A DNA stretch of 64,000 nucleotides, taken from NCBI RefSeq assembly GCF_023544665.1, contig NZ_JAMJFL010000021.1:1-64000 (forward strand), written 5' to 3'. The DNA comes from Streptomyces sp. YS415 (GTDB lineage Bacteria > Actinomycetota > Actinomycetes > Streptomycetales > Streptomycetaceae). Each line of letters opens with the position of its first letter. Within the stretch, counting starts at the first letter, position 1. This document shows positions 1-64,000 of this stretch, piece by piece. The notes beneath the pieces were generated by a model that was not told the DNA's origin, did no database searches, and saw only the letters and a list, made by a program, of their open reading frames with translations. The position numbers were made by a program, and so were the translations under genes.

Positions 1-58
1 TACGGCTCCCTCCCGGCCGGTGGCCTGGGTGCAGTGACCCTTGGTTGGCCTGTTGGGG

Positions 59-583
59 TCAGTTGGTGAATCTCAGCTCGGGTGACGAGACCACCGTGCC
101 CAGTCTGGGGAAGTCCAGGCGGACCGAGGCCTCGTGTTCCGGGGCGGTGAATGCCGTCATCGCGTCCTCGACGAAGACCAGGTCGTAGCCGAGGTCGCCG
201 GCCGCGCGGGCTGTCGACTCCACGCCGAGGTTGGTGGCGATGCCGCCGAACACCAGCGTGGTGACCCCGCGTTGACGCAGCCGGTCGTCCAGACCCGTGC
301 CCTGGAAGCCGCCGATCGTCCGCTTCACGATCTCCAGGTCACCGTCCCGTGACAGGCCCTCCGCCAGTGCGCTGCCGGCCGGCTGCTCGGCCACGTGGGG
401 ACGCTCCACCCGGATCAGTACCACGAGCGCGCCCGCCGCCCGGCAGACGGACGCCAGGTCCACGCAGGTGGCGAGCACGTCCGTGCCCTTCCGGGGTGCC
501 AGGGGCAGCGCGACGATACGGTCCATCAGGTCCACCAGGACCAGAGCCGTGCGCGCGGGATCGAGTGCGAGGGGTGCGGTCAT
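59..583 (-). CDS. Isochorismatase-like hydrolase lacking the catalytic cysteine
   Basis: A 174-residue alpha/beta protein of the isochorismatase-like hydrolase superfamily, predicted cytosolic. Visible are the N-terminal aspartate in LVLVDLMD, the lysine in IVKRTIGGF and the signature GGIATNLGVESTARAAGDLGY. The last matches the position where cysteine hydrolases of the family carry the nucleophile (usually a V-C-V type motif), but here it reads L-G-V. As in true isochorismatases, such as the EntB and PhzD type, no thioester chemistry is then possible. The substrate is unknown. The ATG has no Shine-Dalgarno, but TAACGT (590-595) lies six bases before it, which suggests a leaderless transcript. 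It is divergent from the gene at 707. Confidence 0.85.
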   Translation of the reverse strand: MTAPLALDPARTALVLVDLMDRIVALPLAPRKGTDVLATCVDLASVCRAAGALVVLIRVERPHVAEQPAGSALAEGLSRDGDLEIVKRTIGGFQGTGLDDRLRQRGVTTLVFGGIATNLGVESTARAAGDLGYDLVFVEDAMTAFTAPEHEASVRLDFPRLGTVVSSPELRFTN

Positions 584-585
584 GA

Positions 586-613
586 CGGAACGTTAACCGC
601 CGTCAGCGTTCCG
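586..613. promoter_or_regulatory. Inverted repeat around a leaderless promoter
   Basis: CGGAACG (586-592) and CGTTCCG (607-613) are perfect inverted arms separated by 14 bases. On the minus strand a -10-like TAACGT (595 to 590) overlaps the left arm and ends six bases before the ATG of the isochorismatase-like gene, so transcription probably starts at or next to the start codon. The arms are well placed to bind a dimeric repressor. No regulator gene is adjacent and no good -35 is visible. Confidence 0.4.
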
Positions 614-668
614 TACCGGAGATCCCACGGATCAACCGGCCCCTGAACGCCCCGCGTCCGGAGGCACC

Positions 669-695
669 ATGGACCAGGTGCGCCCCTGCCACTAA
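669..695 (+). CDS. Possible 8-codon leader peptide (MDQVRPCH)
   Basis: ATG at 669 is preceded by GGAGG (660-664), four bases away, and opens an 8-codon frame ending in TAA at 693-695. The next gene starts with GTG at 707, has no Shine-Dalgarno of its own and is in a different frame. Translation of the short frame could therefore deliver ribosomes to the GTG. No codon run typical of attenuation is present apart from a C-H pair at the end. The frame may be chance. Confidence 0.25.
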   Translation: MDQVRPCH

Positions 696-706
696 CGTCC
701 CGTTGC

Positions 707-1930
707 GTGCCCGACGACGCACGCGTACGACACCGCACGGGAACGGGGCTCGGCCTGCTGCTGGCCCTGGTCCTCGGCGCCGTGCTGCTCACCGCCCTGC
801 CCGAGGACGACGACACGGACGGCGCCTGCGCGCCCCGTACCGTCCGGGCCTGGGCCGCCGACCAGCGGCTCACCTCGGAGTTCGCGCGATACGGCGACGA
901 CCCCTCGCGCACCGACGACTGGACCGGCGGCGACGGCACCCACTCGGTGCGGCTGCCGGACGGACGGGTGCTGTGGCTGTTCTCGGACACCTACCTCGGC
1001 CAGGTGCACGCCCCGCCCAACCCGGTCGGCGAGTCCTACGCCTGGCGGGACACCACGGCTCCGATGGTGCGCAACTCGGCGGTCGTGATGCGCGACGGGC
1101 GGCTGGAGAGCACCCTGCCCGCCCCGCTCTTCCCCGATCCCGCGCCGGGGCAGTGGCGCTGGCCGGTAGCGGCACGCGTCGAGCCCCGCTCCCCCGGCTC
1201 CTCGGAACAGGTCCTGCGCGTGCTGCTGTGGGTGCGCACGAACGGTCAGCCGCCATGGATCTACGGTGTGCCCACCGCCACCGAGGTCGCCACGCTCTCC
1301 CTGCCCGATCTGCGCGTCGAGTCGACGGTCAAGGTCTTCGACCAGCAACTGGTCGCCGACCCGTCCCGGCGCGTGCTGTTCGGCACCACGCTGGTCGAGG
1401 AGGACGGCTGGACGTACGTCTTCGGCGGCGACGACGGCCGGGCGGTGTCCCGGCCGGCCTCACGGGCCCATGTGGCCCGGGTGCCCGAGGGCGGCCTCGC
1501 CGATCCGGGCGCCTGGGAATACTGGGACGGCGATGAGTGGGCGGTGGGCGTCCGCCCGCGCGCGGTGCTCGGCGACGAGCGGCGCACCGGGGTGGGCAGC
1601 GCCTTCTCGGTGGTGCGCGACGGGCGGACGTACGTGCTGTTCACCATGGCGGCGGGCGGGGCGGGACTGACGACCGTGACCTCGTACTGGTCCTGCTCGC
1701 CCACCGGCCCCTGGCACGGGCCGGCCAAGGACTTCAGCCCCTCCCTGCCGGACGGGCAGGTGGCCGCGTACAACCCGCAGACCCATCCCGAACTCAGCGA
1801 GGACGGGCGGCTGGTGCTCAGCTACGACGTCAACTGGCTGGACACCACCGGTGCCGCTGCCCAGCTCAGCCGGAACGTCTCCCTGTACCGACCGCGGTTC
1901 GTGACGCTGCGGCTGGCGGCCGGGGGGTGA
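707..1930 (+). CDS. Exported DUF4185-like beta-propeller protein
   Basis: 407 residues. The N-terminus has basic residues followed by a hydrophobic stretch (about residues 12-28, GLGLLLALVLGAVLLTAL), so the protein is exported or membrane-anchored. The rest resembles DUF4185/five-bladed propeller proteins: it contains DGTHSVRLPDGRVLWLFSDTY near residue 80, recurrent FSVVRDGRTYVLFT and GWTYVFGGDDGR blades, and SCSPTGPWHGPAKDF. The function is unknown; related folds include glycoside-processing proteins. GTG at 707 is the only start close to the signal peptide and lacks a clear ribosome binding site. The last 65 bases overlap the convergent transporter gene. Confidence 0.65.
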   Translation: MPDDARVRHRTGTGLGLLLALVLGAVLLTALPEDDDTDGACAPRTVRAWAADQRLTSEFARYGDDPSRTDDWTGGDGTHSVRLPDGRVLWLFSDTYLGQVHAPPNPVGESYAWRDTTAPMVRNSAVVMRDGRLESTLPAPLFPDPAPGQWRWPVAARVEPRSPGSSEQVLRVLLWVRTNGQPPWIYGVPTATEVATLSLPDLRVESTVKVFDQQLVADPSRRVLFGTTLVEEDGWTYVFGGDDGRAVSRPASRAHVARVPEGGLADPGAWEYWDGDEWAVGVRPRAVLGDERRTGVGSAFSVVRDGRTYVLFTMAAGGAGLTTVTSYWSCSPTGPWHGPAKDFSPSLPDGQVAAYNPQTHPELSEDGRLVLSYDVNWLDTTGAAAQLSRNVSLYRPRFVTLRLAAGG

Positions 1931-2900
1931 CCTCCGGGTCGCGGGAGCGCCGTTTGGCGATCACCGCGCACACCATCAGCTGCATCTGGTGGAAGAGCAT
2001 CAGCGGCAGCACCGCCAGCGAGGCGTGCGCGCCGAACAGGACGCTCGCCATGGGCAGCCCGGCGGCCAGGGACTTCTTGGAGCCGGCGAACTGGATGGCG
2101 ACCCGGTCCTCCCGGCCGAAGCGCAGCACCTTGGCGCCGTACCAGGTCAGGGTGAGCATCACGGCGAGCAGTACGGCCTCGACGGCGAGGAGTGCGGCCA
2201 GCCGGGCGGGGCTGACCCGGCTCCAGACGCCCTGGACCATGCCCTCGCTGAACGCGGTGTAGACGACGAGCAGGATGGAGCCGCGGTCCACCAGGCCGAG
2301 GACCTGCTTGTGGCGGGTGAGGAAGCCACCGATCCAGCGGCGCAGCACCTGCCCGGCCAGGAACGGCACCAGCAGTTGCAGCACGATCTTCAGCAGGGAG
2401 TCGGCGGAGAAGCCGCCGCCGGTGCCGCCGAGCAGGCTCGCCGCGAGGAGGGGGGTGGCGACGATGCCGACCAGCGAGGAGAAGGAGCCCGCGCAGATCG
2501 CGGCGGGCACGTTGCCGCGGGCGATCGAGGTGAACGCGATCGACGACTGCACGGTGGAGGGCACCAGGGTGAGGAAGAGCAGCCCTTGGTAGAGGGGGTC
2601 GGTCAGGAGCACCGGGACGAGTCCGCCGGCCGCCAGGCCGAGTACCGGGAAGACGGCGAAGGTGCAAGCCAGGACGGTGATGTGGAGGCGCCAGTGGCGC
2701 AGTCCGTCCAGCGCCTCGCGGGTGGACAGGCGGGCGCCGTAGAGGAAGAAGAGGAGGGCGATCGCGGCCGTCGAGGCGCCGGAGGCCACCTCGGCCCCGG
2801 TCCCGCGCGCCGGCAGCAGGGCGGCGAGCCCCACCGTGCCGAGCAGCAGCAGGACGTACGGGTCGATCGGCAGCCGACGCGGCCATCGCAGGCGTTTCAC
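1866..2900 (-). CDS. SBF-like bile acid:sodium symporter family transporter
   Basis: 344 residues with about nine or ten hydrophobic segments between residues 10 and 325, matching the YfeH/SBF-like branch of the bile acid:sodium symporter superfamily. Typical segments include LFFLYGARLSTREAL, a polar LVPSTVQSSIAFTSIARGNVP and, near the C-terminus, IQFAGSKKSLAAGLPMA. The likely role is uptake or efflux of an organic anion across the cytoplasmic membrane; the substrate cannot be read from the sequence. It starts with GTG at 2900. It is divergent from a LysR regulator across 133 bases, a classical LysR-target arrangement, so the regulator probably controls it. Its 3' end overlaps the gene at 707-1930. 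Confidence 0.85.
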   Translation of the reverse strand: MKRLRWPRRLPIDPYVLLLLGTVGLAALLPARGTGAEVASGASTAAIALLFFLYGARLSTREALDGLRHWRLHITVLACTFAVFPVLGLAAGGLVPVLLTDPLYQGLLFLTLVPSTVQSSIAFTSIARGNVPAAICAGSFSSLVGIVATPLLAASLLGGTGGGFSADSLLKIVLQLLVPFLAGQVLRRWIGGFLTRHKQVLGLVDRGSILLVVYTAFSEGMVQGVWSRVSPARLAALLAVEAVLLAVMLTLTWYGAKVLRFGREDRVAIQFAGSKKSLAAGLPMASVLFGAHASLAVLPLMLFHQMQLMVCAVIAKRRSRDPEVTPRPPAAASRTAVGTGRRSG

Positions 2901-3033
2901 TGTGCTCCACTACTTCGCTGTACGTCCGGTCCGGGGGCACGGTCGTGCCCTCTCCATCGTCCTCCCCGCCGAGCTGATCGGGAATCCGGCATACCACTCT
3001 GACTGTCATCACGTTCCGCGATAACCTGGGGGC

Positions 3034-3897
3034 GTGTACGACCCCTCCCAGCTGCGCACCTTCCTGGCGGTCGCCCAGACGCTGAGCTTCACCCAGGCCG
3101 CCCGGCGGCTCGGCCTGCGGCAGTCGACGGTGAGCCAGCACGTACGGCGGCTGGAGGACGCCACGGGCCGGCAGCTCTTCGCCCGGGACACCCACTCCGT
3201 GGAGCTGACCGAGGACGGCGAGGCGATGCTCGGCTTCGCCCGGCGGATCCTGGAGGTCCATGAGCAGGCGGCCGCCTTCTTCACCGGGACCCGGCTGCGC
3301 GGGCGGCTGCGCTTCGGCGCCTCGGAGGACTTCGTGCTGACCCGGCTGCCGGAGATCCTGGAGGGCTTCCGGTACGAGCATCCCGAGGTCGACCTGGAGC
3401 TGACCGTGGAGCTCTCCGGCACCCTGCACGAGCAGCTGGCGGCCGGAAAGCTCGATCTGGTCCTCGCCAAGCGCCGCCCCGAGGAGCCGGGGGGCGAGCT
3501 GGTGTGGCACGACCGGCTGGTGTGGATCGGGGCGGAGCGGCTGCGTCTGGAGGCGGACCGCCCGGTGCCGCTGATCGTCTATCCGCCGCCGGGCATCACC
3601 CGCGCCCTGGCGCTGGAGGCCCTGGAGCGCCAGGGGCGGCAGTGGCGGATCGTGTGCACCAGCGGCAGCCTCAACGGCCTGATCGCGGCGGCCCGGGCGG
3701 GCCTGGGCGTGATGGCGCACTCGCGGGGCCTGATCCCGCCGGGGCTGGTCAGGATGGCGCAGCGGTCGGGGCTGCCGGAGCTCGGCCGGGTGGACTTCGT
3801 ACTGGTCCACGGGCAGCGGCGGACGGCCGCCCAGGGAGCGGCGGAGGCGCTGGCAGCGGCCATCCTGGCGGGCGGGGAGCGACTGCACCGCCGCTGA
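3034..3897 (+). CDS. LysR family transcriptional regulator
   Basis: 287 residues. The N-terminal winged helix (residues 1-60) carries the LysR signature LRTFLAVAQTLSFTQAARRL followed by QSTVSQHVRRLE. The C-terminal periplasmic-binding-like effector domain (about 90-280) begins with LRFGASEDFVLTRLPEILEGF. The length is normal for the family. GTG at 3034 gives the family-typical start (YDPSQLRTF). It probably binds the 2901-3033 gap and regulates the divergent SBF-like transporter and itself; the effector is unknown. It is followed by a tandem repeat array. Confidence 0.92.
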   Translation: MYDPSQLRTFLAVAQTLSFTQAARRLGLRQSTVSQHVRRLEDATGRQLFARDTHSVELTEDGEAMLGFARRILEVHEQAAAFFTGTRLRGRLRFGASEDFVLTRLPEILEGFRYEHPEVDLELTVELSGTLHEQLAAGKLDLVLAKRRPEEPGGELVWHDRLVWIGAERLRLEADRPVPLIVYPPPGITRALALEALERQGRQWRIVCTSGSLNGLIAAARAGLGVMAHSRGLIPPGLVRMAQRSGLPELGRVDFVLVHGQRRTAAQGAAEALAAAILAGGERLHRR

Positions 3898-3904
3898 GCG
3901 GGCC

Positions 3905-4048
3905 GTACGGATTCGGAGTCGTACGGATTAGGAGTCGTACGGATCCGGTGGCTTACGGATCCGGTGGCTTACGGATCCGGTGGCTTACGGATCCGGTGGC
4001 TTACGGATCCGGTGTCGTGCAGATCCGGTGTCGTACAGATTCGGTGGA
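3905..4048. repeat. Nine tandem copies of a 16-bp repeat
   Basis: Nine head-to-tail 16-base units run without interruption from 3905 to 4048. The consensus is TTACGGATCCGGTGGC. Units at 3953, 3969 and 3985 are identical, and the outer units diverge (GTACGGATTCGGAGTC at 3905, GTACAGATTCGGTGGA at 4033). Most contain the palindromic core CGGATCCG. The array begins seven bases after the LysR stop and ends about 80 bases before the acyl-CoA synthetase start. Because 16 is not a multiple of 3, open frames across it repeat only every 48 bases, so coding is unlikely. Confidence 0.9.
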
Positions 4049-4126
4049 GATTACAGCCATCCGGCCGGAGCGTGGGGTAGCTTTCACGGCGCTGTGCGGG
4101 GCGTCGACGAGAGCGGGGAGCGGGGT

Positions 4127-5953
4127 TTGCGCGAGTTCACCAACCCTCCGTCGGCGTTGGCACCGCCGGTGGGCGGACTGGCCGACGTGGTGTTCGAGCG
4201 CGCCCGGGAGAACCCGGCGCACGTGGCGCTCGGCCGCAAGGACGGGGCCGGCCGCTGGCGGGACGTGACCTCCGCCGAGTTCCGCGACGAGGTGCTCGCC
4301 CTGGCCAAGGGGCTGCTCGCCCGGGGCGTCCGGTTCGGCGACCGGGTCGCCATCATGTCCCCCACCCGCTACGAGTGGACCCTGTTCGACTTCGCCCTGT
4401 GGAGCGTCGGCGCCCAGGTGGTGCCGGTCTACCCGACCTCCTCCCCCGAGCAGTGCTTCTGGATGCTGCACGACGCGGAGGTCTCGGCGGCGGTCGTCGA
4501 GCACGAGGACCACGCGATGACCATCGCCACGGTCATCGACCGGCTGCCGCGACTGCGCGAGCTGTGGCAGCTCGACGCGGGCTGCGTCCAGGAGCTGTAC
4601 GACGCGGGCGCCCACCTCGACGACGAGGTGGTGCACCGGCACCGCCAGGCGGTCACCCCCGACTCGGTCGCGACCGTCATCTACACCTCCGGCACCACCG
4701 GCCGCCCCAAGGGCTGCGTCATCTCGCACGGCAACTTCATGTACGAGGCGGACACCGTCATCGAGCGCTGGGAGCCGGTGTTCCACTCGAAGAAGGGCGA
4801 CGAGGCGGCCACCCTGCTCTTCCTGCCGCTCGCGCACGTGTTCGGCCGCATGGTGCAGGTCGCCGCGATCCGCGGGGGCGTCCGCTTCGGCCATCAGCCG
4901 CAGATGAACGCCGCCGCCCTGCTGCCCGACCTGGCCGCGTTCCGGCCGACCTTCTTCCTCGCCGTGCCGTACATCTTCGAAAAGGTCTTCAGCGCCGCCC
5001 GCCGCAAGGCCGAGAAGGAGGGCCGGGCCGGCGCCTTCGAGAAGGCCGTCGAGGTCGCGGTGAAGTACGCCGACGCCATGGAGGCCAAGGCCTGGGGGAT
5101 CGGGCCCGGCCCCTCGGCCGGTCTGCGCATGCAGCACCAGCTCTTCGACAAGCTCGTCTACGGCAAGATGCGGGCCGCGATGGGCGGCCGGATCCGGCAC
5201 GCCATGTCCGGCGGCTCGGCGATGGACCGCCGGCTCGGCCTGTTCTTCGCGGGCGCGGGCGTGCACATCTACGAGGGCTACGGCCTGACCGAGTCCACGG
5301 CGGCCGCCACCGCCAACCCGCCCGAGCGCACCCGCTACGGCTCGGTCGGGCAGCCCGTCCCCGGGACGACCGTGCACATCGCGGACGACGGGGAGATCTG
5401 GCTGCACGGCCCCCATGTCTTCCAGGGCTATCTCAACAACCCCAAAGCCACCGACGAGGCCCTGCACGACGGCTGGCTGGCCACCGGGGACCTCGGCTCC
5501 CTCGACGCGGACGGCTATCTCACCATCACCGGCCGCAAGAAGGAGATCCTGGTCACGTCGGGCGGCAAGAGCGTCTCGCCGGGGGTGCTGGAGGAGCGGG
5601 TCCGGGACCATCCGCTGGTCGCCCAGTGCATCGTGGTCGGCAACGACCGCCCGTACATCGCCGCCCTGGTCACCCTCGACCAGGAGGCCGTGGACCACTG
5701 GCTGGCCATGCGCGACAAGCGGCGGCTGCCCCCGGCCGAACTGGTGCGCGACGCCGATCTGGAGGCGGAGGTGCGGCGCGCGGTGGTCGCCGCCAACACC
5801 CTCGTCTCCCAGGCCGAGTCGATCCGCACCTTCCGGATCCTCGCCCAGCCCTTCACCGAGGAACACGGCCTGCTCACCCCCTCGCTGAAGCTGAAGCGCA
5901 GGGCGATCGAGAAGGCCTACGCCGACGAGGTGGCGGCGCTGTACCAGGCCTGA
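4127..5953 (+). CDS. fadD: Long-chain fatty-acid-CoA ligase (AMP-binding)
   Basis: 608 residues from TTG at 4127. It activates fatty acids to acyl-AMP and then acyl-CoA, in the cytosol or at the membrane. Visible ANL-superfamily motifs are the P-loop YTSGTTGRPKGCVISH (about residue 186), the adenylate motif YEGYGLTESTAAA (about 383), the WLATGDLG aspartate (about 452), and the hinge and A8 region TGRKKEILVTSGGKSVSP. This layout matches the FadD15-like long-chain group of actinobacteria. The TTG is chosen because GGGGAG (4115-4120) precedes it and the protein then begins with the family-typical REFTNPP. An in-frame GTG at 4094 lacks a ribosome binding site. It follows the 16-bp repeat array. 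Confidence 0.9.
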   Translation: MREFTNPPSALAPPVGGLADVVFERARENPAHVALGRKDGAGRWRDVTSAEFRDEVLALAKGLLARGVRFGDRVAIMSPTRYEWTLFDFALWSVGAQVVPVYPTSSPEQCFWMLHDAEVSAAVVEHEDHAMTIATVIDRLPRLRELWQLDAGCVQELYDAGAHLDDEVVHRHRQAVTPDSVATVIYTSGTTGRPKGCVISHGNFMYEADTVIERWEPVFHSKKGDEAATLLFLPLAHVFGRMVQVAAIRGGVRFGHQPQMNAAALLPDLAAFRPTFFLAVPYIFEKVFSAARRKAEKEGRAGAFEKAVEVAVKYADAMEAKAWGIGPGPSAGLRMQHQLFDKLVYGKMRAAMGGRIRHAMSGGSAMDRRLGLFFAGAGVHIYEGYGLTESTAAATANPPERTRYGSVGQPVPGTTVHIADDGEIWLHGPHVFQGYLNNPKATDEALHDGWLATGDLGSLDADGYLTITGRKKEILVTSGGKSVSPGVLEERVRDHPLVAQCIVVGNDRPYIAALVTLDQEAVDHWLAMRDKRRLPPAELVRDADLEAEVRRAVVAANTLVSQAESIRTFRILAQPFTEEHGLLTPSLKLKRRAIEKAYADEVAALYQA

Positions 5954-6061
5954 GGGTTCCGGGCGGACTCCGCACGGATTCCGCGATCAGGAATGCACAG
6001 CGGCCCGTGATCGTTGACGATGGGAGTACCAGTCGACGACAACCGTAAGGATCACGAGCTC

Positions 6062-6898
6062 GTGAGCAGCAAGGTCCCCCCGATCATCCTCAACAACGGC
6101 GTCGAGATGCCCCAGCTGGGCTTCGGCGTCTGGCAGGTGCCGGACGACGAGGCGGAGCAGGCGGTCAGCACGGCTCTGGAGGCCGGGTACCGCAGCATCG
6201 ACACAGCGGCGATCTACGGCAATGAGGAGGGCACCGGCAAGGCCATCACCGCCTCCGGCATCCCCCGCAAGGACATCTTCGTCACCACCAAGCTCTGGAA
6301 CGCCGAGCAGGGGTACGACAGCACCCTGCGCGCCTTCGACACGTCGCTGGCCAAGCTCGGCCTGGACTACGTGGACCTGTACCTCATCCACTGGCCCCTG
6401 CCGGCCCGGGACACCTACGTCGACACCTACAAGGCGTTCGAGAAGCTGCACGCCGACGGCCGCATCAGGGCGATCGGCGTGTCCAACTTCCTGCCGGAAC
6501 ACCTGGAGCGGCTGATCGGCGAGACGTCTGTCGTCCCGGCCGTCAACCAGATCGAGCTGCACCCGCATCTCCAGCAGGACGCCTCCCGCGCCTTCCACGC
6601 GGAGCACAGCATCGCCACCGAGGCCTGGTCGCCGCTCGGCCAGGGCAAGGGCCTGCTGGAGGTCCCGGCCATCGTGGCCATCGCCCGCAAGCACGACCGC
6701 ACCCCGGCCCAGGTGGTGCTGCGCTGGCACCTCCAGCTCGGCAACGTGGTGATCCCGAAGTCGGTCACGCCGTCCCGGATCCAGGAGAACATCGACGTGT
6801 TCGACTTCCGCCTGGACGACGAGGACCTGGCGGCGATCAGCGCGCTCAACGAGGACCGCCGGATCGGTCCCGACCCGGCGACGTTCGACGTCGTCTGA
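6062..6898 (+). CDS. Aldo/keto reductase
   Basis: 278 residues from GTG at 6062. A cytosolic (beta/alpha)8-barrel NADPH-dependent oxidoreductase of the AKR5-like bacterial group (2,5-diketo-D-gluconate reductase-like). The catalytic tetrad is visible: Asp in SIDTAAIYG, Tyr in the same motif, Lys in TTKLW and His in YLIHWPLP. The cofactor-binding segment VIPKSVTPSRIQEN is near the C-terminus. GTG 6062 is favoured by AAGGA 11 bases upstream and a family-like N-terminus (SSKVPPIILNNGVEMP). An earlier in-frame ATG at 6020 has no ribosome binding site. The substrate is not predictable. The next gene is convergent. Confidence 0.9.
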   Translation: MSSKVPPIILNNGVEMPQLGFGVWQVPDDEAEQAVSTALEAGYRSIDTAAIYGNEEGTGKAITASGIPRKDIFVTTKLWNAEQGYDSTLRAFDTSLAKLGLDYVDLYLIHWPLPARDTYVDTYKAFEKLHADGRIRAIGVSNFLPEHLERLIGETSVVPAVNQIELHPHLQQDASRAFHAEHSIATEAWSPLGQGKGLLEVPAIVAIARKHDRTPAQVVLRWHLQLGNVVIPKSVTPSRIQENIDVFDFRLDDEDLAAISALNEDRRIGPDPATFDVV

Positions 6899-6943
6899 CG
6901 CGTCCGGGGCGGGCGGTCCGGGCCACCGGGCCGCCCGCGCCGG

Positions 6944-7645
6944 TCAGTTGGGCTGCCCGATCGGCCGTACGACGACGGTGTTGACGTCCACGCCCTGCGG
7001 CTGCCGGATCGCCCAGACGATCGAGTCGGCGAGCTGGTCGGCGGTCAGCAGATGCCCCGGCGGCAGACTGCCGTAGCTGTCCCAGAACGGCGTCTCCACC
7101 CGGCCCGGCGCGATCAGCGTCACGCCGACGCCCCACTCGGTCACCTCCCGGCGGGTGTTCTCGGCGAGTCCGGTCAGCGCCCACTTGGTCGCGCCGTAGA
7201 GGTTGCCCGGTGTGTGCACGAACCCGGCGACACTGCCGACCAGCACGATGCGGCCCCGGGTCTCCTTCAGGGCGTCGATCGAGGCGCGGATGAGCAGCGC
7301 CGGTCCGAGGACGTTGGTCAGGATCATCTCCGGCCAGCCGGCCGGGTCGCCCTCGGCGACCGAGTCATGGGTGGCGATTCCGGCGTTGGCGACAACCGTG
7401 TCGAGGCGCCCGAACCGCTTCAGCGTGGTCTCCACCGCGCCCTGGATCTGCGCGTAGTCGGCGGCGTCCCCGACGATCGTCAACAGCCCCTCGGGATCAC
7501 CGAGTTCCTCGGCGAAACCGCGCAGCCGCATCTCGCCGCGACCGGTGACGGCCACCCGGTGCCCGGCGTCCAGCAGCTGCCGCGCCGCGGCGGCGCCGAT
7601 GCCGCTGCCGCCACCGGTGATGAGTGCGACCGGAGAGTCGGTCAT
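6944..7645 (-). CDS. Short-chain dehydrogenase/reductase (SDR)
   Basis: 233 residues, a classical Rossmann-fold SDR. Visible are the cofactor motif GGGSGIG, the structural NAG (VVANAGIA), the catalytic Ser in LVGSVAGF and the YxxxK pair in LYGATKWALTG. An oxidoreductase of unknown substrate, cytosolic. The ATG at 7645 is preferred over an in-frame start at 7702 because a GGGGG-type ribosome binding site precedes it and a MerR-type promoter (7677-7707) would start transcription about 25 bases upstream. The adjacent convergent aldo/keto reductase may share substrates, but that is speculative. Confidence 0.9.
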   Translation of the reverse strand: MTDSPVALITGGGSGIGAAAARQLLDAGHRVAVTGRGEMRLRGFAEELGDPEGLLTIVGDAADYAQIQGAVETTLKRFGRLDTVVANAGIATHDSVAEGDPAGWPEMILTNVLGPALLIRASIDALKETRGRIVLVGSVAGFVHTPGNLYGATKWALTGLAENTRREVTEWGVGVTLIAPGRVETPFWDSYGSLPPGHLLTADQLADSIVWAIRQPQGVDVNTVVVRPIGQPN

Positions 7646-7676
7646 GGTTACCCCCTGTTGTCGTTCGGTGAGGGGG

Positions 7677-7707
7677 AGTTCATCAGTTGAAGCGCTCTCC
7701 AAGTCAA
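7677..7707 (-). promoter_or_regulatory. MerR-type promoter with 19-bp spacer
   Basis: On the minus strand, TTGACT (7707-7702) and TGAACT (7682-7677) are spaced by 19 bases. The spacer contains the imperfect dyad TTGGAGAGCGCTTCAA (six of eight pairs match). A long spacer with an internal dyad is the hallmark of promoters activated by MerR-family regulators. It lies 31 bases upstream of the SDR start and overlaps the stop codon of the nSTAND gene. No MerR gene is in the window. Confidence 0.55.
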
Positions 7708-10700
7708 GGGCCGTCGCAGGTGGAGCGGTACCCGGCGGAGGGGAACCAGCGCTGCCACTGCGCCTCGGTGAGCCCTCCTTCGGTCCGGGCGCACACGGTG
7801 GCCGCGGCCCGGTCCGGGGCCGACGGCAGGCGGCGCTCGGCGAGGTGCGGGCTGCTGACGCGCAGCACGCCGTCGTGGGTGGTGAAGCGCAGGGCGAGCA
7901 GCGGACCGTCCCCGGCCGGAAGGGTGGCCGGCGGCAGGCTCGGCATGGCCGTCTCCCAGACGTGCACCGAACCGTCCGGTGCGCCGACCGCGAGGAGCGA
8001 GCCGTCGGCGGAGAAGGCCAGGGTCTCCTCGTCCACCGTGGACCCCACCGCTCTGAGAACGGCGATGCGGCGCCAGGCGCGCCGGTCCCACAGGGTCACC
8101 CGGCCCTGGACGTCGGCGACGGCGAGGAACCGTCCGTCGCGGCTGAAGGCGGCCGCGCGCAGGTAGTCCTCCCCCCGGACCCCCTTGACTCCGGTGCGTG
8201 GTTCGCCCGTCGTCGCGTCCACCAGGACTCCCTCGGCGGTCAGCGCGGTGTGCCCGGCCGGGTCGCGGGCGAGTGCCTCGGTACCGGCGACCCTGGTGCG
8301 CGGGGGGCGCCGCGCCGCTCGCGTCCGCCAGCCGTCGTCCATCAGCCCGTGCAGCGAGAGGGTGCGCACCAGGCTGGTGCGGCCGCTCTCCCGGTAACGC
8401 AGGACGCCCACGGCGGGATCGAGCCTGAGGTCCCCGATCGACTGCCCGGCGACGGGATGGGTCAGCACCGGCGTGCGCGGGCCGCCGTCCGCCGGGGCCG
8501 GGAGGTCGGTGCGCCACAGGGTGAAGGTGCCCGAGCCCCAGGCCAGGACGTAGGGACCGGCGAACTCCACCTGGATCACGCCGCCCGCGACCGGCAGCCG
8601 GGGGCGTTCCCGTCCGGCCCGGAAGTCCCAGGTGACGAGCCCCTCGGAGGTGCCGGAGGCCACCGCCCGCCCGTCGGGCGTGAAGGTGAGGTCACCCGCG
8701 CACAGCGCCCGCTCGGTCGCCTCCGGGATGTCCAGCGTGACCAGGCGCCCCTCGACGCCGTCGAGCACGCGCAGCCGGGTCCCGTCCCCGGCGCACCAGG
8801 CGAGATGCCGGTCGTCGTGGCTCAGCACCGGCAGGGCGCCGTCGTCGTCGCCCCGGTCGTGGCGCAGCAGGAGCCGCTCCCGGCGGACGTCCCACACCTC
8901 CAGGGCGGCCCGTCCGTCGGCCGCGTGGTCGACCCGCCGCAGGAGGAGGGTGTCACCGCTGGGGCCGAAGCCGACGTCGGTGTCGGTCCACGGGCCGGTC
9001 GGAAGACGGCGCGTGCTGCCGTCCGCCAGACCGGCGATCACCAGGCCGTCCCGGCTGCCGGGGGTGCGGTACGCGACCAGGCGTCCGTCGTCGCTGACGT
9101 CGACCAGTCCCGCGGAGAGCCCGTCCAGCCGCACCGAGCGCAGTCGGCGGTGGGTGGGCACGTCCCACTGAACCGCCTCGTCCCGCACGACCGCGGTCAG
9201 GATCCGCCCGTCGTGGCTGAGCCAGACAGGGGCGTTGAGGGCGCGCCCGCCCTCCTCGGGCTGGACGAAGACGTCCAGTTCGCTCTGGGCCGCCGCCGTG
9301 CGCAGGGCCGTGCGGGTCTCGGGCAGGTCGGCGGTGCGCCAGGCGGCCAGGGCGAGGCGCATCGCGGTGCGTGGTGCGGTGGCGCGCAGGGTGTCCGCGA
9401 GGGCTGCGGCCCGGCGGGCCTCGGCCTCGTCGCGCTGCCGGGAGGTGACCCCGCTCTCCCGCCAGGCGGTCACGCCCGCGACCACGGCCAGGCAGAGCAG
9501 CACCGCAAGGGCGCCGGTCAGCGCCCGCAGCCGGCGGGCGGCCCGGGTCGCGGCCCGCCGGGCGCCCTCGTCGGCGGCGACACTGGCGGCCAGGAAGTCC
9601 CGTTCCGTACGGCTCAGTCCGGCTCCCTCCCCGAAGGTCTCACGGGCCTCCGCCAGCCGTATCCCCCGGTACAGCGCGCCCGCGTCGCGGCTCAACTCCG
9701 TCCAGGCGTGGGCGGCTTCGGTGAGCGTGCGGTGCAGGCGCAGCCGGTCGCGGTCCTCCGCCACCCAGCCGCGCAGCCGGGGCCAGGCGCCGATCAGGGC
9801 CTCGTGGGCGAGTTCGACGGTGTCCCCGTCCACCGTCAACAAGCGCTCGCGGACCAGGCGTTCGAGCACCTGGGCGGTGGTGTCGTCAGCGTCCAGCTCG
9901 GTGCGCGAGACCGGCCGCCGGGTGTCCTCGGTGCCGTCACCCGGCTGCACCAGCCGCAGCAGCAGCGCCCGGGCCGCGGCGGCCTCGGCAGGGGTGCAGC
10001 GGGCGTAGGCCGCTTCGGCGGTGTGCGCGACGGCGCCCTCTACGCCGCCGATGGCCTCGTAGGCGGCGAGGGTGAGGGCCTTGCCGGAGCGGCGGCGCCA
10101 GACCTCGCGCAGGGCGTGCGCCATCAGCGGCAGTCCCCCGGGCTCACCGGCGACGTCCGCGACGATCCGGGCGGTCAGGGCGCGCTCGACGACCAGCCGG
10201 TGGGCGGCGGCGGGCCGGACCACGGCCTCGCGCAGCCCGCGCGGCGACAGCGGCCCCACCAGCAGCGCGGCGTCCCGCAGGGCCTCGGCGAGCGGGCCGT
10301 GCTCGGCGCAGCGGCCGTAGAAGTCGGCGCGGACGGCGATCACCACGCGCAGCCGGGAGGCGGGGTCGCGAGCGGTGAGCAGCCGGGCGAGGAAGCGGTC
10401 GCGTTCGCCGGGGTCGGCGCAGAGGGTGAACAGCTCCTCGAACTGGTCGACGACGAGGAGGGTGTCGCCGGGGCCCTCGTGCGGGGTGAGCAGCCGCTCG
10501 TGGGTCCTGGCCGGACGGGGGCCCGGGGTGAGCAGCCGGATGACGGCCGGCCGGTCGTCGTCCCGGCCGCGCAGGGCGGGCACGAGACCGGCGCGCAGCA
10601 GGGAGGACTTGCCGCAGCCCGAGGCCCCGACGACCGCCGCGACCCGGGTGCGGGCCGTGAGCCGGACGAGTTCGCCGATCAGGTCGTCCCGGCCGTGGAA

Positions 10701-11033
10701 GTGCTCCTGGTCGCCGGTCCCGAAGCGGGCGAGGCCCGGGTAGGGGCCGGCGCCGTCGTCCGGGGCATGCCGCTCCTCGACCGCCTCTTGCAGCCGCCGC
10801 GCCCAGGGGTCCGGATCGCCGCCGCACGCGGTGACGTAGGCGGTGAGCACGGCGAGGGACGGCAGCCGCTCCCCGCCCGCCGCCGCGGCCAGGGTCGGCG
10901 CGGAGTAGCCGGCGCGTTCCGCCATCGCGCGGTAGGTCAGGCCGCCCGTCTCGTCGCGCAGCTTGCGCAACTCGTAGGCGAACCGCTGTACCGGACCCTC
11001 CCCCGGGTCCAGTGGCTTCTCCCGGCGCCCCAT
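7704..11033 (-). CDS. HTH-nSTAND1-TM-WD40 repeat protein
   Basis: 1109 residues. Domain order: an XRE-like helix-turn-helix (about 15-75; YRAMAERAGYSAPTLAAAA), a STAND/NACHT-like P-loop ATPase (about 100-430) with Walker A GASGCGKSS (136-144) and Walker B LLVVDQFEELF near 200, a hydrophobic helix (about 500-522, ALAVLLCLAVVAGVTAW), then degenerate WD40-like blades to the C-terminus (for example DGRAVASGTSEGLVTWDF). The family is a signal-dependent switch ATPase. DNA-binding and membrane segments in one chain suggest a membrane-tethered sensor-regulator, but the ligand and output are unknown. The ATG at 11033 has a strong GGGGGAGG upstream; an in-frame start 12 codons earlier is less likely. 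It is divergent from a glycosyltransferase gene. Confidence 0.8.
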   Translation of the reverse strand: MGRREKPLDPGEGPVQRFAYELRKLRDETGGLTYRAMAERAGYSAPTLAAAAGGERLPSLAVLTAYVTACGGDPDPWARRLQEAVEERHAPDDGAGPYPGLARFGTGDQEHFHGRDDLIGELVRLTARTRVAAVVGASGCGKSSLLRAGLVPALRGRDDDRPAVIRLLTPGPRPARTHERLLTPHEGPGDTLLVVDQFEELFTLCADPGERDRFLARLLTARDPASRLRVVIAVRADFYGRCAEHGPLAEALRDAALLVGPLSPRGLREAVVRPAAAHRLVVERALTARIVADVAGEPGGLPLMAHALREVWRRRSGKALTLAAYEAIGGVEGAVAHTAEAAYARCTPAEAAAARALLLRLVQPGDGTEDTRRPVSRTELDADDTTAQVLERLVRERLLTVDGDTVELAHEALIGAWPRLRGWVAEDRDRLRLHRTLTEAAHAWTELSRDAGALYRGIRLAEARETFGEGAGLSRTERDFLAASVAADEGARRAATRAARRLRALTGALAVLLCLAVVAGVTAWRESGVTSRQRDEAEARRAAALADTLRATAPRTAMRLALAAWRTADLPETRTALRTAAAQSELDVFVQPEEGGRALNAPVWLSHDGRILTAVVRDEAVQWDVPTHRRLRSVRLDGLSAGLVDVSDDGRLVAYRTPGSRDGLVIAGLADGSTRRLPTGPWTDTDVGFGPSGDTLLLRRVDHAADGRAALEVWDVRRERLLLRHDRGDDDGALPVLSHDDRHLAWCAGDGTRLRVLDGVEGRLVTLDIPEATERALCAGDLTFTPDGRAVASGTSEGLVTWDFRAGRERPRLPVAGGVIQVEFAGPYVLAWGSGTFTLWRTDLPAPADGGPRTPVLTHPVAGQSIGDLRLDPAVGVLRYRESGRTSLVRTLSLHGLMDDGWRTRAARRPPRTRVAGTEALARDPAGHTALTAEGVLVDATTGEPRTGVKGVRGEDYLRAAAFSRDGRFLAVADVQGRVTLWDRRAWRRIAVLRAVGSTVDEETLAFSADGSLLAVGAPDGSVHVWETAMPSLPPATLPAGDGPLLALRFTTHDGVLRVSSPHLAERRLPSAPDRAAATVCARTEGGLTEAQWQRWFPSAGYRSTCDGP

Positions 11034-11059
11034 GCGGGCCTCCCCCCGTTCGCCCACCC

Positions 11060-11120
11060 ACGCTAACAAGCGCCCCCCGGGCGATTGTTGGGCACCGCGG
11101 ATCGGGGCTGCCCAACAATC
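11060..11120. promoter_or_regulatory. Perfect 12-bp inverted repeat between divergent genes
   Basis: GATTGTTGGGCA (11083-11094) and TGCCCAACAATC (11109-11120) are perfect inverted arms with a 14-base spacer, between the start of the nSTAND gene (11033, minus) and the glycosyltransferase (plus). A minus-strand -10-like TAGCGT occupies 11065-11060, and the left arm then falls at its -35 position. The layout fits an operator, plausibly recognised by the HTH of the adjacent protein or by another regulator. As a hairpin it is not followed by a T-run, so a terminator is unlikely. Confidence 0.6.
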
Positions 11121-11235
11121 CGCCGGGGCCTGGACTCATCGGTGACCGCCTTGCCGTCCCGCACGGGAGCCAGCCATCGCCACCGCACACGTACCCGAGC
11201 CCGCCCTGCAGTCCGCACAGCCCCCGCGCGTCCGC

Positions 11236-12621
11236 GTGGCGCGCCCCGCGCCGCGTCCGTCCGCCGGCGTGGTCCTGGGGCCCGTCGCCCTCGGCCTCGT
11301 CGTCGGTCTGTGGGGCCTGCGCCGCGGCGGCAGCCTGTGGCGGGACGAGGCGGTCACCTACGACATGGCGCGGCGCCCGCTGCCCGACCTCGTGGGGACC
11401 CTCGCCCACGCCGACGCCGTGCACGGTCTGTACTACCTGGTGCTGCACGGCCTGTTCCGGATCTGCGGCGACCTGGATCCGCTGCTGGTGCTGCGGCTTC
11501 CCTCGGTGCTGGCCGCCGCCGCGGCGGGCGGCTTCGTCGCGCTGCTGGGGCAGCGGCTCGCCGGGCCCCGGGCGGGGCTGCTGGCCGGAGCCGTGTTCGT
11601 GCTGCTGCCGCCGGTGCAGCGGTACGCGCAGGAGGGCCGCGGTTACGCGCTGGTGTGCGCGCTGGTCGCCTGGGCGTCGTATCTGCTGCTCGGCGCGGTC
11701 CGGTCGGGGAGCCGCCGGGCCTGGGCGGGGTACGGGGCGGTGCTGCTGACGGCGTGTCTGGTGCACGAGTTCGCGGTCCTGGCCGCCCTAGCGCACCTGG
11801 TATCACTCCCCCGGCGGACCCGCCGGGCCGGGCTGGCGGTGACCGTCGCGGTCGCCGCCGGTCTCGCGCCACTGGCGGTGCTGAGCGCCGGCCAGTCGGA
11901 GCAGGTCGCCTGGATCGGCGGCCCCGGCGCGGGGGCGCTGCTGGGCTTCGCGGGGGTGAGCGCACTCGGCGCCGGATGCGCCGTCCTGGTCAAGGGCCCG
12001 CCGGCCCGGTTCGCCCTGCCCCTGCTGGTCCTGCCCGCCCTGCTGCTCCTGCTGCTCTCCCTGATCAAGCCGCTGTACGTGGACCGTTACGTCCTCTACG
12101 GCCATCTCGGCACGGCCCTGCTCCTCGGCGCGGCCCTCGACCGGCTGCTGCGGAGGGGGCACGTGCTCGGGGTGGCCGCGGCGGGGGCGGCCGTGATCGC
12201 CCTGCTGCCGGCGACGCTGCACCTGCGCACCCCCGAGAGCCGCACGGACGACGTCACCGCCATCGCGACGGCGATCCGGGCGGCCGACGCCGACGCGATC
12301 GTGTTCATGCCGTCCCGGCGCCGGGTGTGGACCCTGACCGACCCGTCGTCCGTGCACGGCCTGCGCGACCTGGCGCTGAAGGGCTCCCCGTCCGCGTCGC
12401 GCACCCTGTACGGCACGGAGCTGCCCGCCCCGGAGATCCGCACCCGCCTCCTCGCGGCGGGCCGCGTGGTGTCGGTCCGCGACCCGGCCGGGCAGCCCGT
12501 CGACCGGACGGCACAGGAGAGCACCAAGCGCCGGGTGCTCGACCGCTACTTCGTGGAGTGCGGCACCCGCAGCGTCCAGGGCGCCCGCGTCACCGTCCAC
12601 GCCCGGCCGGGCCGCTGCTGA
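11236..12621 (+). CDS. GT39-like membrane glycosyltransferase
   Basis: 461 residues from GTG 11236, with about nine to ten hydrophobic segments and the GT-C hallmark acidic pair in the first extracytoplasmic loop (GGSLWRDEAVTYDMA), followed by HGLYYLVLHGL. It resembles dolichyl-phosphate-mannose-protein mannosyltransferase-like (GT39/PMT_2) proteins that transfer sugar from polyprenyl phosphate at the membrane. The GTG has no ribosome binding site. Twenty codons upstream and in frame, ATC at 11176 lies six bases after GGGAG (11165-11169), so the true start may be this unusual codon, with only a stop at 11143-11145 further upstream. The last codons are duplicated downstream (12683 onward). Confidence 0.75.
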   Translation: MARPAPRPSAGVVLGPVALGLVVGLWGLRRGGSLWRDEAVTYDMARRPLPDLVGTLAHADAVHGLYYLVLHGLFRICGDLDPLLVLRLPSVLAAAAAGGFVALLGQRLAGPRAGLLAGAVFVLLPPVQRYAQEGRGYALVCALVAWASYLLLGAVRSGSRRAWAGYGAVLLTACLVHEFAVLAALAHLVSLPRRTRRAGLAVTVAVAAGLAPLAVLSAGQSEQVAWIGGPGAGALLGFAGVSALGAGCAVLVKGPPARFALPLLVLPALLLLLLSLIKPLYVDRYVLYGHLGTALLLGAALDRLLRRGHVLGVAAAGAAVIALLPATLHLRTPESRTDDVTAIATAIRAADADAIVFMPSRRRVWTLTDPSSVHGLRDLALKGSPSASRTLYGTELPAPEIRTRLLAAGRVVSVRDPAGQPVDRTAQESTKRRVLDRYFVECGTRSVQGARVTVHARPGRC

Positions 12622-12821
12622 CGGCTCGGATCAGGCCGGGCGCACCGCGGTGTGTACCGTGCGCGCCGCCAGGAAAAAGCCAGGTGCCCGGCCGCCATTT
12701 CGTGAAGTGCGGCACCCGCAGCGCCCAGGGCGCCCGCGTCACCGTCCACGCCCGGCCGGGCCGCTGCTGACGGCTCGGATCAGGCCGGGCGCACCGCGGT
12801 GTGCACCGTGCGCGCCGCCAG
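12534..12821. repeat. 149-bp tandem duplication spanning two gene ends
   Basis: Two near-identical segments, about 12534-12672 and 12683-12821, are offset by exactly 149 bases with few mismatches. Each contains the last about 28 codons of the glycosyltransferase reading frame (CGTRS or its counterpart, QGARVTVHARPGRC, stop) on the plus strand and the last 13 codons of the methyltransferase (LAARTVHTAVRPA, stop) on the minus strand. The first copy supplies the real glycosyltransferase end and the second supplies the real methyltransferase end. The leftover copies form the 158-base gap 12622-12779, which holds no other gene. Confidence 0.9.
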
Positions 12822-13667
12822 GACGAACAGGTCCGGACGGTGGTGGACGCTCGCCTTGTCGTCCGGGTCCAGGAGCCGGTCGAGGGTGGCGCGGTCGGTG
12901 GCGTCGAGAGCGTCACCGCAGGTCTCGCGGAACCGCCCGAACGTGTCCGCGGCGACCGTGCGTGCCCGGTCGGGCGCCGGAGCGGGCAGGTCCAGCAGGA
13001 AGGTCCGCGAGCCCGTGGGCCGCAGCCCCGCCGCCGACATCAGCGCCCGCCAGTCCTCGGGCACCGCGACACTGCCCGGCAGCCCGGACCGCATCTCGCT
13101 GAACCAGTCCTCCTGCACGGCGTCGAGCCGCGCCTGCAGACCCGGCCGTCCGATGCCGAAGTCACGCGGCAGGAAGCGGGTGGGCAGCCCGCCCTCCACG
13201 AGGGCGAGGGTGCCGCCGACCGCCAGCCGCTCGGCGAACGCCGCGAGGGCCGCCTGCTGGTCGCCGAGGTGATGCAGGCTGTAACTGGCCCAGATCAGGT
13301 CGGCCGGATAGTCCAGGTCGGCCATGGCGTCCGGGAGTTCACCGGTGATGGTGCCGAAGCGGTCCGCGACCCCGAGCCGCTCCGCGCGGGCGCGGGCCCG
13401 CTCCAGCAGCGGCTCGGAGCCGTCGACCGCGACGACCCGGGCGCCGGGGAAGGCGTCGGCGAGCATGCAGGAGACGACGCCGGGGCCGCTGCCCGCGTCG
13501 ACGATCAGACCCGGCTCGGACTGCTTTCCGCCCAGCCAGGCGAGCGCGTGCTCGGTCAGCGGCGTGTACAGCTCGGCCTGGGTCTCCAGGTGCGCGGCCA
13601 TGTCGGCCCAGTCGATGTCGGTGTGGTCGTGGTGGTGCGCGTGCTGGGACGCGTGCGAGTGCGCCAT
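12780..13667 (-). CDS. Class I SAM-dependent methyltransferase
   Basis: 295 residues. The N-terminus is histidine-rich (HSHASQHAHHHDHTD), which might bind metal. The Rossmann methyltransferase core starts at about residue 50, with motif I LIVDAGSGPGVVS, acidic motif VVAVDGSE, and the post-motif DLIWASYSLHHLGD. It methylates an unknown small molecule with S-adenosylmethionine. The ATG at 13667 is preceded by GGAGGAGAGG about 8-10 bases upstream. The 3' end lies in the duplicated segment shared with the convergent glycosyltransferase; the tail of this gene also exists as a silent copy at 12631-12672. Confidence 0.82.
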   Translation of the reverse strand: MAHSHASQHAHHHDHTDIDWADMAAHLETQAELYTPLTEHALAWLGGKQSEPGLIVDAGSGPGVVSCMLADAFPGARVVAVDGSEPLLERARARAERLGVADRFGTITGELPDAMADLDYPADLIWASYSLHHLGDQQAALAAFAERLAVGGTLALVEGGLPTRFLPRDFGIGRPGLQARLDAVQEDWFSEMRSGLPGSVAVPEDWRALMSAAGLRPTGSRTFLLDLPAPAPDRARTVAADTFGRFRETCGDALDATDRATLDRLLDPDDKASVHHRPDLFVLAARTVHTAVRPA

Positions 13668-13774
13668 GGTGGTCAGCCTCTCCTCCGGATGGCGCCAGCG
13701 TGCGCCGACGCACCGTCGAAAGGCAATCGACGTTGCCGTAACCGCAAAAAACGGCCGGCGGAGCGGACGACCTG

Positions 13775-13805
13775 CGCCGGGGCCCGGCCCTCCCGGGCCC
13801 CGGCG
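13775..13805 (-). terminator. Hairpin terminator of the GH6 gene
   Basis: A perfect 13-bp stem (13775-13787 with 13793-13805) closes a 5-base loop, starting ten bases after the GH6 stop codon. A run of six T on the minus strand follows further on (about 13746-13751). Confidence 0.8.
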
Positions 13806-13815
13806 GGTCGGCCGC

Positions 13816-15540
13816 TTACGGCAGCGGCGGGTAGGCGTTCCGCATCAGCTGCTGGAACTGGGCGGAGAACCAGTCCCCGGACAGCGGGGCGTCCGGCAGG
13901 GCGCCGGAGAGGTTGTTGCCGTTGCGGGCGTTGCCGGTGTACGTCGGGTCGCACATCCGGTCGAAGCCCTTGCCCTCGTCGTTCGGGATCTCCCGGCTGG
14001 CGCCGTCGGACTCACCCGGCGGCTTCATCCACACGTAGGCGTCGATCCCCGCGGCCGGTGCGGCCTGCGGACGCTCGCCGAGGCCCGCGCCGGACTGGTT
14101 GCACCAGTTGCCGATGTGGATCCGGCGGTCGTAGCGGCCGCCGTCGATGTAGGTGTCGACGCTGGTCGTCGCCCCGGGACCGGCGGGCCGGGCCGAGCCG
14201 CCCCAGCCGTTGCGGGAGGTGTCGATCAGCATGCCGATGCTGCTGTTGAAGCCGACGCTGACCAACTGGTTGCGGAAGCCCTGGGCGAAGGACAGCTCGT
14301 CCACGTACCGGTTCCAGTCGACCCACTTCGACTCGCGGACCGACTTGCCGGCCACGGTGTCGTTGATGGTGAAGTTGTTCTCCTTCAGGGCGCTGTAGTT
14401 GGCGGTGTTGGTGATGAAGCCGTGGACGTCGTTGACGGTGGCGCCCTCGGTGGTCGCGGCCTCCTTGAACAGCTGGGCGGACGGCGCGAAGTTGTCGTCC
14501 CAGCCGATCCAGCCGTGGTGCCCGGCGTCCACGTAGTTGTAGACGTTGGGCACGTCACCGAGCTCGCTGAGCGCGTAGCCGACGCCCTTGACGTAGTTGC
14601 CGTTGGCCTTCATCACGTCGCACTGCGGGGTGGCCGTCGGGCGGCTGCCGGTGTTGGTGACGAGGTTGGGCAGGGAGTCGATCTCGACGGTGGTGACGAT
14701 CCGCAGCCCGGCGTACTTGGGGTCGGCGAGGATCGCGGCGATCGGGTCGATGTACTCGGTCTTGTACCGGCCGATCTCCGTCGGTCCGAGTTCGCCGTTG
14801 GAGGCGAGGGCGGCGCAGTCGCGGCCGGGCAGGTTGTAGATGACCAGCTGGACGACGAGTTCGCCGCTGCCCTTCTGCGTCAGGGCGGTGTCGAGGTGGT
14901 CGCGCAGGCCCATGCCGCCGTTCACACCGTTGATGGCGGCGATCCGGTCGAGCCAGACCCCGGTCGGCTGGTTGGAGATCCGGCTGCCGCCCGGCTCGGC
15001 GGCGGCCTTCGCGGACCACTGGGGGTTCACATAGACCTTGGCGCCGGCGTACGGGTTGTCCACGCGGTTGCCGGGATCCGGATCCGGGTCCGGGTCCGGG
15101 TCCGGGTCGGTGCCGCCGCCGTCGTCGACGTTGCAGGTCACGCCGTCCAGGGTGAAGGTGGCGGGGACGGCGTTGCTGCCGCTGTAGGAGCCCTGGAAGC
15201 CGAAGCTGACCGAACCGCCGGTGCCCAGGGTGCCGTTGTAGGACTCGTTGGCGGCGGTGACGGCCGTACCGCTCTGGGTGATTCTGGCGTTCCAGCCGTT
15301 GGTGATCTGCTGGTTGCCGGCGTACGACCACTTCACCGACCAACCGCTCTTGGCGGCGCCGTTGTTGGTGACCGTGACCGCGGTGGTGAAGCCGGTGCCC
15401 CACTGGTTCTGCACCTTGTAGTCGACCGTGCAGGGCACTGCGGCGGTGCCGGTGTCGCCGGGCACGGCGGCGAATGCCGTCCCGGAGGCCCCGGCGACCA
15501 GCGCCAGGGCGGCGAGCATGGCTGTTCTGGAACGACTCAT
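13816..15540 (-). CDS. Secreted GH6 cellobiohydrolase with N-terminal CBM2
   Basis: 574 residues. Signal peptide (about 1-25, ending TAFA), CBM2 cellulose-binding module (about 33-137, with CTVDYKVQNQWGTGFTT and closing Cys in DGVTCNV), an Asp-Pro repeat linker, then a GH6 domain (about 165-574). GH6 motifs include IYNLPGRDCAALASNGEL (the Asp before Cys matches the conserved pKa-modulating Asp), VEIDSLPNLVTN (catalytic acid Asp), YVDAGHHGWIGW and YVWMKPPGESDG. It should release cellobiose from cellulose ends outside the cell. The ATG at 15540 is preferred over a TTG at 15564, with GGAGAGGGA upstream. It is divergent from the GH48 gene and followed by a strong terminator. Confidence 0.95.
   Translation of the reverse strand: MSRSRTAMLAALALVAGASGTAFAAVPGDTGTAAVPCTVDYKVQNQWGTGFTTAVTVTNNGAAKSGWSVKWSYAGNQQITNGWNARITQSGTAVTAANESYNGTLGTGGSVSFGFQGSYSGSNAVPATFTLDGVTCNVDDGGGTDPDPDPDPDPDPGNRVDNPYAGAKVYVNPQWSAKAAAEPGGSRISNQPTGVWLDRIAAINGVNGGMGLRDHLDTALTQKGSGELVVQLVIYNLPGRDCAALASNGELGPTEIGRYKTEYIDPIAAILADPKYAGLRIVTTVEIDSLPNLVTNTGSRPTATPQCDVMKANGNYVKGVGYALSELGDVPNVYNYVDAGHHGWIGWDDNFAPSAQLFKEAATTEGATVNDVHGFITNTANYSALKENNFTINDTVAGKSVRESKWVDWNRYVDELSFAQGFRNQLVSVGFNSSIGMLIDTSRNGWGGSARPAGPGATTSVDTYIDGGRYDRRIHIGNWCNQSGAGLGERPQAAPAAGIDAYVWMKPPGESDGASREIPNDEGKGFDRMCDPTYTGNARNGNNLSGALPDAPLSGDWFSAQFQQLMRNAYPPLP
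15060..15110 (-). repeat. Hexanucleotide repeat encoding an Asp-Pro linker
   Basis: Six-base units (CCGGAT/CCGGGT on the plus strand) repeat through this stretch and encode the DPDPDP linker between CBM2 and the GH6 domain. Length is likely to vary by slippage between strains. An Asp-Pro linker of this kind gives a flexible, acidic spacer. Confidence 0.85.
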
Positions 15541-15823
15541 GGTGGGGGGTTCCCTCTCCGTCAAGGGTGGTGCCCGTTACGGGATGTCATCCGTCGAGCG
15601 CGCGCGGATGTCTCGCGGCACGAGGCGATCGGCGCGGGTGACGGGCGGTGCGGGCGGAGGGCTCTGGGCACCGCCGTCACGGTCGTACCGGACCGGGACC
15701 ATGGGGGTCACTCCGGTGACGGCTAAAAGTACTGAACGCGGGGGGTGGCGCATGAGCGACTCCTTGCGCTCAGCGCGTCGTGACCGACGCGTCGACTGGT
15801 GGAACCGCTCCCACTGGTGTCAA
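15541..15823 (-). promoter_or_regulatory. GH6 upstream region with imperfect CebR-type box and TTGACA
   Basis: No gene is seen in 15541-16003. On the minus strand a consensus -35 TTGACA lies at 15823-15818, directly followed by the 14-mer at 15813-15800, whose plus-strand reading TGGAACCGCTCCCA differs from the CebR palindrome TGGGAGCGCTCCCA at two positions. The -10 is poor. If this is the GH6 promoter, the mRNA leader is about 250 bases, which is unusually long; an additional promoter nearer 15540 was not recognised. Confidence 0.5.
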
Positions 15824-15915
15824 CGAAGTTAGCGCCAAGTGGCGTCGAGGGACAGAGGAGTTCCTGGACTTTCGCTCGACGCACCTGTCGAATCTTTTTC
15901 GACTCTTCAAGCACC

Positions 15916-15957
15916 TTGACCCCCCGTACGCCCGTCTCCACTATGGGAGCGCTCCCA
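15916..15957 (+). promoter_or_regulatory. GH48 promoter with perfect CebR-type operator
   Basis: TTGACC (15916-15921) and CACTAT (15939-15944) are spaced by 17 bases. The perfect 14-bp palindrome TGGGAGCGCTCCCA (15944-15957) covers the end of the -10 and the expected start point. This palindrome is the known operator of CebR/CelR, LacI-family cellulose-utilization repressors of actinomycetes that release DNA on binding cello-oligosaccharides. The repressor gene is not in the window. Confidence 0.85.
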
Positions 15958-16003
15958 CTGGTTCAAGCCTTGACTTCTCCGAGCCGCAAGGAGGGACCAG
16001 CAC

Positions 16004-18922
16004 ATGCAACTCCCGCACCGAAGGCGAAGAGCTGTACGGCGTGCCTGGACGGCCGTCGTCGCCGCCCTGGCACTTCCGTTCACGCTGCTCGCGACGGGCA
16101 CCTCGCCCGCGCAGGCGGCACCGCTGCAGTGCAGCGTCGACTACAAGACCAACGACTGGGGCTCCGGCTTCACCACGGACCTGACCATCACCAACCGCGG
16201 CACCGACGTCATCGACGGCTGGACCGTCACGTACGCCTACACGGGCAACCAGCGGCTCAGCAACGGCTGGAACGGGACCTGGTCCCAGTCCGGCCAGAAC
16301 ATCACCGTGAGGAACGCCCCGTACAACGGCCGGATCGCCGCCGGCGCCGCGGTCTCCACCGGGGCGCAGTTCAGCTACAGCGGCACCAACGCCGCCCCGG
16401 CCTCCTTCTCGGTCAACGGCACGCGCTGCACCGGCGCCCATCAGCCCCCGATCACGGTGCTGACCAGCCCGGCCGCGGGTGCCGTCTACTCGCAGGGGGA
16501 CGCGGTGCCGCTCGCGGCGACCGCCGCGGCCGCCGACAACGCCACGATCAGCAAGGTGGAGTTCTACGACGACACCCGGCTGCTGGGCACGGACACGAGC
16601 GCCCCCTTCTCGCTCTCCGTCTCCAACTTGACCGTGGGCAGTCACTCACTGCTGGCCAAGGCGTACGACAGCCTGGGCGCGTCCGCGGAGTCCACACCGG
16701 TCGGCATCACGGTCGCCTCGGGTCCCGCCGTGGTGGCCTCGACCAACCAACTCGCGGTGCAGCAGGGCGAGACGGGCACGTACGACATCAAGCTGTCGAC
16801 GCAGCCGTCGGCCAACGTGACCGTCACCACCGCACGCACCGGGGGCAATTCGGGCCTGTCGGTGACCGGCGGCGCCTCGCTCACCTTCACCCCGGCGAAC
16901 TGGAACACCGCCCAGCGTGTGACCATCACCGCCGACTCCTCGGGAACCGGCGCGGCGACCTTCGAGTCGACCGCGAACGGCCACGGGAAGGCCACGGTGA
17001 CCGTCACCCAGGTGGAGGCGTCGGGTGAGTACGACGCCCGCTTCCTGGAGCTGTACGGCAAGATCACCAACCCGGCGAACGGCTACTTCTCGCCCGAGGG
17101 GATCCCCTACCACTCGGTCGAGACGCTGATCGTGGAGGCACCGGACCACGGCCACGAGACCACCTCGGAGGCCTACAGCTACCTGCTGTGGCTGCAGGCC
17201 ATGTACGGCAAGGTCACGGGCGACTGGACCAAGTTCAACGGCGCCTGGGAGATCATGGAGAAGTACATGATCCCCACCCACGCCGACCAGCCGACCAACT
17301 CCTTCTACAACGCCTCCAAGCCCGCGACCTACGCGCCCGAGCTGGACACCCCGAACGAGTACCCGGCCCGGCTCGACACCTCGGTATCGGTCGGCCCCGA
17401 CCCGATCGCGGCGGAGCTGAAGAGCGCGTACGGCACGGACGACGTCTACGGCATGCACTGGCTGCAGGACGTGGACAACGTCTACGGCTTCGGCAACTCG
17501 CCCGGCAAGTGCGAGGCGGGCCCCTCGGACACCGGCCCGTCGTACATCAACACCTTCCAGCGCGGTGTGCAGGAGTCGGTGTGGGAGACGGTGCCGCAGC
17601 CGACCTGCGACGCCTTCAAGTACGGCGGCCCGAACGGCTATCTGGACCTGTTCACCGGTGACGCCTCCTACGCCAAGCAGTGGAAGTTCACCAACGCCCC
17701 GGACGCCGACGCGCGTGCGGTGCAGGCCGCCTACTGGGCCGACAAGTGGGCCGACGCGCAGGGCAAGGGCAGCCAGATCTCCGCGACCGTCGCCAAGGCC
17801 GCGAAGATGGGCGACTACCTGCGCTACGCCATGTACGACAAGTACTTCAAGAAGATCGGCAACTGCGTCGGTCCGGCGGCCTGCCCGGCCGGCACCGGCA
17901 AGGACTCCTCGCACTACCTGCTCTCCTGGTACTACGCCTGGGGCGGTGCCACCGACACCTCGGCGGGCTGGGCCTGGCGCATCGGATCCAGCCACGCGCA
18001 CGGCGGCTACCAGAACCCGATGGCCGCGTACGCGCTGGCCAGTTACCCCGACCTGAAGCCGAAGTCGGCGACGGGACAGGCGGACTGGTCCAAGTCCCTG
18101 GAGCGGCAGATCGAGTTCTACCGCTGGCTGCAGTCCAGCGAGGGCGCGATCGCGGGCGGGGCGACCAACAGCTGGGCGGGCCGCTACGCGACCCCGCCGG
18201 CCGGCAAGTCGACCTTCTACGGCATGTACTACGACCAGCAGCCCGTCTACCACGACCCGCCGTCCAACCAGTGGTTCGGCTTCCAGGCGTGGTCGATGGA
18301 GCGGGTGGCCGAGTACTACCAGCAGACCGGGAACGCCGCGGCGAAGGCGGTCCTCGACAAGTGGGTGGACTGGGCGCTCGCGCACACCACCATCAACCCC
18401 GACGGCACCTACCGGATACCGTCGACGCTCCAGTGGTCGGGCCAGCCCGACACCTGGAACGCCGCGAACCCCGGCGCCAACACCGGCCTGCACGTCACCG
18501 TCGCCGACTACACCAACGACGTCGGTGTGGCGGCCGCGTACGCCAAGACCCTGACGTACTACGCCGACCGCTCCGGTGACACCGCGGCGGCGACGACGGC
18601 GAAGGCCCTGCTCGACGGCATGTGGGACCACCACCAGGACGCCCTCGGCATCGCCGTCCCGGAGAACCGCGCCGACTACAACCGCTTCGACGACCGCGTC
18701 CACATCCCGAGCGGCTGGACCGGAACGATGCCGAACGGCGACGCGATCAACTCCTCGTCGACGTTCGAGTCGATCCGCTCCTTCTACGAGGACGACCCCG
18801 CCTGGTCGAAGATCGAGGCGTATCTGGCGGGCGGAGCGGTTCCCACGTTCACGTACCACCGCTTCTGGGCCCAGGCGGACATCGCCCTGGCCATGGGTTC
18901 GTACGCGGAACTGCTCGAATAA
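16004..18922 (+). CDS. Secreted GH48 processive cellulase with CBM2
   Basis: 972 residues. A long basic signal peptide (about 1-38, RRAVRRAWT then a hydrophobic core, ending AQAA; possibly Tat), CBM2 (about 40-142), an Ig-like module (about 148-232, PVGITV), another beta-rich module (about 235-342), then a GH48 catalytic domain (about 348-972). The GH48 catalytic acid is Glu385 in [19 protein letters not shown] and [11 protein letters not shown] fit the family. It degrades cellulose chains processively from the reducing end, outside the cell, in synergy with the divergent GH6 enzyme. AAGGAGG (15988-15994) precedes the ATG by nine bases. A CebR-type box lies on the promoter. Confidence 0.95.
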
Positions 18923-18934
18923 CCCGCCCCCGCC

Positions 18935-18952
18935 AGGCGCCCCACGGCGCCT
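18935..18952 (+). terminator. Hairpin after GH48
   Basis: AGGCGCC (18935-18941) and GGCGCCT (18946-18952) form a perfect 7-bp stem with a 4-base loop, 13 bases after the GH48 stop. There is no T-run, as is usual in Streptomyces. Confidence 0.65.
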
Positions 18953-19001
18953 GAACGAGCACCGCGTGCAAGGTCTCGTCACCTGACGGCGAGGCCGGAC
19001 G

Positions 19002-19037
19002 GCCGGGCGGTCCCTCCCGCACGGGGGGCCGCCCGGC
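19002..19037 (+). terminator. Second hairpin between GH48 and GH74
   Basis: GCCGGGCGG (19002-19010) pairs with CCGCCCGGC (19029-19037), and flanking C/G runs extend the stem. With the hairpin at 18935 it should separate GH48 transcription from GH74. Confidence 0.65.
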
Positions 19038-19047
19038 TCATCTCGCT

Positions 19048-19068
19048 GTGCTGAGCAAGCGCTTTCCA
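19048..19068 (+). promoter_or_regulatory. LacI-type operator candidate before GH74
   Basis: The stretch GCAAGCGCTTTC, with the palindromic core AAGCGCTT, sits about 30 bases before the GH74 start. The central CG and flanking symmetry resemble LacI-family operators, but the flanks do not match the CebR box seen near GH48 and GH6. GH74 may therefore answer to a different sugar-responsive repressor. Confidence 0.35.
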
Positions 19069-19092
19069 CTCCCCCACCGGAAAGGACTTCCC

Positions 19093-21747
19093 GTGCGAAG
19101 AACCCGCATCCTCACGGCCGTCCTGGCGCTCGCGGCCGGGCTGCTCTCGGGCGCGCCGCCCGCACTGGCCGCCGCCGAGCCCGCCGAGAAGACCGTGTCG
19201 ATCACCGCCGACACCTACTCCTGGAAGAACGCCCGCATCGACGGCGGCGGCTTCGTCCCCGGCATTGTGTTCAACCGCACCGAGAAGGACCTCGCCTACG
19301 CCCGCACCGACATCGGTGGCGCCTACCGCTGGGTGGAGGCGTCGAAGACCTGGACTCCCCTGCTGGACTCGGTGGGCTGGGACGACTGGGGCCACACCGG
19401 GGTCGTCAGCCTCGCCTCCGACTCCGTGGACCCGGACCGGGTGTATGCCGCCGTCGGCACGTACACCAACAGCTGGGACCCGGGGAACGGGGCCGTGCTG
19501 CGCTCCGCGGACCGGGGCGCCAGCTGGCGGAAGGCGGATCTGCCGTTCAAGCTGGGCGGCAACATGCCGGGCCGGGGCATGGGCGAGCGCCTGGCGGTCG
19601 ACCCAAACCGCAACAGCGTGCTGTACCTCGGCGCGCCGAGCGGCAAGGGCCTGTGGCGGTCGACGGACTCCGGGGCGACCTGGTCGCAGGTGGCGAACTT
19701 CCCCAACGTCGGCAACTACGTGCAGGATCCGAGCGACACCAGCGGCTACGCCTCCGACAACCAGGGCATCGTCTGGGTCACCTTCGACGAGTCCACGGGC
19801 ACCGCCGGCAGCGCCACCCGGACGATCTACGTCGGGGTGGCCGACAAGGACGACGCCGTGTACCGCTCGACGGACGCGGGCGCGACCTGGAGCAGGGTCG
19901 CCGGGCAGCCGACCGGCTACCTCGCCCACAAGGGCGTCCTGGACGCGGAGAACGGCCACCTCTATCTGTCGTACAGCGACAAGGGCGGCCCCTACGACGG
20001 CGGCAAGGGCCGGTTGTGGCGGTACGCGACGGCGACGGGCACCTGGACGGACATCAGCCCGGTGGCGGAGGCCGACGCCTACTTCGGCTTCAGCGGCCTC
20101 ACCGTCGACCGGCAGGATCCGGGCACGGTGATGGCCACGGCGTACAGCTCCTGGTGGCCGGACACCCAGATCTTCCGCTCCACCGACAGCGGCGCCACCT
20201 GGACGAAGGCTTGGGACTACACGTCGTACCCGAACCGCGCCAACCGCTACACCATGGACGTCTCCTCCTCCCCCTGGCTGACCTGGGGGGCGAACCCGAG
20301 TCCGCCCGAGCAGACGCCCAAGCTCGGCTGGATGACCGAGGCGCTGGAGATCGACCCGTTCGACTCCGACCGCATGATGTACGGCACCGGCGCGACGATC
20401 TACGGCACCGAGAACCTCACCGCCTGGGACACCGGTGCGCAGTTCACCATCAAGCCGATGGTGCGGGGCCTGGAGGAGACGGCCGTCAACGACCTGATCT
20501 CTCCCCCGTCCGGCGCCCCGCTGCTCAGCGCGCTCGGCGACATCGGCGGCTTCCGCCACACGGACCTCACCAAGGTCCCCTCGATGATGTTCACCCAGCC
20601 CAACTTCACCTCGACGACCAGCCTGGACTTCGCGGAGTCCAAGCCGGACACGGTGGTCCGGACCGGCAACCTGGACTCGGGCCCGCACATCGCGTTCTCC
20701 ACCGACAACGGCGCCAACTGGTTCGCGGGGACGGACCCCTCGGGTGTCTCCGGGGGCGGCACGGTCGCCGCGGCGGCGGACGGCAGCCGGTTCGTATGGA
20801 GCCCGCAGGGCGCCGGCGTCCACCACTCCACCGGCTTCGGCACCTCCTGGTCGGCGTCCTCCGGCATCCCGGCGGGGGCGATCGTGGAGTCCGACCGCGT
20901 CGACCCGAAGGTCTTCTACGGTTTCAAGTCCGGCAAGTTCTACGTCAGTACGGACGGCGGCGCCACCTTCACCGCCTCCGCCGCGACCGGGCTGCCGAGC
21001 GGCGACACCGTCCGCTTCAAGGCGCTGCCCGGCGCCAAGGGCGACGTGTGGCTGGCGGGCGGCGCGAGTGACGGCGCCTACGGGCTGTGGCACTCGACCA
21101 ACGGCGGCACGAGCTTCACGAAGCTGACGAACGTCGAGCAGGCCGACACCGTCGGATTCGGCAAGGCGGCGCCCGGAGCCTCGTACCAGACGCTCTACAC
21201 CAGCGCGAAGATCGGCGGGGTGCGCGGCATCTTCCGCTCCACCGACCAGGGCGCCACCTGGACGCGCATCAACGACGACGCCCACCAGTGGGGCTGGACC
21301 GGCGCGGCGATCACCGGTGACCCGAGGGTCTACGGCCGCGTCTACATCGCCACCAACGGGCGGGGGATCATCTACGGCGACTCCTCCGACAGCGGCGGCG
21401 GTACGGATCCCGATCCCGGGCCCACGGGTGCCTGTGCGGTGACGTACAAGGTCACCAACCAGTGGCAGGGCGGCTTCCAGGCGGACGTGCGGCTGACCAA
21501 CACCGGGACGAGCGCCTGGTCCGGCTGGGCACTGGCCTGGTCCTTCCCCGACCGCCAGACGATCTCCCAGATCTGGAACGCCGAGCACACCCAGTCGGGC
21601 GCCGCGGTCACGGCGAAAAACGTCGGCTGGAACGCGAACGTGTCGGCCGGTGCCTCGGTGAACTTCGGCTTCACGGCCAACTGGTCCACCAGCAACGGCA
21701 AACCGGCCACCTTCAAGGTCGGTGACCAGACCTGCGCGGTGAGCTGA
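19093..21747 (+). CDS. Secreted GH74 xyloglucanase with C-terminal CBM2
   Basis: 884 residues. Signal peptide (about 1-28, ending ALAAA), GH74 tandem beta-propellers (about 30-770), a short GGGTDPDPGPTG linker and CBM2 (about 782-884). Family landmarks are YARTDIGGAYRW near the N-terminus and LLSALGDIGGFRH in the middle, which carry the two conserved catalytic aspartates, and many STDSGATWT-type blade motifs. It hydrolyses xyloglucan, the hemicellulose coating cellulose, outside the cell. GTG at 19093 is chosen because GGAAAGGA lies just upstream and it gives a compact signal peptide. A hairpin terminator follows. Confidence 0.93.
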   Translation: MRRTRILTAVLALAAGLLSGAPPALAAAEPAEKTVSITADTYSWKNARIDGGGFVPGIVFNRTEKDLAYARTDIGGAYRWVEASKTWTPLLDSVGWDDWGHTGVVSLASDSVDPDRVYAAVGTYTNSWDPGNGAVLRSADRGASWRKADLPFKLGGNMPGRGMGERLAVDPNRNSVLYLGAPSGKGLWRSTDSGATWSQVANFPNVGNYVQDPSDTSGYASDNQGIVWVTFDESTGTAGSATRTIYVGVADKDDAVYRSTDAGATWSRVAGQPTGYLAHKGVLDAENGHLYLSYSDKGGPYDGGKGRLWRYATATGTWTDISPVAEADAYFGFSGLTVDRQDPGTVMATAYSSWWPDTQIFRSTDSGATWTKAWDYTSYPNRANRYTMDVSSSPWLTWGANPSPPEQTPKLGWMTEALEIDPFDSDRMMYGTGATIYGTENLTAWDTGAQFTIKPMVRGLEETAVNDLISPPSGAPLLSALGDIGGFRHTDLTKVPSMMFTQPNFTSTTSLDFAESKPDTVVRTGNLDSGPHIAFSTDNGANWFAGTDPSGVSGGGTVAAAADGSRFVWSPQGAGVHHSTGFGTSWSASSGIPAGAIVESDRVDPKVFYGFKSGKFYVSTDGGATFTASAATGLPSGDTVRFKALPGAKGDVWLAGGASDGAYGLWHSTNGGTSFTKLTNVEQADTVGFGKAAPGASYQTLYTSAKIGGVRGIFRSTDQGATWTRINDDAHQWGWTGAAITGDPRVYGRVYIATNGRGIIYGDSSDSGGGTDPDPGPTGACAVTYKVTNQWQGGFQADVRLTNTGTSAWSGWALAWSFPDRQTISQIWNAEHTQSGAAVTAKNVGWNANVSAGASVNFGFTANWSTSNGKPATFKVGDQTCAVS

Positions 21748-21754
21748 ACCCCGA

Positions 21755-21783
21755 GGGGCGCGTGCCGTGCCGGCGCGCGCCCC
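21755..21783 (+). terminator. Hairpin terminator after GH74
   Basis: A 13-bp stem with one G-T mismatch (21755-21767 with 21771-21783) and a 3-base loop starts seven bases after the GH74 stop. It is GC-rich and has no T-run. Confidence 0.8.
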
Positions 21784-21882
21784 ACTGCGTCACTTGACCT
21801 CGCCGGCGAAGACGGACTCCTCGGCGGCGGCCGTGAGTGCGCCCTGCAACCGCCGGGGAGGCGGGCAGGGCGCAGGGTGCCG

Positions 21883-23757
21883 TCAGGGCGCGTACACCGC
21901 CGGTCGGGGCGCGGTCGGCATGCCGTTGCCGAGGTAGAAGCTCGGGTGCGGGGGCTGGTTGTAGGCCGTATTTTGCCAGGCCAGGCCCGTGCGGTACATG
22001 GTGTCGTGCAGCAGGGTCGTGATTCTGGTGGTCGTCTCGTGCGGCGTCGAGTAGATCCTGAGGGCCCGGTTGTCGCTGGTCGGCCAGATGACTTCCTCGC
22101 GCCAGTCGCCGAGGAGGTCGCCGGAGAGCGCCGGGGTCGCCTTGGTGCCGTTGTTCGAGTGCACCGAGGCGCCCGTCAGCAGCCGGGTCTCCGCCGAAGT
22201 GCCGTACTTGTCGATCCGGGTGCCGTCGAGGAGTTCGCGGACCGTGTCCCCGTCCCACCAGGACAGGAAGTTGACGGAGGACGGCTCGCGGCCCTTGGCG
22301 GCGCCGGCCTCGTCGCGGATGCTCGTGTCCGAGGCCGACCAGACCTCCGCGCCGTCGTTCCCGGCCCACACGTCCGCGGCCACTCCCCGCCCGTTGTCGC
22401 AGCAGGCGGCGAGCTTCCAGCGGACCGCCCCGTTCGCCGGGTCGAGATACACAGCGGCCGGCTGGGACGTCGACTCGGAGACCTTGAAGTACTCCAGACC
22501 GGGCGCGCCCGGGTCGAGGTCGCCGAGGTGCTGGGCGTCCCCGTGACCGGTCCTCGCGGTCCACAGGCCGCTGCCGTTGTCGTCCACGGCCATCGAGCCG
22601 TACACGATCTCGTCCCTGCCGTCGTGGTCGACGTCCCCCACCGACAGGCTGTGGGAGCCCTGACCGTCGTAGCCCTTGCCGGTGTTGGTGGAGGAAGCGG
22701 TGTCGAAGGTCCAGCGGCGGGCGAAGGAGCCGCCTCGCCAGTCCCAGGCGGCGATCACGCTCCGGGTGTAGTAGCCGCGCGCCATGATCAGCGAGGGCCG
22801 GGAGCCGTCCAGGTACGCCGTGCCCGCGAGGAAGCGGTCGACGCGGTTGCCGTAGGAGTCGCCCCAGGAGGAGACCGTGCCGCGCGCCGGGACGTAGGCC
22901 ACGGACTGCATGGCCCGGCCGGTCTGCCCGTTGAACATGGTCAGGTACTCGGGGCCGGTCAGGACGTAACCGCTGGAGTTGCGGTGGTCCGCCGAGGCGC
23001 TGCCGATCACCGTGCCGCCGCCGTCCACGGTGCCGTCGGCGGTCTTCATCGCGACCTCGGCCCTGCGGTCGCCGTCGTAGTCGTAGACCTGGAACTGCGT
23101 GTAGTGGGCGCCGGAGCGGATGTTGCGGCCCAAGTCGATGCGCCACAGCCGGGTGCCGTCGAGGGTGATGCCGTCGACGATCGTGTTGCCGGTGTACCCG
23201 GACTGGGAGTTGTCCTTGGCGTTGGTCGGCTGCCACTTCAGGACCAGGTCGAGGGCGCCGTCGCCGTTGAGGTCGCCGACGGAGGCGTCGTTGGCCTCGT
23301 AGGTGTAGGCGACCCCGTCGGGTGTGGTGCCGCCGGCCGGCGGGGAGAGGGGGACGTCCTTGTACCCGGTGCGGAACTGGATGGCGTGGACGGAGTCGGC
23401 CTGCTCCACGCCGCCCACGACGGCGCGGACCGTGTAGTCGGCGTGCGCGGGGGCGCCGGAGTGGAAGTAGTTGGTGGAGCCGGTGACCGGGGTCGCGTTG
23501 ACCTTCGTACCGGCCCGGTAGAGGTTGAAGGAGACGTTGTCGGGGTCGGTGCCGAGCCAGCGCCAGCTGACCAGGTTGCCGCTGCCGGTGTGCACGCTGA
23601 CCACACCCCGGTCCAGGGCCTCGACCTGGCGTGCGGTGGCGGCCTCGGCGCGGTCGGCGCCGGTGAGGGTGGTCAGCCCGGCGGCGAGGAGCGCCGCGGT
23701 GGCGCCGAGGGCGGGCAGGAGGATGCTGCGTCTGCGGTGCTTGCGCGGATGCTGCAC
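21883..23757 (-). CDS. Secreted rhamnogalacturonan lyase (PL11-like)
   Basis: 624 residues. A signal peptide follows a basic start (QHPRKHRRR, then ILLPALGATAALLAAG, ending AEAA). The mature protein resembles PL11 rhamnogalacturonan lyases of the YesW/YesX type: an N-terminal RQVEALDRGVVSVHTGSGNLVSWRWLGTDP-like beta domain, then a propeller with repeated calcium-binding Asp loops (DLNGDGALDLV, DYDGDRRAEV, DVDHDGRDEIVYG) and DWRGG and GDWREEVIWP motifs. It cleaves the rhamnogalacturonan I backbone of pectin by beta-elimination. GTG at 23757 is preceded by GGGAGG with eight bases between. It lies beside the cellulase/xyloglucanase genes, extending the locus to pectin. Confidence 0.9.
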   Translation of the reverse strand: MQHPRKHRRRSILLPALGATAALLAAGLTTLTGADRAEAATARQVEALDRGVVSVHTGSGNLVSWRWLGTDPDNVSFNLYRAGTKVNATPVTGSTNYFHSGAPAHADYTVRAVVGGVEQADSVHAIQFRTGYKDVPLSPPAGGTTPDGVAYTYEANDASVGDLNGDGALDLVLKWQPTNAKDNSQSGYTGNTIVDGITLDGTRLWRIDLGRNIRSGAHYTQFQVYDYDGDRRAEVAMKTADGTVDGGGTVIGSASADHRNSSGYVLTGPEYLTMFNGQTGRAMQSVAYVPARGTVSSWGDSYGNRVDRFLAGTAYLDGSRPSLIMARGYYTRSVIAAWDWRGGSFARRWTFDTASSTNTGKGYDGQGSHSLSVGDVDHDGRDEIVYGSMAVDDNGSGLWTARTGHGDAQHLGDLDPGAPGLEYFKVSESTSQPAAVYLDPANGAVRWKLAACCDNGRGVAADVWAGNDGAEVWSASDTSIRDEAGAAKGREPSSVNFLSWWDGDTVRELLDGTRIDKYGTSAETRLLTGASVHSNNGTKATPALSGDLLGDWREEVIWPTSDNRALRIYSTPHETTTRITTLLHDTMYRTGLAWQNTAYNQPPHPSFYLGNGMPTAPRPAVYAP

Positions 23758-23797
23758 GAGAGGTACCTCCCGGGAGGACGGACGGTTCCGTTCTCCT

Positions 23798-24742
23798 TCA
23801 GTCGTCGCCGCCGTCCGCGAAGTTGCCGTACCGCTCGGCCAGTTCGGCGACGGTGCGGGCGATCTTCCGCCGAAGTTCGGCGGGTTGGAGCACCTCGATG
23901 TCCGTGCCCAGGCGCAGGAATTCGGCATGCGCGTGGTCCACGGACTCGATGGGCACGGTGACCCGGGTCCAGCCGTCCTCCTCGGCGCGCGGGTCACGGG
24001 CCCTGGGCAGGGTCCGCCCCGGCGCGAGGCGCACCACCGCCTCGCCCCGGTGCAGCCGGTCCTGGAAGTCCCGCTGGTAGCCGGCCCAGTACGCGGCGAG
24101 ATCGAAGTCGCCGGGGCGCTCGAACTCCTCTCCGGTGGCGGTCAGTTCGAGGATCTGGTCGACCCGGAAGGTGCGCGGGCCCGGTCCCGCCACGACGTAC
24201 CAGCGGCCCGCCTTGAGGACGAGTCCGTACGGTTCGAGGCGGCGCTCCACATCGGTGGGCTCGCGCCAGCGGCGGTACCGCACGTGCAGCACCCGGCTGT
24301 TCCAGACGGCGTCGGCGACCGCCGGGAGGAAGGGCGTCTCGTCGGCGTCGGTGTACCAGCCGGGGGCGTCGAGGTGGAAGCGGGCGCTGATCCGGTCGGC
24401 CTGGACGGGGAGGGCCGCCCGCACCTTCAGCTCGGCGGCGGCGAGCAGCGAGCCGAGGCCCAGTTCGGCGGCGGGGCCCGGCACCCCGGCGAGGAAGAGG
24501 GCCTCGGCCTCGTCGGCGGTCAGCCCGGTGAGCCGGGTGCGGTAGCCGTCCAGCAGCCGGTAGCCGCCCGCGTGCCCGGCGTCGCCGTACAGCGGGACCC
24601 CGGCCGCGCTCAGCGCCTCGACGTCCCGGTAGACGGTGCGGACGGAGACCTCCAGCTCCTCGGCGAGCTGCGCGGCGGTCAGCCGGCCGCGGGTCTGGAG
24701 CAGCAGGAGGATGGAGACGAGACGGCTGGACTTCACTGACAC
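23798..24742 (-). CDS. WYL-domain transcriptional regulator (YafY type)
   Basis: 314 residues. N-terminal winged helix-turn-helix (about 5-60; TAAQLAEELEVSVRTVYRDVEALSAAGVPLYGD is collinear with the DeoR/YafY family), a central WYL domain (about 140-235, including GRWYVVAGPGPRTFRVDQI) and a C-terminal WCX-like region. A cytosolic DNA-binding regulator of unknown ligand. The start codon GTG lies inside the palindrome 24731-24757, which probably is its own operator and also controls the divergent two-gene operon. Another possible start is GTG 24736. Confidence 0.88.
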   Translation of the reverse strand: MSVKSSRLVSILLLLQTRGRLTAAQLAEELEVSVRTVYRDVEALSAAGVPLYGDAGHAGGYRLLDGYRTRLTGLTADEAEALFLAGVPGPAAELGLGSLLAAAELKVRAALPVQADRISARFHLDAPGWYTDADETPFLPAVADAVWNSRVLHVRYRRWREPTDVERRLEPYGLVLKAGRWYVVAGPGPRTFRVDQILELTATGEEFERPGDFDLAAYWAGYQRDFQDRLHRGEAVVRLAPGRTLPRARDPRAEEDGWTRVTVPIESVDHAHAEFLRLGTDIEVLQPAELRRKIARTVAELAERYGNFADGGDD

Positions 24743-24775
24743 AGGATGTCAGTGAAGCGGTCCTACCGTCACGCC
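24731..24775. promoter_or_regulatory. Palindromic operator and leaderless promoter
   Basis: CTTCACTGACA (24731-24741) and TGTCAGTGAAG (24747-24757) are perfect 11-bp arms with a 5-base spacer. TGACA-N-TGTCA symmetry is common at YafY-type regulator genes. On the plus strand, TACCGT (24766-24771) lies just before ATG 24776, so the downstream operon is probably transcribed leaderless. Confidence 0.7.
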
Positions 24776-25252
24776 ATGCCCTTCACGGAGAAACTGCTGA
24801 CCGTACCGCCGCCCATTGAGGTGGCGGGCCGGTGGATCAAGCGCTACCACGTCACCACCGACCCGGCGGGCATCGCGCCGGAGGTGGCGGAGGCGGCCTA
24901 CGCGATCCTGCCGAAACTGCTCCCGGAGCCGGACGGCACACCGCCGGCGACCTTCGTCGTCCTCCACCGGGGCGGCGACGACGGCGCCTACCTCAACGCC
25001 TACAGCTGGGTGTGGGACAACGTGCTGCACTTCCGGGGCGCCGCGGCGGGCCAGCCGGTGCTCGGCTGCCCGGACCGGGACCCGGCGCACTTCATCACCC
25101 CTGAGCTGCCCTGGATCGGCTGCGTCTGGGAGCTGCCGCCGATCCTGCACGAGCGGGACGCCTGGGTGCGGCACGTCCTGGCGCCCGACTCCCCCGATCT
25201 CGAGGCCTATGTGGCCGATTCGCTGCCCGAAGGAACCACGGGAGACCGCTGA
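24776..25252 (+). CDS. Conserved hypothetical protein under WYL regulator
   Basis: 158 residues, no signal peptide or membrane segment, rich in Trp and Pro (WIKRYHVTTDPAG, WVWDNVLHF, WIGCVWELPPILHERDAWVRHV). No function is recognised. The ATG at 24776 is chosen over 24746, which lies inside the operator, because a -10-like TACCGT sits immediately upstream and the encoded start MPFTEKLLT looks natural. The stop overlaps the ATG of the next gene by one base (TGATG), so both products are translationally coupled and probably act together. Confidence 0.7.
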   Translation: MPFTEKLLTVPPPIEVAGRWIKRYHVTTDPAGIAPEVAEAAYAILPKLLPEPDGTPPATFVVLHRGGDDGAYLNAYSWVWDNVLHFRGAAAGQPVLGCPDRDPAHFITPELPWIGCVWELPPILHERDAWVRHVLAPDSPDLEAYVADSLPEGTTGDR

Positions 25253-25728
25253 TGAGCACCGCGCACGACTTCGACTTCCTCCACGGCGACTGGGACGTGC
25301 GGCACCGCCGCCGTACCGACTTCCTCGACCCGGACAGCGGCTGGGAGGAGTTCCCCAGCACATGCCGCTGCTGGAGCCTGTTCGACGGTGCCGCCAACAT
25401 CGACGAGATCGACATGCCGCACCTCGGCGCGAAGGGGCTGACCCTGCGCCTGTTCGACCCCGGGACGCGGCAGTGGTCCCTCAACTGGTCCTCCAGCCGC
25501 ACCGGCACCCTGTTCCCGCCGGTCCTCGGCGGCTTCGAGGGCGAGCACGGCGAGTTCTACGGCGACGACCTGCACGACGGCAAGGACGTCCGGGTGCGGT
25601 TCGTGTGGTCGGGCGTCTCCGCGACCACCGCCCGCTGGGAGCAGGCGTTCTCCCTCGACGGCGGTGCGACCTGGCTGGCCAACTGGGTCATGGAGTTCAC
25701 CCGGGCTTCCGGAACGCCCGCAGGCTGA
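25252..25728 (+). CDS. DUF1579-like small protein
   Basis: 158 residues. The sequence begins HDFDFLHGDWDVRHRRR and contains TRQWSLNWSSSRTG and ATTARWEQAFSLDGGATWLANWVMEF, the pattern of DUF1579/lipocalin-like proteins that often sit with YafY-type regulators. Function unknown. It is translationally coupled to the preceding gene. Its last 32 bases overlap the convergent methyltransferase gene. Confidence 0.72.
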   Translation: MSTAHDFDFLHGDWDVRHRRRTDFLDPDSGWEEFPSTCRCWSLFDGAANIDEIDMPHLGAKGLTLRLFDPGTRQWSLNWSSSRTGTLFPPVLGGFEGEHGEFYGDDLHDGKDVRVRFVWSGVSATTARWEQAFSLDGGATWLANWVMEFTRASGTPAG

Positions 25729-26440
25729 ACACCGGATCGGGCCGGCGGCGGTCCGGGTCGGGCAGGGTCCCCAGCTCGGCGGCGAAGCGTTCGGTGAGGG
25801 GGCCGCCGGGCGGCAGCTGGGTGAACCAGCCCCGGCGCAGATCGGCCGCGGTGCCACGGGGGCTGCGGCCCTGGCCGACGCCCTGGAAGCGCGCGCTGCC
25901 GAGGGGGTGGAGGCCGTGCTCGGCGGCGCGGGCCCCGACGCGATGCGCGGCGTCCGGGGCGGACCGGCGCGGGCGCGGTGCGAGCACGGCGTCGATGTCG
26001 CTGCCCACGTCATGGGCGGCGGCCTTGTCGACGGTGGTCACGTACACCCCGCCGGGCCGCAGCACCCGGGCGCACTCGGCGACCACCGCGCCCATGTCGT
26101 CGCCCCGGTCCAGCAGATGCAGCAGCCACACACTGGTCACCGCGTCGAACGTCCCGTCGGGGAACGGCAGCCGCCGGCTGTCCGCCAGCACGATCGCGCC
26201 GGGCAGCCGGGCTGCGGCCGTCCGGGCCATCCGGTACGTCAGATCCACGCCCGTCACCCGCAGCGCGGGCCGCGCCGCCGCGAGCCGCCGGGTGACGATA
26301 CCGGTGCCACAGGCCACGTCGAGGAGGTCCCGGGCACCGTCCGGAATCAGCCCGAGGACCGCCTCGGCCGCCGCGGCGGCCCGGGGTTCGCCGCCGCGGG
26401 AGGAGTCGTAGGCGTCGGCTTCCTTGTCGTAGTCGAGCAC
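25697..26440 (-). CDS. Class I SAM-dependent methyltransferase
   Basis: 247 residues. Motif I LLDVACGTGIVTRRLA (about residue 39), VTGVDLTYRM, ADSRRLPFPDGTFDAVTSVWLLHLL and ECARVLRPGGVYVTT form the UbiE/COQ5-like core; the C-terminal third is Arg/Pro-rich. The substrate is unknown. GTG at 26440 follows GAGGGG and starts only seven bases after the stop of the carbinolamine dehydratase gene, so the two are co-transcribed. The 3' end overlaps the convergent DUF1579-like gene by 32 bases. Confidence 0.83.
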   Translation of the reverse strand: MLDYDKEADAYDSSRGGEPRAAAAAEAVLGLIPDGARDLLDVACGTGIVTRRLAAARPALRVTGVDLTYRMARTAAARLPGAIVLADSRRLPFPDGTFDAVTSVWLLHLLDRGDDMGAVVAECARVLRPGGVYVTTVDKAAAHDVGSDIDAVLAPRPRRSAPDAAHRVGARAAEHGLHPLGSARFQGVGQGRSPRGTAADLRRGWFTQLPPGGPLTERFAAELGTLPDPDRRRPDPVFSLRAFRKPG

Positions 26441-26447
26441 GTGCCCC

Positions 26448-26753
26448 TCACTCGGCCCCGTGCCCCGGGGCCAGCTCGGCGACCCGGCGGGCCAGCTCGA
26501 CGTCCTTCTCGGTGACGGCGCCGCCCGCGCTGTGCGTGTGCACGGTCAGCGAGACGGTGTTGTAGCCGAGCGTGAGGTCGGAGTGGTGGTCGAGCTCCTC
26601 CTGGACCTGGGCGATGTGGACGACCATCGCGGTGGCCGCGAAGTGCGAGGAGAGCCGGTAGGAACGGGCGAGGCGGTCCCCGTCGAGGGACCAGCCCGGC
26701 AGGTCCGCGAGGCGGTCCTCGATCTCCTTCTGGGACAGCGGTTCGACGGCCAT
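26448..26753 (-). CDS. phhB: Pterin-4a-carbinolamine dehydratase
   Basis: 101 residues, the normal length of the PCD/DCoH family. It dehydrates 4a-hydroxytetrahydrobiopterin during pterin recycling, in the cytosol. The active-site histidine pair is visible in QEELDHHSDLTLGYNTVSL, followed by the conserved THSAGGAVTEKDVELARRV. The ATG at 26753 is preceded by GGAAGGAG with eight bases between. It lies directly upstream of a methyltransferase in one operon; no aromatic amino acid hydroxylase is nearby. Confidence 0.93.
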   Translation of the reverse strand: MAVEPLSQKEIEDRLADLPGWSLDGDRLARSYRLSSHFAATAMVVHIAQVQEELDHHSDLTLGYNTVSLTVHTHSAGGAVTEKDVELARRVAELAPGHGAE

Positions 26754-26882
26754 GCGCCGCTCCTTCCTGGACTGCGGGTGCCCCCCAAGAGTGCCCTCCA
26801 AGACTGCCACAGAGCCACCGCCCGAGCCCTGGTCGCAAGGTGGGCATCGCCGGTGTGCCGCCGGGTCGTCTACGGTCGTGGC

Positions 26883-27683
26883 ATGACCGTCACTTCCACC
26901 GACCGGGGTGTCGGGCCGCTGCTGCGGGCCTGGCGGGAGCAGCGCCGGGTCAGCCAGCTGGAACTGGCGCTGCGCGCCGACTCCTCGGCCCGGCACATCA
27001 GCTTCATCGAGACGGGCCGGTCCCGGCCCAGCGAGGAGATGGTGCTGCGGCTGGCCGAGCACCTGGACGTGCCGGTCCGCGAGCGCAACGCCCTGCTGCT
27101 GGCGGCCGGTTACGCCCCGCACTACCCGGAGACACCGCTGGACGACCCGGCGCTGGACGCCGTGCGCCAGGGCATGGAGCGGCTGATCCAGGGTTACGAG
27201 CCCTACCCGGCAATCGTGGTGGACGCCCTGTACAACGTCCAGGCGGCCAACCGGGGCATCCTGATGCTGCTGGACGGCATCCCCGGGCATCTGCTCGAAC
27301 CGCCACTGAACGCGATGCGTCTGACCCTCCACCCGGAGGGCCTGGCACCGCGCATCCGCAACCTGCGCGAGTGGCGCGGCCATCTGCTGGAGCAGATGCA
27401 GCGGCAGATCGCCCTGCACCGCTCGGAACCCCTGCGCAAGCTGTACGAGGAGGTGGCGGCCTACCCGGTGCCGGAGGAGGACCCGAGCGAGGAACCGGCG
27501 GAGCCGGTCCCCTACTTCGCGCTGCCGCTCCGGATCGAGCACGAGGGCCGGACCCTGTCGTTCATCTCGTCGATCTCCACGTTCAACACCCCTATGGACG
27601 TGACCGTCGCCGAGCTGGCCATCGAGACGCTGCTCCCGGCCGATCCGGCGACGGTCAAGTACCTTCAGTCGCTGATGGCCTGA
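26883..27683 (+). CDS. XRE regulator with MmyB-like ligand domain
   Basis: 266 residues. An N-terminal helix-turn-helix (about 10-65; RRVSQLELALRADSSARHISFIETGRSRPS) is followed by an MmyB-like PAS-fold ligand-binding domain (about 95-260; EPYPAIVVDALYNVQAANRG). MmyB-type proteins respond to fatty-acid-like ligands in structural studies of the family; the ligand here is unknown. TACGGT (26871-26876) lies six bases before the ATG, so the mRNA is probably leaderless. It overlaps the convergent membrane protein gene by 19 bases and is divergent from phhB. Confidence 0.88.
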   Translation: MTVTSTDRGVGPLLRAWREQRRVSQLELALRADSSARHISFIETGRSRPSEEMVLRLAEHLDVPVRERNALLLAAGYAPHYPETPLDDPALDAVRQGMERLIQGYEPYPAIVVDALYNVQAANRGILMLLDGIPGHLLEPPLNAMRLTLHPEGLAPRIRNLREWRGHLLEQMQRQIALHRSEPLRKLYEEVAAYPVPEEDPSEEPAEPVPYFALPLRIEHEGRTLSFISSISTFNTPMDVTVAELAIETLLPADPATVKYLQSLMA

Positions 27684-28090
27684 CGGCTTTTCAGCGCCAG
27701 GTGCTGCAGTGCCGCGAACCCGGCGACGGTCAGCGCCTGCACGACGGTCCACACGGCGCCGGCCGTGGTCGGGGAAAGCCACACCGCGAGGGCCAGCAGA
27801 CTGAGCGCGGCCCAGGCGAAGTTGGACTCGATCACGACCCGGACCGGGAAGGCGGCCGGCCGGGCGCGGGAGGCGAGCAGCCCGACGCCCGCGGCATACA
27901 CCGCGAGGAAGATCCCGAGGGCTATCAGCAGCGCCGAGTCGACCCCGAAGAGCCGCCCCAGGGGGCCGGAAGCGGCCAGATAGGCGAGTGCGTTGGCGCC
28001 CGTCACCACCGCGTCGAGGGCGAGGAACCGGCGCAGCACGGTCCCCGGCTCGGACGTCCTGGCGAGCGCGGCAAGCTGGGTCGCGGACAT
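27665..28090 (-). CDS. Small four-TM integral membrane protein
   Basis: 141 residues with four hydrophobic segments (about 22-42, 52-73, 84-106, 112-132). No catalytic motif is visible and no family is confidently recognised; it resembles short actinobacterial membrane proteins of unknown function. The ATG at 28090 is preceded by GGAGGG. Its 3' end overlaps the convergent MmyB-type regulator. Upstream lie the palindromes at 28122-28156. Confidence 0.7.
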   Translation of the reverse strand: MSATQLAALARTSEPGTVLRRFLALDAVVTGANALAYLAASGPLGRLFGVDSALLIALGIFLAVYAAGVGLLASRARPAAFPVRVVIESNFAWAALSLLALAVWLSPTTAGAVWTVVQALTVAGFAALQHLALKSRQAISD

Positions 28091-28121
28091 GACGAATCAC
28101 CCTCCGTCGGGTCTGGGGCAC

Positions 28122-28156
28122 GGGACCCGGGTCCCGGATCGGAGTGCGCCGATCCG
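28122..28156. promoter_or_regulatory. Back-to-back palindromes upstream of membrane protein gene
   Basis: GGGACCCGGGTCCC (28122-28135) is a perfect 14-bp palindrome, immediately followed by the inverted arms CGGATCGG (28135-28142) and CCGATCCG (28149-28156). A third short one, ATTACC/GGTAAT, lies at 28201-28217. The 229-base gap 28091-28319 holds no gene. The palindromes may be operators for the divergent genes or hairpins in the 5' leader of the membrane protein gene. Confidence 0.45.
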
Positions 28157-28319
28157 GAGCCCGGTGACCCCTACGATCCCGCGGCCCGGGGCGGGGGTCG
28201 ATTACCTCCCGGGTAATGCGGCGTCGGACAGTGGTGAGTGCCTCACCGCCGAACCGGTGAGAGCGGAAGCGGAACGTGGCACACTGCACGGGTACTTCGG
28301 CGCGTAGGGGAGGCGTGGC

Positions 28320-29183
28320 GTGAGTGAGCGGCGGCCTGCGCCGACCGTGGGGCAAGTGGTGCTCGGCAAGCGTTTGCAGGAGCTCCGGGAGGCGGCCGGG
28401 CTCAAGCGCGAGGAGGCCGCGAAGGTCCTGCGGGTGGCCTCGGCGACCGTACGGCGGATGGAGATGGCCGAGGTCTCCCTGAAGATCCCGTACGTGCAGG
28501 TGCTGCTCGAGACCTACGGGGTGCCCGAGGAGGAGGCGGCCGCGTTCGTCTCGCTGGCCGAGGAGGCGAACCAGCCGGGCTGGTGGCAGCGGTACCACGA
28601 CGTCCTGCCGGACTGGTTCAGCCTGTATGTGAGCCTGGAAGGCGCGGCGCGGCTCATCCGCTCCTACGAGCCGCACTTCGTGCCGGGCCTGCTGCAGACC
28701 GAGGACTACGCGCGCGCGGTGCTGGAGGCGGGCACCATCGGCCAGACCGGACCCGCGGCGATCGAGCGGCACGTGGCCCTGCGCATGGAGCGTCAGCGCC
28801 TGCTGGAGAGCCCGGACCGCCCCCACCTGTGGGTGATCATGGACGAGACGGTGCTGCGGCGGCCGGTGAGCGACCATCCCTCGGTGATGCGCGAGCAGCT
28901 GGACAAGCTGCTGGAGTTCGCCGAGCGGGACCGGGTCACCCTGCAGATCGCCGAGTTCGCCCGGGGCCCGCACCCGGGCACCTACGCCCCCTTCACCCTG
29001 TTCCGCTTCGCCGAGCCCGAGCTGCCCGACATGGTCTTCACGGAGTACCTGACCGGCGCCCTGTACCTGGACTCCCGCACGGAGGTGGCGGCCCATCTGG
29101 AGGTGCTGGACCACATGTCCACCAGCGCCGCCACCGCCGACCGCACGAGGAAGATCCTCCGGGACCGCCGCACGGACTTCTGA
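28320..29183 (+). CDS. XRE regulator with DUF5753 domain
   Basis: 287 residues. N-terminal helix-turn-helix (about 12-75; RLQELREAAGLKREEAAKVLRVASATVRRMEMA) and a DUF5753 domain (about 95-280; ARLIRSYEPHFVPGLLQTEDYARAVLE, DETVLRRPVSD, YLTGALYLD). This is a large Streptomyces family that includes WhiJ-like developmental regulators. Members are usually paired with a small DUF397 protein, but the following gene is narJ and no DUF397 frame is seen nearby. GTG at 28320. Confidence 0.9.
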   Translation: MSERRPAPTVGQVVLGKRLQELREAAGLKREEAAKVLRVASATVRRMEMAEVSLKIPYVQVLLETYGVPEEEAAAFVSLAEEANQPGWWQRYHDVLPDWFSLYVSLEGAARLIRSYEPHFVPGLLQTEDYARAVLEAGTIGQTGPAAIERHVALRMERQRLLESPDRPHLWVIMDETVLRRPVSDHPSVMREQLDKLLEFAERDRVTLQIAEFARGPHPGTYAPFTLFRFAEPELPDMVFTEYLTGALYLDSRTEVAAHLEVLDHMSTSAATADRTRKILRDRRTDF

Positions 29184-29215
29184 GTCCCCGCCTCCCGGCC
29201 CGCCCGCGCCTTCTG

Positions 29216-29265
29216 ACCCGTACGGGTGCCGTCAGCGGGTGCGCCTCCCCGCTCCGCCCTAGGTT
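29216..29265 (+). promoter_or_regulatory. narJ upstream palindrome and -10
   Basis: ACCCGTACGGGT (29216-29227) is a perfect 12-bp palindrome. TAGGTT (29260-29265) is a plausible -10, giving a leader of about 25 bases before narJ. No clear -35 is seen. Confidence 0.4.
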
Positions 29266-29296
29266 CGTGACCACAGGCGAGCAAGGAGGAGATCCG

Positions 29297-29784
29297 ATGC
29301 CCTCGGACGCGGTGCTCTACCAGGCGGCGGCGCTCTGCCTGACGTACCCCGACGACGACTTCCGCGCCCGGCTTCCGCTGCTGCGCGAGGCCGCACCCCA
29401 GCTGCGGGAGTTCACCGACCACGCGGCGGTGACCGACGCCCAGGAGCTGGCCGCGCACTATGTGCAGGTCTTCGACCCCACCGGTCGGCACGGCCTGTAC
29501 CTGAGCCGGTGGCGGGACGGGGACACCCGGCGGCCCAGGATGCCACCGGCCCGCTTCGAGGACCTCTACCGCGAGCACGGTTTGGAGTCCAGCGGCGAGG
29601 AGCTGCCCGACTTCCTGCCCGCGGTCCTGGAGTTCGCGGCCCGCACCGGCAACCTCGACCTGCTCGTCGAGCACCGCGACGGCCTGGAGCACCTCCGCTC
29701 CCGGCTCACCGACCGCGGCACGCCGTACGCCTCCGTCCTGGACGCCGTGTGCGCCACGCTCCCACCGGGAACCGCCGGTGACCG

Positions 29785-29788
<4 letters not shown>
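29297..29788 (+). CDS. narJ: Orphan nitrate reductase chaperone NarJ
   Basis: 163 residues of the NarJ/nitrate reductase delta family, the chaperone that inserts molybdenum cofactor into NarG. Family motifs are [48 protein letters not shown] and [13 protein letters not shown]. It is shorter than typical actinobacterial NarJ, ending soon after [10 protein letters not shown]. No narG, narH or narI is adjacent: upstream is an XRE regulator, downstream the convergent dnaK, whose stop overlaps this stop by four bases. The AAGGAGGA site seven bases before ATG 29297 indicates it is still expressed. Confidence 0.85.
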
Positions 29789-31638
<1,850 letters not shown>

Positions 31639-31684
31639 CGCTGTCCCCTTCCGCCAGGGCACTTCCCCGAACTCCAGCACAAAA

Positions 31685-31705
31685 CTTGAGTGCGCTCTTG
31701 TCAAT
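31685..31705 (-). promoter_or_regulatory. Degenerate HAIR (HspR) element and promoter of dnaK
   Basis: On the minus strand the site reads ATTGACA, a 7-base spacer, then ACTCAAG. The HspR operator HAIR is CTTGAGT-N7-ACTCAAG, so the right half is perfect, the spacing is exact and the left half matches four of seven. TTGACA in the left half serves as a -35. HspR repression with substitution of the left half is plausible. Confidence 0.5.
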
Positions 31706-31742
31706 GGTGCGTACCCCGGGGTGCCGGTATCCCGGCGGTGGC

Positions 31743-32495
31743 TCAGCCGGTCACCCGCTCCGGTTCCCGGGGGTCGCCGCGCAGGGCCACGGCCCGCCGG
31801 GGCCGGTCGGTGATCAGTACGTCCACGCGCGGGTGGCTGAGGAAGGTCCGCATCAGGGTGTCGTCGTTGACCGTCCACACCATGGTGAACAGGCCGTTGC
31901 GGGTCGCCTCCCTGAGCACACTGGCGCGGGCCAGCTGCTGGTGCACCGCGACCCCGCCGGCCCCGCAGGCCCGCACCCGCCGCATCGGCAGCAGCTCGCT
32001 GAGCCGGGTCCCGGGGAGCCGGGCCCAGCCGATCTCGTCCCGGTCGCGGCCGAGCGAGAGGGCGGTGCGCGCCCGGGGGAAGGCCCGGGAGATCGCGGCG
32101 ACGGAACGGTCCTCCAGGGTGGTGGCCACGAAGCCGTCCTCGCCGAGCAGGGCGACGGCCCGGTCGATCACCTCGCGCTCGTAGCCGACCTCCTTGAGGT
32201 CCAGGTGGCCGACGAGCCTGCCGGCGATCAGTTCCATCACCTCGTCGACGACCGGCACCGCGTATCCGGCCCGCTCGCTGAGCTCCGCGTGGGTGATCGT
32301 CGACAGCAGTGGCCCGGTGTGGCAGGCCCGGGCGTCGTGGTAGACGACGAGGACCCCGTCCGCGGTGCGCCGGATGTCGAACTCGGCGTACTCCGCGCCG
32401 CTCAGCAGCGCGTCCTCGTACGCCTCCCAGGTGGCGGCACCGGCGCGTTCGGAGCCGCCGCGGTGGGCGGAGACGGCGGGTCGTCGCGGCATCAT
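31743..32495 (-). CDS. Glycerophosphodiester phosphodiesterase family protein
   Basis: 250 residues, one GDPD TIM-barrel domain. It hydrolyses glycerophosphodiesters to glycerol-3-phosphate and an alcohol. Metal and catalytic residues are visible in [10 protein letters not shown] (His), [20 protein letters not shown] (Glu, Asp, His) and [10 protein letters not shown]. There is no signal peptide, so it is probably cytosolic. ATG at 32495, three bases after the stop of the CorA-like gene, so the two form an operon. The short hairpin at about 31715-31735 may terminate it. Confidence 0.9.
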
Positions 32496-32498
32496 CGG

Positions 32499-33881
32499 TC
32501 AACTCCCGGGAGGGGTACGCGGTGCGGGCACCGGGGCGGTCGGCGGGTCGGACGCGGACAGCAGTGTGCCGGGCCGTCTGCCGACTCTGCGGAGCAGCAG
32601 GTAGCCGAGCACGACCAGCACGACGAAGGGCAGCCAGGCCAGCGCGTACGCGGCGCCGTACCGGCCGAGGTCGAGGATGGAGCGGCCCTCGTCGACGTCG
32701 GTGGCGTTCACGCCGAAGAAGGCCAGCAGCAGGGTCGGCGGGAGGGCGATGAGGGTGGCCGCCGCGACCAGCGCGGAGATGACCCGGTTCTGCCGCTCGT
32801 CCCGTTCCGCGAGGGCGGCGTCCAGGGCGGCCGAGCGGGCGCTGATGACGGAGGTGAGGCGCTCGACCATGCGGGCGGAGTTGTCGAGGCTGTCGCGGAT
32901 GCCGAGGGTGTCGCGCAGCGACGACTGGAAGCCCTCCATGAGCATCTCCGGGATCAGCAGGCTGTCGACGTACGCCTCGACACCGAAGGCGAGGTCCAGT
33001 TGCAGCTCGTTCACGCCGTCGGAGAGGCGGGAGATGAGGGTGCGGACCTCGGAGGCCGAGTCGGTCAGGGCCTGTTCGTTCTGCTTCATCATCGCGAAGG
33101 CCGCGAGCCGGGTGCGCTGGAGCACGGCCAGCGCGGAGACCATGCCGAGCGCGACGACGGCGAGGCCGTTCTCCACATGGGTGGCCCAGCCCGCCTGGAC
33201 GGAGACGCCGCGGCCGTGGGCGGAGAGGGTGACGCCCTGATTGGTGAGGTTGGGCGGCACGCTGACCGTCAGGCGGTCGGCGGCCTCGGCGGGCATCTTG
33301 CCGCGGTAGATGATCCGGTTCAGCAGCGCGGACCGGTGGGTGTCGTCGGCGTGGGACAGCACGTCCTCGCGTAACCGGCCGCCCGGGTAGACGAGTTGGT
33401 GGACGTTGAGGCCGAAGGGGAAGGGCTCCGGCAGGCCCAGGCGTTCCCTCAGCACCTCCAGCAGCGGCCGTCCGCCGAGCAGCAGGTGGTCGCGCTCGAA
33501 GCAGGTGGTGGCGAGCCAGGAGGCGACGGCGAGCGCCTCGGTGTCCCCGGCGAACTCGCAGTCCAGCAGCAGCGTGGCGTCCCCGCGGGGGGTGGCGACG
33601 ACGAGCAGGTCGAGACGGGACAGGGTCAGGCCGTGGTCCCCGCCGGGCAGCCTCAGGTCACCCGGGGCCACCGTCTCGGCCAGTACCGGTACCGGCAGCA
33701 CCGCCTCGCCGGACTCCAGGTGCGGCCGGAACCGGCCGAAGGGGAAGCGGTCGACGAGGGTGTCCGGGGCGGGGTCGGGCGGGCGGACCCGGCAGCCGAG
33801 GCTGAACAGCAGCAGTATGCGGGTCAGTTCCCGGGTGGCGGAGTCGAGCACCGCCCCGCTGCCCGCGGTTCCCGTCACCAT
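32499..33881 (-). CDS. CorA-like channel protein with GVN in place of GMN
   Basis: 460 residues. A long cytoplasmic N-terminal domain, a coiled-coil region (about 230-390, with [21 protein letters not shown] and [12 protein letters not shown]) and two C-terminal membrane helices (about 365-390 and 405-432), as in CorA/ZntB channels. The signature loop after the first helix is [12 protein letters not shown]. CorA magnesium channels have GMN and ZntB has GxN variants, so the ion may not be Mg. The C-terminus is proline-rich. Likely membrane-bound and forming an operon with GDPD. A SigB-type promoter candidate precedes it. Confidence 0.83.
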
Positions 33882-33913
33882 CGCGGTCCTTCCGAGTCAC
33901 CGGCGTCCATGTC

Positions 33914-33939
33914 ATACCCCGAACCGACGTCGCGCAGGC
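33914..33939 (-). promoter_or_regulatory. SigB-type promoter before CorA-like gene
   Basis: On the minus strand GCCT (33939-33936), 16 bases, GGGTAT (33919-33914). This fits the Streptomyces SigB consensus GNNT-N14-16-GGGTAC/T. The -10 lies about 33 bases before the ATG. Confidence 0.5.
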
Positions 33940-33979
33940 CACCGGGCGGGCGGCCTGCGCGAACCATGCTCCGCGACGC

Positions 33980-34408
33980 TCAGGCGAGCTTCGCGGACAG
34001 GGTGATCGGGACGGCCTTGAGGGCCTGGCTGACCGGGCAGTTGGCCTTGGCGTCCTCGGCGGCGGCCAGGAAGTCCTCCTCGCTGATGCCGGGCACCGTG
34101 CCCTCGACGGTGAGGTGGATGCCGGTGATGCCCTGGCCGGGCTGGAAGGTCACGTCCGCGGAGGTGACGAGCTTGGTGGGCGGAGTGCCCGCCTTGTCCA
34201 GGCCGTTGGAGAAGGCCATGCAGTAGCAGCTGGAGTGCGCTGCCGCGATCAGCTCCTCGGGGCTGGTCTTGCCGTTCGCCTCCTCGGTGCGCGCCGGCCA
34301 CGACACCGGCTGCGCGGCGATGCTGCCGGAGGAGTCGAAGGTCACGACGCCGTTGCCCTGGAACAGGTTGCCTTCCCACACGGTGTGTGCGGAGCGCGTG
34401 GTTGCCAC
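33980..34408 (-). CDS. OsmC family peroxiredoxin-like protein
   Basis: 142 residues from GTG 34408. OsmC-type hydroperoxide peroxidases use two cysteines; here they are probably those in AAHSSCYCMAFSNGL and KANCPVSQAL. Also visible are TSPEELIAAAHS and VEGTVPGISEEDF. It detoxifies organic hydroperoxides, often under osmotic or oxidative stress. GTG 34408 is chosen because GAAGGGA lies about eight bases upstream and the product starts with the usual ATTRSAHTVWEG; an upstream in-frame ATG at 34453 has no support. It stands between the CorA operon and the VWA/MoxR pair. Confidence 0.88.
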   Translation of the reverse strand: MATTRSAHTVWEGNLFQGNGVVTFDSSGSIAAQPVSWPARTEEANGKTSPEELIAAAHSSCYCMAFSNGLDKAGTPPTKLVTSADVTFQPGQGITGIHLTVEGTVPGISEEDFLAAAEDAKANCPVSQALKAVPITLSAKLA

Positions 34409-34472
34409 GATGAATCCCTTCGGTGAGGTCCCGTGTTCGGGGTCCGTGAGCACTATCCGATCACATTCCGGC

Positions 34473-36299
34473 TCAGCTCACCCGGAAGACCGGCCCGCCT
34501 GCGGAGAACGGCAGCCGGGCGCCCTGCGGGATCAGATAGGCGTGCTCGCGCCGGACCCTGAGCACGTCGCACCAGCCGTCCGTGATCACCAGGACCGGCG
34601 CGCCGGGCGGGAAGTCGTCGGCGCGGTGCAGCAGGTCGACGCCCGGCTGCAGAACCGTGCCGCCCCGGCCGTGCACCCGGACCCGCCCGGCGATCTCCGT
34701 GACCGGCAGATATCCCGCGTCGTGCGGGGCCGTGTCGCAGAACACCACCCGCGCGGCCGGGACGTCCCGGGCCTCGGCGTAGGAGGCGATGGCGCCGAGC
34801 GCCTTGCCGAGCAGGATCCGGTTCATGGAACCGGAGGTGTCCAGGACCACGCCGAAGGTGCAGCGGGCGATCTCCTCGGGCGGGAAATGGCGTCCCGCGC
34901 GCGGGATGCCGGGCGTGGCGGCCTGGCGGCGCGCCGGGCGGGCGTACGTCCGCACCGGTTCGGGGCGGGGCACGAACTCGTCGAACCATCGCGCCAGTTG
35001 CGCGTCCCACGGCAGCGGCGGATGACTGAGCGCGCGGATCTCCTCGACCAGGCCACCGGGCAGGAAGCCGCGTTCCTGGCGCTGGTGCAGGTCCAGGCCC
35101 TGGTGGAGGCCGCGCCGGTAGAACTCGTCGAGGTCGACGAAGTCGCCCGGCGGGCACAGCGGCGCGCCGAGGATGTCGCCGACGCCCTTGCCGCGCAGGG
35201 TGGCCAGGCGCCGCATCCGGCGCAGATCGCCGGCGATGCGGTCGTAGACCTCCTCGGCGGACAGTCCCGTGAGCCCGGCGTCGTACAGCAGGCCCTCGGG
35301 CATGGTGCCGACGTCCATCTCCTTCAGCCAGCCGTTGATGACGTAGTCGCAGGCGATGTTGAAGAGGTAGGGATCGCGGGCGCCGCAGCGGTCGCCGTGG
35401 CGCAGGGCGGCGTGCAGCATCTCGTGGGCGAGCACGAACCGCCACTCCTCGTCGTCGAGGGAGCGGAGCGGGTTGACGTAGATCTCGCCCGCCTCGGCGT
35501 TCACCGCCGCGACGGAGATGCCGTGGGCGCGAGCGAGGTCGGCGTCGGCGACCAGCTTGATGCCCGAGGCGATCCCGGCGAGGAGCGGGTAGGAGGCGAT
35601 GAACCAGCTCAGGGCGCGCTGCCAGGGGCGCTGCAGGGCCGGTTCGCCGTCCAGGGTCTCGCGGCGGCCGCCCGCCATGTCCATCGCCGCGGACACGGTC
35701 CGGGTCAGCGCGGTCGCGAAGGCCAGCTGGTGGTCGGGCGGCTGCCCGTACCAGCCGTGCCACTCCACCAGCCGCAGGTCCGGCTCGCCGCCCGCGGTGC
35801 CGCAGCGCTCGTACACGGCCGGCAGGCCGGTGCGGCGCCAGCGCGCGGCGAGCTGCTCCTCGTCGCCGTCGGGGTAGGCGGCGGGCAGTTCCTCGGGGGT
35901 CTCGCCGATGGTGAAGCCGAGCAGGAAGCGGTTGACGACGACACAGCGGGCGGCGAGGTCGCAGGCGTCGGGCTGCTCGCGGACGCCCTTGGCCGCCGGG
36001 GCATGACCGAAGCCGAGGTGGAGGATCGCGTGGGCGAGGGCCCAGGCCCAGGCGGCAGGCGCGGCCATGGGGGTCCCCCCGCGCGAGTCTGTTCGAGCGT
36101 GGGGGAGGTCGGGGTGGACGTGGAGGGTGGCGGAGGAGGTGACGCGTACCAGTCCCTCGCGCGGGGCCAGCGCGCAGTCCTCCTCGCGGCACAGGTCGAA
36201 CTCCACGGCCGCCAGCGCCGGGTTGGCCTTCACCAGCCGCATCCCCTCGGCGAGCGCCTCCGCGGCCAGGTCCCGCTTCTTCGGCCGCTGACGGCTCAC
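34473..36299 (-). CDS. VWA-like protein with zinc metallopeptidase domain
   Basis: 608 residues. The N-terminal half is DUF2201-like, with a HEXXH zinc site (LAHEMLHAALRHGDR, about residue 300). The C-terminal part is a VWA-like domain (about 470-605) whose MIDAS reads VLDTSGSMNR, with supporting GGTVLQPG and ITDGWCD. This is the peptidase/VWA partner of MoxR-type ATPases. The pair probably assembles or remodels a target complex, but the target is unknown. GTG at 36299 overlaps the MoxR stop (GTGA), so the two are translationally coupled. Confidence 0.85.
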   Translation of the reverse strand: MSRQRPKKRDLAAEALAEGMRLVKANPALAAVEFDLCREEDCALAPREGLVRVTSSATLHVHPDLPHARTDSRGGTPMAAPAAWAWALAHAILHLGFGHAPAAKGVREQPDACDLAARCVVVNRFLLGFTIGETPEELPAAYPDGDEEQLAARWRRTGLPAVYERCGTAGGEPDLRLVEWHGWYGQPPDHQLAFATALTRTVSAAMDMAGGRRETLDGEPALQRPWQRALSWFIASYPLLAGIASGIKLVADADLARAHGISVAAVNAEAGEIYVNPLRSLDDEEWRFVLAHEMLHAALRHGDRCGARDPYLFNIACDYVINGWLKEMDVGTMPEGLLYDAGLTGLSAEEVYDRIAGDLRRMRRLATLRGKGVGDILGAPLCPPGDFVDLDEFYRRGLHQGLDLHQRQERGFLPGGLVEEIRALSHPPLPWDAQLARWFDEFVPRPEPVRTYARPARRQAATPGIPRAGRHFPPEEIARCTFGVVLDTSGSMNRILLGKALGAIASYAEARDVPAARVVFCDTAPHDAGYLPVTEIAGRVRVHGRGGTVLQPGVDLLHRADDFPPGAPVLVITDGWCDVLRVRREHAYLIPQGARLPFSAGGPVFRVS

Positions 36300-37357
36300 C
36301 GGCGGGCCTCCACCAGCCGCGGCATGTCCCGGGCCGCCTCGACCAGGAACCACGAGGGCAGCACGGGGTTGCCGTCCGCGTCGGAGGCGATGACGGTCTG
36401 GGCGACCTCGACGGAGATCTCCGCGAGCTGCACGAGCAGCGACTTGGCGCGGTAGGCGGTCTGGCGGCCGCTCGCCGACATGTGCTCCTTGCCGGCGGGC
36501 AGTTCCTTGACCAGCCGGCCGCGGAAGGAGTCGGCGAGGTAGTAGAGCAGGTCGCGGTCCTCGGGGCGGTTCGGCCAGCGCGCCTCGCCCTTGATGATCG
36601 CCTCGATGCCGAACCGGCTGCGGACGATCTTGACGTAGCCGCAGAACGCGGTCGCGTGGGCGGGGGTCAGCGTGCCGTGCGCGAGGACCTTCAGGGTCTC
36701 CTCGTCCAGGTCCCGTCCGAAGGAGTGCAGCGCGTCGGAGAGCATGTGCCAGGACCGGGGCGTGGAGAACGGCTCCTCGGTCTTGGGCGGCCTGGACCAC
36801 AGCTGGTCGGGCCGGTCGGTGAGGTGGTCCACCACCCAGGGGTGCACGCCGTTCTCCCCGGCCCAGACCAGCCAGTCCTTCGGGGAGGCCGCCAGATGCA
36901 CATGGGTGAGCCGGTTGATCAGCGCGGAGGCGATCGGGCGGGCTAGCGCGTTGTCGGTGGCGCGGTTGCCGGCCCCGATGACGATCGACCCCGCGGGCAG
37001 CTCGTAGTTGCCGATCCGGCGGTCCAGGATCAGCGAGTAGAACGCCTTCTGCACATCCGGTCCGGCCGCGTTCAGCTCGTCCAGGAACAGGCAGTACGGC
37101 TCGTCGCGGGCGATCGCCTCGGGCGGGCAGAACACCGACCGCCCGTCCCTGATCTGCGGCACGCCGATCAGGTCCTCGGGCGCGAGCTGGGTGCCGAGCA
37201 GGCTGACGCACTCCAGCCCGAGCGATGCGGCGAAGTCCCGTACCAGGGAGGACTTCCCGATGCCGGGGGCGCCCCAGAGGAACACGGGCCGCACGGTGGC
37301 GAGGCCGAGGAGGAGTTCCGGGAGGCGGGCGGGGGTGACGGTGACGGCAGCCTGCAA
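36296..37357 (-). CDS. MoxR-type AAA ATPase
   Basis: 353 residues. Walker A GAPGIGKSSLVR (about residue 30), Walker B CLFLDELNAAG (about 89), sensor 1 GAGNRATDNAL and an arginine-containing SALINRLTHV segment. It belongs to the MoxR branch that works with VWA-domain proteins as a chaperone-like system. TTG at 37357 is preceded by AGGAG with eight bases between. The stop overlaps the start of the VWA-metallopeptidase gene. No further members of a known MoxR cluster are adjacent. Confidence 0.9.
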   Translation of the reverse strand: MQAAVTVTPARLPELLLGLATVRPVFLWGAPGIGKSSLVRDFAASLGLECVSLLGTQLAPEDLIGVPQIRDGRSVFCPPEAIARDEPYCLFLDELNAAGPDVQKAFYSLILDRRIGNYELPAGSIVIGAGNRATDNALARPIASALINRLTHVHLAASPKDWLVWAGENGVHPWVVDHLTDRPDQLWSRPPKTEEPFSTPRSWHMLSDALHSFGRDLDEETLKVLAHGTLTPAHATAFCGYVKIVRSRFGIEAIIKGEARWPNRPEDRDLLYYLADSFRGRLVKELPAGKEHMSASGRQTAYRAKSLLVQLAEISVEVAQTVIASDADGNPVLPSWFLVEAARDMPRLVEARR

Positions 37358-37435
37358 AGCAGGGGCTCCTCAGGGGTGTTCGAGCGATGGGCTGCGAACA
37401 GTGTGTGCGTACGACCCTTTTGGCGCACCCGGTTT

Positions 37436-39511
37436 TCAGGCCGCCCGCTCCTCGGCGGGCCGCTCCAGGGGCACCTGCGGCCCGCCCGCCTCGTCCAGCC
37501 AGCGGCGCAGCACCCGGTGGACGCTCTCGGCGCCGACGAGCTCCGCCCCGTCCTCGGCGGGCGCGGACAGCACGAGGGGCGAGAGCAGGAAGGCCTTGCC
37601 CTGGGCGCCGCCGAGTCCGCCGTGCGAGCCGATCTGCTCCTCGAAGGCGAGGACTTCGCCGTCGGCGGGGTCGTACATGGAGTTGACCATGATGTCGGCG
37701 GTGTGCGGGAAGGAGTGGGTGCGCCGCACGGCGTCCGCGGCGCCGGGCCCGAAGGGGGCGAGCGGGCCGGGGTCGTGGTCGAGGCGGTCCAGCGGGATCT
37801 CCGTGCCGAACGGGCCGAGCACGACCCCGCCGTGCCGTTCGCTGCGCACCAGCAGGAAGCCGATGCCGGGGTGGTTGGCGAGCGTGGTCAGCAGTGCGGG
37901 GTGGCGGGCGTCGATCTCCTCCTTGGTCATCCGGTGGGGGACGTCCGGGAAGGAGATCAGGCCGAGGTTGCCGGAGGCCAGCACGATCGGCTCCGAGCGG
38001 CGGGCCGGGCGGTCCCGCTCGCCGCGCTCCTCCACGGGGATGCGCAGCGCGGCGCGCACAGCGGTGCGCGCCTCGGCCCCGCTGTGGGTGCGGCGGGCCC
38101 TGCGCGGCACGGGCAGCCCGCAGCCGGCCCGCACCAGGTCGCCGAGGGTGAGGCCGTAGCGGGTGCGGAAGGTCTCGCCGGGGCTCTGCCCGTGGTCCGA
38201 CAGCACCACGATCCGGTACGGCCGGGGGGCGTGCTCGGCGACGTTCTCGATGAGTTCCAGCGACCGGTCGAGGTGTTCGAGGACCTTCTCGGCGTCCCGG
38301 CTCGCCGGTCCGGAGTGGTGGGCCACCTCGTCGTAGGCGACGAGGTCGGCGTAGACGGCGGTGCGCCCGGCGAGCATGTCGCCCATCACCGCGGCGACGA
38401 CGACGTCCCGTTCGACGACGGTCGCGAAGGCCCGGACGAAGGGGTAGAGGCCGCCGCGGGAGACCCGGGGGCGGGTCTTGCGCAGCCGGGCCCGGGTGGA
38501 CTGGCCGATCTCCCGGCCGACCTCCGCGACGAACGACAGGGCGGTGCGCACCGCGTTGGCAGGGTCGGAGAAGTAGGCGAAGTAGCCCGCACGGGAGCGG
38601 GTTTCGCGGCTGCGGCGCATCGTCGCGATGGACAGCACCAGGGCCTGCTCCTCGGCGCCGCCGCTGAACAGGTTGCCGCGGCTGGCGCCGTCGACGGTGA
38701 GCAGTCCGCCGTCGCCGCTGTGCCGCACGGCGCGGCGCTGGAGTTCGGCGGCGCTGGTCGGGCGGTTGCAGACCATCACCTCCCCGCTGTCCTTCTCGTA
38801 CCAGCGGAAGGCCGGGACGTCGTGGTTGCTGCCGTGCATGATGCCGAGCTGGCTGGCGCCGGTCTGGCTGGACCAGTCGGTGCGCCAGGGGGTCAGCCGG
38901 TGGGTGGGGCGCTCCCCGCCGGTCCAGCGGGCCAGGGTCGGCATCAGCCCCTTGCGGACGGCGTCCCGCAGCACGTCGTGACCGACCCCGTCGAGCTGCA
39001 GGAAGACGGTGCCCGGAGTCGACGGACACGGCGGCCCGGTGCCGCGCCGGCGGTCGGCCAGCCGGTACAGCCGCCGGCGGTAGGCGTCGTCGTCCCGTAC
39101 GGCGAGGGCGGCGCCGGTGGCGGAGGCGACCGCCGACATCACGGCGGCGACCACCACGGCGGTCTCCCAGGCGGCGCCGCCGCGGTCGGCGGGGTTCAGC
39201 CGCAGGGCGACCAGCAGGAGGGCGCCGTTGAGGAAGAAGACCAGCAGTCCGAGGACGAGCGCGGGCACCAGCAGCAGCAACCGCACCAGGAGCGGCCAGA
39301 CCAGGGCCGACAGCACACCGAAGGCGCCGGCGCCGAACGCGGCGGTGACGGCGATCCGGGTCGAACTGTCGCCGTCGGGGGACTGGAGCTGGAAGTCCGG
39401 GAGGATCCCGGCGAGCACCAGCAGGGTGAGCGTCGAGACCGCCCACACCGTGACGCTGCGCCCGATCTGACTGGCGACCCGCCGCCAACGCCGCCCCAGC
39501 ACGCCCCGCAC
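37436..39511 (-). CDS. Holin-like TM domain fused to phosphodiesterase domain
   Basis: 691 residues. The N-terminal part (about 15-140) has four hydrophobic segments resembling the phage holin family PF04020 (VWAVSTLTLLVLAGILPDF). From about 165 on follows an alkaline-phosphatase-superfamily domain (nucleotide pyrophosphatase/phosphodiesterase-like), with metal-binding candidates FLQLDGVGHD, DWSSQTGASQLG, YDEVAHHSG, VVLSDHGQSPG and EEQIGSHGGLGG. It should be a membrane-anchored phosphodiesterase. The substrate is unknown and no lytic function is implied. It is downstream of a convergent-free gap and upstream of the MoxR gene on the same strand, 78 bases apart. Confidence 0.75.
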   Translation of the reverse strand: MRGVLGRRWRRVASQIGRSVTVWAVSTLTLLVLAGILPDFQLQSPDGDSSTRIAVTAAFGAGAFGVLSALVWPLLVRLLLLVPALVLGLLVFFLNGALLLVALRLNPADRGGAAWETAVVVAAVMSAVASATGAALAVRDDDAYRRRLYRLADRRRGTGPPCPSTPGTVFLQLDGVGHDVLRDAVRKGLMPTLARWTGGERPTHRLTPWRTDWSSQTGASQLGIMHGSNHDVPAFRWYEKDSGEVMVCNRPTSAAELQRRAVRHSGDGGLLTVDGASRGNLFSGGAEEQALVLSIATMRRSRETRSRAGYFAYFSDPANAVRTALSFVAEVGREIGQSTRARLRKTRPRVSRGGLYPFVRAFATVVERDVVVAAVMGDMLAGRTAVYADLVAYDEVAHHSGPASRDAEKVLEHLDRSLELIENVAEHAPRPYRIVVLSDHGQSPGETFRTRYGLTLGDLVRAGCGLPVPRRARRTHSGAEARTAVRAALRIPVEERGERDRPARRSEPIVLASGNLGLISFPDVPHRMTKEEIDARHPALLTTLANHPGIGFLLVRSERHGGVVLGPFGTEIPLDRLDHDPGPLAPFGPGAADAVRRTHSFPHTADIMVNSMYDPADGEVLAFEEQIGSHGGLGGAQGKAFLLSPLVLSAPAEDGAELVGAESVHRVLRRWLDEAGGPQVPLERPAEERAA

Positions 39512-39588
39512 ACCTCACCGTTCCGACCCGACACCGGCGGGCCTGCCTCCACCTTGTCATATGGACGCGCGGGAGCAGGGGGCCGTTC

Positions 39589-39990
39589 CTACCGGCCGTC
39601 GTACCCCGCGGTCGGCAGCGACAGCCGACGGTGCACCTGGGCCTTCATCCGGGAGTCGTAGCGGGGCTCCTCGCAGCCCACGGTCTCCACCCGCACGCCG
39701 CGCCGCGCGCACTCCGCGGTGAACTCCTCGGCGGAGGACAGCGCGCTCTCCAGCACCCGGCGGCTCGGCACCACGAACAGGTCGACGCCGGGCCGCACCC
39801 CGTCCCACAGCGCCAGGTGGTCGGGCCGCAGCTTGCGGACCAGCAGCTCCCGGCTCACCGTGTACCCCTGCTCCGCGGCCCACCGCGCGCAGATGGCGTG
39901 CTGGGTGCGGGAGTCCACCAGAAAGGGGTCGGCGTCCAGTTCCTCCAGCGGCGTCAGACTCGCGATCGCCGTGACCCGCACCGGTCCCAT
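39589..39990 (-). CDS. Hypothetical protein, resolvase-like fold
   Basis: 133 residues. The order RTQHAICARWAAEQGYTVSR, then GVDLFVVPSRRVLESALSS and EFTAECARRGVRVETVGCEEP echoes the catalytic domain of serine recombinases (Q, then a G-Y turn, then a strand with a hydrophobic-VPS motif and an L-helix). Nothing like the DNA-binding half follows and there is no clear catalytic-serine motif, so it is probably a degenerate or unrelated family member. ATG at 39990; divergent from the MBL-fold gene at 40075. Confidence 0.55.
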   Translation of the reverse strand: MGPVRVTAIASLTPLEELDADPFLVDSRTQHAICARWAAEQGYTVSRELLVRKLRPDHLALWDGVRPGVDLFVVPSRRVLESALSSAEEFTAECARRGVRVETVGCEEPRYDSRMKAQVHRRLSLPTAGYDGR

Positions 39991-40074
39991 GGGGTCCCCC
40001 TCACCTCCGCGTTTCAGGCGCCGACACTACTCCTGCCCGTAGGCTTCGGGGAGTCGCGCGAAGGGAGCAAAGAG

Positions 40075-40848
40075 GTGCCCGTGGAGATCACCTGGTGGGG
40101 TCACGCCACCTGCACGGTCGCCGACTCGGACGTACGCGTCCTGACCGACCCTTTGTTCGCACGCCGGCTCGCGCATCTGCGCCGGCGCCGGGGCGCGCTC
40201 CCGGCGCCCGACGCCTGGCGTGCGGATGTCGCGCTCGTCTCCCATCTGCACGCCGACCACCTGCATGTTCCTTCCCTGGCGCGGCTCGCCGAGGGCACGC
40301 GCCTGGTCGTGCCCCGCGGCGCACCACGGTCGGTGCCGGGGCTGCGCCGGCTCACGCATCTGCGGGTCACCGAGGTGGAGCCCGGGGATGTGACGCAGGT
40401 GGGCGCGGTGCGGGTGCGCGCCGTGCCCGCGCGCCACGACGGCCGCCGGCTGCCGGTCGGACGCCACCACTCCCCCGCTCTCGGTTTCGTCGTCGAGGGC
40501 GAGGCGCGCACCTACTTCGCCGGGGACACCGGCCTGTTCGACGAGATGGCCGCGGAGGTCGGGCCGGTGGACGCGGCGCTGCTGCCGGTGGGCGGCTGGG
40601 GCCCGTCTCTCGGCGAGGGCCATCTGGACGCCGGGCGCGCGGCGGAGGCACTGGCCCGGCTGGCGCCCCGCACTGCCGTGCCGGTGCACTACGGCACGTA
40701 CTGGCCGATCGGGATGGACGCCGTACGCCCCCACGAGTTCCACGCGCCGGGCGACGAGTTCGTGCGCCTCGCCGCCGAGCGCGCGCCGGGCGTCGCCGTG
40801 CACCGGCTCGGGCACGGCGAGAGCATACGGCTGGGGGTGACCGCGTGA
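40075..40848 (+). CDS. Metallo-beta-lactamase fold hydrolase
   Basis: 257 residues. Metal site HLHADH (about residue 61), a downstream Asp in TYFAGDTGLFDEM and a final His in VPVHYGTYWP. This is the UlaG-like metal-dependent hydrolase group (VEITWWGHATCTV, LTDPLF). Unknown substrate, cytosolic. GTG 40075 is preceded by AAGGGAG with about eight bases; GTG 40081 is the alternative. Its stop overlaps the DedA start (GTGA), so the two are co-translated. Confidence 0.85.
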   Translation: MPVEITWWGHATCTVADSDVRVLTDPLFARRLAHLRRRRGALPAPDAWRADVALVSHLHADHLHVPSLARLAEGTRLVVPRGAPRSVPGLRRLTHLRVTEVEPGDVTQVGAVRVRAVPARHDGRRLPVGRHHSPALGFVVEGEARTYFAGDTGLFDEMAAEVGPVDAALLPVGGWGPSLGEGHLDAGRAAEALARLAPRTAVPVHYGTYWPIGMDAVRPHEFHAPGDEFVRLAAERAPGVAVHRLGHGESIRLGVTA

Positions 40849-41462
40849 CCTGGCTCGCCGCCGCGTCGACGGTGTCGGCCGAGTCCGCGCATCAGGCGAT
40901 CGGCTATCCGACGCTGTTCGTCCTGGTGCTGGTCGGCGCGCTGGTGCCGGTCGTGCCGACGGGGGTGCTGGTGAGTACGGCCGCGGTGGTGGCGTTTCAC
41001 CAGACGGCGCCCCTCGCGCTGGCTTTGGTGTTCGTCACGGCCTCCCTCGCCGCGTTCACGGGAGATGCCACGCTGTACTGGCTCGGGCGCCGGGGGATGA
41101 AGTCGAAGAACGGGTCGCGGTGGCTGGAGGCGATACGGTCGCGGGCGCCGGAGGAGCGTCTGGAGCAGGCGCAGACGAAGCTGGCCGAGCACGGGGTGGC
41201 GGTGCTGGTGCTGTCCCGGCTGGTGCCGGCGGGGCGGCTTCCGGTGATGCTCGCCTGTCTGCTCGCGAAGTGGCCGATGCGCAGGTTCGCCCGGGGCAAC
41301 TTCCCGGCGTGCCTGGCATGGGCGCTGACGTATCAGCTGATCGGGATCCTCGGCGGGTCGCTGTTCCCGGAGCCCTGGGAGGGGGTCGTGGCGGCGGTGG
41401 CGCTGACGCTGGCCGTCGGTGCGGCGCCCAGTGTCTGGCGGCGGATCCGGGCCGCCGGGTGA
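40845..41462 (+). CDS. DedA family membrane protein
   Basis: 205 residues with about five hydrophobic segments. DedA/SNARE-associated features include GDATLYWLGRRGM, LVLSRLVPAGRLPVMLACLLA and FPACLAWALTYQLIGILGGSLF. The family includes polyprenyl-phosphate and phosphatidylethanolamine scramblase-like flippases needed for membrane homeostasis. GTG 40845 overlaps the preceding stop by four bases. It converges on the second MBL-fold gene with a 14-base gap. Confidence 0.88.
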   Translation: MTWLAAASTVSAESAHQAIGYPTLFVLVLVGALVPVVPTGVLVSTAAVVAFHQTAPLALALVFVTASLAAFTGDATLYWLGRRGMKSKNGSRWLEAIRSRAPEERLEQAQTKLAEHGVAVLVLSRLVPAGRLPVMLACLLAKWPMRRFARGNFPACLAWALTYQLIGILGGSLFPEPWEGVVAAVALTLAVGAAPSVWRRIRAAG

Positions 41463-41476
41463 GCGCACCCCCCTAA

Positions 41477-42625
41477 TCAGTCCTCCAGCACCCGGGACGC
41501 CCCGACGGGCAGGTCCCACAGGTCCTCCCGGGACAGCCCCGCCGCCTCCCACGCCGCCCGCACCCTGGTGAGCGGCTCCAGGACGGGCTCCGCCGACAGG
41601 ACGAACGTGCCCCAGTGCATGGGGGCCATCCTGCGCGCCCCCAGGTCCCGGACGGCCCGCACCGCTTCCTCCGGGTCGCAGTGGACGTCGCTGAGCCACC
41701 AGCGGGGGTCGTAGGCGCCGATCGGCATCAGGGCGAGGTCGATTCCGGGATGGCGGCGGCCGATGCGGGCGAACCAGTGGCCGTAGCCCGTGTCGCCCGC
41801 GAAGTACACGCGCCGGCCGTCGGGGGCGGTGAGGACCCAGCCGCCCCACAGACTGCGGCAGGTGTCGGTGAGGCTGCGCTTGGACCAGTGGTGGGCCGGG
41901 ACGAAGTCGAAGCGCACGCCGTCCAGTTCGGCCGCCTCCCACCAGTCCAGCTCGGTGACGGCGGTGAAGCGGCGGCGGTGGAACCAGCGGGCGAGGCCGG
42001 CCGGCGCGAACACCGGGGTGTCGCGCGGGAGCCGGCGCAGGGTGGGGGCGTCCAGGTGGTCGTAGTGATTGTGGCTGATGACGACCGCGTCCACGCGCGG
42101 GAGGGCCGCCCAGTCGATGCCGACGGGGGTGATCCGGGCGGGGGTGCCGATGATGCGGCGGGACCAGACCGGGTCGGTGAGGACGGTGAGCCCGCCGATC
42201 ATGACCACCCAACTGGCGTGTCCCGCCCAGGAGACGGCGACCGTGCGGGCGTCGACGCTCGGCAGCGGGCCGGGTTCGAAGGGCAGCAGCGGGACGTCGG
42301 CGAGGCCCTCGCGGCCGGGGCGGACGGCGCCCTCGCGGGCGAACCGGGCCATGGCCTTCAGACCGGGCAGGGGGGCGGTCAGCCGGTCGTGGAAGGTGCG
42401 CGGCCACACCCGGGGCTCGGCGAGCGGGCGGGGCTCGGCGAGCGGCGGAAGCGGTGCCGGGGAGGAGGCGGGGTGGCCGGCTGCCTCTTCCCGCACGGCT
42501 GCCGTTTCCCGCACGGCAGTCTTCTCCCGTTCGGTTGCCTTCTCCCGCTCGGCTCCCCTTCCCCGCTCGGCTTCTCTTTCCCGCTCGGCTTCTCTTTCCC
42601 GCGTGGTCTCGGACTGCTGCGTCAT
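41477..42625 (-). CDS. UlaG/NAPE-PLD-like MBL-fold protein with charged N-terminus
   Basis: 382 residues. Residues 5-45 are a highly charged low-complexity stretch of repeated Glu-Arg pairs, partly a tandem DNA repeat around 42500-42610. The MBL domain starts at about 120 with VSWAGHASWVVMIGGLTVLTDPV; the metal site is SHNHYDHLD, plus RVYFAGDTGYG and MHWGTF. The layout resembles NAPE-PLD/UlaG enzymes. The substrate is unknown. ATG 42625 overlaps the stop of the aminotransferase-like gene (ATGA), so it is translated together with it. Confidence 0.83.
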   Translation of the reverse strand: MTQQSETTREREAEREREAERGRGAEREKATEREKTAVRETAAVREEAAGHPASSPAPLPPLAEPRPLAEPRVWPRTFHDRLTAPLPGLKAMARFAREGAVRPGREGLADVPLLPFEPGPLPSVDARTVAVSWAGHASWVVMIGGLTVLTDPVWSRRIIGTPARITPVGIDWAALPRVDAVVISHNHYDHLDAPTLRRLPRDTPVFAPAGLARWFHRRRFTAVTELDWWEAAELDGVRFDFVPAHHWSKRSLTDTCRSLWGGWVLTAPDGRRVYFAGDTGYGHWFARIGRRHPGIDLALMPIGAYDPRWWLSDVHCDPEEAVRAVRDLGARRMAPMHWGTFVLSAEPVLEPLTRVRAAWEAAGLSREDLWDLPVGASRVLED

Positions 42626-43869
42626 CGAGAGGGCTCCCCTCGCCGGGCGTCGTCGCGGAGATCGTCGAAGACCGATGTCACATGGGACAACGCACGTCGC
42701 ACATGGGGCAGTTCCCAGGGCGCGGGCGAACCGAGGCAGGCCGCGCGTTCCTCGTCCGTGCCGCCCAGCAGGTCCCCGGTGGACAGCCGTACGCGCGGCG
42801 CCCCGAGGTCGTCGCCGAAACGGTGACCGCCCGGCGCGGGCAGGCCGAGCCGGGCGGTCAGGAAGTCCTCCAGGTCCTGGGCGTCCCCGACGCCCTGGGC
42901 GCTCAGCGCGGGACGCAGGGGGCCGAGGTCGACGTAGAGATGGCGGCCGGCCTGCGGGGGAAGGGCGAGGGCTCCCGCCTCGACGACGGCCGTGTGCAGG
43001 GCGGCGGCCAGGTGCGTGTGCAGGGCCACGGAGGCCGCCAGGCGGGCGAGGACCGGCTCGGGTTCGGTGAGCGCGTACGCGGCCGCGGCGGCGACCGGGC
43101 CGGCGACGCGGGCGCCGAGCGCGGTGAGCACGTCGAGCACGCGCGCGTGCAGATCCGCGCCGACCTCGCCCGCGGGGAACCGGGCGATCGCGGCCGGCCA
43201 GCCGGGCGGCAGCAGGGCTCCGGCCAGGTCGGTGACGACGGTGACCCGCTCCGGCAGCATCTCGGCGGGGCTGAGCAGCACGGAGTCGTAGGGGGCGTGC
43301 CGGGTGTCGCGCCAGGTCTCGTCGCTGACCAGGTGCAGACCCTCGGCCGCGGCGGCCTCGACGGTCTCGTGCAGCACCTCGGGCGGCGCCACGGTGGCGG
43401 TGGGGTCGTCGGCGACGGAGAGCACCAGCAGCCGGGGGTCGCCGCCCTCGGCGCGGACCCGGCGCACGGTCTCCAGGAGGGCGAACGGGTCGGGCACCCC
43501 GCCGCACTCGGCGGGGGTGGCGACATGGAAGACGGGGCGTCCCAGCAGGCGGGCGTACGGTCCCCACCAGGTGGCGCAGGGCCGGGGCACCAGGACGTCA
43601 CCGCCGAGGGCGGCGGTCAGCGCGAGCAGCAGGGCGGGCGCGCCGGGGGCGGCGACCACCCGGTCGGGCACGGCGGACAGGCCGCGCCGGTCCCAGTGGC
43701 CGCAGGCGGCGTCGAGCAGGGCGCCGCCGCCTCCGACGGGTTCGCTCTCGGGGCGGGCGGCGGCAGCGGCGAGCCGGGCGGACAGCTCGGGCAGCACGGG
43801 CAGCCCGTCCCCGGGCAGCGGGGGCCCGTACCGGACGGGGCCGTGGCTCTCGGGAATCCTCCGCGCCAC
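42622..43869 (-). CDS. Aminotransferase-fold protein without any lysine
   Basis: 415 residues from GTG 43869, which has AGGAGGGA eight bases upstream. The organisation is that of PLP-dependent class I/II aminotransferases (PVRYGPPLPGDGLPVLPELSARL, LVPRPCATWW, LVLSVADDPTATVAP, LVSDETWRD). At the position of the PLP lysine (SFSK-like) it reads VVTDLAGALLPPGWP. Reading the whole chain I find no lysine at all, so no Schiff base with PLP can form. It may bind a nucleotide, amino acid or PLP noncovalently, or have lost catalysis. Its stop overlaps the MBL-fold gene. Confidence 0.8.
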   Translation of the reverse strand: MARRIPESHGPVRYGPPLPGDGLPVLPELSARLAAAAARPESEPVGGGGALLDAACGHWDRRGLSAVPDRVVAAPGAPALLLALTAALGGDVLVPRPCATWWGPYARLLGRPVFHVATPAECGGVPDPFALLETVRRVRAEGGDPRLLVLSVADDPTATVAPPEVLHETVEAAAAEGLHLVSDETWRDTRHAPYDSVLLSPAEMLPERVTVVTDLAGALLPPGWPAAIARFPAGEVGADLHARVLDVLTALGARVAGPVAAAAAYALTEPEPVLARLAASVALHTHLAAALHTAVVEAGALALPPQAGRHLYVDLGPLRPALSAQGVGDAQDLEDFLTARLGLPAPGGHRFGDDLGAPRVRLSTGDLLGGTDEERAACLGSPAPWELPHVRRALSHVTSVFDDLRDDARRGEPSR

Positions 43870-43885
43870 CCTGACTCCCTCCTGG

Positions 43886-43899
43886 TACGTACACGGTAC
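43886..43899 (-). promoter_or_regulatory. Possible operator before aminotransferase-like gene
   Basis: The sequence GGTACG TACAC GGTACG contains a direct repeat and the short inverted repeat CGTAC-ACG-GTACG. It is 15-25 bases upstream of the AGGAGGGA ribosome binding site and so lies in the promoter region. Only a suggestion. Confidence 0.25.
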
Positions 43900-43903
43900 G
43901 AGA

Positions 43904-44590
43904 TCAGCTGTCGGCACCTCTTCCCGTGCGGCGCAGCCGGTACACGGCACCGCCCAGTGCTCCCGCGATCAGCACCCCGCCGGTCACCAGGGCGGGGACG
44001 GAGTCGGTGAACGTGCCCCCCTCGCCGGCCCGCACACCGCGCTGGACCACGGCGGGCGGACAGGTCTCGTGGTGTTCCCCGGTCGCGCACGGGCGGGGGC
44101 TGACGACCGCCGGCGGGCAGGACGGGGTATGCGGCTCGGTGGCGCACGGCCGCGGGGCGGTGGGACCGCCCTTGGCGACGGTGAAGGTCGCGCTCCACTG
44201 CTTGCCCTGGCCGCCGGGGGCGGCGGGGCAGGTTCCCTCGACGGTCCAGGCGGTGTCGGGCCCCAGGGGTTCGACGCCGCCCTCGAGCTCCGCTGCGGAG
44301 GCGATCAGGGCGGTGCCGCGGTAGGAGGGCCCGGCGGCGGCCCCGTCGTCACCGGCGACCTTGTGCAGGGCGACGGTCTCCTCCTCGAAGGCCAGCGAGG
44401 TGGCGTCGAGGGTGGCGGGCGCTGGCCCGCCGGTGGGGTCGCAGGTGACCGAGACGGTGAGGGTCCCGCCGGGATGCGTGCTGCCCGGGCTGACCTCCGC
44501 GGCCGGTTCCGCGAAGGCCGAGGAGGCGGCGAAGCCCAGGAGGACACCCCCCAGGGCAAGGGCGGACAGGACACGGACGGTGCGGCGCAT
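43904..44590 (-). CDS. Membrane-anchored surface protein
   Basis: 228 residues. A signal peptide (about 1-27, ending AFA) precedes an exported domain (about 30-145) with the immunoglobulin-like pattern VSPGSTHPGGTLTVSVTCDPTGG. Then comes a Pro/Cys repeat (PRPCATEPHTPSCPPAVVSPRPCATGEHHETCPPAVV), and a C-terminal hydrophobic helix (about 200-218) with a short RLRRTGR tail. It resembles widespread Streptomyces cell-wall-facing proteins with no known function. The promoter region includes the 277-base gap to the sigma factor, which carries a 45-bp tandem repeat. Confidence 0.75.
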   Translation of the reverse strand: MRRTVRVLSALALGGVLLGFAASSAFAEPAAEVSPGSTHPGGTLTVSVTCDPTGGPAPATLDATSLAFEEETVALHKVAGDDGAAAGPSYRGTALIASAAELEGGVEPLGPDTAWTVEGTCPAAPGGQGKQWSATFTVAKGGPTAPRPCATEPHTPSCPPAVVSPRPCATGEHHETCPPAVVQRGVRAGEGGTFTDSVPALVTGGVLIAGALGGAVYRLRRTGRGADS

Positions 44591-44728
44591 GGTGCGGGCT
44601 CCTCGGGCGGACGGCTGCGGGACACGCAGACACGTGTTCCGCAGCCATCACAGCCCGCCCGGGGCCCGGCCGCGCGCGGCGGACACCATTAGCGGGACGC
44701 GGGGCGGCCGTCCGGGTGAAAACCCCGA

Positions 44729-44863
44729 AGGAAGTGCTTCATCCGCCGAAGGACCGCGGAGGTTCCCGCCCGAGGGAAGTGCTTCACCCGCCGAAAGACC
44801 GCGGAGGTTCCCGCCCGAGGGATGTGCTTCACCCGCCGAAGGACCGCGGGGGTTCCCGCCGGA
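44729..44863. repeat. Three tandem copies of a 45-bp repeat
   Basis: Units of 45 bases start at 44729, 44774 and 44819 (GGAAGTGCTTCACCCGCCGA and related), ending a few bases before the sigma factor stop. The unit length is a multiple of three, so both strands hold an open frame reading a 15-residue repeat (minus strand PRAGTSAVLRRVKH). There is no good start or ribosome binding site, so it is probably noncoding. Confidence 0.8.
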
Positions 44864-44867
44864 AGAT

Positions 44868-45659
44868 CTAGGCCGGGTCCCGGAGGATCTGCTCCCGCAT
44901 CCGTCCGCAGCACCGGCTGATCAGCCGGGACACGTGCATCTGCGAGATCCCCAGTTCCTCGGCGATCCGGCTCTGCGTCATGTCCCCGAAGAACCGCATG
45001 TACAGGATCGCCCGCTCCCGCTCCGGCAGTGCGGCCAGCCGCGGCTTCACGGCCTCCCGGTCCACCACCGTGTCCAGGGCGGGATCCGCGGACCCGAGCG
45101 CGTCGCTCAGCGAGTACCCGTCCTCACTGCCGGGCAGCTCCGCGTCCAGCGACAGCGCCGTGAAGCTCTCCAGTGCCTCGAGACCGGCCCGGACGTCGTC
45201 CTCGGTCATGTCCGCGTGTTCCGCGATCTCCGCCACCGAGGGGTTGCGCCCGGAGACGGTCTGCAGGTCCTGCACGGCGAAGCGCACCCGATTGCGCAGG
45301 TCCTGCACCCGGCGCGGCACGTGCAGCGTCCACATGTGGTCCCGGAAGTGCCGCTTGATCTCGCCGGTGATGGTGGGCACGGCGTAGCTCTCGAACGCGT
45401 TGCCGCGCTCGGGGTCGTACCGGTCGACCGCCTTGACCAGACCGAGGGCCGCGACCTGGCGGAGGTCCTCGTAGCTCTCGCCACGGCTGCGGAAGCGGCC
45501 CGCGAGCCGGTCCGCCATCGGCAGCCAGGCCTCGACGATCCGCCCGCGGAGCGCGTCGCGCTCCGGACCCGCCGGCAAGCTGCTCAGCTTGCGGAACGCC
45601 TCCGCGGTGTCGGGGGCGTCGTCGTGCGGGTGGTGCTTCGCGCTCACTCGTGTGGGCAT
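44868..45659 (-). CDS. SigB/SigF-type alternative sigma factor
   Basis: 263 residues with the SigB/F/G architecture: region 2 (GRFRSRGESYEDLRQVAALGLVKAVDRYDPERGNAFESYAVPTITGEIKRHFRDH), region 3 (ISGRNPSVAEIAEHADM) and region 4 (RERAILYMRFFGDMTQSRIAEELGISQMHVSRLISR). It directs RNA polymerase to general-stress or developmental promoters. ATG 45659 is chosen from family length and an upstream GAGGGAG. No anti-sigma gene is adjacent. It is divergent from the TPP enzyme gene, and several nearby genes show SigB-type promoters. Confidence 0.93.
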   Translation of the reverse strand: MPTRVSAKHHPHDDAPDTAEAFRKLSSLPAGPERDALRGRIVEAWLPMADRLAGRFRSRGESYEDLRQVAALGLVKAVDRYDPERGNAFESYAVPTITGEIKRHFRDHMWTLHVPRRVQDLRNRVRFAVQDLQTVSGRNPSVAEIAEHADMTEDDVRAGLEALESFTALSLDAELPGSEDGYSLSDALGSADPALDTVVDREAVKPRLAALPERERAILYMRFFGDMTQSRIAEELGISQMHVSRLISRCCGRMREQILRDPA

Positions 45660-45834
45660 ATGCGTCGCAACTCCCTCGTCTGTGCTGTGGGTTGGACGGT
45701 CAGCGTGGGAGCGCACAGCAGAACCGGACGGTACGCAGCCGTGTCGACGATCCGCCGCTCCCACGGACGTGCCTCCTGTCCGAAGCACTGAGGGTGCGCC
45801 TGCCCCTGCCCCTGTCCCCCAAACACCGGCTCAG

Positions 45835-45859
45835 GTTTTCGGCGGACGCCCCGGGGTGA
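45835..45859 (+). promoter_or_regulatory. SigB-like promoter before TPP enzyme
   Basis: GTTT (45835-45838), 15 bases, GGGTGA (45854-45859). The -35 and spacing match the SigB pattern; the -10 matches at four positions of GGGTAC/T. Confidence 0.4.
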
Positions 45860-45903
45860 CTCGTACAGCTGCTGCCCATCCATCCCGTCCGGGAGGTCCC
45901 CGT

Positions 45904-47697
45904 ATGAGCACCAAGGTCTCCGACCACGTCCTGCAGCGGCTGCGCGAGTGGGGGGTCGAGCATGTCTTCGGCTATCCCGGTGACGGCATCAACGGCCTGC
46001 TCGCGGCCTGGGGGCGGGCGGAGAACCAGCCACGCTTCATCCAGTCCCGGCACGAGGAGATGTCGGCGCTGCAGGCCGTCGGCTACGCGAAGTTCAGCGG
46101 CCGTCTCGGCGTGTGCGTGGCGACCTCGGGCCCGGGCGCGATCCACGTCCTGAACGGCCTGTACGACGCCAAGCTGGACCATGTCCCGGTGCTGGCCATC
46201 GTCGGTCAGACGCATCGCACGGCGATGGGCGGCTCGTACCAGCAGGAAGTCGATCTGCACACCCTGTTCAAGGACGTGGCCTCGGACTTCGTGGAGACGG
46301 TGACGGTCCCCGAGCAGCTGCCGAACGTGCTGGACCGGGCGATCCGCACCGCCTACGCCCGGCGCTGCCCGACGGCGGTCATCATCCCCGGTGACGTCCA
46401 GGAGCTGGACTACTCGCCGCCCACGCACGACTTCAAGATGGTGCCCTCCAGCCTGGACCGCAGCTCCTGGACTGCGATCCCTTCCCAGGAGTCGCTCGAA
46501 CGGGCCGCCGAGATCCTCAACACCGGCGACAAGGTGGCGATCCTGGTCGGCCAGGGCGCCGCCGGGGCGCGGGCCGAGGTGGAGCGGATGGCCGAGGTGC
46601 TCGGCGCGGGGGTCGCCAAGGCGCTGCTCGGCAAGGACGTGCTGAGCGATGAACTCCCGTACGTCACGGGCTCCATCGGCCTGCTGGGGACCCGGCCGTC
46701 GTACGAGCTGATGCGGGACTGCGACACGCTGCTGACCATCGGGTCCTCCTTCCCGTACTCCCAGTACCTGCCGGACTTCGGCGAGGCGCGGGGCGTGCAG
46801 ATCGACCTCGAGCCGCACATGGTCGGGATGCGGTATCCGTACGAGGTGAATCTCGTCGGCGACGCCCGGGCCACCCTGGAGCGCCTGATCCCGATGATCG
46901 ATCCGGCACGCGGGCGCGAGTGGTTCGACACCGTGTGCGACAACGTGACGCACTGGCGGGACGTGCTGGAGCGGCGGGCGAAGGTGTCGGCGGACCCGAT
47001 CAACCCGGAATACGTCGCCCATGTCCTGGACCCGCTGCTGCCGGCCGACGCCATCGTCACCTCCGACTCGGGCTCGATGGCGAACTGGTACGCCCGGCAT
47101 CTGACGATGCGGCCCGGCATGCGCGGCTCGCTGTCCGGCACGCTCGCCACGATGGGCAGTGCGGTGCCGTACGCCATCGGCGCGAAGTTCGCGCATCCGG
47201 ACCGGCCCGCGATCGCGCTGGTCGGGGACGGGGCGATGCAGATGAACGGGATGGCGGAGCTGATCACGGCGGCGAAGTACCGCGATCAGTGGGAGGACCC
47301 GCGGCTGGTGATCGGCATCTGGAACAACCAGGACCTCAACCAGGTCACCTGGGAGATGCGGGCCATGGGGGGCGCCCCGTCCTTCCTGCCCTCGCAGGCG
47401 CTCCCGGACGTGCAGTACGCCTCCTTCGCCCGTTCGCTGGGCCTGACCGGGATCCGGGTGGAGAAGCCGGAGGACGTGGAGGCCGCCTGGCGGGCCGGTC
47501 TGGAGGCGGACGGTCCGGCCGTGATCGAGTTCCTCACCGACCCCGCGGTCCCGCCGATCCCGCCGCACGCCACCTGGGACGAGATGGAGGCCACGGCCGC
47601 ATCGATCCTCAAGGGCGACGCGGACCGCGGCTCCATGGTCAAGCAGGGGTTCAAGGCAAAGATGCAGGAGTTCCTGCCGGGACGGGCGAAGAAGTAG
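45904..47697 (+). CDS. Thiamine pyrophosphate-dependent enzyme (PoxB/IlvB-like)
   Basis: 597 residues. Three-domain architecture of pyruvate oxidase/acetolactate synthase: the N-terminal pyrimidine domain with YPGDGINGLLAAWGRAENQPRFIQSRHEEMSA (activating Glu), a central domain (about 195-330), and a C-terminal TPP domain with ALVGDGAMQMNGMAELITAAKY, the GDG-N metal motif (IWNNQDLNQ). It likely decarboxylates a 2-keto acid; a stress-related pyruvate oxidase role is plausible because of its setting. ATG 45904 has GGGAGG seven bases upstream. It overlaps the convergent small membrane protein gene by 47 bases and has a SigB-like promoter. Confidence 0.9.
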   Translation: MSTKVSDHVLQRLREWGVEHVFGYPGDGINGLLAAWGRAENQPRFIQSRHEEMSALQAVGYAKFSGRLGVCVATSGPGAIHVLNGLYDAKLDHVPVLAIVGQTHRTAMGGSYQQEVDLHTLFKDVASDFVETVTVPEQLPNVLDRAIRTAYARRCPTAVIIPGDVQELDYSPPTHDFKMVPSSLDRSSWTAIPSQESLERAAEILNTGDKVAILVGQGAAGARAEVERMAEVLGAGVAKALLGKDVLSDELPYVTGSIGLLGTRPSYELMRDCDTLLTIGSSFPYSQYLPDFGEARGVQIDLEPHMVGMRYPYEVNLVGDARATLERLIPMIDPARGREWFDTVCDNVTHWRDVLERRAKVSADPINPEYVAHVLDPLLPADAIVTSDSGSMANWYARHLTMRPGMRGSLSGTLATMGSAVPYAIGAKFAHPDRPAIALVGDGAMQMNGMAELITAAKYRDQWEDPRLVIGIWNNQDLNQVTWEMRAMGGAPSFLPSQALPDVQYASFARSLGLTGIRVEKPEDVEAAWRAGLEADGPAVIEFLTDPAVPPIPPHATWDEMEATAASILKGDADRGSMVKQGFKAKMQEFLPGRAKK

Positions 47698-47797
47698 CCT
47701 CGCCCGGCTCCCGGGAGAGCAGGAGCTCCTCGTAGCGGCCCAGCGCCAGCACGACACCGAGCATGAGCAGCGGAATGATCACTGCGAACACCACCAT
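47651..47797 (-). CDS. Small single-TM membrane protein
   Basis: 48 residues from ATG 47797, preceded by GAAGGA with about eight bases between. One hydrophobic helix (VVFAVIIPLLMLGVVLALG) is followed by RYEELLLSREPGE and a short tail. A membrane micropeptide of unknown role; similar short proteins are common in Streptomyces. Its 3' end overlaps the TPP enzyme gene. It is divergent from DUF2795 and might share a SigB-regulated region. Confidence 0.65.
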   Translation of the reverse strand: MVVFAVIIPLLMLGVVLALGRYEELLLSREPGEATSSPVPAGTPASLP

Positions 47798-47877
47798 GGC
47801 CTGTCCTTCCCCGGAGAAGAAGCGCGGGGGGCGCAGGCCGGGTCTCCCGCCGTGCACCGGGCAAACCCGGCCGGTCC

Positions 47878-47902
47878 GTGTCGGCCGTGGGTCTTCGGGT
47901 AC
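47878..47902 (+). promoter_or_regulatory. SigB-type promoter before DUF2795-CBS operon
   Basis: GTGT (47878-47881), 15 bases, GGGTAC (47897-47902), an exact match to GNNT-N14-16-GGGTAC/T, about 31 bases before the ATG. Confidence 0.65.
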
Positions 47903-47933
47903 GCGGTGCGGACCCGAAGATCTGGAGGGACTC

Positions 47934-48308
47934 ATGCAGCGAGGCAGCGCCCGGCTGAACGTTCACCGTGACGACGAGATGAAGCACGAGCTCCAGGGCC
48001 TGCTCAGGTCCGGTCATCCGACCCGGGTCGAGGAGTGGCACGACCCCGAGCCGAGCGCCGACGACGACCCGCAGGTGGCGGGTGGCCCGGTGGCACCCGG
48101 CGGGGGTACGGCCTCACTGGCGGCGGTGCGCCAGGAGCTGGCCCGGTACCTCAGTCGCAGCCTGTTCCCGGCGAGCCCGCGCGAGCTGGCCGGCACCCTG
48201 CGCCGCGCCTACGCGCCCGATGCCCTGGTGGAGCCGGTGGAGCGGCTGCCCCGCTCGGAGCGCTACACCACCGTCCAGGAGCTCGCCGAAGCCCTCACCC
48301 GACGCTAG
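47934..48308 (+). CDS. DUF2795 domain protein
   Basis: 124 residues from ATG 47934, with GGAGG six bases upstream. Charged N-terminus (NVHRDDEMKHELQGLLRSGHPTRVEEWHDPEP), Gly/Pro linker, then a DUF2795 fold (about 60-124) with AVRQELARYLSRSLFPASPRELAGTLRRAYAPDALVEPVERLP and RYTTVQELAEAL. Function unknown; the family is frequent in actinomycete stress operons. The CBS gene follows 15 bases downstream. Confidence 0.78.
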   Translation: MQRGSARLNVHRDDEMKHELQGLLRSGHPTRVEEWHDPEPSADDDPQVAGGPVAPGGGTASLAAVRQELARYLSRSLFPASPRELAGTLRRAYAPDALVEPVERLPRSERYTTVQELAEALTRR

Positions 48309-48323
48309 CCGGAGAGGAACGAG

Positions 48324-48743
48324 ATGGCCGATTTCGTCAGGGACGTGATGACCGCGGGAGTGGTCGCGGTCCGCCCGGACGCCTCGCTGGTCGAGGCGGC
48401 GCAGCTGATGCGCGCCCAGGACATCGGTGATGTGCTGGTGGCCGACGGCCAGCGGGTCGTCGGCATGCTCACCGACCGTGACATCACGGTCCGGGCGGTC
48501 GCCGAGGGCGTGGACCCTCTGACGGCGAGCGTCCGGTCGGTGTGCACGCCGGATCCGCTGGTGGTCGCCCCGCAGGACCCGGTGACGGCCGCGGTCGCCC
48601 TGATGCGGCAGCACGCCGTGCGCCGGCTGCCGGTCGTCGAGGACGGCCTGCCGGTCGGCATGGTGAGCCTCGGCGACCTGGCCGAGGCCCAGGACCCGGA
48701 CTCGGCGCTGGCCCACATCAGCCGCGCCGCGCCGGACGAGTGA
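48324..48743 (+). CDS. CBS-domain pair protein
   Basis: 139 residues, two CBS domains (about 5-62 and 72-130) with VRDVMTAGVVAVRPDASLVEAAQLM, GMLTDRDITVRAV, and the second pair DPVTAAVALMRQHAVRRLPVVEDGLPVGMVSLGDLAE. Such stand-alone pairs bind adenine nucleotides and sense energy state. GGAGAGG lies upstream of ATG 48324. It is in one operon with the DUF2795 gene. Confidence 0.9.
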   Translation: MADFVRDVMTAGVVAVRPDASLVEAAQLMRAQDIGDVLVADGQRVVGMLTDRDITVRAVAEGVDPLTASVRSVCTPDPLVVAPQDPVTAAVALMRQHAVRRLPVVEDGLPVGMVSLGDLAEAQDPDSALAHISRAAPDE

Positions 48744-48805
48744 GGGCGCGGTCCCTGCTGAACGAGGGCCGGGACGCCGGGCGTCCGGCGGCTGGTGCCG
48801 CACGG

Positions 48806-48830
48806 GCGTCCGCTGTCCCGGCCCGGGTAC
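48806..48830 (+). promoter_or_regulatory. SigB-type promoter before PfpI-katE operon
   Basis: GCGT (48806-48809), 15 bases, GGGTAC (48825-48830), an exact fit to the SigB consensus. It is about 56 bases before the PfpI start. Confidence 0.65.
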
Positions 48831-48885
48831 TGCCGCGGTGCCGGCTGCGGCGCGACGCACGAGAACGAAAGGAAGCTGAACCACC

Positions 48886-49428
48886 ATGCGCATCGCATTT
48901 CTCACCGCACCCGAGGGCGTGGAGCAGGTCGAACTGACCGACCCCTGGCAGGCGGCGGTGGACGCGGGCCACGAACCGGTGCTCGTGTCGACGAAGCCGG
49001 GGAAGATCCAGGCGTTCAACCACCTCGACAAGGCGGACACCTTCCCGGTGCAGGAGGTCGTCGGGGAGACCACGGCCGACTCCTTCGGGGGACTCGTCCT
49101 GCCCGGCGGCGTCGCCAACCCGGACTTCCTGCGGATGGACGAGCAGGCCGTCGCCTTCGTCGCCGCCTTCTTCGAGCAGGGCCGGCCGGTCGCCGCGATC
49201 TGTCACGCGCCGTGGACGCTGGTCGAGGCGGACGTCGTGCGGGGCCGGGTGCTCACCTCGTGGCCGAGCCTGCGCACCGACATCCGCAACGCCGGCGGCA
49301 CCTGGGTCGACGAGCAGGTGAAGGTGTGCGACCACGGCCCCAACAAGCTGGTCACCAGCCGCAAGCCCGACGACCTGAAGGCGTTCTGCGAGACCTTCCT
49401 GGACGTGTTCGCCAAGGAGGCCGTCTGA
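48886..49428 (+). CDS. PfpI/DJ-1 family protein
   Basis: 180 residues, a type 1 glutamine-amidotransferase-like fold of the PfpI/YhbO group. The nucleophile elbow is AAICHAPWTL (Cys about 105), and the early Glu in APEGVEQVEL fits the DJ-1 superfamily. Such proteins act as glyoxalases, deglycases or chaperones under oxidative stress; the exact activity here is unknown. AAGGAAG lies about 12 bases upstream of ATG. Its stop overlaps the katE start (TGATG). Confidence 0.88.
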   Translation: MRIAFLTAPEGVEQVELTDPWQAAVDAGHEPVLVSTKPGKIQAFNHLDKADTFPVQEVVGETTADSFGGLVLPGGVANPDFLRMDEQAVAFVAAFFEQGRPVAAICHAPWTLVEADVVRGRVLTSWPSLRTDIRNAGGTWVDEQVKVCDHGPNKLVTSRKPDDLKAFCETFLDVFAKEAV

Positions 49429-51524
49429 TGGGGGACCCCAAGCAGGAGCAGCGCGACCGGTTCCGGGCGGACGACCCGAAGAGCGGGCCGCTCACCACCG
49501 ACCAGGGCGTGACGGTCGACCACACCGACGACTCACTGGCCGCCGGTGAGCGCGGGCCGACCCTGATGGAGGACTTCCACTTCCGGGAGAAGCTGACCCG
49601 CTTCGACCACGAGCGGATCCCGGAGCGGGTGGTGCACGCGCGGGGCGCGGGCGCGTACGGCTACTTCGAACCGTACGAGTCCTGCGCGGAGTTCACGCGT
49701 GCCGCCTTCCTCCAGGACCCCTCCGTGCGGACGCCCGTGTTCGTGCGGTTCTCCACCGTGCAGGGGCCGAAGGGGTCGGCGGACACCGTGCGGGACGTGC
49801 GCGGCTTCGCGACCAAGTTCTATACCTCCGAGGGCAATTACGACCTCGTCGGGAACAACTTCCCGGTGTTCTTCATCCAGGACGGCATCAAGTTCCCGGA
49901 CTTCGTGCACGCGGTGAAGCCCGAGCCGCACAACGACATCCCCACCGGGGCGTCCGCCCACGACACCCTGTGGGACTTCGTGTCGCTGCAGCCGGAGACG
50001 CTGCACGCGATCATGTGGCTGATGTCGGACCGGGCGATCCCGCGCAGCTACCGCATGATGCAGGGCTTCGGCGTGCACACCTTCCGGTTCGTGAACGCCG
50101 AGGGCCGCGGCACGTTCGTGAAGTTCCACTGGAAGCCGCGGCTCGGTGTGCACTCGCTGGTGTGGGACGAGGCCCAGGAGTGCCAGGGCCGCGACCCGGA
50201 CTTCAACCGGCGGGACCTGTGGGACGCGATCGAGGCGGGCGAGCACCCGGAGTGGGAGCTGGGGGTCCAGCTGGTGCCGGAGGAGGACGAGTTCGCCTTC
50301 GACTTCGACCTGCTGGACGCCACCAAGCTCATCCCCGAGGAGCAGGTGCCGGTGCGGCCGATCGGCCGGATGGTCCTGGACCGCAACCCGGAGAACTTCT
50401 TCGCCGAGACGGAACAGGTCGCCTTCCACACCGCCAACGTGGTCCCCGGCATCGACTTCACCAACGACCCGCTGCTGCAGGCCCGCAACTTCTCCTACCT
50501 GGACACCCAGCTGATCCGGCTGGGCGGGCCGAACTTCGCGCAGCTGCCGGTGAACCGGCCGGTGGTGCCCGTGCGCACCAACCAGCGCGACGGCTACGGC
50601 CAGAGCGCGATCCACCGGGGCACCAACTACTTCCCCAACTCCCTGGGGGGCGGCTGCCCCGCGCACGCGGGCGTCGACAGCGGTGCCTTCACGCACTACG
50701 CCGAGCGCGTGGACGGCGCGAAGATCCGCCGGCGCAGCCCGAGCTTCAAGGACCACTACAGCCAGCCCGCGCTGTTCTGGCACAGCATGACGGACTGGGA
50801 GCGGCAGCACATCGTCGAGGCCTTCCGCTTCGAGCTGGGCAAGGTGGACACGATGGCCGTCCGCACCCGGACCGTGGAGGAACTGGCCAAGGTGAACGGC
50901 GAGCTGGCGTCCCAGGTGGCCCGCGGCATCGGTGTGCCCGAGCCGTCCGGGGCCGCGGAGGGCACCCCCAAGGCGCTCTCCCCCGCGCTGAGCCTGCAGT
51001 CACTGCGGGGCGACGGCTCGGTCCGCACCCGGCGGATCGCGGCCCTGGTCGCCGACGGCGTCGACGGCGAACAGCTGGCGTCGGTGCGCGAGAGCCTGAC
51101 CGCCGAGGGCGCGGTCGTCGAGGCGCTCGCGGCCACCGACGGGACCGTCGCGGGCGCGGACGGCGACCGGGTCCCCGTGGACCGGGCGCTGCCGACCATG
51201 GCGTCGGTGCTGTACGACGCGGTGCTGCTGCCCGGGGGCCCGGGGGGCACCCCGCCCGGCGCCGCCGATCCGGACGTCCTGCGCTTCGTGCGGGACGCCT
51301 ACCGGCACGGCAAGCCGATCGGCGCGCTCGGCTCGGGCGTGGGGATCCTGTCGTCGCTGGAGCCGGAGAGCCTCGACGTCTCCACCGAGTTCCACCGGGT
51401 GGTCGAGGATCAGGGCGTGGTGACGGACACCTCGCCGGGCACGGCGAGCGAGGAGTTCTGCCGGGCCTTCACGGCGGCGGTGGCGGCCCACCGGCACTGG
51501 GACCGGCCGCCGCTGCGCCGCTGA
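49428..51524 (+). CDS. katE: Large-subunit monofunctional catalase (HPII type)
   Basis: 698 residues, typical of clade-2 large catalases. It converts hydrogen peroxide to water and oxygen, with heme in the cytosol. The catalytic His is in [14 protein letters not shown], the Asn in [15 protein letters not shown] and the heme-ligand Tyr in [11 protein letters not shown]. The C-terminal region (about 530-698) is a flavodoxin/PfpI-like domain ([18 protein letters not shown]), but GSGVG stands where a nucleophilic Cys would be, as in other HPII catalases. It is co-translated with the upstream PfpI gene and shares its SigB-type promoter. Confidence 0.95.
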
Positions 51525-51539
51525 GCGGGCGCGGGCCGG

Positions 51540-51788
51540 TCAGGTGCCCGGGGTCGCGGCTTCGCCCGAGCCGCGGTCCCGGGCACCTTCGCGGGTGCGG
51601 CCGGCGGCGACCGGGCGGCGCGGGTTGCGGCGGAGGTACTCGCCCTCCAGCTGGGCCATGCGTTCGTTGTGGGCCCGCAGCGCGTCGTTCGAGCCGTACA
51701 GCAGGGTGTCGTGGCGCGTGCGGTGGATGGTCTCCAGCTCCTTCATGAGCTGCTGGTCGTCCAGCCGTTCGGGGTCGACTCCGGTCAT
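51540..51788 (-). CDS. DUF6158 family small protein
   Basis: 82 residues. The pattern DPERLDDQQLMKELETIHRTRHDTLLYGSNDALRAHNERMAQLEGEYLRRNP is a helical DUF6158-like module, ending in a basic low-complexity tail. A possible structural or regulatory role in stress; function unknown. ATG 51788 is preferred, with GTG 51800 as the alternative. The GGGTACCC palindrome 51831-51838 upstream contains a SigB-like -10 but has no matching -35. Confidence 0.72.
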   Translation of the reverse strand: MTGVDPERLDDQQLMKELETIHRTRHDTLLYGSNDALRAHNERMAQLEGEYLRRNPRRPVAAGRTREGARDRGSGEAATPGT

Positions 51789-51910
51789 GGTGTGCCCCAC
51801 TCGTCTCGTCCGTGTCCTGGTCCGCGGTCCGGGTACCCGCAGGCGCGGGTTTCGCCCCTTGCGTCCACTCTACGAACATCCGGTGCCCCGGGCCTGCGGG
51901 AAGGCGGGCG

Positions 51911-53530
51911 TCAGCGCGCCCGCTCCACCCGCCGTTCGTCCCATACCGGCTCCGTCGTCTCCCGGACCCGGCCGTCGGTGCCGAAGACCAGATAGCGGTC
52001 GAACGCCCGCGCGAACCAGCGGTCGTGTGTCACCGCGAGAACCGTGCCCTCGAAGGCTTCGAGGCCTTCCTGGAGGGCTTCCGCCGACTCCAGGTCGAGG
52101 TTGTCGGTCGGCTCGTCCAGCAGGAGGGCGGTGACCCCCTCCAGCTCCAGCAGGAGGATCTGGAAGCGGGCCTGCTGGCCGCCGGAGAGCCGGTCGAAGG
52201 TCTGCTCGGCCTGCTGGGTCAGCTCGTAGCGGCGCAGCCGGGACATCGCCGCACCCCGGTCCTGGGCGTGTTCCTGCCAGAGGATGTCCAGCAGGGTGCG
52301 GCCCGCCAGCTCCGGATGGGCGTGCGTCTGGGCGAAGTGCCCGGGCACGACCCGCGCCCCCAGCTTCCAGGTGCCGGTGTGCGCCACCTCCTCCCCGGCG
52401 AGCAGCCGCAGGAAGTGCGACTTCCCGGAGCCGTTGGAGCCCAGCACGGCGACCCGCTCGCCGTAGAAGACCTCCAGGTCGAACGGCTTCATCAGGCCGG
52501 TGAGCTCCAGACCCTCGCAGGTGACCGCGCGGATGCCGGTCCGGCCGCCCTTCAGGCGCATCCGGATGTCCTGCTCGCGCGGCGGCTCCGGCGGCGGGCC
52601 CGCCTCCTCGAACTTGCGCAGCCGGGTCTGCGCCGCGGCATAGCGGGACGCCATCTCATGGCTGACCGCGGCTGCCTGACGGAGGGTCAGCACCAGCTTC
52701 TTCAGCTGCGCGTGCTTCTCGTCCCAGCGGCGGCGCAGCTCCTCGAAGCGGGCGAAGCGTTCGCGCCGGGCCTCGTGGTAGGTGGCGAAGCCGCCGCCGT
52801 GCACCCAGGCGTCCGCGCCGGCCGGCGAGGGCTCGACCGAGACGATCTTCTCGGCGGCCCGGGCCAGCAGTTCACGGTCGTGGGAGACGAAGAGGACCGT
52901 CTTGCGGGTCTCCTTCAGCCGCTCCTCCAGCCAGCGCTTGCCGGGCACGTCGAGGTAGTTGTCCGGCTCGTCGAGCAGCAGCACCTCGTCGGTGCCGCGC
53001 AGCAGCGCCTCCAGCACCAGCCGCTTCTGCTCACCGCCGGAGAGCGTGCGCACCTGCCGGAACTGCGCCTTGTCGTACGGCACGCCCAGCGCGGCCGTGG
53101 TGCACATGTCCCACAGGGTCTCCGCCTCGTACCCGCGCACCTCGGCCCAGTCGGAGAGGGCCTGCGCGTACCCGAGCTGGGCGGCCTCGTCGTCGACCGT
53201 CATGATCGCGTGCTCGGCCTCGTCGACGGCCCGCGCCGCTTCCCGGATGCGGGGCGGCGCGACCGACACGAGCAGGTCCCGTACGGTCGTCTCGTCCCGC
53301 ACCGACCCCACGAACTGGCGCATCACCCCGAGGCCGCCGCTGACCGTGACGGAGCCGCCGTGCGGCTTCAGCTCGCCGGAGATCAGCCGCAGCAGGGTCG
53401 TCTTGCCCGCGCCGTTCGGGCCGACCAGGGCCATCACGGACCCTTCGCCCACCCGGAAGGACACATCGCCCAGCAGTGCCCTCCCGTCGGGGAGGGAGTA
53501 CTCCAGGTGCGCGGCTTCCAGATGTCCCAT
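51911..53530 (-). CDS. ABC-F family ATPase
   Basis: 539 residues with two ABC domains and no membrane segments, as in ABC-F ribosome-associated factors. Walker A of domain 1 is VGPNGAGKTT and of domain 2 LGSNGSGKSHF; signatures are TLSGGEQKRLVLEAL and RLSGGQQARFQILLL; Walker B/E LLLDEPDNYLD and LLLDEPTDNLDLES. The linker (about 230-320) is charged and coiled. ABC-F proteins act on ribosome-bound complexes and can give antibiotic self-resistance; no antibiotic cluster is nearby. ATG 53530. Confidence 0.93.
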   Translation of the reverse strand: MGHLEAAHLEYSLPDGRALLGDVSFRVGEGSVMALVGPNGAGKTTLLRLISGELKPHGGSVTVSGGLGVMRQFVGSVRDETTVRDLLVSVAPPRIREAARAVDEAEHAIMTVDDEAAQLGYAQALSDWAEVRGYEAETLWDMCTTAALGVPYDKAQFRQVRTLSGGEQKRLVLEALLRGTDEVLLLDEPDNYLDVPGKRWLEERLKETRKTVLFVSHDRELLARAAEKIVSVEPSPAGADAWVHGGGFATYHEARRERFARFEELRRRWDEKHAQLKKLVLTLRQAAAVSHEMASRYAAAQTRLRKFEEAGPPPEPPREQDIRMRLKGGRTGIRAVTCEGLELTGLMKPFDLEVFYGERVAVLGSNGSGKSHFLRLLAGEEVAHTGTWKLGARVVPGHFAQTHAHPELAGRTLLDILWQEHAQDRGAAMSRLRRYELTQQAEQTFDRLSGGQQARFQILLLELEGVTALLLDEPTDNLDLESAEALQEGLEAFEGTVLAVTHDRWFARAFDRYLVFGTDGRVRETTEPVWDERRVERAR

Positions 53531-53572
53531 GAGGTGGCATTCTGCGGGTCCGCCACCGCCTGCGGCAAACCG

Positions 53573-54229
53573 TTATCCGGCGTCGTCCAGCGGCTCCCCC
53601 GCCGGACCGCCCGCGCCCGCCGGTGCCACACTCGCGCCCGCCCACGACAGCGCCTTGAAACCGTCGGACGGCGAGCCCTCCAGGATCACCACACCGGTGT
53701 TGGCCAGCCGGTGCCCGGCGGCGAAGGCGAGGTCCACGTTGCCCGCGCGGGCCGCCGTCCAGGTGCGGATGGCCGCGCCGTGGCTGATCATCGCGACCGT
53801 GCCGGCGCCGCTGCGCGCGGCCTCCTCGACCACGGCGTCGTAGCGGGCCAGGAACTCGGTGCCGCTCTCCCCGCCGGGCATCCGCAGCTCGGTGTCACCG
53901 GCCGCCCAGGAGAAGGCCGTACGCATGTACAGCTCGCCCTGTTCCGTGTTGCCGGGCAGCATCTCCAGGTCGCCGGCGGCGATCTCCCGGATGCCGTCGC
54001 GGACGGTCACCTCCAGTCCGCGGGCGGCGGCCAGCGGGGCGGCGGTGAGCTGGGTGCGCACCAGGGTGGAGGCGTACAGGGCCTCGATGTCCTCGTCGGC
54101 GAGCGCCTCGGGCAGGGCTCCGGCCTGGGCCTCGCCGAGTGCGGTCAGACCGGGTCCCGGGACGGCGGTGTCCAGCAGGTAGTCGACGTTCGTGGGGGTC
54201 TGGCCGTGGCGGACGAGGATCAGTCGCAT
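53573..54229 (-). CDS. Histidine phosphatase family protein
   Basis: 218 residues from ATG 54229, with GGAGGG eight bases upstream. The catalytic core LILVRHGQTPTNV (His and Arg) and later MISHGAAIRTW (second His) define the phosphoglycerate-mutase-like histidine phosphatase family. Visible also are ALYASTLVRTQLTAAPLA and DLEMLPGNTEQGELY. Substrate unknown. The downstream gene on this strand is ABC-F, 42 bases away. It is divergent from the PAP2-DAG kinase gene. Confidence 0.9.
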   Translation of the reverse strand: MRLILVRHGQTPTNVDYLLDTAVPGPGLTALGEAQAGALPEALADEDIEALYASTLVRTQLTAAPLAAARGLEVTVRDGIREIAAGDLEMLPGNTEQGELYMRTAFSWAAGDTELRMPGGESGTEFLARYDAVVEEAARSGAGTVAMISHGAAIRTWTAARAGNVDLAFAAGHRLANTGVVILEGSPSDGFKALSWAGASVAPAGAGGPAGEPLDDAG

Positions 54230-54290
54230 CAAGGGCCCTCCGGGGACGGGACCGGACAAGAAACAGCCACTTCAGGGTACCCGTGACCAT

Positions 54291-55784
54291 ATGAGTCCCG
54301 ATGTCGACCTCACCTTGCCGAAGCCGGGCCGCCACGCGCTGCGCGACCGGCTCCTCGCCCTCGACTCCCAGCTCTTCGAATTCGCCGCCGGGCAGCACTG
54401 GCCGGGCGCCGAGCGGGTGCTGCCCCGGCTGAGCCGGAGCGCCAACCACGGCGTGCTCTGGTTCGCCACCGGCGCCCTGATCGCGGCGTCCCGCACGCCG
54501 CGGGCCCGCCGGGCCGCCGTCCGCGGTCTCGCCTCGCTGAGCCTGGCGTCCCTGGCGATCAACACGCTCGGCAAGCGCTCGGTGCGCCGGCCCCGGCCGG
54601 TGCTGGACCCCGTGCCGCGGGCCCGGCAGCTGAAGCGGCAGCCGATCACCACCTCGTTCCCCTCCGGCCACGCCGCGTCGGCGGCGGCCTTCGCGACCGG
54701 GGTGGCCCTGGAGTCACCGGCCTGGGGCGCCGCGGTGGGCCCCGTCGCCTGGTCGGTGGCGCTGTCCCGGGTCTACACCGGGGTCCACTTCCCGAGCGAC
54801 GTGCTCGCGGGCGCGCTGCTCGGCGCGGGCGCCGCGTATGCCGTACGGGGTCTGGTGCCGACCCGCGCCCAGCTCCGCCCGCCCGCCCGGCCGCGGGCCA
54901 AGGTGCCGGCGCTGACCGAGGGCGAGGGCCTGGTCCTGGTGGCGAACACCGCCTCGGGCACCGCCGACCGGGTGCGCACCCTGCAGGACGTCCTGCCCGG
55001 CGCCGAGGTCGTGGAGTGCGAACCCGGCGAGGTGCGGGCGGAGTTGGAGAAGGCGGCGGCCCGGGCCCGGGTGCTCGGGGTGTGCGGCGGCGACGGCACG
55101 GTGAACACCGCCGCCGAGGTCGCCCTGCGGCACGGACTGCCGCTCGCGGTCCTGCCCGGCGGCACCCTCAACCACTTCGCCTACGACCTGGGCGTGGAGG
55201 ACGTGCGCCATCTGACCCACGCCCTGGTGAACGGACAGGCCGTGCGGGTGGACCTGGGCCAGTTCCGCTGCGGCACGCGGCGGGGCGTGTTCCTCAACAC
55301 GTGCAGCCTGGGCGTCTATCCGGAGCTGGTGCGCGAGCGGGACCGCTGGTCGCCCCGGATCGGCGGCTGGCCGGCCGGAGTGCTGGCGGCGCTGCGGGTC
55401 CTGCGGACCGACGGGCATCCGCTGGAGGCGCAGGTCGGCAGCAGTGCCCGGCCGCTGTGGCTGCTGTTCGCCGGGAACGGCACCTACCACCGGATGGGCC
55501 TGGCTCCCGGCCGCCGGGTCGACCTCGCCGACGGCGTCCTGGACGTGCGGGTCGTGCACGGCGGCCGCCGCCCCGCGGTCCGGCTGCTGGCGGCCGCCAT
55601 CGCGGGGCCGCTGACCCGCTCCCCCGCCCACGCGGCGGTCCAGGTCGGCCGGCTGCGCCTGTCCGGCGTCGCCCCGGGCTCGCTCCTCGCCTACGACGGT
55701 GAAGTCACGGAGGTTCAGGGCGAGGTGATCCTGGAGAAGCTGCCGGAGGCGCTGACCGTGTACCGGCCGCTGCCCGGCGACTGA
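54291..55784 (+). CDS. Fused PAP2 phosphatase and diacylglycerol kinase-like protein
   Basis: 497 residues. The N-terminal PAP2 domain (about 20-205) has the three phosphatase motifs KRSVRRPRP, FPSGHAASA and SRVYTGVHFPSD, with several membrane segments. The C-terminal domain (about 220-495) is DAG-kinase-like, with CGGDGTVNTAA, LPGGTLNHFAYDLG, NTCSLGVYPELV and FAGNGTYHRMG. The fusion would remove and add phosphate on lipids, probably undecaprenyl or diacylglycerol. ATG 54291 follows a -10-like GGGTAC (54275-54280) and lacks a ribosome binding site, so it may be leaderless. Confidence 0.9.
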   Translation: MSPDVDLTLPKPGRHALRDRLLALDSQLFEFAAGQHWPGAERVLPRLSRSANHGVLWFATGALIAASRTPRARRAAVRGLASLSLASLAINTLGKRSVRRPRPVLDPVPRARQLKRQPITTSFPSGHAASAAAFATGVALESPAWGAAVGPVAWSVALSRVYTGVHFPSDVLAGALLGAGAAYAVRGLVPTRAQLRPPARPRAKVPALTEGEGLVLVANTASGTADRVRTLQDVLPGAEVVECEPGEVRAELEKAAARARVLGVCGGDGTVNTAAEVALRHGLPLAVLPGGTLNHFAYDLGVEDVRHLTHALVNGQAVRVDLGQFRCGTRRGVFLNTCSLGVYPELVRERDRWSPRIGGWPAGVLAALRVLRTDGHPLEAQVGSSARPLWLLFAGNGTYHRMGLAPGRRVDLADGVLDVRVVHGGRRPAVRLLAAAIAGPLTRSPAHAAVQVGRLRLSGVAPGSLLAYDGEVTEVQGEVILEKLPEALTVYRPLPGD

Positions 55785-55797
55785 CCCCCCGTCAGTC
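55779..55797 (+). terminator. Hairpin at the end of the PAP2-DAGK gene
   Basis: GACTGAC (55779-55785) and GTCAGTC (55791-55797) form a 7-bp stem with a 5-C loop. The stem includes the stop codon. Confidence 0.6.
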
Positions 55798-55800
55798 CAC

Positions 55801-55838
55801 CATTCAAAACGCGGGTCTCATCATTCGACATGCGGGCG
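55801..55838 (+). promoter_or_regulatory. 21-bp direct repeats before methyltransferase
   Basis: CATTCAAAACGCGGGTC (55801-55817) and CATTCGACATGCGGGCG (55822-55838) are related segments offset by 21 bases, two helical turns. A -10-like TACCGT follows at about 55839-55844. This suggests tandem binding of a regulator. Confidence 0.4.
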
Positions 55839-55874
55839 TACCGTGACGCCATCATCACGAAACGAGGGGACCGC

Positions 55875-56696
55875 ATGTCGAAGCCGCGTGAGACCGCCGT
55901 GTACACCCATGGGCACCATGAGTCGGTGCTGCGCTCGCACACCTGGCGCACCGCCGCCAACTCCGCCGGTTATCTGCTGGGTTCGCTCCGGCCGGACATG
56001 CGGATCCTGGACATCGGCTGCGGGCCCGGCACCATCACCGCCGATCTCGCGGCACTGGTGCCGCAGGGCCATGTCACCGGGGTGGACCGGGCACCGGGCG
56101 TGCTGGAGCAGGCGCGGGCCACCGCCGCCGAACGGGGCCTGGGCAACGTCGGCTTCGCGGTCGCCGACGTGCACGCTCTGGACTATCCCGACGACACCTT
56201 CTGCGTGGTCCACGCCCACCAGGTGCTCCAGCACGTCGGCGACCCGGTGCGGGCGCTGCGGGAGATGGCCCGGGTGACCAGGCCTGGCGGGTACATCGCG
56301 GTCCGCGACTCGGACTACGCGGCGATGACCTGGTACCCGGCGTCCCCGGGGATGGACGACTGGCTGGACCTGTACCGACGGGTGGCCCGCGCCAACGGCG
56401 GGGAGCCGGACGCCGGGCGGCGGCTGAAGGCCTGGGCGCTCGCGGCGGGGCTGGAGGACATCACGGCCACCTCGGCCACCTGGACCTTCGCGTCCCCCGA
56501 GGAGCGGGCCTGGTGGAGCGGGCTGTGGGCCGACCGCACGCTGGCCTCGGCCTACGCGGACCGGGCCCTGGAGGGCGGCCATGCCACCGAGGAGCGGCTG
56601 CGGGCGGTGTCCGCGGCCTGGCGGGCGTGGGGCGAGCAGGCGGACGGCTGGTTCAGCGTGCTGCACGGCGAGATCCTGTGCCGCAAGGACGGCTGA
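55875..56696 (+). CDS. Class I SAM-dependent methyltransferase
   Basis: 273 residues from ATG 55875, with GAGGGG just upstream. Motif I ILDIGCGPGTITADLAAL (about residue 44), VTGVDRAPGVLEQA, VADVHALDYPDDTFCVVHAHQVLQHV and EMARVTRPGGYIAVRD form the UbiE/COQ5-like core. It has a long C-terminal region with many Trp (TSATWTFASPEERAWWSGLW). It methylates an unknown small molecule. It ends 57 bases before the gvpK stop on the opposite strand, with no obvious functional link to gas vesicles. Confidence 0.83.
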   Translation: MSKPRETAVYTHGHHESVLRSHTWRTAANSAGYLLGSLRPDMRILDIGCGPGTITADLAALVPQGHVTGVDRAPGVLEQARATAAERGLGNVGFAVADVHALDYPDDTFCVVHAHQVLQHVGDPVRALREMARVTRPGGYIAVRDSDYAAMTWYPASPGMDDWLDLYRRVARANGGEPDAGRRLKAWALAAGLEDITATSATWTFASPEERAWWSGLWADRTLASAYADRALEGGHATEERLRAVSAAWRAWGEQADGWFSVLHGEILCRKDG

Positions 56697-56753
56697 GACG
56701 CAGGCTGCGGCCGCCGCCTTCCCAAGGCGGACAGGCGCCGGCAGACGCCGGGA

Positions 56754-57035
56754 TCACTCCCGCGGCAGCAGCGGCCCGAGCGGCCCGAGGTCCAGATTCA
56801 GGTCCTCGGGCCGCAGCCCGTAGCGCTCGCGCAGCTCGGTCATGCGCTCGTCGAGCAGCATCAGCGTCAGCCCGATCCGCTCCTCCTGCTCCTCGCTGAG
56901 GTTGCCCTCGTCGCAGCGGCGCAGCGCCTGCCGCTCCATGAGCTGACGGAGCAGTTCCACCACGGTGAGCACCAGCTTGATGAGGTCGCGTTCCACCGTG
57001 TCGGGGTCGAGTTCGAGCCGGTTGCGGGCACTCAC
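56754..57035 (-). CDS. gvpK: Gas vesicle protein GvpK
   Basis: 93 residues, matching the GvpK family (DPDTVERDLIKLVLTVVELLRQLMERQALRRCDEGNLSEEQEERIGLTLMLLDERM). It is needed for gas vesicle formation and is thought to act in assembly. GTG at 57035 overlaps the gvpS stop (GTGA). It is the last gene of the cluster. Confidence 0.93.
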   Translation of the reverse strand: MSARNRLELDPDTVERDLIKLVLTVVELLRQLMERQALRRCDEGNLSEEQEERIGLTLMLLDERMTELRERYGLRPEDLNLDLGPLGPLLPRE

Positions 57036-57220
57036 GTCAGCTCTCCGAAGGGCGAGGGGACATTGGCGTTCACCGAGCTGATCAGCGCGTTGAGGTCGAT
57101 GCGCACGAGGTCGACGTCCGCGATGCGCAGCGTGATGTCGCCCGTGATGACGACCCCGCCGGCCAGCAGCCGGTCGAGGAGGTCCACCAGGGCGACCTCA
57201 CGGCGTTCTATGACGGTCAC
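57032..57220 (-). CDS. gvpS: Gas vesicle protein GvpS (GvpA/J family)
   Basis: 62 residues. The GvpA/J fold is visible in EVALVDLLDRLLAGGVVITGDITLRIADVDLVRIDLNALISSV, close to GvpA but shorter. It is an accessory wall-type protein in actinobacterial clusters. GTG 57220 overlaps the gvpL stop (GTGA), and its stop overlaps gvpK. The name follows the conserved gene order and is less certain than the family. Confidence 0.85.
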   Translation of the reverse strand: MTVIERREVALVDLLDRLLAGGVVITGDITLRIADVDLVRIDLNALISSVNANVPSPFGELT

Positions 57221-58011
57221 CTGCCCCCGCCCCTCTTTTCCTCTCCCGTTGCCTCTCCCGGCTCCTCGCCGGTGAAGGAGTAGGCCGCCCAGGGTCCGGT
57301 GAGTTCCACCCGCATCCCCTCGGCCTCGTCCTTCGTACGGTCCACCATCTCCACGAATTCCTCGGAGTTGCCGCGCGTCACCAGGTAGGCCGCGTTGAGC
57401 ACGTTCTGCCCGGTGGCACCGGACAGCGCCGAGTTCTGCGGGTTGTGCAGCCGGGAGTCCTCCGCGAAGGAGGAGAGCGTCGCGTGCAGGCGGCCCGCGA
57501 ACTCCGACGCCTCCTGCCAGGTGTGCTCGTGGCTGCGCACGCTCCGGCGTCGCTGCCGGAGGTAGTCCCGGCCCGAGGCGGGCTTCGCCGCGGGCTCCCG
57601 GGTGTCCTCGGCCGGCGGTTCGACGTAGACCTTGACGCCCCACTCCACCCGGCCCGTCAGCCGGTCCAGGGTGCGCTCGAAGTAGTCCTCGCGGGACTCC
57701 ATCATCGTGCGCAGCGCGCTGTCGTCCCGGAAGACGGTGGCGAGCCGCAGCGGGAGCGGGGTGGTGACGGCGGTGAGCGCGTCGATGACGCCCTGGTGGG
57801 CCCTGGCCGTCTCGGTGAGCCAGTCCAGGTCCTCCAGATGGGCGCGCAGCGGCTCCTCGGCGAAGTCCGCCTCCGGCACCACGCTGTACACGGCGATCAG
57901 GCCGTGGTGGGTGAGCTGGCGCGGCGGTTGCCCGCCGACACCGGTGAGCTGGGCCTGGAGGGCCGACCCGAAGGGCCGGCAGATGGCGTACACGTAGCGC
58001 AGCCCGGACAT
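57217..58011 (-). CDS. gvpL: Gas vesicle protein GvpL (GvpL/F family)
   Basis: 264 residues. GvpL/F features: N-terminal LRYVYAICRPFGS, LDWLTETARAHQGVIDAL, PLRLATVFRDDSALRTMM and a C-terminal half with VEMVDRTKDEAEGMRVELTGPWAAYSF. The family interacts with GvpA and may nucleate the shell. ATG 58011 overlaps the gvpJ stop by one base (TGATG). There is a Glu-rich tail. It is the second of two GvpL/F copies; the other is at 60370. Confidence 0.92.
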   Translation of the reverse strand: MSGLRYVYAICRPFGSALQAQLTGVGGQPPRQLTHHGLIAVYSVVPEADFAEEPLRAHLEDLDWLTETARAHQGVIDALTAVTTPLPLRLATVFRDDSALRTMMESREDYFERTLDRLTGRVEWGVKVYVEPPAEDTREPAAKPASGRDYLRQRRRSVRSHEHTWQEASEFAGRLHATLSSFAEDSRLHNPQNSALSGATGQNVLNAAYLVTRGNSEEFVEMVDRTKDEAEGMRVELTGPWAAYSFTGEEPGEATGEEKRGGGR

Positions 58012-58334
58012 CAGGCCTCCTCCTGCGAGCGGCTGGGCTCCAGCTGGGCCAGCCGCTCACGCAACTCGGCGTTCTCCCGGGCCAGTTCGTCGCGCCGGGC
58101 GCGCGAGGACAGCGCCGGGTCGTCCTCCCACCAGTCGATGCCCATCTCCCGCGCCTTGTCGACGGAGGCGACGATCAGACGCAGTTTGATGGTGAGCAGT
58201 TCGATGTCGAGGAGGTTGATCCGGATGTCACCCGCGATGACCACGCCCTTGTCGAGGACGCGCTCCAGGATGTCGGCGAGATTGGAGCCGCCACCCTGGC
58301 CGTAGGGATCCGGGAGCCGACTGGGCATCGTCAT
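58011..58334 (-). CDS. gvpJ: Gas vesicle protein GvpJ (GvpA/J family)
   Basis: 107 residues. GvpA/J core: NLADILERVLDKGVVIAGDIRINLLDIELLTIKLRLIVASVDKAREMGIDWW, followed by a helical, charged tail (RRDELARENAELRERLAQLE). It is a minor shell component in gas vesicles. ATG 58334 overlaps the stop of gvpZ (ATGA). A second ATG (M3) could also be used. Confidence 0.92.
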   Translation of the reverse strand: MTMPSRLPDPYGQGGGSNLADILERVLDKGVVIAGDIRINLLDIELLTIKLRLIVASVDKAREMGIDWWEDDPALSSRARRDELARENAELRERLAQLEPSRSQEEA

Positions 58335-59443
58335 CGGCGGTCCCCGCTGCCGGCGTGGGCCTCCTCCGGCTCGTCCTCGTACTCTTCCTCGTCCGCCTCA
58401 GCCGCTTCGTCCTCGGGGACGTCGTCCTCGGCCGCCTCGTCCTCGGCCGCTTCCTCGTCCTCGTAGGCGTCCTCGGCCTCGTCCGGCTCGTCCTCCGGCT
58501 CGTCCTGGACCTCGTCCGTCGCCTCGTCGTCCGCCTCGTCCTCCTCATAGGCGTCCTGCGACTCGTCCTGGTCCTGGTCCTGCTCCTGCTCTTGCTCCTG
58601 CTCCTCCTCGGCGATCGCGTCGTCGTGACTGACGACGACCTCACCCTCCTGGATTTCGCCGCGCCAGCCGTCCTCGACCTCGTCCTTGAACGAGACGAAG
58701 CGGGCGTAGTGCTTGAGGTCCAGCCGCGCCCGGCGGCCCTGGGCGCGCCAGATGTTGCCGGTCTTCTCGAACAGCCCCTTGGGGTAGTACTCGATCACCA
58801 GCAGCACACGCGTGAGGTTCTCGGCGAGCTGGTGGAAGGTCACGACACCCTTCGTGGTGCCCTTGGCACCCTCCGAGTTCCAGACGATCCGCTGGTCCGG
58901 CACCTGCTCGGCCGTCTTCGCCTTCCAGCTCCGGCTGGACCAGAAGATCTTCATCTTCCAGTCGGACGTCGTGTCGTCGGAGCGGTCAGCGCTCTGCACA
59001 CCCTTGGCGAAGGAACCGAACTCCTGGTACTTGGTCCACTGGTCGTAGGCCTTGCGCAGCGGGACGCCGACATCGATGTACTCCATGATGACGGTGGGCT
59101 TCTTGCCCGCCGCGCCCTTGCCCTTGCCCTTGCCGCCGCCGAGGTTGCGCAGCTTGTCTTTGATGCTGTCCTTGGCGCGGGAGGCGCCCAGCTCGAGCGC
59201 GCTGCGCATCGGGCCCTTGCCCTCGGCCAGCTTGCGGCCACCGTCGAGGGCGAGCTTGGCGAAGCCCGGGCTGTTGCCCTCGGCTATGTCGTTCAGCTTT
59301 CCGGTGGTCTCACCGAGCTTCTGTCCGGCGCCGACCAGCAGGCGCTGGGCCTGCGCGGCGAGGTACTCCTGGATCTCCGCCTTCAGCCGTTCACCGGCTT
59401 CGCTGTGGGCCAGGGAGCTCACGGGTCCGGGGTTCTCGCTCAT
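58331..59443 (-). CDS. gvpZ: SRPBCC protein of gas vesicle cluster (GvpZ position)
   Basis: 370 residues. N-terminal helical part (about 1-110), a basic linker KGKGKGAAGKK, a SRPBCC/cyclase-like domain (about 115-270; VIMEYIDVGVPLRKAYDQWTKYQEFGSFAKGV, TFHQLAENLTRVLLVIEYYPKGLFEKTGN), and a 90-residue tail that is almost wholly acidic (about 278-362). It has the position and gene order of gvpZ in the Streptomyces O-A-F-G-Y-Z-J-L-S-K clusters. Function unknown. ATG 59443 overlaps the gvpY stop. Confidence 0.82.
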   Translation of the reverse strand: MSENPGPVSSLAHSEAGERLKAEIQEYLAAQAQRLLVGAGQKLGETTGKLNDIAEGNSPGFAKLALDGGRKLAEGKGPMRSALELGASRAKDSIKDKLRNLGGGKGKGKGAAGKKPTVIMEYIDVGVPLRKAYDQWTKYQEFGSFAKGVQSADRSDDTTSDWKMKIFWSSRSWKAKTAEQVPDQRIVWNSEGAKGTTKGVVTFHQLAENLTRVLLVIEYYPKGLFEKTGNIWRAQGRRARLDLKHYARFVSFKDEVEDGWRGEIQEGEVVVSHDDAIAEEEQEQEQEQDQDQDESQDAYEEDEADDEATDEVQDEPEDEPDEAEDAYEDEEAAEDEAAEDDVPEDEAAEADEEEYEDEPEEAHAGSGDRR

Positions 59444-60141
59444 CGCCCCTCACCGCCCTTCGAGCGGGTGCTGCGTGCAGGTGTCGCCTTCTTGGTGACG
59501 GTCTTGCGAGCCGTCTTCTTGCCGGCGGAGGCGGTCTTGGAGGCCGACGCCTTCTTCGCGGGGGCTGCCGTCTTCGCCGCCTTCTTGGCCGGGGCGGTCT
59601 TCTTCGCCGCCGCCTTCTTCGCCGGAGGCGCCTTCTGGCTCGGCGCGCGCTGCTCCGGCTCGTCCTCCTCGTCGGCGTCGTGCTCGTCGGCCTCGGCGTC
59701 GGCGTCGTGCTCGTCGGCCTCGGCGTCGGCATCGTGCTCGTCGGCGTCGCCGTCGTCGTAGCCCTCGGCGTCGTCGTCCTCTTCCTCGTACTCCTCGGAG
59801 TCATCGGGGCCGAGGTCCGGCACCACGCCGGAGAGCTGGTCGCGCACCTGCGCGGTCCGGCCGTGCAGCCGGTCGGCGAACGCGTCGAGCTGCCGCTCGA
59901 CCATCGCCCCGCTGGCGGCCTTCCCGACGCCGCGCAGGTCCTCGCGCAGCTGATCCCCGATCTCCTTGAACTGCGGGTTGTTCTGCAGCTGCTGGGAGGC
60001 CAGCTCCGCGAGCATCTTCGGGTTCAGGTGCATGCGTTTGCCGGCGACGAGCGTGCCGACGGCGAACGCCAGCTTCAGCTTCTTCGTGCGTCCGAGGAGA
60101 TACCCCGCCCCTACGGCGAGGCCCAGTCCTGCTCTGTTCAT
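59440..60141 (-). CDS. gvpY: Gas vesicle cluster protein GvpY
   Basis: 233 residues. N-terminal hydrophobic part GLGLAVGAGYLLGRTKKLKLAFAVGTLVAG, helical middle (about 40-115), an acidic Asp/Glu/His repeat (about 118-165) with a 9-residue period (ADEHDADAE), then a Lys/Ala-rich tail (about 170-230; KKAAAKKTAPAKKAAKTAAPAKK) like histone H1 or HupS tails. The acidic-to-basic switch suggests interaction with GvpZ or nucleic acid, but function is unknown. The ATG overlaps the gvpG stop (ATGA). Confidence 0.82.
   Translation of the reverse strand: MNRAGLGLAVGAGYLLGRTKKLKLAFAVGTLVAGKRMHLNPKMLAELASQQLQNNPQFKEIGDQLREDLRGVGKAASGAMVERQLDAFADRLHGRTAQVRDQLSGVVPDLGPDDSEEYEEEDDDAEGYDDGDADEHDADAEADEHDADAEADEHDADEEDEPEQRAPSQKAPPAKKAAAKKTAPAKKAAKTAAPAKKASASKTASAGKKTARKTVTKKATPARSTRSKGGEGR
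59680..59760 (-). repeat. 27-bp tandem repeat in gvpY
   Basis: GTGCTCGTCGGC-type units recur at 59680, 59707 and 59734 with a 27-base period. They encode the repeated ADEHDADAE peptide of GvpY. Copy number may vary by slippage. Confidence 0.85.
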
Positions 60142-60365
60142 GGTGTGTTCTCCAGCCTGTCGAGTAGTTCGTCCTCTCGGCGGTCGAACTCCTCCTCGTC
60201 GATCTCTCCGGCCTCGAGCTGCTCTTCGAGGCGGGCGAGCTCGCCCCGGATCGTGGCCGGGTCGTAGTAGATGCGCTCCGCCTCCCGGAGCACCTGGCCC
60301 ATCACCCACGCACTGCCGCGCACCGGTGCGAACGGCAGCAGCAGAACCTCTCCGAGCAGCCCCAT
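60138..60365 (-). CDS. gvpG: Gas vesicle protein GvpG
   Basis: 75 residues, matching GvpG (LLGEVLLLPFAPVRGSAWVMGQVLREAERIYYDPATIRGELARLEEQLEAGEIDEEEFDRREDELLDRLE). A minor component/assembly factor of gas vesicles. ATG 60365 is four bases after the gvpF stop; its stop overlaps gvpY. Confidence 0.93.
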   Translation of the reverse strand: MGLLGEVLLLPFAPVRGSAWVMGQVLREAERIYYDPATIRGELARLEEQLEAGEIDEEEFDRREDELLDRLENTP

Positions 60366-60369
60366 GGCG

Positions 60370-61131
60370 TTACTCCTCCGCGGCGGACAGACTGGTCGCG
60401 GGCTCCGCCGGACCGGGGTCGACGAAGCTGTACGGCGGCAGCGGACCGTTGACGCGCACCTCCAGGTGCGGCCGGCTCTTGCGGAGCTCGTCGACGGCGG
60501 CCAGGAACACGTCGGCGGTGTCCCGGCTGACCAGGAACGAGATGTTGGCGAGCCAGCCGCTGGACTCGGGGCCCACACTCACGGCGGACGCCTCGGCCTC
60601 CAGGACCCGCAGGACCTCGGCCGAGTCCTCGGCCTCCCGGGCCTTGACGGCGGCCACCACCATCTCGCCGAGCTTCAGCTTCTGCTCGTAGCTGCCGCCG
60701 CCGGCCTGCCGGTTGGCCTCGGTCATGGTGCGGATCTCCGGGCTCTGCGACATCACCCGGTGCAGCACGGCCTCTTCGTCGTGCGTGGCCTTGACGTTGT
60801 ACTCGACCTTGCCGTCCAGCGTGCGCAGCCGCTCCTGGTAGTGGTCGGCGCGCTCGGTGAGCACCGAGGTCACCGTCTCGTCGTCCGGGGCGACGCTGCC
60901 GAACCGCATGGGCAGCACACAGCCGGCCGCGCCGGTCTCGGCGAGGACGCTCTGGTGGGCGAGCAGGTCCCGGCGCTTGGGGCGCAGCCCTTCGGGGGCG
61001 TCGCTGACGAGGGCGGCCAGCTCGCCGGCCTTCAGCACCCGCACCGGGCAGGGCGGCTCGCCGACGCCTGTCATGTCCTGAGGGAGCGAGGGATGCGAGC
61101 TCGCGGTGATGCCGTAGACGTACGTGCTCAC
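60370..61131 (-). CDS. gvpF: Gas vesicle protein GvpF (GvpL/F family)
   Basis: 253 residues: STYVYGITASSHPSLPQDMTGVGEPPCPVRVLKAGELAALVSDAPEG, PMRFGSVAPDDETVTSVLTERADHYQERLRTLDGKVEYNVKA and NISFLVSRDTADVFLAAVDELRKSRPHLEVRVNGPLPPYSFVD fit GvpL/F. Predicted to bind and start assembly of GvpA. GTG 61131 overlaps the gvpA stop (GTGA). Confidence 0.93.
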   Translation of the reverse strand: MSTYVYGITASSHPSLPQDMTGVGEPPCPVRVLKAGELAALVSDAPEGLRPKRRDLLAHQSVLAETGAAGCVLPMRFGSVAPDDETVTSVLTERADHYQERLRTLDGKVEYNVKATHDEEAVLHRVMSQSPEIRTMTEANRQAGGGSYEQKLKLGEMVVAAVKAREAEDSAEVLRVLEAEASAVSVGPESSGWLANISFLVSRDTADVFLAAVDELRKSRPHLEVRVNGPLPPYSFVDPGPAEPATSLSAAEE

Positions 61132-61550
61132 TCCTGCTCCTCCTTCTTACGCGTCGTGGTGGACTTGCGGGCGCGCCGGGGTTCGGCGGAGCCCTCCTCG
61201 CGGGCCTGCTTGAAAGCCTCGGACACGGTCTGCGCCGCGCCGGACAGCGCGCCCTTGGACTTGCCGCGGGCGCCCGACTCGGTTATCTGGCCGACCATGT
61301 CGGGCAGACCCGGGCTCTTGCGCGGACCGGCTTCCAGGTCGAGCCGGTTGCAGGCCTCGGCGAAGCGGAGATAGGTGTCGACGCTGGCGACGACTACTCG
61401 TACGTCGATCTTGAGGATCTCGATGCCCACCAGGGACACGCGGACGAATGCGTCGATGACGAGCCCCCGATCCAGGACGAGCTCCAGGACGTCGTAGAGA
61501 CCGCTGCTGCCGCCTCCGCCACCGCTCTGTTGTGCCGGGACTACGGTCAT
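61128..61550 (-). CDS. gvpA: Major gas vesicle shell protein GvpA
   Basis: 140 residues. The GvpA core (about 15-75) is highly conserved: GLYDVLELVLDRGLVIDAFVRVSLVGIEILKIDVRVVVASVDTYLRFAEACNRLDLE. The long C-terminal extension with Lys/Arg and Ser (RKSTTTRKKEEQE) is typical of actinobacterial GvpA and absent in classical ~70-residue GvpA. It forms the gas-permeable protein shell. ATG 61550 is chosen over 61559 because AGGAGG is about ten bases upstream. Overlaps gvpF. Confidence 0.94.
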   Translation of the reverse strand: MTVVPAQQSGGGGGSSGLYDVLELVLDRGLVIDAFVRVSLVGIEILKIDVRVVVASVDTYLRFAEACNRLDLEAGPRKSPGLPDMVGQITESGARGKSKGALSGAAQTVSEAFKQAREEGSAEPRRARKSTTTRKKEEQE

Positions 61551-61603
61551 GCCGACCATTCCTCCTCTTCTGTGTCACGGTCGAAACGGGACGAGCGGAC
61601 GGC

Positions 61604-61954
61604 CTAGCGGCCACCCTGCCCACGTGCGTCGGAACGCCCTCGCTCGTAGCGGCGGACCCGCCGGTAGCCGGTGAGCATGCCCTGCCGGTCGAGTTCGACC
61701 TGATAGCTGGCGAGCAGACTCATCGTGTCGGGGACACGTACCAGCTCCAGGACTTCGATCTCGAGCGACCAGCCGTCCTCCGTCTGCTCGAACGACGAGA
61801 CCGACTCGGCGGTCATGCCGGTGAGTTCGGCCAGCTGGGCGCGGGCTTGGCGCAGCACCTCCATCGGCGACGGCGTCGGCTCGGCGTCCGATTCGACGTC
61901 CGATGCGCCCGTTTCTTGTTGGGATTTCTTGTGTGTGTCGTGTGAATCAGTCAT
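61604..61954 (-). CDS. gvpO: Gas vesicle protein GvpO
   Basis: 116 residues from ATG 61954, with GGAGGGG four bases upstream; a longer form from 61969 is possible. The GvpO domain is VLRQARAQLAELTGMTAESVSSFEQTEDGWSLEIEVLELVRVPDTMSLLASYQVELDRQGMLTGYRRVRRYERG. GvpO is the first gene of Streptomyces gas vesicle clusters; its role is probably regulatory or assembly. Only 51 bases separate it from the ligD stop on the same strand, so its promoter must lie there or it is read through from ligD. Confidence 0.92.
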   Translation of the reverse strand: MTDSHDTHKKSQQETGASDVESDAEPTPSPMEVLRQARAQLAELTGMTAESVSSFEQTEDGWSLEIEVLELVRVPDTMSLLASYQVELDRQGMLTGYRRVRRYERGRSDARGQGGR

Positions 61955-62005
61955 GGTCCCCTCCGACATCGAGTGGCCCGCGAGGACGTGGTCAAACCCC
62001 TGGCT

Positions 62006-62944
62006 TTACATTCCGTGGCCATTTAGGGCGTTCAGCCGGCGCTTGGCGGGCCCCAGAGCCCGGCCCCGGCCCAGCAGGCCGGCCCAGGGATTGGTGCGGG
62101 CCTGGTCGACCGCGTCGTCGATGGTCCACCGGCGGGCGTGCAGCTCCGGGTCGTCCAGTGCGGCCCAGTCGACGGGGACGGCCACGGGGGCGCCGGGCCG
62201 GGCCCGGACCGTGAAGGGCACGACGGCGGTCTGCGCGTAGGCGTTGCGCTGGATGTCGAGGTAGAGGCGCTCGCCGCGGTCCTTCTTGCGGGCCGCGGTG
62301 GTCAGCCGGTCGGGGTGGGCGGCGGCGAGGGTGTCGGCGACGTCCCGGGAGAACGCCCGCACCTCGTCGAAGTCGTGGTGGCCGTTCAGCGGGACGATCA
62401 CATGCAGTCCGCGCGAGCCGGTCGTCATCAGGGCCGACGGCAGATCCAGCTCGTCCAGCAGCTCGCCCAGCAGCCGCGCCGCCTCGCGCACCTGCCCGAA
62501 GTCGTCCCCCGCCGGGTCCAGGTCGAAGACCATCCGGTCGGGCCGGTCCAGCCGCCCGGCCCGGGAGAGCCAGCGGTGCAGGGTGAGACAGGCCTGGTCG
62601 GCGAGGAGGACGAGGGTGGCGGTGTCGTCGCACACGGTGTGGCAGACCGTGCCGCCCTCCTTGGCGACCTCGACCCGGGTGACCCACTCCGGATAGCTCT
62701 CCGGGGTGTTCTTCTGCATGAACCGGGGTCCGTCGAGCCCGTCGGGGTGCCGCTCCAGCATCAGCGGGCGGCCCCGCAGATGCGGCAGCATGAAGGGCGC
62801 GACGGACCGGTAGTAGTCGACGAGGTCGGCCTTGGTGTACTCCTTCGTCCCGCCGTCGCCGGGGAACAGCACCTTCCCGGGCCGGTGCACCTCGACGGTG
62901 CGCCGCCCGGCCCTCACGCTCCGTACGTCGTCCTCCCGGCTCAC
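62006..62944 (-). CDS. ligD: LigD polymerase-domain protein (NHEJ)
   Basis: 312 residues, a stand-alone LigD polymerase/primase domain (PolDom; archaeo-eukaryotic primase fold) of bacterial nonhomologous end joining. Motifs include RPLMLERHPDGLDGPRFMQKN, MVFDLDPAGDDF (metal-binding Asp pair), TTGSRGLHVIVPL and LYLDIQRNAYAQTAVVPF. There is no ligase or nuclease domain, so it must act with separate proteins such as Ku, which are not in the window. GTG 62944 overlaps the transketolase stop (GTGA), so it is co-translated with it. Confidence 0.9.
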   Translation of the reverse strand: MSREDDVRSVRAGRRTVEVHRPGKVLFPGDGGTKEYTKADLVDYYRSVAPFMLPHLRGRPLMLERHPDGLDGPRFMQKNTPESYPEWVTRVEVAKEGGTVCHTVCDDTATLVLLADQACLTLHRWLSRAGRLDRPDRMVFDLDPAGDDFGQVREAARLLGELLDELDLPSALMTTGSRGLHVIVPLNGHHDFDEVRAFSRDVADTLAAAHPDRLTTAARKKDRGERLYLDIQRNAYAQTAVVPFTVRARPGAPVAVPVDWAALDDPELHARRWTIDDAVDQARTNPWAGLLGRGRALGPAKRRLNALNGHGM

Positions 62945-64000
62945 GGCACGATCGCCTCCGCCACCAGCAGCCGGCCCGCGGCGGCGATCGACTCGGCGTC
63001 GATGCCCGCGGAGTGCAGCTGCTCGTCCGGGGAGGCCGAGCCGGGCATCGTACGGACCGCGAGCCGCACCAGCCGGGGCACCGGGCGCCCGTCCAGGAAG
63101 GCGTCCATGACGGCGTCGCCGAGGCCGCCCTCCTCGTGGTGGTCCTCCACCGTGATCAGGCAGCCGGTCTCCTCGGCGGCCCGGCGCAGGGTGACCCGGT
63201 CGACCGGCTTGACCGAGTACAGGTCGATCACCCGGGCCGCGATGCCTTCGCGCTCCAGCGCGTCGGCCGCGGCCAGCGCCTCGTGCACGGTGACGCCCGC
63301 GGCGACCAGGGTCATCCGGTCCGCGCCGGAGGAGCGCAGCACCTTGCTGCCGCCGACCGGGAACTCCTCGTCGGGGCCGTAGATCACCGGGTCCGCGCCG
63401 CGCGAGGTGCGCAGGTAGCGGATGCCCTCGAGACCGGCCATCGTGGCGACGAGCCGCGCGGTCTGGTTGGCGTCGCACGGGTACAGCACGGTCGAGCCGT
63501 GCACCGCGCGCATCATCGCCAGATCCTCCAGGCCCATCTGCGAGGGTCCGTCCTGGCCGATGGCGACGCCCGCGTGCGAGCCGACCAGATTGAGTCCGGT
63601 GCCGCTGATGGACGCCATGCGCACGAAGTCGTACGCCCGCGTCAGGAACGCGGCGAAGGTGGTGGCGTACGGCACCCAGCCGCGCGAGGAGAGCCCCACC
63701 GCGGAGGCGACCATCTGCTGCTCGGCGATGTAGCACTCGAAGTAGCGGTCGGGGAACTCCTTGGCGAACAGTTCCGCGCGGGTGGAGTCGCCGACCTCGC
63801 CGTCCAGGGCGACGACATCGCCGCGTCCGGCGCCGAGCGCGGCGAGCGCCTTGCCGTAGGCGTCCCGCGTGGCCACCTTCTCGCCCTCCGCCCACCGCGG
63901 GAGCTCGACGTGGCTGTCCTCGACGGCGTGCAGCAGGCGCGCGGCGGCCGGTTCGTGCACCCGGATCACGCGGTCGCGCCGCCCGCCGAGCTCGGCGACG
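62941..64000 (-). CDS. Transketolase (partial, C-terminal part)
   Basis: The frame is cut by the window end; about 353 residues are visible and the N-terminal TPP-binding part lies outside. Visible are the Pyr domain start KVATRDAYGKALAALG, LDGEVGDSTRAELFAKEFPDRYFECYIAEQQMVASAVGL (catalytic Glu), HAGVAIGQDGPSQMGLEDLAMMRAVHGSTVLYPCDANQT and IDLYSVKPVDRVTLRRAAEETGCLITVEDHHEEGGLGDAV. It transfers two-carbon units in the pentose phosphate pathway, using TPP. A separate start at 63969 (ATC) is not likely. Its stop overlaps ligD, so the two form one operon. Confidence 0.92.
   Translation of the reverse strand, partial: VAELGGRRDRVIRVHEPAAARLLHAVEDSHVELPRWAEGEKVATRDAYGKALAALGAGRGDVVALDGEVGDSTRAELFAKEFPDRYFECYIAEQQMVASAVGLSSRGWVPYATTFAAFLTRAYDFVRMASISGTGLNLVGSHAGVAIGQDGPSQMGLEDLAMMRAVHGSTVLYPCDANQTARLVATMAGLEGIRYLRTSRGADPVIYGPDEEFPVGGSKVLRSSGADRMTLVAAGVTVHEALAAADALEREGIAARVIDLYSVKPVDRVTLRRAAEETGCLITVEDHHEEGGLGDAVMDAFLDGRPVPRLVRLAVRTMPGSASPDEQLHSAGIDAESIAAAGRLLVAEAIVP

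Follow-up and report, generated by a model that had tools for sequence, protein, structure and literature searches.

Can a protein with the fold of an aminotransferase, but with no lysine to hold the cofactor, still act as an aminotransferase, and if it cannot, what might it do instead? The question is raised by a gene of Streptomyces sp. YS415, here called AT*, on the minus strand of the window (the whole stretch of DNA that was analysed, 64,000 nucleotides). Its reading frame runs from a GTG at position 43869 to a TGA at 42622 and encodes 415 amino acids; the stretch AGGAGGGA lies 5' of the GTG start, and VVTDLAGALLPPGWP is found in AT*. A preliminary description of this DNA had claimed that the chain contains no lysine and that the gene is coupled by an ATGA overlap to a gene for an MBL-fold hydrolase, and both observations hold: the translation gives no lysine anywhere, and the TGA of AT* overlaps the ATG of the hydrolase gene. 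The features of the locus are as follows.

40072..41462, plus strand: a second MBL-fold protein (UlaG/UPF0173-like) and a VTT/DedA-type membrane protein, convergent (domain matches)
41477..42625, minus strand: MBL-fold hydrolase, NAPE-PLD-like, 382 aa, sharing the ATGA overlap with AT* (PF12706, E 9.2e-47)
42622..43869, minus strand: AT*, lysine-less class I aminotransferase-fold protein (translation, PF00155, AlphaFold2 model, fold matches)
43904..44590, minus strand: upstream gene, 228 aa, fast evolving by dN/dS, product secreted in appearance (by eye)
44868..45647, minus strand: SigB/SigF/SigG-family sigma factor (TIGR02980, E 7.1e-87)

The fold itself is well supported. AT* matches PF00155 in Pfam (E 2.4e-9) and the Thermus aspartate aminotransferase (AspAT, 1bjw) in sequence (best E 6.5e-13). 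Its AlphaFold2 model, built from a 43-row alignment, has a mean pLDDT of 89.6 and a pTM of 0.88; in Foldseek it aligns over nearly the whole chain with solved class I aminotransferases (best E 4.0e-20), and VIA superposes it on one of these with a Z of 41.3 over 345 residues at an rmsd of 1.9. By the model, VIA and PF00155 alike, the protein is thus of fold-type I, class I, along its entire chain. All 43 scanned members of the family (alignment A1) match PF00155, and annotation pipelines are therefore likely to label them aminotransferases.

The former cofactor site tells a different story from the fold. Its positions were matched to AspAT through an alignment with the Thermus enzyme and lysine-bearing homologues, and we take the corresponding AspAT residues to be Lys258, Arg266, Asn194, Asp222, Tyr225, Arg386, Trp140 and Tyr70*. 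In the window, the sites assigned from this alignment are:

43405..43410, minus strand: Asp154-Asp155, with Asp155 at the position of AspAT Asn194
43312..43323, minus strand: D-E-T-W motif, in which Asp183 corresponds to AspAT Asp222 (kept) and Trp186 replaces Tyr225
43219..43221, minus strand: Gly217, at the position of the PLP lysine (AspAT Lys258)
43195..43197, minus strand: Pro225, at the position of the phosphate-binding arginine (AspAT Arg266)
42793..42795, minus strand: Arg359, kept, at the position of AspAT Arg386, which contacts the substrate alpha-carboxylate

These positions were followed through 175 aligned rows representing 174 distinct sequences, the window being present twice. 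The set was reduced from 222 loci by removing duplicates, incomplete sequences and those shorter than 330 aa, and it excludes lysine-bearing loci, L204-L246, L274-L302 except L277, and the broken or partial loci L055, L059, L061, L064, L068, L079, L081 and L111. No row has a lysine at any of positions 213-222. Position 217 is Gly in 158 rows, Ala in 7, Glu in 6, His in 1, Gln in 1 and a gap in 1, with one row not itemised. The other contacts with the phosphate and the ring have gone as well: the window carries Ala77 (the phosphate-serine position; 154/175 rows), Pro225 (164/175, with Arg in one), Asp155 (171/175), Trp186 (168/175), Ala99 at the Trp140 position (137/175) and Ser42 at the Tyr70* position, which is mixed across the rows (A 43, S 40, P 26, others), and most rows are alike in this. 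AT* therefore shares with the class I/II aminotransferases (PF00155; 1bjw) the full-length fold and the equivalents of Asp222 and Arg386, and differs from them in that the lysine of the internal aldimine is gone and six other cofactor contacts are replaced. The two retained residues are close to invariant: Asp183, which faces the pyridine nitrogen, occurs in 175/175 rows, and position 359 is Arg in 170 and His in 5. Elsewhere, Asp154 and Tyr312 are found in all 175 rows, Arg187 and Arg361 in 174 each, and Asp188 and His191 in 173 each.

A second alignment (A3; 38 rows, ten of them lysine-bearing) sets the two groups side by side. Arg359 is present in 38/38 rows, and all ten lysine-bearing rows have Ser77, Asn155, Tyr186 and Lys217. 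At seven columns each group is fixed for a different residue, the AT* states being Ala77, Ser151, Ala153, Asp155, Trp186, Leu248 and His310, a pattern that points to a re-specialised pocket more than to random decay. The loop that formerly held the lysine is variable, with insertions, in a divergent AT* clade, and this part of the old site is therefore under no tight selection. The preliminary description had concluded that classical PLP catalysis is impossible, and had allowed that close homologues retaining the lysine would indicate an error or a pseudogene. The conclusion extends to the family: none of the 174 distinct sequences has a lysine at the position of Gly217, and lysine-bearing relatives appear only at 34-44% identity (local alignments), where they are still alignable end to end.

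The total absence of lysine, with which the preliminary description headed its account, is real but has to be read differently. AT* has the highest G+C (0.783, or 78.3%) of the 35 genes in the window that encode 250 aa or more, and among these genes the lysine fraction falls as G+C rises (r = -0.78). In the 175 aligned rows, 95 sequences have no lysine, 69 have one, nine have two and two have three; in the best 80 of 541 named-genome relatives the corresponding numbers are 35, 40, 4 and 1. Zero-lysine genes are nevertheless uncommon: in 69 related loci, the 15 other genes of comparable length (380-450 aa) all contain lysine, and of the 46 genes in the window that reach 150 aa only AT* and a 163-aa NarJ-like gene have none. 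The complete absence is thus partly an effect of composition. As orthologues often have one lysine elsewhere, the trait that matters is the loss of the PLP lysine rather than the lysine total, and this loss is specific, accompanying that of the other cofactor contacts. Lysine depletion as an independent trait, for example an escape from lysine-directed modification, was set aside because depletion tracks G+C.

Where did such a protein come from? The lysine motif is intact in all 36 lysine-bearing loci read (Streptomyces, Embleya and other relatives; sister loci L072-L075, L078, L080, L082, L083, L104, L110, L274-L276 and L278-L300), and this actinomycete sister family differs from AT* by the kept lysine and by its biosynthetic neighbours. 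In a tree of 60 sequences, with a long-branched outgroup and SH-aLRT as the sole support measure, all 28 lysine-less rows group in a single clade (SH-aLRT 100) on a long stem (0.84), nested inside the lysine-bearing rows, and the branch uniting it with eight of these has an SH-aLRT of 97. Because AT* is a single clade nested among lysine-bearing aminotransferases, the PLP site was lost once. Among the lysine-bearing loci closest to AT* in the tree, four (L105, L106, L281 and L282) adjoin KamA-family radical SAM proteins, with E 3e-34 or better but below the curated cut-off, and a neighbour of L278 is annotated as lysine 2,3-aminomutase. AMP-binding enzymes also lie near these closest loci, and L107, on a more distant lysine-bearing branch, sits in a LysW/LysX/ArgC-like cluster. 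It is plausible that the ancestor's substrate was a beta- or amino acid, and from this biosynthetic context one may guess that AT* binds such a molecule.

The family is widespread within one genus. At E 0.001, 240 of 246 sampled Streptomyces genomes have a match; at E 1e-76, a level that the lysine-bearing sister does not reach (its matches peak at 2.8e-72), the number is 211 of 246 by our own count. The 80 highest-ranking of 541 relatives from named genomes, a set biased to close relatives, comprise 79 titled Streptomyces and one Actinobacteria bacterium OV320. An order-level sample outside Streptomyces gave weak matches only (E 8.5e-6 or weaker). In a class-level sample 40 genomes had matches and 208 had none, and the 20 matched genomes that were read were all lysine-bearing; with 20 of these 40 read, AT* has been seen only in Streptomyces.

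Within this genus the gene is maintained by selection. Among the 80 named loci, the first 40 that exceed 12 kb give AT* a median pairwise dN/dS of 0.27, and the same method and loci give 0.18 for the adjacent hydrolase, 0.24 for DedA, 0.25 for a phosphodiesterase, 0.16 for the sigma factor and 0.68 for the upstream secreted-looking gene, all of these being rough values given the high-G+C codon use. AT* is thus under purifying selection comparable to that on neighbouring genes. For 35 sequences of wider divergence the median is 0.42 (range 0.16-0.78), a weaker constraint than 0.27 suggests. Several of the 35 Streptomyces genomes without a strong match have contig breaks at or beside the gene (e.g. 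G242, G139, G344, G119, G150); others have divergent or broken copies, the sister only, or a true absence. No family match was found in G330 (one contig) or G156, G121 has only a weak one (2.8e-6), and G037, G120, G186, G198 and G265 have the lysine-bearing sister alone. Broken copies occur in G005, G403 and G224. As it is absent from some genomes and broken in others, AT* is dispensable. A conserved and selected family, with catalytic residues lost and catalytic ancestors, is what is expected of a pseudoenzyme, and we regard AT* as almost certainly one.

What this pseudoenzyme does can be proposed with less assurance. AT* arose once, by duplication or descent, from the lysine-bearing actinomycete aminotransferase family, and has since been maintained in Streptomyces. 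With the lysine and most PLP contacts gone, it should hold no PLP as an internal aldimine. The old pocket, with Arg359 and Asp183 kept and Asp155, Trp186 and Ala77 newly fixed, may instead accommodate, with no PLP present, a small carboxylate or a molecule resembling an amino acid; the protein, bound or empty, may in turn act on another protein in a sensory or allosteric role. The ligand-binding or regulatory role that the preliminary description suggested would fit the kept carboxylate arginine and aspartate and the new pocket residues. On the whole we incline, by a modest degree, to the explanation that AT* is a pseudoenzyme free of PLP, with a re-specialised pocket compatible with a carboxylate, and that it probably binds a ligand or has a regulatory function. 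One may speculate further, and quite tentatively, that AT* is a genus-level PLP-free sensor by which adjacent membrane-lipid or stress functions are informed of an amino acid, a beta-amino acid or a keto acid. The adjacent functions meant here are the NAPE-PLD-like hydrolase, the DedA-type protein and the SigB-family sigma factor, and the ancestor in such a sensor model is an aminotransferase of amino-acid-derived secondary metabolism that would have lost its cofactor site once, in Streptomyces.

Several other explanations were weighed. AT* could be an enzyme of another chemistry, using PLP or PMP without a lysine, or no cofactor, through Asp154/Asp155, His191, Tyr312 or other residues. ColD and E1 are fold-type-I enzymes that use PMP with a histidine in place of the lysine, and the conservation of Asp154, Asp155, Asp183, Arg187, Asp188, His191, Tyr312, Arg359 and Arg361, each in at least 170 of 175 rows, would suit an active site. 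However, nearly every row has lost the phosphate cup (the Ser77, Arg266 and Tyr70* positions), a loss that speaks against PLP or PMP, and the lysine position is almost always glycine, with histidine in a single row. We consider this alternative unlikely.

The preliminary description also implied a partnership with the MBL-fold protein, and AT* might accordingly serve the coupled hydrolase alone, as its non-catalytic subunit or its regulator, in the manner of LCB1. The hydrolase resembles human NAPE-PLD (4qn9, E 1.2e-59), with which its HxHxDH, GDTG and HWGTF segments align, and differs from it in being bacterial and in its variable N-terminal extension. Among 115 matches to it (E 1e-60, loci longer than 5 kb), the metal motifs HxHxDH, GDTG and PA-x-H-x-[SGT] occur in 115, 113 and 107, and the narrow pattern [MI]HWGT in only 58. 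The two genes are usually adjacent: of the 80 best-matching loci among 541, all close relatives, 78 have the ATGA overlap at the AT* stop, the hydrolase gene adjoins AT* in 30 of 31 lysine-less loci and the lysine-bearing sister in 0 of 7, and an orthologue is present in 72 of 80 near-complete genomes (79 of about 100 with at most 10 contigs, plus G330, added for its lack of AT*). In one of the eight genomes without it, G005, AT* is frameshifted. In divergent lineages, though, a gap or GTGA often stands in place of the overlap, and the other seven of those eight genomes (G058, G066, G100, G129, G166, G174 and G179; loci L303-L308 and L316) have an open AT* frame. Among the six loci L303-L308 the dN/dS of AT* is 0.15-0.37, against a DedA control median of 0.21, and it is 0.15-0.22 in a clade of four without the hydrolase. 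The tree requires at least three separate changes in the presence of the hydrolase gene with whole-genome-verified labels, or five with two loci of local absence only. Conversely, five genomes (G330, G156, G121, G265 and G037) have the hydrolase gene without AT* beside it, and at L244 an intact one stands beside a broken AT*. Since each gene persists without the other in some genomes, AT* is not an obligate subunit of the hydrolase. The overlap stands as described, and the implied partnership is weakened: the NAPE-PLD-like hydrolase is a frequent functional neighbour, yet it cannot be the only partner of AT*, and a dedicated-subunit role seems improbable. The eight genomes without the orthologue have only a paralogue of about 40% identity (E 1e-38 or weaker in the seven with an open AT* frame), which could replace the partner, so that these losses make the subunit explanation less probable.

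Class I aminotransferases form dimers whose subunits share their active sites, and AT* could therefore be an inactive subunit that pairs with a lysine-bearing aminotransferase in a heterodimer. There is a precedent in LCB1 (SPTLC1) of serine palmitoyltransferase: this fold-type-I protein has neither the PLP lysine nor other catalytic residues, yet it persists as a subunit with a regulatory or structural role (PMC3794620). LCB1, however, depends on the lysine-bearing LCB2, while the genome carrying AT* lacks such a close partner, and LCB1 is of a different subfamily whereas AT* is bacterial. In a search of this genome, the next match to the sister profile after AT* has an E of 5.9e-40. The sister is also patchy, being present for example in G037 and G265, both of which lack AT*, and the Tyr70* position, whose residue is donated to the partner's active site, is lost. 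In the light of the own-genome search a heterodimer of this kind is, in our judgement, improbable, although a more distant aminotransferase might serve as the partner.

Least credible is an explanation of the AT* sequence by gene decay or sequencing error. Broken copies and absences do occur, but the same open frame with the same replaced residues in 174 distinct sequences, together with the median dN/dS and the confident full-length fold model, contradicts it.

We thus return to a pseudoenzyme with a re-specialised pocket. AT*, present in most sampled Streptomyces, is probably a binding or regulatory protein and not an enzyme of the kind its family name implies. Inactive relatives of PLP enzymes have precedents, few among the papers found: LCB1, and yeast Alt2, an aminotransferase paralogue reported to be catalytically inactive and yet retained (PMC3458083, PMC5960717). 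Alt2 is a single paralogue and AT* a genus-wide family with the site gone. Among the papers listed by the literature searches, none describes the AT* family of Streptomyces. In AT* one would have a large family of bacterial proteins whose cofactor site was lost in a single datable event, with lysine-bearing relatives for comparison, and the genomes that have lost the neighbouring hydrolase or AT* itself are natural experiments. It could thus serve as a clean system for asking what an aminotransferase fold does after the loss of its cofactor.

The surroundings of the pair are themselves fairly constant. The convergent MBL-fold and DedA-type neighbours are kept beside it in most fetched loci, and a SigB-family sigma factor gene is a frequent upstream neighbour. 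In S. coelicolor, a SigB-family sigma factor near gas vesicle genes is SigK (SCO6520), of which the neighbour here may be an orthologue. A SigB-type promoter, with the consensus GTTT-N13-17-GGGTA, had no match in the window. A defence system was also considered and rejected, AT* and five neighbours having no PADLOC match at E 0.001. The 228-aa upstream gene, for which Pfam and NCBIfam searches gave no match, ends 34 bases before AT* and possibly belongs to one operon with it.

Among the loci from related genomes, the lysine-bearing sister aminotransferases of actinomycetes are adjoined at five (L278, L281, L282, L105 and L106) by genes for KamA-like radical SAM aminomutases and AMP-binding enzymes, a neighbourhood suggesting that beta-amino acids serve there as starter units in polyketide or peptide synthesis. 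A different branch of this family is found at L107, L108, L110 and L284, within an apparent amino-group carrier cluster of the LysW type that contains LysX- and ArgC-like enzymes, a glutamate-dehydrogenase-like protein and an AMP-ligase; of these four loci, the model-based test of the LysW-type cluster covers L107.

One copy of the lysine-less aminotransferase-fold protein AT*, 55% identical and with no annotation in the collection, is carried on a record labelled as a plasmid (L277; Streptomyces sp. BHT-5-2 plasmid p1, 2.8 Mb, linear). In the five genomes that have the MBL-fold hydrolase MBL and lack AT* (L237-L241), MBL is adjoined by a SAM-methyltransferase-like gene, a relative of the one at 55830-56696 in the window.

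Two further genes of the window were recorded, the first conserved beside the AT*-MBL locus and the other a second lysine-free gene in the window:

37436-39511, holin-4-like membrane domain fused to a type I phosphodiesterase domain, 691 aa

29297-29788, NarJ-like nitrate reductase chaperone, 163 aa, zero lysine
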